A stretch of DNA of 11,594 nucleotides from Nanosynbacter sp. (GTDB lineage: Bacteria > Patescibacteriota > Saccharimonadia > Saccharimonadales > Saccharimonadaceae), in NCBI GenBank assembly GCA_015257705.1, contig JABZJR010000016.1, forward strand, positions 1 to 11,594, read 5' to 3'. The position numbers were made by a program, and so were the translations under genes. Positions 1-11,594 of the stretch are shown here, piece after piece. Every line of letters begins with the position of its first letter. Within the stretch, counting starts at the first letter, position 1. A model generated the notes under the pieces. It had not been told where the DNA came from. It saw only the letters and a list, made by a program, of their open reading frames with translations, and did no database searches.

Positions 1-2
1 CG

Positions 3-587
3 CAACAAGCCGAGACTTTTGTTTCGAGCGAGTTCGCACAGTTTGATTACGAAGTTGACGTAATTATCGCTACGCCTTCGTTTATGCTGCCAACTATCGC
101 CGAGGACGGAATCGCTGGCAAAACGCTTCATTCGCGCTTGATTATGATTTCTGTTGATAAAAGCCAGCACGGGGTTAGCGAGGATTTTATTTTCGAAACG
201 ATTTGCCACGAAATGTCGCATTCGCTGCGTTGGGAAAAACTGCCTGAATATGCCGAAACTATGTTTGATGGGATGATTTTGGAGGGCTTGGCGGTCGCAC
301 TAGAAGAGGAAGCGATGATTAAACTCGGACGGCGAAACCAACAATTTTTCTTGAGAGAAATGCAGAAAACTTCCCAAGCTGAAATTGATAAGATAATTGC
401 CGTACTACAAGACAATTTTGAAGACAAGGCTTACGATTATACCAAAATATTTTTCACCGGCGATGACGTTTTACCGCGCTGGGCGGGGTATAAACTTGGG
501 TATTACTTTGTGAAGCAACACCTACATCAAACTAGTCAGACTATCGCACAGGCGACTTTGGCAAGCTACAAGGATTTTATCCTATAA
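3..587 (+). CDS. DUF2268-like predicted Zn-dependent protease, 5' end missing
   Basis: The frame is open from the first bases of the window, so the gene starts upstream; the ATG at 84 is probably internal. Seen: an HExxH-type zinc motif HEMSH (bases 207-221) inside FETICHEMSHSLRW, followed about 25 residues later by LEGLA, whose Glu (282-284) fits the third zinc ligand position. Before it lies a P-x-GI-x-GKT stretch, and near the C-terminus GYKLGYYFVKQHL. Family knowledge: DUF2268 proteins share the order P...GIxG, HExxHxxR, EGLA and a late GYxxGY segment. Inference: a soluble metallopeptidase-like protein of unknown substrate. No signal peptide can be assessed because the N-terminus is missing. 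It ends 3 bases before the next possible start, suggesting co-transcription with the small ORF downstream. Confidence 0.75.
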   Translation, partial: QQAETFVSSEFAQFDYEVDVIIATPSFMLPTIAEDGIAGKTLHSRLIMISVDKSQHGVSEDFIFETICHEMSHSLRWEKLPEYAETMFDGMILEGLAVALEEEAMIKLGRRNQQFFLREMQKTSQAEIDKIIAVLQDNFEDKAYDYTKIFFTGDDVLPRWAGYKLGYYFVKQHLHQTSQTIAQATLASYKDFIL

Positions 588-590
588 AAA

Positions 591-917
591 TTGAAGAGTC
601 CCCGTCGCGATATGAAGCGGAAGGAAAATGAGAAAGGATTGTCTAATAATCGGCAAATTGACCTCCTGGGGAACAAATCTCTCCTAGAAAAGATAATTAA
701 TATTCGCGCATCCGACTATAGATTCGAAGATAAAATTAAATATTACCAGGGTTTTTACAACAGTAGAGGACAGCGCGTAGGCGGAACAGAAAATCTTGAG
801 CTCAAGAATATAAGCAATGTTTATAAAAAATTCGGAGAAAAAGAAATTGTCGATAGGACTAATTTGTTTATTGACGATTTTATGAATTTACTAGATAAAA
901 ATGGCTTGATTGCTTAA
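591..917 (+). CDS. Hypothetical small protein, up to 108 aa
   Basis: Unrecognised. The longest reading begins at a TTG 3 bases after the upstream stop; the in-frame ATG at 612 (101 aa) is an equally possible start. Neither has a clear Shine-Dalgarno sequence, so translation may depend on coupling to the upstream gene. The product is charged, soluble and Lys/Asn-rich, with no membrane segment and no cysteine. A short stretch, IRASDYRFEDKI, resembles the IRxSExRFYxK segment of RhuM-type proteins, but the rest does not follow, so no function is assigned. It could be a remnant of a longer gene. It stops just before the hairpin that serves as the minus-strand tRNA terminator. Confidence 0.5.
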   Translation: MKSPRRDMKRKENEKGLSNNRQIDLLGNKSLLEKIINIRASDYRFEDKIKYYQGFYNSRGQRVGGTENLELKNISNVYKKFGEKEIVDRTNLFIDDFMNLLDKNGLIA

Positions 918-944
918 AAACAAAAAATCGCCCAGAAGAGCGAT
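912..944 (-). terminator. Intrinsic terminator of tRNA-Gln
   Basis: Read on the minus strand: a 7-bp stem ATCGCTC/GGGCGAT (one G-U) with a TTCT loop (927-944), followed by TTTTTG and TTTTT. It sits about 20 nt beyond the tRNA 3' end. The plus-strand reading lacks a U tract, so it serves the minus strand. Confidence 0.8.
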
Positions 945-963
945 AATTTATGTCTGTCAAATT

Positions 964-1038
964 TGGCTGGGACGGCAGGATTCGAACCTGCGAATGCTGG
1001 GACCAAAACCCAGTGCCTTACCGCTTGGCGACGTCCCA
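964..1038 (-). tRNA. tRNA-Gln (anticodon UUG), CCA encoded
   Basis: Complete cloverleaf on the minus strand: acceptor TGGGACG (1032-1038) pairs with CGTCCCA (968-974); D-arm stem GCC/GGC with loop AAGCGGTAA; anticodon stem CTGGG/CCCAG with loop TTTTGGT giving anticodon TTG, which reads CAA/CAG; T-arm stem GCAGG/CCTGC with canonical loop TTCGAAT; discriminator G at 967; CCA encoded at 964-966. The body is 72 nt. The U1-A72 first pair is typical of bacterial tRNA-Gln. It has its own extended -10 promoter and terminator and is divergent from the methyltransferase gene. Confidence 0.97.
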
Positions 1039-1058
1039 CTATTGCCAGGACAATGACG

Positions 1059-1067
1059 ATTATAGCA
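1059..1067 (-). promoter_or_regulatory. Extended -10 promoter of tRNA-Gln
   Basis: The minus strand reads TGCTATAAT (TGn plus a perfect TATAAT at 1059-1064). Predicted transcription start is near 1052, leaving a leader of about 14 nt before the tRNA 5' end at 1038. No convincing -35. Confidence 0.7.
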
Positions 1068-1094
1068 CGCCAGACAGAAAAAATCCACACATCC

Positions 1095-1103
1095 TGATAT
1101 AAT
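1095..1103 (+). promoter_or_regulatory. Extended -10 promoter of the RNA methyltransferase gene; leaderless start
   Basis: TGATATAAT, with the perfect -10 at 1098-1103. The ATG at 1112 follows after 8 nt, so the predicted transcription start coincides with, or lies within 2 nt of, the start codon. No -35 is evident. It stands back to back with the tRNA promoter, the two -10 boxes being 33 nt apart. Confidence 0.65.
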
Positions 1104-1111
1104 ATAACCTA

Positions 1112-2425
1112 ATGAGAAAACAAATTTTTGAGACTTTAAGATTGGAAAAAATCGTTGGCGGCGGGCAAGCCATCGGAACACTTGACGACGGTCGCAAAGC
1201 GTTCGTCTGGGGAGGGCTGCCAAAAGAACTTGTAACGATTCGCGTGACAAAGAAAAAATCGCACTTCGTCGAAGGAATAGTGACGGAAATTATCGAGGAA
1301 AGTCCAGAGCGAATTACGCCGAAAGATGAAAATAGTTATTTAAGCACCAGTCCTTGGCAAATAATGCCGATGTCCAGCGAGCAATCACACAAAGCGTCGC
1401 TAATCGAAGAGGCTTTTTTGCTTCACAATATTACATTGCCTGAAAAAATCGAGGTATTTTCTGACGGCGTAGAATTTAATTATCGCAATAAAGTCGAGTT
1501 CAGTTGGTTCGGCGACAAAACGGACGACGACGAAAAAGAAACTTTAGACTTGGCGTTTTTCAAGCGTGGCGGCAAAGGGAAAGTCATCGTTGATGGAACC
1601 AGCTTGGCGCATCCGAGCATAGATAAATTGGCAATTGAAATCCGCGACCTCTTACGAGAAAAACCGATTGTCGCGCGCCAATTAAAAACACTCCTGATTC
1701 GCTCAGACCAACAGGGAAACGCCGTCTGGCAATTGTACATGAAAGATAAGATGAAAAATCTGATTTCCGACAATGAAGCCAAATTATTATCAGCCAAAGG
1801 TGGCGAAATAATTTACTCCGACCCCAAAAGCCCAGCCAGCAGAATCACCGAACGCTTGAACAAATTCGGCGACACGACACTGAGCGACACGATTTTAGGC
1901 GTCGCCTTCAACTACGCCTGCGAAGGATTTTTCCAAGTCAACATTCCCGTTTACGAAAAAGCCCTGAGCGACATGAAAGCGTGGATTAATTGCAATGAAA
2001 AAATGCCGACGCTCGACCTTTACTCTGGAGTTGGGACAATCGGTTTGACAATTGGAGGCGATGACGTGACGCTCGTGGAGATTAACGAACATGCCGTCGC
2101 GGAAATGCAAAGGAATATTGCCAAACTGAATCGACCGAACGCCAAGGCAATTTTGGCGCCGAGCGAAAAATCTTTGGAATATATAACGGGCGAGCAAATT
2201 GTCATCGTTGATCCGCCTCGCGCTGGACTTCACGCGGATGTTACTAATAGACTGCTGGAAACAGAGCCGCCTCGGATTATTTATCTGAGCTGTAATCCAG
2301 TCACGCAAGCGCGAGACGTCAGACTGCTCCAAGAAAAATATGAAATCGCGCATCATCAAGGCTACAATTTCTTCCCGAGGACGCCACACATTGAGCACCT
2401 TGTGGTTTTGGATAAGAAAGCGTAA
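1112..2425 (+). CDS. TrmA/RlmD-family RNA (uracil-5-)-methyltransferase
   Basis: SAM-dependent m5U methyltransferase of rRNA or tRNA, 437 aa, usual length for the family. Domains in order: TRAM RNA-binding domain (about 8-60), central insert domain, Rossmann methyltransferase domain (about 265-437). Motifs seen: FQVN (274-277), SAM motif I DLYSGVGTIG (302-311), motif IV VDPPRAGL (366-373), the catalytic SCNP (nucleophile Cys394), and HIEHL (426-430) with the catalytic Glu. The [4Fe-4S] cysteines of E. coli RlmD are absent: the matching region (about 78-100) has none, and the only cysteines are 270, 294 and 394. The target base cannot be assigned: RlmD-, RlmC-, RlmCD- or TrmA-like activity are all possible. 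The start is set by the adjacent -10. The downstream gene begins 9 nt after the stop. Confidence 0.9.
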   Translation: MRKQIFETLRLEKIVGGGQAIGTLDDGRKAFVWGGLPKELVTIRVTKKKSHFVEGIVTEIIEESPERITPKDENSYLSTSPWQIMPMSSEQSHKASLIEEAFLLHNITLPEKIEVFSDGVEFNYRNKVEFSWFGDKTDDDEKETLDLAFFKRGGKGKVIVDGTSLAHPSIDKLAIEIRDLLREKPIVARQLKTLLIRSDQQGNAVWQLYMKDKMKNLISDNEAKLLSAKGGEIIYSDPKSPASRITERLNKFGDTTLSDTILGVAFNYACEGFFQVNIPVYEKALSDMKAWINCNEKMPTLDLYSGVGTIGLTIGGDDVTLVEINEHAVAEMQRNIAKLNRPNAKAILAPSEKSLEYITGEQIVIVDPPRAGLHADVTNRLLETEPPRIIYLSCNPVTQARDVRLLQEKYEIAHHQGYNFFPRTPHIEHLVVLDKKA

Positions 2426-2434
2426 TCTATAGCC

Positions 2435-2812
2435 ATGAAGACTAGAATATTAAAGCAAGCTACGTTTAGAGGAATCATTCCTTTTGTTATAATGTCGGCA
2501 TTAGCTCTCATAATGACATATCAAAAAATTGACCCGTCACAAACTAAGGGGACATTCTTAACTGGCGTCATAATATCCATAATTGCAGCCGCATCTGTAA
2601 TATACGACATCGAAAAATGGTCACTACTTAAACAATCTGCCATACATTTTATCGTCATGATATTAACAATTTTTCCTTGTCTATTGATAAGTGGCTGGTA
2701 CGAGTTAAGCTCGTTCGCAGACTATTTGAAAGTATTCGGAATATTTTTACTATGCGGTTGCGTTTTCTGGACTATAGGATATATCGTTTTTGGCAAATTA
2801 CTGAATAGATAG
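2435..2812 (+). CDS. DUF3021-like four-helix membrane protein
   Basis: 125 aa with four predicted membrane segments at about 12-30, 41-58, 68-88 and 101-120 and a short basic C-terminus (GKLLNR). The RGIIPF start, the KGTFLTG entry to helix 2, the YDIEKWSLLKQSAIHF loop and overall size fit DUF3021. In other bacteria DUF3021 genes usually sit beside LytTR-type regulators; none is present here. It probably shares the methyltransferase transcript, starting 9 nt after that stop, and no own promoter or Shine-Dalgarno sequence was seen. It converges on the ATPase with 8 nt between stop codons and no terminator between them, so the two transcripts probably overlap. Function unknown. Confidence 0.7.
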   Translation: MKTRILKQATFRGIIPFVIMSALALIMTYQKIDPSQTKGTFLTGVIISIIAAASVIYDIEKWSLLKQSAIHFIVMILTIFPCLLISGWYELSSFADYLKVFGIFLLCGCVFWTIGYIVFGKLLNR

Positions 2813-2820
2813 ACAAGTTC

Positions 2821-5133
2821 CTACCGAACAATTCGTCGACCAGCCCAGCGAGCAATGAATAGCTGGGCCAACATTGCTACGACAATTGCGCCAGCTGCTG
2901 GCCACATTATGAACAAATTCGGCACAGTAAAGTCGAAGAAATCGCGTAGGAAACCAAAACTAAAGCTTCCAGCCGCCACAATAATCACCGACAGAAGATA
3001 AAGCAGACGAGCGCGCTTGGCAGATTTATCGATGGTTACGTCCAGCATAATTCCCACTAAGAATACCAAATATACGCCAAACAAAGTCGCGGTAAGTACG
3101 GTCATCGTTGCGACTTCTGCAGCGTGACCAGGGAACATAACAGAAGTAATCCAATAGGTGAACGCGACAGTCACGCCAGTAATTAAAGCAATCGGCGTAA
3201 CAGCCAGCAAAGTATCGTGCCAGAATCTCTTCGGATTTATTCGATGCTTCGGAACCGGCGGAAACAGCGTCCACATAAGAGTTGGCATCGTCACCAGAAA
3301 AATATTCATAAACGTAATATGGCGCGGCGAATACGGATAATTCATATTGATGAGAATCGTCGCAAGAAGAAGCGTCACGCCGTAAATAATTTTATGGAAA
3401 AACAGAACAGCGATGACTTCGATTGCTTGCATAATTTGATTGCCCAATTTCATTCCCATCGGCAGAGAAGTGAACGAATTGTTGAGCAATATAATGTCGG
3501 AAACTCGACGAGAAGCCGGCGCACCAGCGTACATTGCCACACCGAGATCAGCCTTTTTCAGCGCCAAAGCGTCATTTACGCCGTCGCCAACCATACCAGT
3601 GAATTTTCCCGATTGCTGGAATCGATTAATCAAGCGCTCTTTTTGATCCGGCAAAACTCTGGCAAAAATCGTGTAAGTATCAGCCGCCTTATTAAATTCA
3701 TCTTCGCTAAGTGCCGCCAAATCTTCGCCTAAAATCGCCTTTTCTGGATGTTTAATTCCAGCCTCCTTAGCGATGTATTGAACCGTGCGCGGATTATCAC
3801 CAGAGATTACGCGAATAGTTACACCTTGGCGCTGCAAAAAATCCACCGTTTCAACAACGCCATGACGCAGGGAATTGCGCAGAACAACCGCACCGATTGC
3901 CGTTCCAGAACCGTTTTTCAAGTCTTTCAATTTGGTTTTATCGTCCGAAAATTCAGCCAACATCAACACGCGCAAACCATTGTCAGCCCAATCATTCAAC
4001 TTCTTCTGAGTTTCCTTATCCACTGGCGCCAACTTCGACACAAACTCTGGCGCGCCCATCATTAACGTCCGAATTTCACCGTCAATATTCGCCCTCACGC
4101 CAGCCATTTTACGCGCCGACGAAAACGCCATAACTTCCAAAACTTTCGTATTTTTTGGCGACGTAGCTTCCGCCAAAATTGCACGACCAGTGATATTTCC
4201 GCCGCTGGTTTCATGAGCAATTAACGCCGCAAAACTGGCAATGTCAGTTTCCGAATAGCCAATCTTATCACTGAACGCCACTACTTTTTCAAGCGTAACT
4301 TCATCGCTAGTCAAGGTGCCTGTTTTATCTACGGCCAGCAAATTCAGAAGTGCCATGGCTTCAATTGCTGACAGTTTTTGCGGCAAGACTTTCGACTGAG
4401 CTAATCGCAGTGAGCCGAACGCCAAAAGTAGTGAACTCGCCAATAACAGACCTTCCGGCACGACCGTAACCGCCGCCGAAGTGATGGTTTTTAAGATGAC
4501 AACGACGTTATCGCCAGAGAAATAATAGACGATAGCAATAAGTAGCGACAGGACAATTGCGCCATAAGTCAAGAAGTAAATTGCGCGCCAAATCGCCAAT
4601 TGCAGAGGCGTGAGTTCTGGTTTGTAACGTTTCAAGACTTGGCTAATCGCACCAGCTTTCGTGTCGTCGCCAATCGCAATTACTCGCGCTGTACCTTCAC
4701 CAGCCAAAACCGTCGTCGCCGCCAACACGACATCGCCGTCCTTTTTCTCAATCGACGCAGACTCGCCGGTCAACATACTTTCATTCAGCTCCAAACCTTT
4801 CGACTCGATAACTTTCGCATCCGCCGGCAATTCATCGCCAGCCTGAATAAGAATTTCATCGCCAATTTTAAGCTCATCATAACCGACCTCGACAATATTT
4901 CCGTCTTTTAACAATCGAGCTTTCGGCGCGCTCATCAGCTCCAATTGACGCAAAACTCGCTTGGCCCTTAGCTCCTGAATAATGCCAATTGTCGAATTCA
5001 CGATAATCACCACCGAAATAAACCACGCATCACGATATTCTCGAACATAAACCAGCGCGCCAGCCAACAGAAAAATCACCACGACAATAGGTGAAAGCAG
5101 ATTCCGCTTGATAATGTCCAAGTAGTCGCGCAT
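2821..5133 (-). CDS. CtpE-like P-type cation-transporting ATPase
   Basis: ATP-driven cation pump of the inner membrane, 770 aa. Seen in order: TM1-2 (about 13-55), actuator domain with TGES (122-125), TM3-4 (about 183-240) containing PEGL (226-229), phosphorylation motif DKTGTLT with Asp269, MGAPE (359-363) at the KGAPE position, SGDNP (444-448), ARVLPDQK (491-498), hinge GDGVND (516-521), then about six helices to the C-terminus. No CPC metal motif, so not a heavy-metal pump. The IGIIQELRAKR stretch and the PEGL helix are most like mycobacterial CtpE-type pumps, for which calcium uptake has been reported; the ion here is an inference. The cytosolic segment before TM1 is very short (about 12 residues). 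An in-frame TAG eight codons upstream, with no start codon between, fixes the ATG. It overlaps the preceding gene as TAATG. Confidence 0.9.
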   Translation of the reverse strand: MRDYLDIIKRNLLSPIVVVIFLLAGALVYVREYRDAWFISVVIIVNSTIGIIQELRAKRVLRQLELMSAPKARLLKDGNIVEVGYDELKIGDEILIQAGDELPADAKVIESKGLELNESMLTGESASIEKKDGDVVLAATTVLAGEGTARVIAIGDDTKAGAISQVLKRYKPELTPLQLAIWRAIYFLTYGAIVLSLLIAIVYYFSGDNVVVILKTITSAAVTVVPEGLLLASSLLLAFGSLRLAQSKVLPQKLSAIEAMALLNLLAVDKTGTLTSDEVTLEKVVAFSDKIGYSETDIASFAALIAHETSGGNITGRAILAEATSPKNTKVLEVMAFSSARKMAGVRANIDGEIRTLMMGAPEFVSKLAPVDKETQKKLNDWADNGLRVLMLAEFSDDKTKLKDLKNGSGTAIGAVVLRNSLRHGVVETVDFLQRQGVTIRVISGDNPRTVQYIAKEAGIKHPEKAILGEDLAALSEDEFNKAADTYTIFARVLPDQKERLINRFQQSGKFTGMVGDGVNDALALKKADLGVAMYAGAPASRRVSDIILLNNSFTSLPMGMKLGNQIMQAIEVIAVLFFHKIIYGVTLLLATILINMNYPYSPRHITFMNIFLVTMPTLMWTLFPPVPKHRINPKRFWHDTLLAVTPIALITGVTVAFTYWITSVMFPGHAAEVATMTVLTATLFGVYLVFLVGIMLDVTIDKSAKRARLLYLLSVIIVAAGSFSFGFLRDFFDFTVPNLFIMWPAAGAIVVAMLAQLFIARWAGRRIVR

Positions 5134-5621
5134 TAGCTTGTCCGAATCCTTCTGTAGCTAAACCTCGCACCGACTCGCCAATTTCCGTACGCGTCAGAAT
5201 CGAATTGATATATCTCGCCATTTTTCACTTCAGAAATCAAAACCAAGGCAGGATTATACGGCGCCAAAGTTTTATAAAAATGCAAATCTTCATCAGTAAC
5301 GTGCTTTCTTCCAGGGAAAACTTCGCGGAATTTACGTTTGCCGATATCTTCAAAATATCGCGGCTGACCTTTTGGCGGAAGAAATAATTCCGCACGCATA
5401 CCCATTCGCGAAATTATCTTTTTAACGTCAGATAAAATCAACGGCGAAGTCGCCTCCAAATACATCATCAGCTGCTTTTTATTCGTCAAAAACACCGACG
5501 CCTTAGCAGTGCGACTAACATCGGCGTGCCACAAAATTATTGATTGAACATCAATTGGAAAACCAAATTTTTCCTTAGCAATTCGCTCCAGCGCCAGCTC
5601 GTCGTACGTCGCCTTATTCAT
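5133..5621 (-). CDS. Conserved-looking hypothetical protein, 162 aa, operon partner of the ATPase
   Basis: Unrecognised soluble protein: no membrane segment, no signal peptide and no cysteine. The N-terminal half has alternating strand-like stretches (SIILWHA, ASVFLTNKKQLMMYLEA); the middle is basic (about 65-105), and the C-terminus ends in YRRIRTS. Codon use matches the neighbours, so it is likely a real gene. Its TAA shares one base with the ATPase ATG (TAATG), the classic arrangement for termination-reinitiation, so the two should be made together. Its ATG lies 7 nt after an extended -10, predicting a leaderless message for the operon. A link to pump function is an inference from coupling only. 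Confidence 0.75.
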   Translation of the reverse strand: MNKATYDELALERIAKEKFGFPIDVQSIILWHADVSRTAKASVFLTNKKQLMMYLEATSPLILSDVKKIISRMGMRAELFLPPKGQPRYFEDIGKRKFREVFPGRKHVTDEDLHFYKTLAPYNPALVLISEVKNGEIYQFDSDAYGNWRVGARFSYRRIRTS

Positions 5622-5628
5622 AGATAAT

Positions 5629-5637
5629 ATTTTACCA
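5629..5637 (-). promoter_or_regulatory. Extended -10 promoter of the ATPase operon; leaderless start
   Basis: The minus strand reads TGGTAAAAT, 7 nt before the ATG at 5621. Its position leaves no room for a Shine-Dalgarno sequence. No clear -35. Confidence 0.6.
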
Positions 5638-5676
5638 TTTTTTTATGAGGTGCGCGAGATGGCAAAGATGTGAAAT

Positions 5677-5799
5677 CTAATAGCCAACCTGTCTGACCGA
5701 TTCGACTGATTGACGGGAAATATCCAAGTGGCTTTTACCCTTAAACGCGTCTTCTGGATGTTTTTCATTCACCCTCTTAATACTGAATCTATAACCTTA
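5677..5799 (-). other. Short open frame without ATG in the 5622-5866 intergenic gap, possible gene remnant
   Basis: The 245-nt gap holds a minus-strand frame open from a stop near 5797 to TAG at 5677. The only good start is GTG at 5772, preceded by AAGAG, giving 31 codons (NEKHPEDAFKGKSHLD and onwards). Composition and codon use look coding-like, but no promoter is visible. It may be a decayed gene end, a very small gene or chance. The rest of the gap holds the promoters of the flanking genes and nothing else I recognise. Confidence 0.25.
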
Positions 5800-5851
5800 G
5801 ACGAATTCTGTAAATAGCAATTTTGATATCGCGTTCTGAAGGCTGCCAACA

Positions 5852-5860
5852 TGGTAGAAT
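5852..5860 (+). promoter_or_regulatory. Extended -10 promoter of the helicase gene; leaderless start
   Basis: TGGTAGAAT ends 6 nt before the ATG at 5867, so the predicted transcription start falls on or next to the start codon. No convincing -35 at the normal distance. Confidence 0.6.
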
Positions 5861-5866
5861 AAAACT

Positions 5867-6478
5867 ATGGATTTCAATACTCGTTACGCTAAATTAAACG
5901 ATAATCAACGACAAGCAGTCGACTACATTCACGGATCGCTTTTAGTAATTGCTGGGCCGGGAACGGGGAAAACCGAGCTTCTAAGTATGCGCACTGCCCA
6001 AATCCTGAAACAGACCGACACTTTACCGAACAGTATTTTATGCTTGACGTTTACTGAAAGTGGTGCCACAAATATGCGCCAACGACTCCGCCAGATTATC
6101 GGTGAGGACGCGTATAAAATTGCGATTCACACGTTCCACAGCTTCGGCACAGAAATCATCAATCAACATCGCGAGTATTTTTTCCGTGGCGCCGACGCTC
6201 AGCCGGTTGACGAATTGACGCAATATCAAATTATCTCTGGAATACTCGAAGGACTTGATTGGCGAAATCCATTAAGCGCAAAAAACAACGGGGAATTTGT
6301 CTACATCAAGGAACTCATTCGCATTATTTCAGAGTTCAAGCAAAGTGGTCTAACGCCGTCAGAATTGCGGGCAATTATTGAGGACAATCAAGTACAATCG
6401 CCGAAATTGCGCCAGACATTCAGCAAGTATTTTCCGCCAAAATATCGAAAAAGACGATTGAAATGTTTGCGCCGATAG
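5867..6478 (+). CDS. UvrD/AddA-like helicase, N-terminal part (frameshifted)
   Basis: Superfamily 1A helicase N-terminus. Seen: Q-motif region LNDNQRQAV (10-18), Walker A GPGTGKT (30-36), motif Ia LCLTFTESGATNMRQRL (about 58-74), motif Ib IHTFHSFGTEII. After about residue 174 the frame gives an unlikely basic tail (SPKLRQTF to LKCLRR) while the -1 frame over the same bases encodes helicase-like sequence (IAEIAPDIQQVFSAKISKK) that runs directly into the next ORF. This entry is therefore the 5' third of one gene spanning 5867-9162, about 1098 aa if one base is restored. It alone lacks motifs II-VI and could bind but not productively use ATP. Confidence 0.85.
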   Translation: MDFNTRYAKLNDNQRQAVDYIHGSLLVIAGPGTGKTELLSMRTAQILKQTDTLPNSILCLTFTESGATNMRQRLRQIIGEDAYKIAIHTFHSFGTEIINQHREYFFRGADAQPVDELTQYQIISGILEGLDWRNPLSAKNNGEFVYIKELIRIISEFKQSGLTPSELRAIIEDNQVQSPKLRQTFSKYFPPKYRKRRLKCLRR

Positions 6479-9162
6479 CTGAGAAAATTGCCAATTTAGC
6501 CGCCAAAAACCCTGACGAGAAAAGCTCAAAATTGCCAGCCTCAATCACGCCACACGCCAACGTTTTGGCGCTGAGCATCGTGCACGCCACCCAAGAAGCA
6601 CTTGACGAAAACTCAACCAAGCCGCTGACTGCTTGGAAAAGTAAATGGTGCGAAAAAAACGCCAATGGCGAATTTGTCCTGAAAGATTTTACCGCCGCAG
6701 AAAAATTATCCGCCGCAATTGACGTTTACGAAAAATATGTAAATATTTTGTCCGAGCGCTCGTTATTTGACTACGATGACATGATTTTATCCGTTATTCA
6801 AGCCTGCGAATCTCACCCAGAACTGCGCGCAAATCTCCAAGAGCAATTCCAGTTCATCATGGTTGACGAGTTCCAGGACACGAACTTGGCGCAATTACGA
6901 TTACTGTTCAATTTGACTAGCGAGAACGACGACAATCCAAACATCATGGCGGTTGGCGACGACGACCAAGCAATCTTCAGCTTCCAAGGCGCAGACGTAG
7001 GCAACATCCAGCGTTTCCGTCAACATTATCACGACCCAAAAATCATCGTTTTGACCGATAATTATCGTTCCGCCGAAAACATTTTATCATCGGCACGGGA
7101 CGTCATCACCCAAGGCGCGGATCGATTGGAAAACACAATTGACGGGCTATCAAAGCAATTGACCGCACACGCAAATAGCGAAGGCTCAAAAGTCGAAATC
7201 CAAGAATTCTCATCTGTTAGCGAAGAGCGAGCGGGAATTGCCAAACAAATTGCCGAGCTGATAAAAAATGGCGAGAAACCAGAAAACATCACGATTATTG
7301 CGCGCCACCATAAGGAACTCATTGAAATTCTTCCGCATCTTTATAAGGAAAATCTTTTTGTCAATTACGAGCGTCACGACGACATTCTGGAGCAAGATAT
7401 AATTCAGATTCTGGACAAATTAGCGCGAACTGTCGTGGCGATTAGTCAGAATAATTTGGACGTTGCCAATAGTCTAATACCGGAAATTACGGCTCATCCA
7501 GCGTTTGGATTTTCTGCGCTGGACATCTGGAAGTTGAGCCTTCAAGCTTACAAAAATCGGCAATTGTGGCTGGAAAGTATGTTGGCGAATAGCGTATTTA
7601 AGGAATTTGCGGAGTGGCTTTTGGAACGCGCTAAAGACGTACCGAATCTGCCATTGGAAGAGCAATTGGACAATTTATTAGGCTTAACTAACGATGAAAG
7701 CGACAATCTTCAGGTCAATTCTCTCGCCAGTTTCTATTTCTCGCCAGAAAAGCTAGATAAAAACCCAGAAGCATATCTGACGATTCTGGAAAGCTTGCGC
7801 ACTTTGCGCCAAAAACTTCGCGATCGAATCACTGATAAAAATCCAACACTGGAAGATTTTTTGGAATTTATTGACCTGCACATTTCGACAAAAACTCGCT
7901 TAACACAAATTCGCACGCACGCAAGTTCACTCAGCGGCGCTATAAATTTGATGACCGCTCATAAATCCAAAGGTCTGGAATTTCCGCACGTTTTCGTGAT
8001 TGGGGCAATTGACAGCGCTTGGGGTGAAAAAGTTCGTTCACGCAGTCGAGCTATCCGATATCCCGCAAACCTCCAACTTCAGCCAGCGGGCGCCACTTAC
8101 GACGAACGACTTCGGCTATTCTTTGTGGCGATGACTCGCGCCAAAACCACATTGACCATGACTTATTCTCAAACCAACGATTCTGGCAGCGACACGATCA
8201 TCGCCAGTTTCTTGACTAATTGCACGCCAACCATCATTCCAACCAGCGACGATCCAGCCGAACAAATTGAACTGGCTGAAACCGACTGGACGACGCGGCT
8301 AACTTCACCGATTGTTCCGGAATTAAAGGATTTATTGGCGCCAGCGCTGGAAACATACAAGCTTTCCGCGACGCATTTGAATAATTTCCTCGACGTTTCA
8401 CGTGGCGGACCGCAAAATTTCTTATTGAACAATTTGCTACATTTTCCATCCGCCAAAAATTCCGCCGCAGCTTACGGAACTGCGATTCACAGCAGCCTCC
8501 AGCAAGCACATTGCTCATTCAGCGCCGATCACCAATTACCAAGCACCGAACAAATTCTCCAATTTTTCCAAAAATCCCTCGAAAGCCAGTATTTGCCAGC
8601 GGACGATTTTCAATTGTATTTAGACAAAGGGAAGTCGGCTTTGACTGCGTTCTTAAACGCCAAATCTTCAGATTTTCACGATACGGACTTGGCGGAATTA
8701 GACTTTTCAAACCAAGGCGTAATTATAGATAACGCCAGATTGACTGGTAAACTTGACGTTATCGACATCGACAAGCAAAACAAAACCATATTTGTAACGG
8801 ATTATAAAACTGGCAAGCCAGCGCATTCCTGGAAAGGTTCGGCTGATTACGAGAAAATCAAACTTCATAAATATCGTCAGCAATTGATGTTCTATCAGCT
8901 GCTGGTCGAGCATTCACGCGATTATAGCAATTTCACGTTTACCGGCGGGCGATTACAATTTGTCGAGCCAGACATGAAGACTGGCGATATTCTTAGCTTG
9001 GAAGATACATTCTCCAGAGAAGAATTGACTGAATTTGCACAACTGATTGAGATTATTTGGCAAAAAATCACCACGTTAGATCTGCCAGACATTTCTGAGT
9101 ATTCGGCGGATTATAAGGGAATGTTGCAATTCGAAAAAGACCTGCTGACGGGCGAAATATAA
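6463..9162 (+). CDS. UvrD/AddA-like helicase with C-terminal RecB-type nuclease domain (remainder of frameshifted gene)
   Basis: The ATG at 6463 is probably not a true start: the frame is open from 6382 and continues the upstream ORF. Helicase motifs (residues of this ORF): Walker B/motif II DEFQDTN (135-141), motif III VGDDDQAIFSFQGAD (164-178), motif IV NYRSAENIL (200-208), motif V MTAHKSKGLEF (about 501-511), motif VI FFVAMTRAK (about 557-565). The C-terminal PD-(D/E)xK nuclease of the RecB/AddB type shows GTAIH (His676), GKLDVIDID (Asp764), DYKTGK (Asp780, Lys782) and QQLMFYQLL. Family knowledge: such fusions process double-strand ends for recombinational repair, AddA being the closest architecture. 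No addB-like partner is in the window. The gene appears monocistronic. Confidence 0.88.
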   Translation: MFAPIAEKIANLAAKNPDEKSSKLPASITPHANVLALSIVHATQEALDENSTKPLTAWKSKWCEKNANGEFVLKDFTAAEKLSAAIDVYEKYVNILSERSLFDYDDMILSVIQACESHPELRANLQEQFQFIMVDEFQDTNLAQLRLLFNLTSENDDNPNIMAVGDDDQAIFSFQGADVGNIQRFRQHYHDPKIIVLTDNYRSAENILSSARDVITQGADRLENTIDGLSKQLTAHANSEGSKVEIQEFSSVSEERAGIAKQIAELIKNGEKPENITIIARHHKELIEILPHLYKENLFVNYERHDDILEQDIIQILDKLARTVVAISQNNLDVANSLIPEITAHPAFGFSALDIWKLSLQAYKNRQLWLESMLANSVFKEFAEWLLERAKDVPNLPLEEQLDNLLGLTNDESDNLQVNSLASFYFSPEKLDKNPEAYLTILESLRTLRQKLRDRITDKNPTLEDFLEFIDLHISTKTRLTQIRTHASSLSGAINLMTAHKSKGLEFPHVFVIGAIDSAWGEKVRSRSRAIRYPANLQLQPAGATYDERLRLFFVAMTRAKTTLTMTYSQTNDSGSDTIIASFLTNCTPTIIPTSDDPAEQIELAETDWTTRLTSPIVPELKDLLAPALETYKLSATHLNNFLDVSRGGPQNFLLNNLLHFPSAKNSAAAYGTAIHSSLQQAHCSFSADHQLPSTEQILQFFQKSLESQYLPADDFQLYLDKGKSALTAFLNAKSSDFHDTDLAELDFSNQGVIIDNARLTGKLDVIDIDKQNKTIFVTDYKTGKPAHSWKGSADYEKIKLHKYRQQLMFYQLLVEHSRDYSNFTFTGGRLQFVEPDMKTGDILSLEDTFSREELTEFAQLIEIIWQKITTLDLPDISEYSADYKGMLQFEKDLLTGEI

Positions 9163-9191
9163 AAATATTCTGGTATATTGTTGCATTTTTT

Positions 9192-9212
9192 TATAATTAG
9201 TGTTATTATAAT
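9192..9212 (+). promoter_or_regulatory. Probable promoter of the leader / 54-aa ORF transcript
   Basis: Two TATAAT hexamers lie in a very AT-rich stretch, at 9192-9197 and 9207-9212. The second would start transcription near 9219, just before the leader hairpin. -35 support is weak (TTGCAT at 9181-9186, with 20-nt spacing). Neither box abuts an ATG, unlike the other promoters here. Confidence 0.4.
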
Positions 9213-9227
9213 AAACGCTTTATTGGT

Positions 9228-9289
9228 AGAGCTGACTTTTCGAGTTATGCTCTCTAGGAGCATAATTAGGAGGTCGGCTCTTTTCTTTT
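9228..9289 (+). promoter_or_regulatory. Branched terminator-like leader hairpin (possible attenuator)
   Basis: Outer stem AGAGCTGAC (9228-9236) pairs with GTCGGCTCT (9273-9281) over 9 bp with one G-U. An inner stem TTATGCTC (9245-9252) pairs with GAGCATAA (9258-9265) over 8 bp with loop TCTAG. TTTTCTTTT follows (9281-9289). This has the form of an intrinsic terminator placed between a promoter and the Shine-Dalgarno of the 54-aa ORF. It is either an attenuator or leader element, or a true terminator for the upstream helicase transcript. No known riboswitch consensus was recognised. Confidence 0.5.
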
Positions 9290-9305
9290 AGAAAGGGTGA
9301 TATCC

Positions 9306-9470
9306 ATGTTTGACACATGGACGCCTAAGCAGCGAGAAACTGCTATCAAGAAGGGTATGGCTGGAGGGCAGCTCAGCCCGTACGAGCGCACTAAGCTCGA
9401 AGAGGCCGCCAAGCAGGCAGGCTCTGTCGGGCAGAAGGCGAAAGACGCCCTCAACAAGAGTAAGGGTTAG
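9306..9470 (+). CDS. Small basic protein, 54 aa, unknown function
   Basis: ATG to TAG. It has the best ribosome binding site in the window: AGAAAGG-GTGAT (9290-9300) is nearly complementary to the usual 16S 3' end, with normal spacing. The product is Lys-rich (9 Lys, 2 Arg, 6 acidic), without Cys or membrane segment. It reads KQRETAIKKGMAGGQLS then YERTKLEEAAKQAG, a likely pair of amphipathic helices split by a Gly/Ser-Pro turn. Codon use differs sharply from neighbours: Lys is AAG 8 of 9, Gln is CAG 4 of 4, Leu is CTC 3 of 3, whereas adjacent genes favour AAA and CAA. That suggests very high expression or foreign origin. No family was recognised. It lies between the leader hairpin and the structured RNA and may share their transcript. 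Confidence 0.65.
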   Translation: MFDTWTPKQRETAIKKGMAGGQLSPYERTKLEEAAKQAGSVGQKAKDALNKSKG

Positions 9471-9480
9471 AACTGGCTCT

Positions 9481-9489
9481 TGTTAAATT
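9481..9489 (+). promoter_or_regulatory. Possible internal promoter of the structured RNA
   Basis: TGTTAAATT has the TGn extended -10 layout of the other promoters here but a poorer hexamer. It would start RNA near 9496, exactly at the first hairpin (CATAGAT/ATCTATG). No -35. Confidence 0.3.
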
Positions 9490-9601
9490 GACGGTCATAG
9501 ATCTTAACCCATCTATGAAAAAGTTGATTTAGAATCAGCAAAAGAGCGTCCGTCCGCTCCTGGCGTGATTCAGCCAGCCGGTAGTCCGGAAAAGAATCAA
9601 G

Positions 9602-9684
9602 GGACGCGCAGGATAACCCCTCGATTCTCCACGACGAAGTGGTTAATCGAGGATGGACGGGTTTAACTCCCGTCGCGTCCGCCA
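9602..9684 (+). other. tRNA-like element 1 (acceptor stem, T-arm, long hairpin, GCCA end)
   Basis: GGACGCG (9602-9608) pairs over 7 bp with CGCGTCC (9674-9680), followed by GCCA. Directly stacked on it is a 5-bp arm ACGGG/CCCGT (9657-9673) with a 7-nt loop TTTAACT, which fits the T-loop pattern except for U at the C56 place. Instead of D and anticodon arms it has an unpaired 12-nt stretch and a long hairpin: TCGATT/AATCGA (9621-9626, 9645-9650) enclosing CCAC/GTGG with loop GACGAA. There are 48 nt between acceptor and T-arm, against about 41 in a normal tRNA, and no usable anticodon arm. The layout is that of a tmRNA end or a bacterial Y-RNA tRNA-like module rather than a decoding tRNA. Confidence 0.5.
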
Positions 9685-9817
9685 TCCGGCAATTAAAAAA
9701 CCTAACGCTGTCGAGCGCCCCAACGGGCGGCGTTCAGGTTCATCAATACTCCCCGCTAGACGATGGCGCCTAGCAACGTGAGCCGGCACGTGGAAGTATT
9801 GATGTTTTCTAATTTTC

Positions 9818-9893
9818 GGGCTCGCGAGATTCACTCGTGGCAGTTTTTCTCGACGTTGAGAATTACTCCGAGCAGAACCGCTTGAGCCCGCCA
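9818..9893 (+). other. tRNA-sized closed element 2 with GCCA end
   Basis: GGGCTCG (9818-9824) pairs with TGAGCCC (9883-9889, last pair G-U), followed by GCCA; 73 nt plus CCA, tRNA size. Inside are CGAG/CTCG (9825-9837), TTCTC/GAGAA (9847-9862) with loop GACGTT, and a weak GAGC/GCTT hairpin with loop AGAACC. There is no canonical T-loop, D-loop or anticodon, so it is not called a tRNA. The tail GCCATCC matches that of element 1. Confidence 0.35.
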
Positions 9894-9895
9894 TC

Positions 9896-9938
9896 CCCCT
9901 CATTCTCAAAGGCGAGAGTGAGGGGTTTTCTCCTTTTT
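9896..9938 (+). terminator. Strong intrinsic terminator of the structured RNA
   Basis: A 12-bp stem CCCCTCATTCTC/GAGAGTGAGGGG (9896-9907, 9914-9925; one G-U) with loop AAAGGC, then TTTTCTCCTTTTT. Only the plus strand has the U tract. It ends 1 nt before the extended -10 of the next gene. Confidence 0.9.
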
Positions 9939-9939
9939 G

Positions 9940-9948
9940 TGATAAAAT
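9940..9948 (+). promoter_or_regulatory. Extended -10 promoter of the dihydrouridine synthase gene; leaderless start
   Basis: TGATAAAAT ends 7 nt before the ATG at 9956. It begins immediately after the terminator U tract, so the upstream RNA is insulated while this gene starts anew. No -35 hexamer, as the terminator occupies that space. Confidence 0.6.
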
Positions 9949-9955
9949 AACAGAG

Positions 9956-10927
9956 ATGACATCGTTTTGGAATGATTTACCGCAGCCATTTTTCATATTG
10001 GCACCAATGGAAGCCGTCACCGACGTCGTGTTTCGTCATGTCGTGAAACAAGCTGGCGCGCCAGATATATTTTTCACCGAGTTCGCAAATGCTACCGGCT
10101 GGGTGCATGCTGGCGATAAGGCCATAGCTGGGCGACTAATTAAAACTGACGATGAGCAGCCGCTCATTGCGCAAATCTGGGGTGGCGAGCCAGGGGACAT
10201 GGAAGCTTTCGCTAAGCACTGCGCGGAACTTGGTTTTAACGGAATTGATATCAATATGGGATGTCCCGCCAAATCTGCCATTAAAAGCGGTGGCGCGGCT
10301 CTGATTCGTCGACCCGACATAGCGATAGCCGCAATTGATGCCGCCAAAAAATCTGGATTGCCTGTTAGCGTAAAAACTCGACTGGGCTATACTTACGTCG
10401 ACGAGTGGCGCGAGTGGCTGACGACAATTCTCAAACAAGACATCGTGAACCTGACAATTCATCTGCGCACAAAAAAAGAGATGAGCAAAGTTGCGGCGCA
10501 TTATGAATTGATTGACGAGATTGTTAAGCTGCGCGATGAAATTGCCCCACAAACACTCCTGACTATCAACGGCGACATTCGCGACCGAGAACATGGGCTG
10601 GAAATTGCCAGAAAGCATCCTGGCGTGAATGGAATTATGATCGGGCGAGGCGTTTTCAGTGATCCGTTCTGCTTCCGCGAGTTGAAGGTTGACGCAGACG
10701 ATCATAAAGAAGAACTGTTGGCGCTTCTTAATTATCACTTAGATTTATTTGATTCTTACCAGCCGATTTTAGGGCGACCTTTTGAAACCTTAAAACGTTT
10801 TTTCAAGATTTATATTCGCGATTTTGATGGTGCAAAGGAACTTCGGGAGAAATTGATGCACACCACGACGACCGACGAGGTGCGATCAATACTTGCACAC
10901 AACGATCATCCACATTATACTTATTGA
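9956..10927 (+). CDS. tRNA-dihydrouridine synthase (DusB-like)
   Basis: FMN- and NADPH-dependent enzyme that reduces uridines in tRNA D-loops; 323 aa, normal length. TIM-barrel FMN domain (about 1-240) shows APMEAVTDVVFR (16-27), GIDINMGCPAKS (96-107) with catalytic Cys103, VSVKTRLGY (137-145) with the FMN-contacting Lys140, IHLRTKKE (168-175), NGDI (205-208) and IMIGRGVFSDPF (227-238). A helical C-terminal domain (about 245-323), typical of Dus proteins, binds tRNA. The start is supported by the -10 placed 7 nt upstream. The next gene begins one base after the TGA, so they form an operon. The exact position modified cannot be told from sequence. Its place directly after a tRNA-like RNA may be coincidental. 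Confidence 0.92.
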   Translation: MTSFWNDLPQPFFILAPMEAVTDVVFRHVVKQAGAPDIFFTEFANATGWVHAGDKAIAGRLIKTDDEQPLIAQIWGGEPGDMEAFAKHCAELGFNGIDINMGCPAKSAIKSGGAALIRRPDIAIAAIDAAKKSGLPVSVKTRLGYTYVDEWREWLTTILKQDIVNLTIHLRTKKEMSKVAAHYELIDEIVKLRDEIAPQTLLTINGDIRDREHGLEIARKHPGVNGIMIGRGVFSDPFCFRELKVDADDHKEELLALLNYHLDLFDSYQPILGRPFETLKRFFKIYIRDFDGAKELREKLMHTTTTDEVRSILAHNDHPHYTY

Positions 10928-10928
10928 C

Positions 10929-11384
10929 ATGACAACAAAAAAACAAAAACTGCAAAAACAACAGGCCATAGACACATGGATCGTCATAGCATTATGGGTA
11001 AGTGCTATCTGGTTCTCGCTCGCACGCGGATTAATTACTGGCATCGGCGGTTGGGTACTAGCACTACTTGGCCCGTGGGTGCTTATCGTTAGCTGTATCT
11101 GTCTTGCAATCATCTCCCGACAAATGAAAAAACGCCATGCATCAAAAGACCATCTCACCACAATAGTACGTGTTTCCTTTATCGTCATGTCAATCTCATT
11201 ATTTATCTGCGGCCTTGCAATGCCTGATTTTAGCGACATGGAGACCTTTTCAACATTATCCGTGTATACAAATAACGCTATTTCATTTAAAACATCAAAA
11301 ACTATCGCCATTATCTCAGGGTTTGTAGTGGTTCTGTCTCTATTCGTGGCTGTTACTTTTGGTATCGCTGAAGATAAAGAATAG
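10929..11384 (+). CDS. Hypothetical four-helix membrane protein, 151 aa
   Basis: The ATG at 10929, one base after the upstream TGA, is preferred to the in-frame ATG at 10893, which would lie inside the synthase gene. Seen: a basic N-terminus (TTKKQKLQKQQ), then four hydrophobic segments at about 15-37, 39-62, 75-95 and 122-144, with a Lys/Arg-rich loop (RQMKKRHASKDH) between the second and third and an acidic C-terminal end (AEDKE). By the positive-inside rule both ends lie in the cytoplasm. No catalytic motif and no recognised family. Probably translated by coupling to the synthase gene; no own promoter or ribosome binding site is visible. Confidence 0.7.
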   Translation: MTTKKQKLQKQQAIDTWIVIALWVSAIWFSLARGLITGIGGWVLALLGPWVLIVSCICLAIISRQMKKRHASKDHLTTIVRVSFIVMSISLFICGLAMPDFSDMETFSTLSVYTNNAISFKTSKTIAIISGFVVVLSLFVAVTFGIAEDKE

Positions 11385-11388
11385 ACGA

Positions 11389-11410
11389 CGGAAGACGTCG
11401 CTATTTAGAT
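11389..11410 (+). terminator. Weak hairpin after the membrane protein gene
   Basis: CGACG/CGTCG with loop GAAGA lies just after the stop codon and is followed by CTATTTAG. The stem is short and the U tract poor, so termination here is uncertain. Confidence 0.25.
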
Positions 11411-11448
11411 TAGTATTAATTAGAGTCTTAGTACTATACGCAAATTGA

Positions 11449-11477
11449 TTGAAAAAGTATAGTTATTATGATATAAT
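11449..11477 (+). promoter_or_regulatory. Near-consensus promoter of the last ORF; leaderless start
   Basis: TTGAAA (11449-11454), 17-nt spacer, then TGATATAAT with a perfect -10 at 11472-11477. The ATG follows after 6 nt at 11484. This is the best promoter in the window, the only one with both a -35 and an extended -10. Confidence 0.75.
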
Positions 11478-11483
11478 ATAAGT

Positions 11484-11594
11484 ATGTTATCTTCAGCAAT
11501 GCGTGCATGTGGCATATTACACCAGGATCAGCCAAAGAGAAAACTGCGTACAGCAATAGAAAATACACCCAGCGGACAACTACTCATAGTAAAC
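11484..11594 (+). CDS. Unknown protein, N-terminal 37 codons only
   Basis: Open frame from ATG 11484 to the window end without a stop. It begins MLSSAMRACGILHQDQPKRK and continues to GQLLIV. Too little is present to assign a family; there is no obvious signal peptide or membrane segment. Support for being real comes from the strong promoter whose -10 ends 6 nt before the ATG, the same layout as the confident genes in the window. Confidence 0.55.
   Translation, partial: MLSSAMRACGILHQDQPKRKLRTAIENTPSGQLLIVN

Follow-up and report, generated by a model that had tools for sequence, protein, structure and literature searches.

GOLLD is a large pseudoknotted RNA of phages and bacteria whose function is unknown; in the passages of PMC12286853 that deal with it, its 3′ part is described as conserved and its 5′ part as less so, and its linker sometimes holds tRNAs. 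A tRNA-like element within a long RNA is also a feature of MALAT1 and MENbeta, whose elements (mascRNA and menRNA) need RNase P for maturation (PMC11693755).

The DNA analyzed here, referred to as the window, is an 11,594-nucleotide stretch of a Nanosynbacter sp. contig. Saccharibacteria, to which this organism belongs, are ultra-small parasites of other bacteria. An earlier note, made from the sequence of the window alone, had proposed a large multi-domain structured RNA upstream of dus. The interval in question has the look of a genuine large RNA gene of Saccharibacteria outside the known classes, which holds the same chromosomal place in many relatives, contains a short reading frame and a tRNA-shaped part seemingly incapable of decoding, and appears to change unusually fast. 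No such locus is described, among the matches listed, in the open papers on Saccharibacteria or CPR RNAs and on tRNA-like RNAs.

Results

Genomic setting

The proposed RNA is best explained as the larger, 3′ portion (two thirds) of an RNA gene situated on the chromosome between a UvrD-like gene and dus. The apparent unit runs from ~9228 to 9939 and consists of a leader hairpin, a 54-aa ORF, a pseudoknotted domain, a tRNA-like domain, a junction, a 3′ domain and a terminator (Table 1). The structured RNA of the earlier note stands, but its limits of 9496-9938 do not describe the whole unit, given that the apparent start lies near 9228 and that the ORF is included.

Table 1. Features of the interval between the UvrD-like gene and dus, and of its neighbours, in window positions
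Feature	Position	Strand	Remark
UvrD-like helicase part with PD-(D/E)XK nuclease domain	6463-9162	+	upstream syntenic neighbour
Leader hairpin 9228-9236/9273-9281, then T-run	9228-9289	+	presumed transcript start
54-aa ORF (MFDTWTPKQRE...), AGAAAGGGTGAT before it	9306-9470	+	small 'QAGS' family peptide
5′ pseudoknotted domain	9484-9601	+	alignment of six loci
Hairpins of 5′ domain	9495-9501/9512-9518, 9523-9526/9536-9539, 9544-9548/9555-9559, 9560-9563/9574-9577, 9578-9581/9586-9589	+	
Pseudoknot GACGG/CCGUC of 5′ domain	9490-9494/9550-9554	+	
Pseudoknot GAUUC/GAAUC of 5′ domain	9567-9571/9594-9598	+	
tRNA-like domain	9602-9684	+	acceptor 9602-9608/9674-9680, T-arm 9657-9673, G73 9681, CCA 9682-9684
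Strain-variable module with a hairpin (9699-9740) and a three-way junction closed by 10 bp (9741-9804)	9685-9815	+	
3′ domain: closing stem 9818-9823/9884-9889, hairpin GCGAGAUUCACUCGUG, variable hairpin, hairpin CGAGCAGAACCGCUUG	9818-9889	+	
Intrinsic terminator, 12-bp stem (9896-9925) and T-run	9896-9939	+	between RNA and dus; conserved
dus, tRNA-dihydrouridine synthase	9956-10927	+	downstream syntenic neighbour

Relatives' loci, 80 in number, were gathered via dus. A UvrD-like gene lies upstream of dus in 58 of them, a few of which are labelled just bacterium or Patescibacteria; the remaining 22 are 14 loci labelled as Firmicutes and 8 contigs that break off no more than 1.4 kb upstream of dus. 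Where both genes are present, the gap between them measures 245-2360 nt in 55 loci and 31-56 nt in 3. When positions 9160-9960 were compared by blastn, five of the 80 loci aligned (L001, L002, L004, L005 and L008), and a sixth, L033, matched marginally only (E 0.014). The dus protein of the window is 85% identical to that of L001 and 98% identical to that of L002 (oral taxon 352) over residues 1-283, the latter protein being cut by a contig end.

The only Rfam match in the window at E ≤ 1 is an ordinary tRNA-Gln at 967-1038, outside the UvrD-dus gap, and ARAGORN likewise finds this tRNA alone. The UvrD-like helicase of the window is split over two overlapping ORFs in different frames, 5867-6478 (203 aa) and 6463-9162 (899 aa), which represents either a broken gene or a sequencing error. 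The enlarged gap of L008 holds, from position 1409 onwards, a 196-aa ORF with the motif HPFNDGNGRTGRLL, which we take to be Fic-like.

Fold and comparison with known RNA classes

Folding of positions 9470-9940 gave an energy of −192.4 kcal/mol, compared with −145.2 (sd 6.2) in 100 dinucleotide shuffles, none of which was as good (z −7.6). The succession of stems over ~440 nt described previously was borne out, and its individual elements were recovered. Here, the 10-bp closed three-way junction is formed by 9741-9750 with 9795-9804, Ts follow the 12-bp stem of the terminator, and the two tRNA-sized elements correspond to the tRNA-like domain and to the junction domain at 9818-9889. The first stem of the computed fold, 9473-9478/9572-9577, is probably wrong because it competes with the hairpin 9560-9563/9574-9577, which is kept in all six aligned loci.

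A multi-domain structured RNA covered by no Rfam family is supported by these data. A scan of 9160-9960 at E ≤ 10 gave five matches, all far under gathering scores, in agreement with the earlier assignment to no known class. GOLLD, ROOL and OLE gave no Rfam match, either in the window or, at E ≤ 0.5, in the loci of ten relatives.

A very divergent RNase P RNA or tmRNA had also been envisaged in this gap, and the size and pseudoknots of the RNA would suit either one. Neither the RNase P RNA model RF00010 nor the tmRNA model RF00023 matched the window (E ≤ 1) or, at the laxer threshold of E ≤ 10, the interval 9160-9960. In all eight relatives' genomes scanned, which include five carriers of the window-type RNA, both models scored over their cut-offs at other places: RF00010 with one match each (233-269 bits) and RF00023 along the whole model (67-93 bits). 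Given that ordinary copies of both exist elsewhere in eight of eight genomes, the RNA is neither of them, and we attach next to no credence to such an identity. The hunch of a tmRNA-like character was justified in part, since the tRNA-like domains of two relatives score on the tRNA-like end of the tmRNA model (L002 5754-5827, 21.3 bits; L004 5764-5835, 26 bits), but they remain below the cut-off of 47 bits, as does L008 at 16.3 bits. These genome-wide statements, and that on the CCA-adding enzyme below, concern the relatives' genomes and not the window's own.

Leader, ORF and terminator

The promoter and leader stretch is 96.8% identical to L001 and 94.5% identical to L002. No sigma-70 consensus promoter passes a scan of 9100-10000, and the promoter is therefore only assumed. 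The 54-aa ORF has no Pfam match, and none of its 8 homologous clusters is named. Its family (QAGS, A3) is present in 9 of 101 family genomes with one copy each; six of the nine copies lie between a UvrD-like gene and dus within a 3-kb locus, two are accompanied by dus alone (in L156 it lies on the opposite side) and one has neither gene. At other loci, ORFs of ~50 aa are found downstream of a strong ribosome-binding site. Grouped by eye, they comprise the QAGS family, a cysteine-rich group and a QSVKNAD group, in a list that includes chance ORFs.

The leader hairpin and T-run before the ORF, and the terminator before dus, are what a cis-acting leader or attenuator controlling the ORF or dus might display, and feedback of the tRNA-like element on dus is thinkable because dus acts on tRNA. 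Such control is nevertheless judged quite unlikely, given that the terminator lies between the RNA and dus, that most of the structure is downstream of the ORF and that gap sizes range from 245 to 2360 nt.

Covariation in the 5′ domain

In the alignment of six loci, the 5′ domain has 34 pairs in seven helices, two of them pseudoknots, and 95.6% of cells pair, with broken cells in the second and third helices. The compensatory changes that the earlier note had suggested seeking in related genomes were found: nine of the 34 pairs are altered on both sides, compared with 3.9 in shuffles, and none of 500 shuffles reached nine. At most 2 both-side changes were obtained when the alignment was slid by 1 to 3 columns. 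Further pair types were no better than in shuffles (97/500). The GACGG/CCGUC pseudoknot becomes GGCGA/UCGUC in L008; GAUUC/GAAUC and CUGG/CCAG are invariant over the six loci and hence lack covariation support. Compensatory changes occur both here and in the five-locus alignment of the tRNA-like stems described below, consistent with selection for pairing. A model of the 5′ domain, R1, matched in 5 of 295 family genomes, once in each.

The tRNA-like domain of the window

This domain has the acceptor GGACGCG/CGCGUCC, the T-arm ACGGG-UUUAACU-CCCGU and the end GCCA, with seven of seven acceptor pairs and five of five T-stem pairs formed; it has a U at position 56 of the T-loop, A3-U70 and G73. 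A long hairpin of 12 pairs (8 bp plus 4 bp) stands at the place of the anticodon arm, and a proper D stem is lacking. When judged as a decoding tRNA, the element thus has the encoded CCA end and is without a 7-nt anticodon loop with U33. Among 3000 shuffles of the gap sequence, one attained its tRNA-like score.

Across five loci, the acceptor and T stems pair in 60 of 60 cells, the five rows having come from a scan that required pairing. L001 was left out of this comparison on account of its 8-nt T-loop, and the strict scan described below misses its element. Four of the 12 pairs are changed on both sides, compared with 2.2 in shuffles (31/500 reach this value), and six cells are changed on both sides, a value reached by none of 500 shuffles; further pair types were as in shuffles (347/500).

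tRNA-like elements in the gaps of relatives

A strict scan of 56 gaps (55 relatives' and that of the window) revealed 33 tRNA-like elements in 25 gaps, compared with 0.65 in shuffles and 2 on the opposite strand; at least three of these matches, in L040, in L054 and the third of L005, look false. The 33 elements fall in 53,122 gap bases, and 16 were found in 587,241 flank bases. With the Rfam tRNA model, 31 loci were scanned; 18 of them yielded elements above the gathering score, 26 in all and every one of them inside the gap. Twenty-one of the 31 loci had been picked because ARAGORN or the strict scan flagged their gaps, and four of these (L006, L014, L015 and L031) gave none; from the other ten (L001, L002, L004, L005, L008, L024, L025, L043, L052 and L061), L005 alone gave elements. 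A tRNA-Sec-like match in L005 (43 bits, under the 47-bit cut-off) was not counted.

C74 is kept in 25 of the 26 Rfam-detected elements. An encoded CCA is present in 3, and both CCA and a U33 arm in 1. A usable anticodon arm with U33 was found in 11 of the 26 under a generous rule (four of five stem pairs, 7-nt loop, U33), which runs counter to a non-decoding design; a stricter rule gave 4. By comparison, U33 and CCA were both present in 62 of 62 control tRNAs (42/42 of G001, 20/20 from G132 and G170), a set that leans to good tRNAs, given that the G001 tRNAs were taken via ARAGORN and the 20 others are plus-strand rows of at least 64 bits. The lowest tRNA score of the genome falls at the UvrD-dus locus in both G170 (37.4 bits) and G132 (25.1 bits); other elements of the locus score in the normal range (50.7 and 55.6 bits, respectively). 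The head domain of the CCA-adding enzyme, PF01743, was found in none of the eight relatives' genomes, whose completeness is not stated, and ten bacterial controls were positive. Given that no recognizable CCA-adding enzyme is present, elements that do not encode CCA most likely stay uncharged. Judged by sequence, the elements of the UvrD-dus gap would therefore mostly not be decoding tRNAs, because they usually lack a usable anticodon or CCA.

Decaying extra tRNA genes amid intergenic debris without function could account for the many elements that have no anticodon and CCA and for the fast change of the locus. Decay would not, however, spare the acceptor, T-arm and C74 (25/26, from scans that require good acceptor and T-arms and so favour the picture of a spared body) while hitting the anticodon and CCA, and the stems covary; we regard it as highly improbable. 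A special chargeable tRNA or tmRNA-like RNA acting outside normal translation is very unlikely as well. The element of the window encodes GCCA (9681-9684) and could in principle be charged, G3-U70 is present in three of five loci, and A73 in L004, L008 and the L005 element at 5506, G3-U70 with A73 being the alanine signal; the sub-threshold similarity to the tmRNA model points in the same direction. Against charging, 23 of the 26 Rfam-detected elements have no CCA, PF01743 is absent from eight of eight genomes, and the window itself has A3-U70 and G73.

The elements vary widely in size, from one with a GCAA loop up to lengths of 128 nt (L038) and 155 nt (L048). A tRNA body whose anticodon region is enlarged by a long insert was observed at L028 5097-5200, L038 5508-5635 and L041 2546-2662, and one with a large insert in the D region at L048 5320-5474. 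A tRNA body that displays RNA inserts is what engineers call a tRNA scaffold, and these four insert-bearing bodies resemble natural examples.

Mosaic structure of the locus

Between the window, L001 and L002, identity is 92-97% in the UvrD-like gene end, the leader, the 3′ domain with the terminator (94.2% to L001 and 94.9% to L002 over 9816-9955) and dus, 84-93% in the 5′ domain and 74-80% in the tRNA-like domain. The 3′ domain is conserved in L001, L002, L004 and L006, with looser relatives in L003 and L005. The ORF is common to the window and L001 (95.8%); that of L002 resembles it neither in DNA nor in pairwise protein comparison and is a distant QAGS member (hhalign probability 88%, E 3e-6, 18% identity). 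The middle module, by contrast, is common to L001 and L002 (93.9% over 33 nt), in which 34-36 nt of different sequence replace the module of the window between flanks that are similar on both sides. The three-way junction is accordingly absent from the two nearest relatives, the similarity to their module being an 11-nt chance match only. The pattern across the three loci is that of a mosaic.

Such a pattern would be expected of a hypervariable locus in an arms race. The tRNA-like body would then be a stable scaffold, or a decoy aimed at a phage, a host factor or a toxin that cuts tRNA; the ORF, the insert in the anticodon arm and the stems of the middle part would be the payloads that are exchanged. 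The near-identity of the flanks, leader and 3′ domain around a mosaic ORF and middle module, the several ORF families distinguished by eye at other loci and the range of element sizes are all in keeping with this. On the other side, the L002 ORF is a distant QAGS member, which keeps the replacement within a single family; neither a toxin gene nor a phage or defence gene is tied to the locus; no blastn match was found in 50,697 phage records; R1 reached E 0.47 at best in 19 viral contigs with a loop-pattern match; and only three close genomes were compared. The module exchange is a hint of an arms race, which we consider doubtful as the explanation while treating it as the main rival to, and compatible with, the RNase P-dependent reading discussed below. 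A broader form is unlikely in our view. In it, the RNA/peptide gene would be widespread, fixed in place and hypervariable, and would act as a diversity locus towards phages or the actinobacterial host. Its tRNA body, in most cases devoid of an anticodon or CCA in cells that seem incapable of adding CCA, would present interchangeable RNA inserts, and an interchangeable 50-aa peptide would accompany it.

A sister form with a long-range stem

A long-range closing stem, GACAGGAAUAGUGC/GCACUAUUCCUGUC, was observed in L023, L024, L025, L036, L043, L052, L061 and others. Stems of at least 12 bp with arms more than 200 nt apart occur in 27 of 55 gaps, compared with 8.3 in shuffles. The motif itself is found in 22 gaps, with a stem of 10-17 bp and arms ~270-950 nt apart that enclose much of the gap. 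It was not found in the window (5.6 bits, 4-bp stem), and the five loci of this form that were scanned gave no Rfam class. Eleven of the 12 pairs of the closing stem covary in 16 rows that were chosen by complementarity: L025, L046, L053, L054 and L061 were dropped because their 12 pairs duplicate those of a retained row, L067 and L080 as too short, and L026 and L068 as being without the motif, and L029 was added. When only the 5′ arm was given, 16 of 21 motif-bearing gaps proved to contain a 3′ arm complementary to it over at least 10 bp, against a mean of 6.1 at random positions; this control is not clean, because in 11 of those 21 gaps 10 bp was also attained at the best of 20 positions drawn at random.

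Discussion

The observations comprise the structure, its covariation, the synteny, a make-up of most elements that does not suit decoding and the absence of an RNase P or tmRNA identity. Building on them, we tentatively prefer a reading, somewhat more apt to be wrong than right, in which the tRNA-shaped parts serve a rapidly changing RNA/peptide gene as modules for RNase P processing and for stability. Here, a single transcript of ~0.7 kb would probably carry the mRNA of the 54-aa peptide, the pseudoknotted RNA, the tRNA-like domain, the stems and the terminator. The tRNA-like element would recruit RNase P, which may cut at its 5′ side, before G9602, and so detach the portion with the ORF and 5′ domain from what follows. 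The compact tRNA-like fold could then shield the new end, by analogy with mascRNA in MALAT1, and the active product would be the fragments set free in this way, whether or not the peptide takes part.

Bacterial RNase P reads the elbow, the acceptor/T stack and C74, the last being an RNase P contact, and these possible substrate determinants can be recognized in the sequence of the element. Given that the constant parts of the elements are those read by RNase P, and that the often-lost anticodon and CCA are those needed for translation, the element may mark a cut and cap an end. RNase P RNA would be available, being encoded in eight of eight relatives' genomes. Cutting by RNase P would not be universal at this locus, however, since 31 of 56 gaps in the strict scan and 13 of 31 loci with the Rfam model are without an element, and a fixed order of mRNA followed by cut fails in places, since the element precedes the ORF in L009 and L053.

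The significance of the locus lies in a gene that stays at one place and carries tRNA-shaped parts that the cell's own enzymes probably cannot turn into tRNAs, a proposition testable in cultured oral strains. Among known RNAs, tmRNA (RF00023) likewise combines a tRNA-like domain that has a helix for the anticodon arm with pseudoknots and an mRNA part. It differs in that the Saccharibacterial RNA has no tag frame joined to the tRNA-like domain, no match in the window, scores under cut-off at relatives' loci and an ordinary tmRNA elsewhere. The yjdF riboswitch is another bacterial RNA with a tRNA-like overall shape (PMC9142559); by contrast, it is a small cis aptamer and is not among the Rfam matches of the window. 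MALAT1 and MENbeta share a tRNA-like element within a long RNA (PMC11693755) but are human nuclear lncRNAs, unrelated to the present locus, where the RNase P cut is put forward as a proposal. The likeness to GOLLD lies in a large pseudoknotted RNA with a conserved 3′ part and tRNA or tRNA-like pieces inside, as characterized in the corresponding passages of PMC12286853. Unlike GOLLD, the Saccharibacterial RNA has a fixed chromosomal place, an ORF within the unit and mostly non-decoding tRNA-like parts, and matches none of the GOLLD, ROOL and OLE models in the window and ten relatives' loci. Beside the ornate RNAs GOLLD and ROOL, which are linked to phages, it would stand as a counterpart that is chromosomal and carries an ORF.
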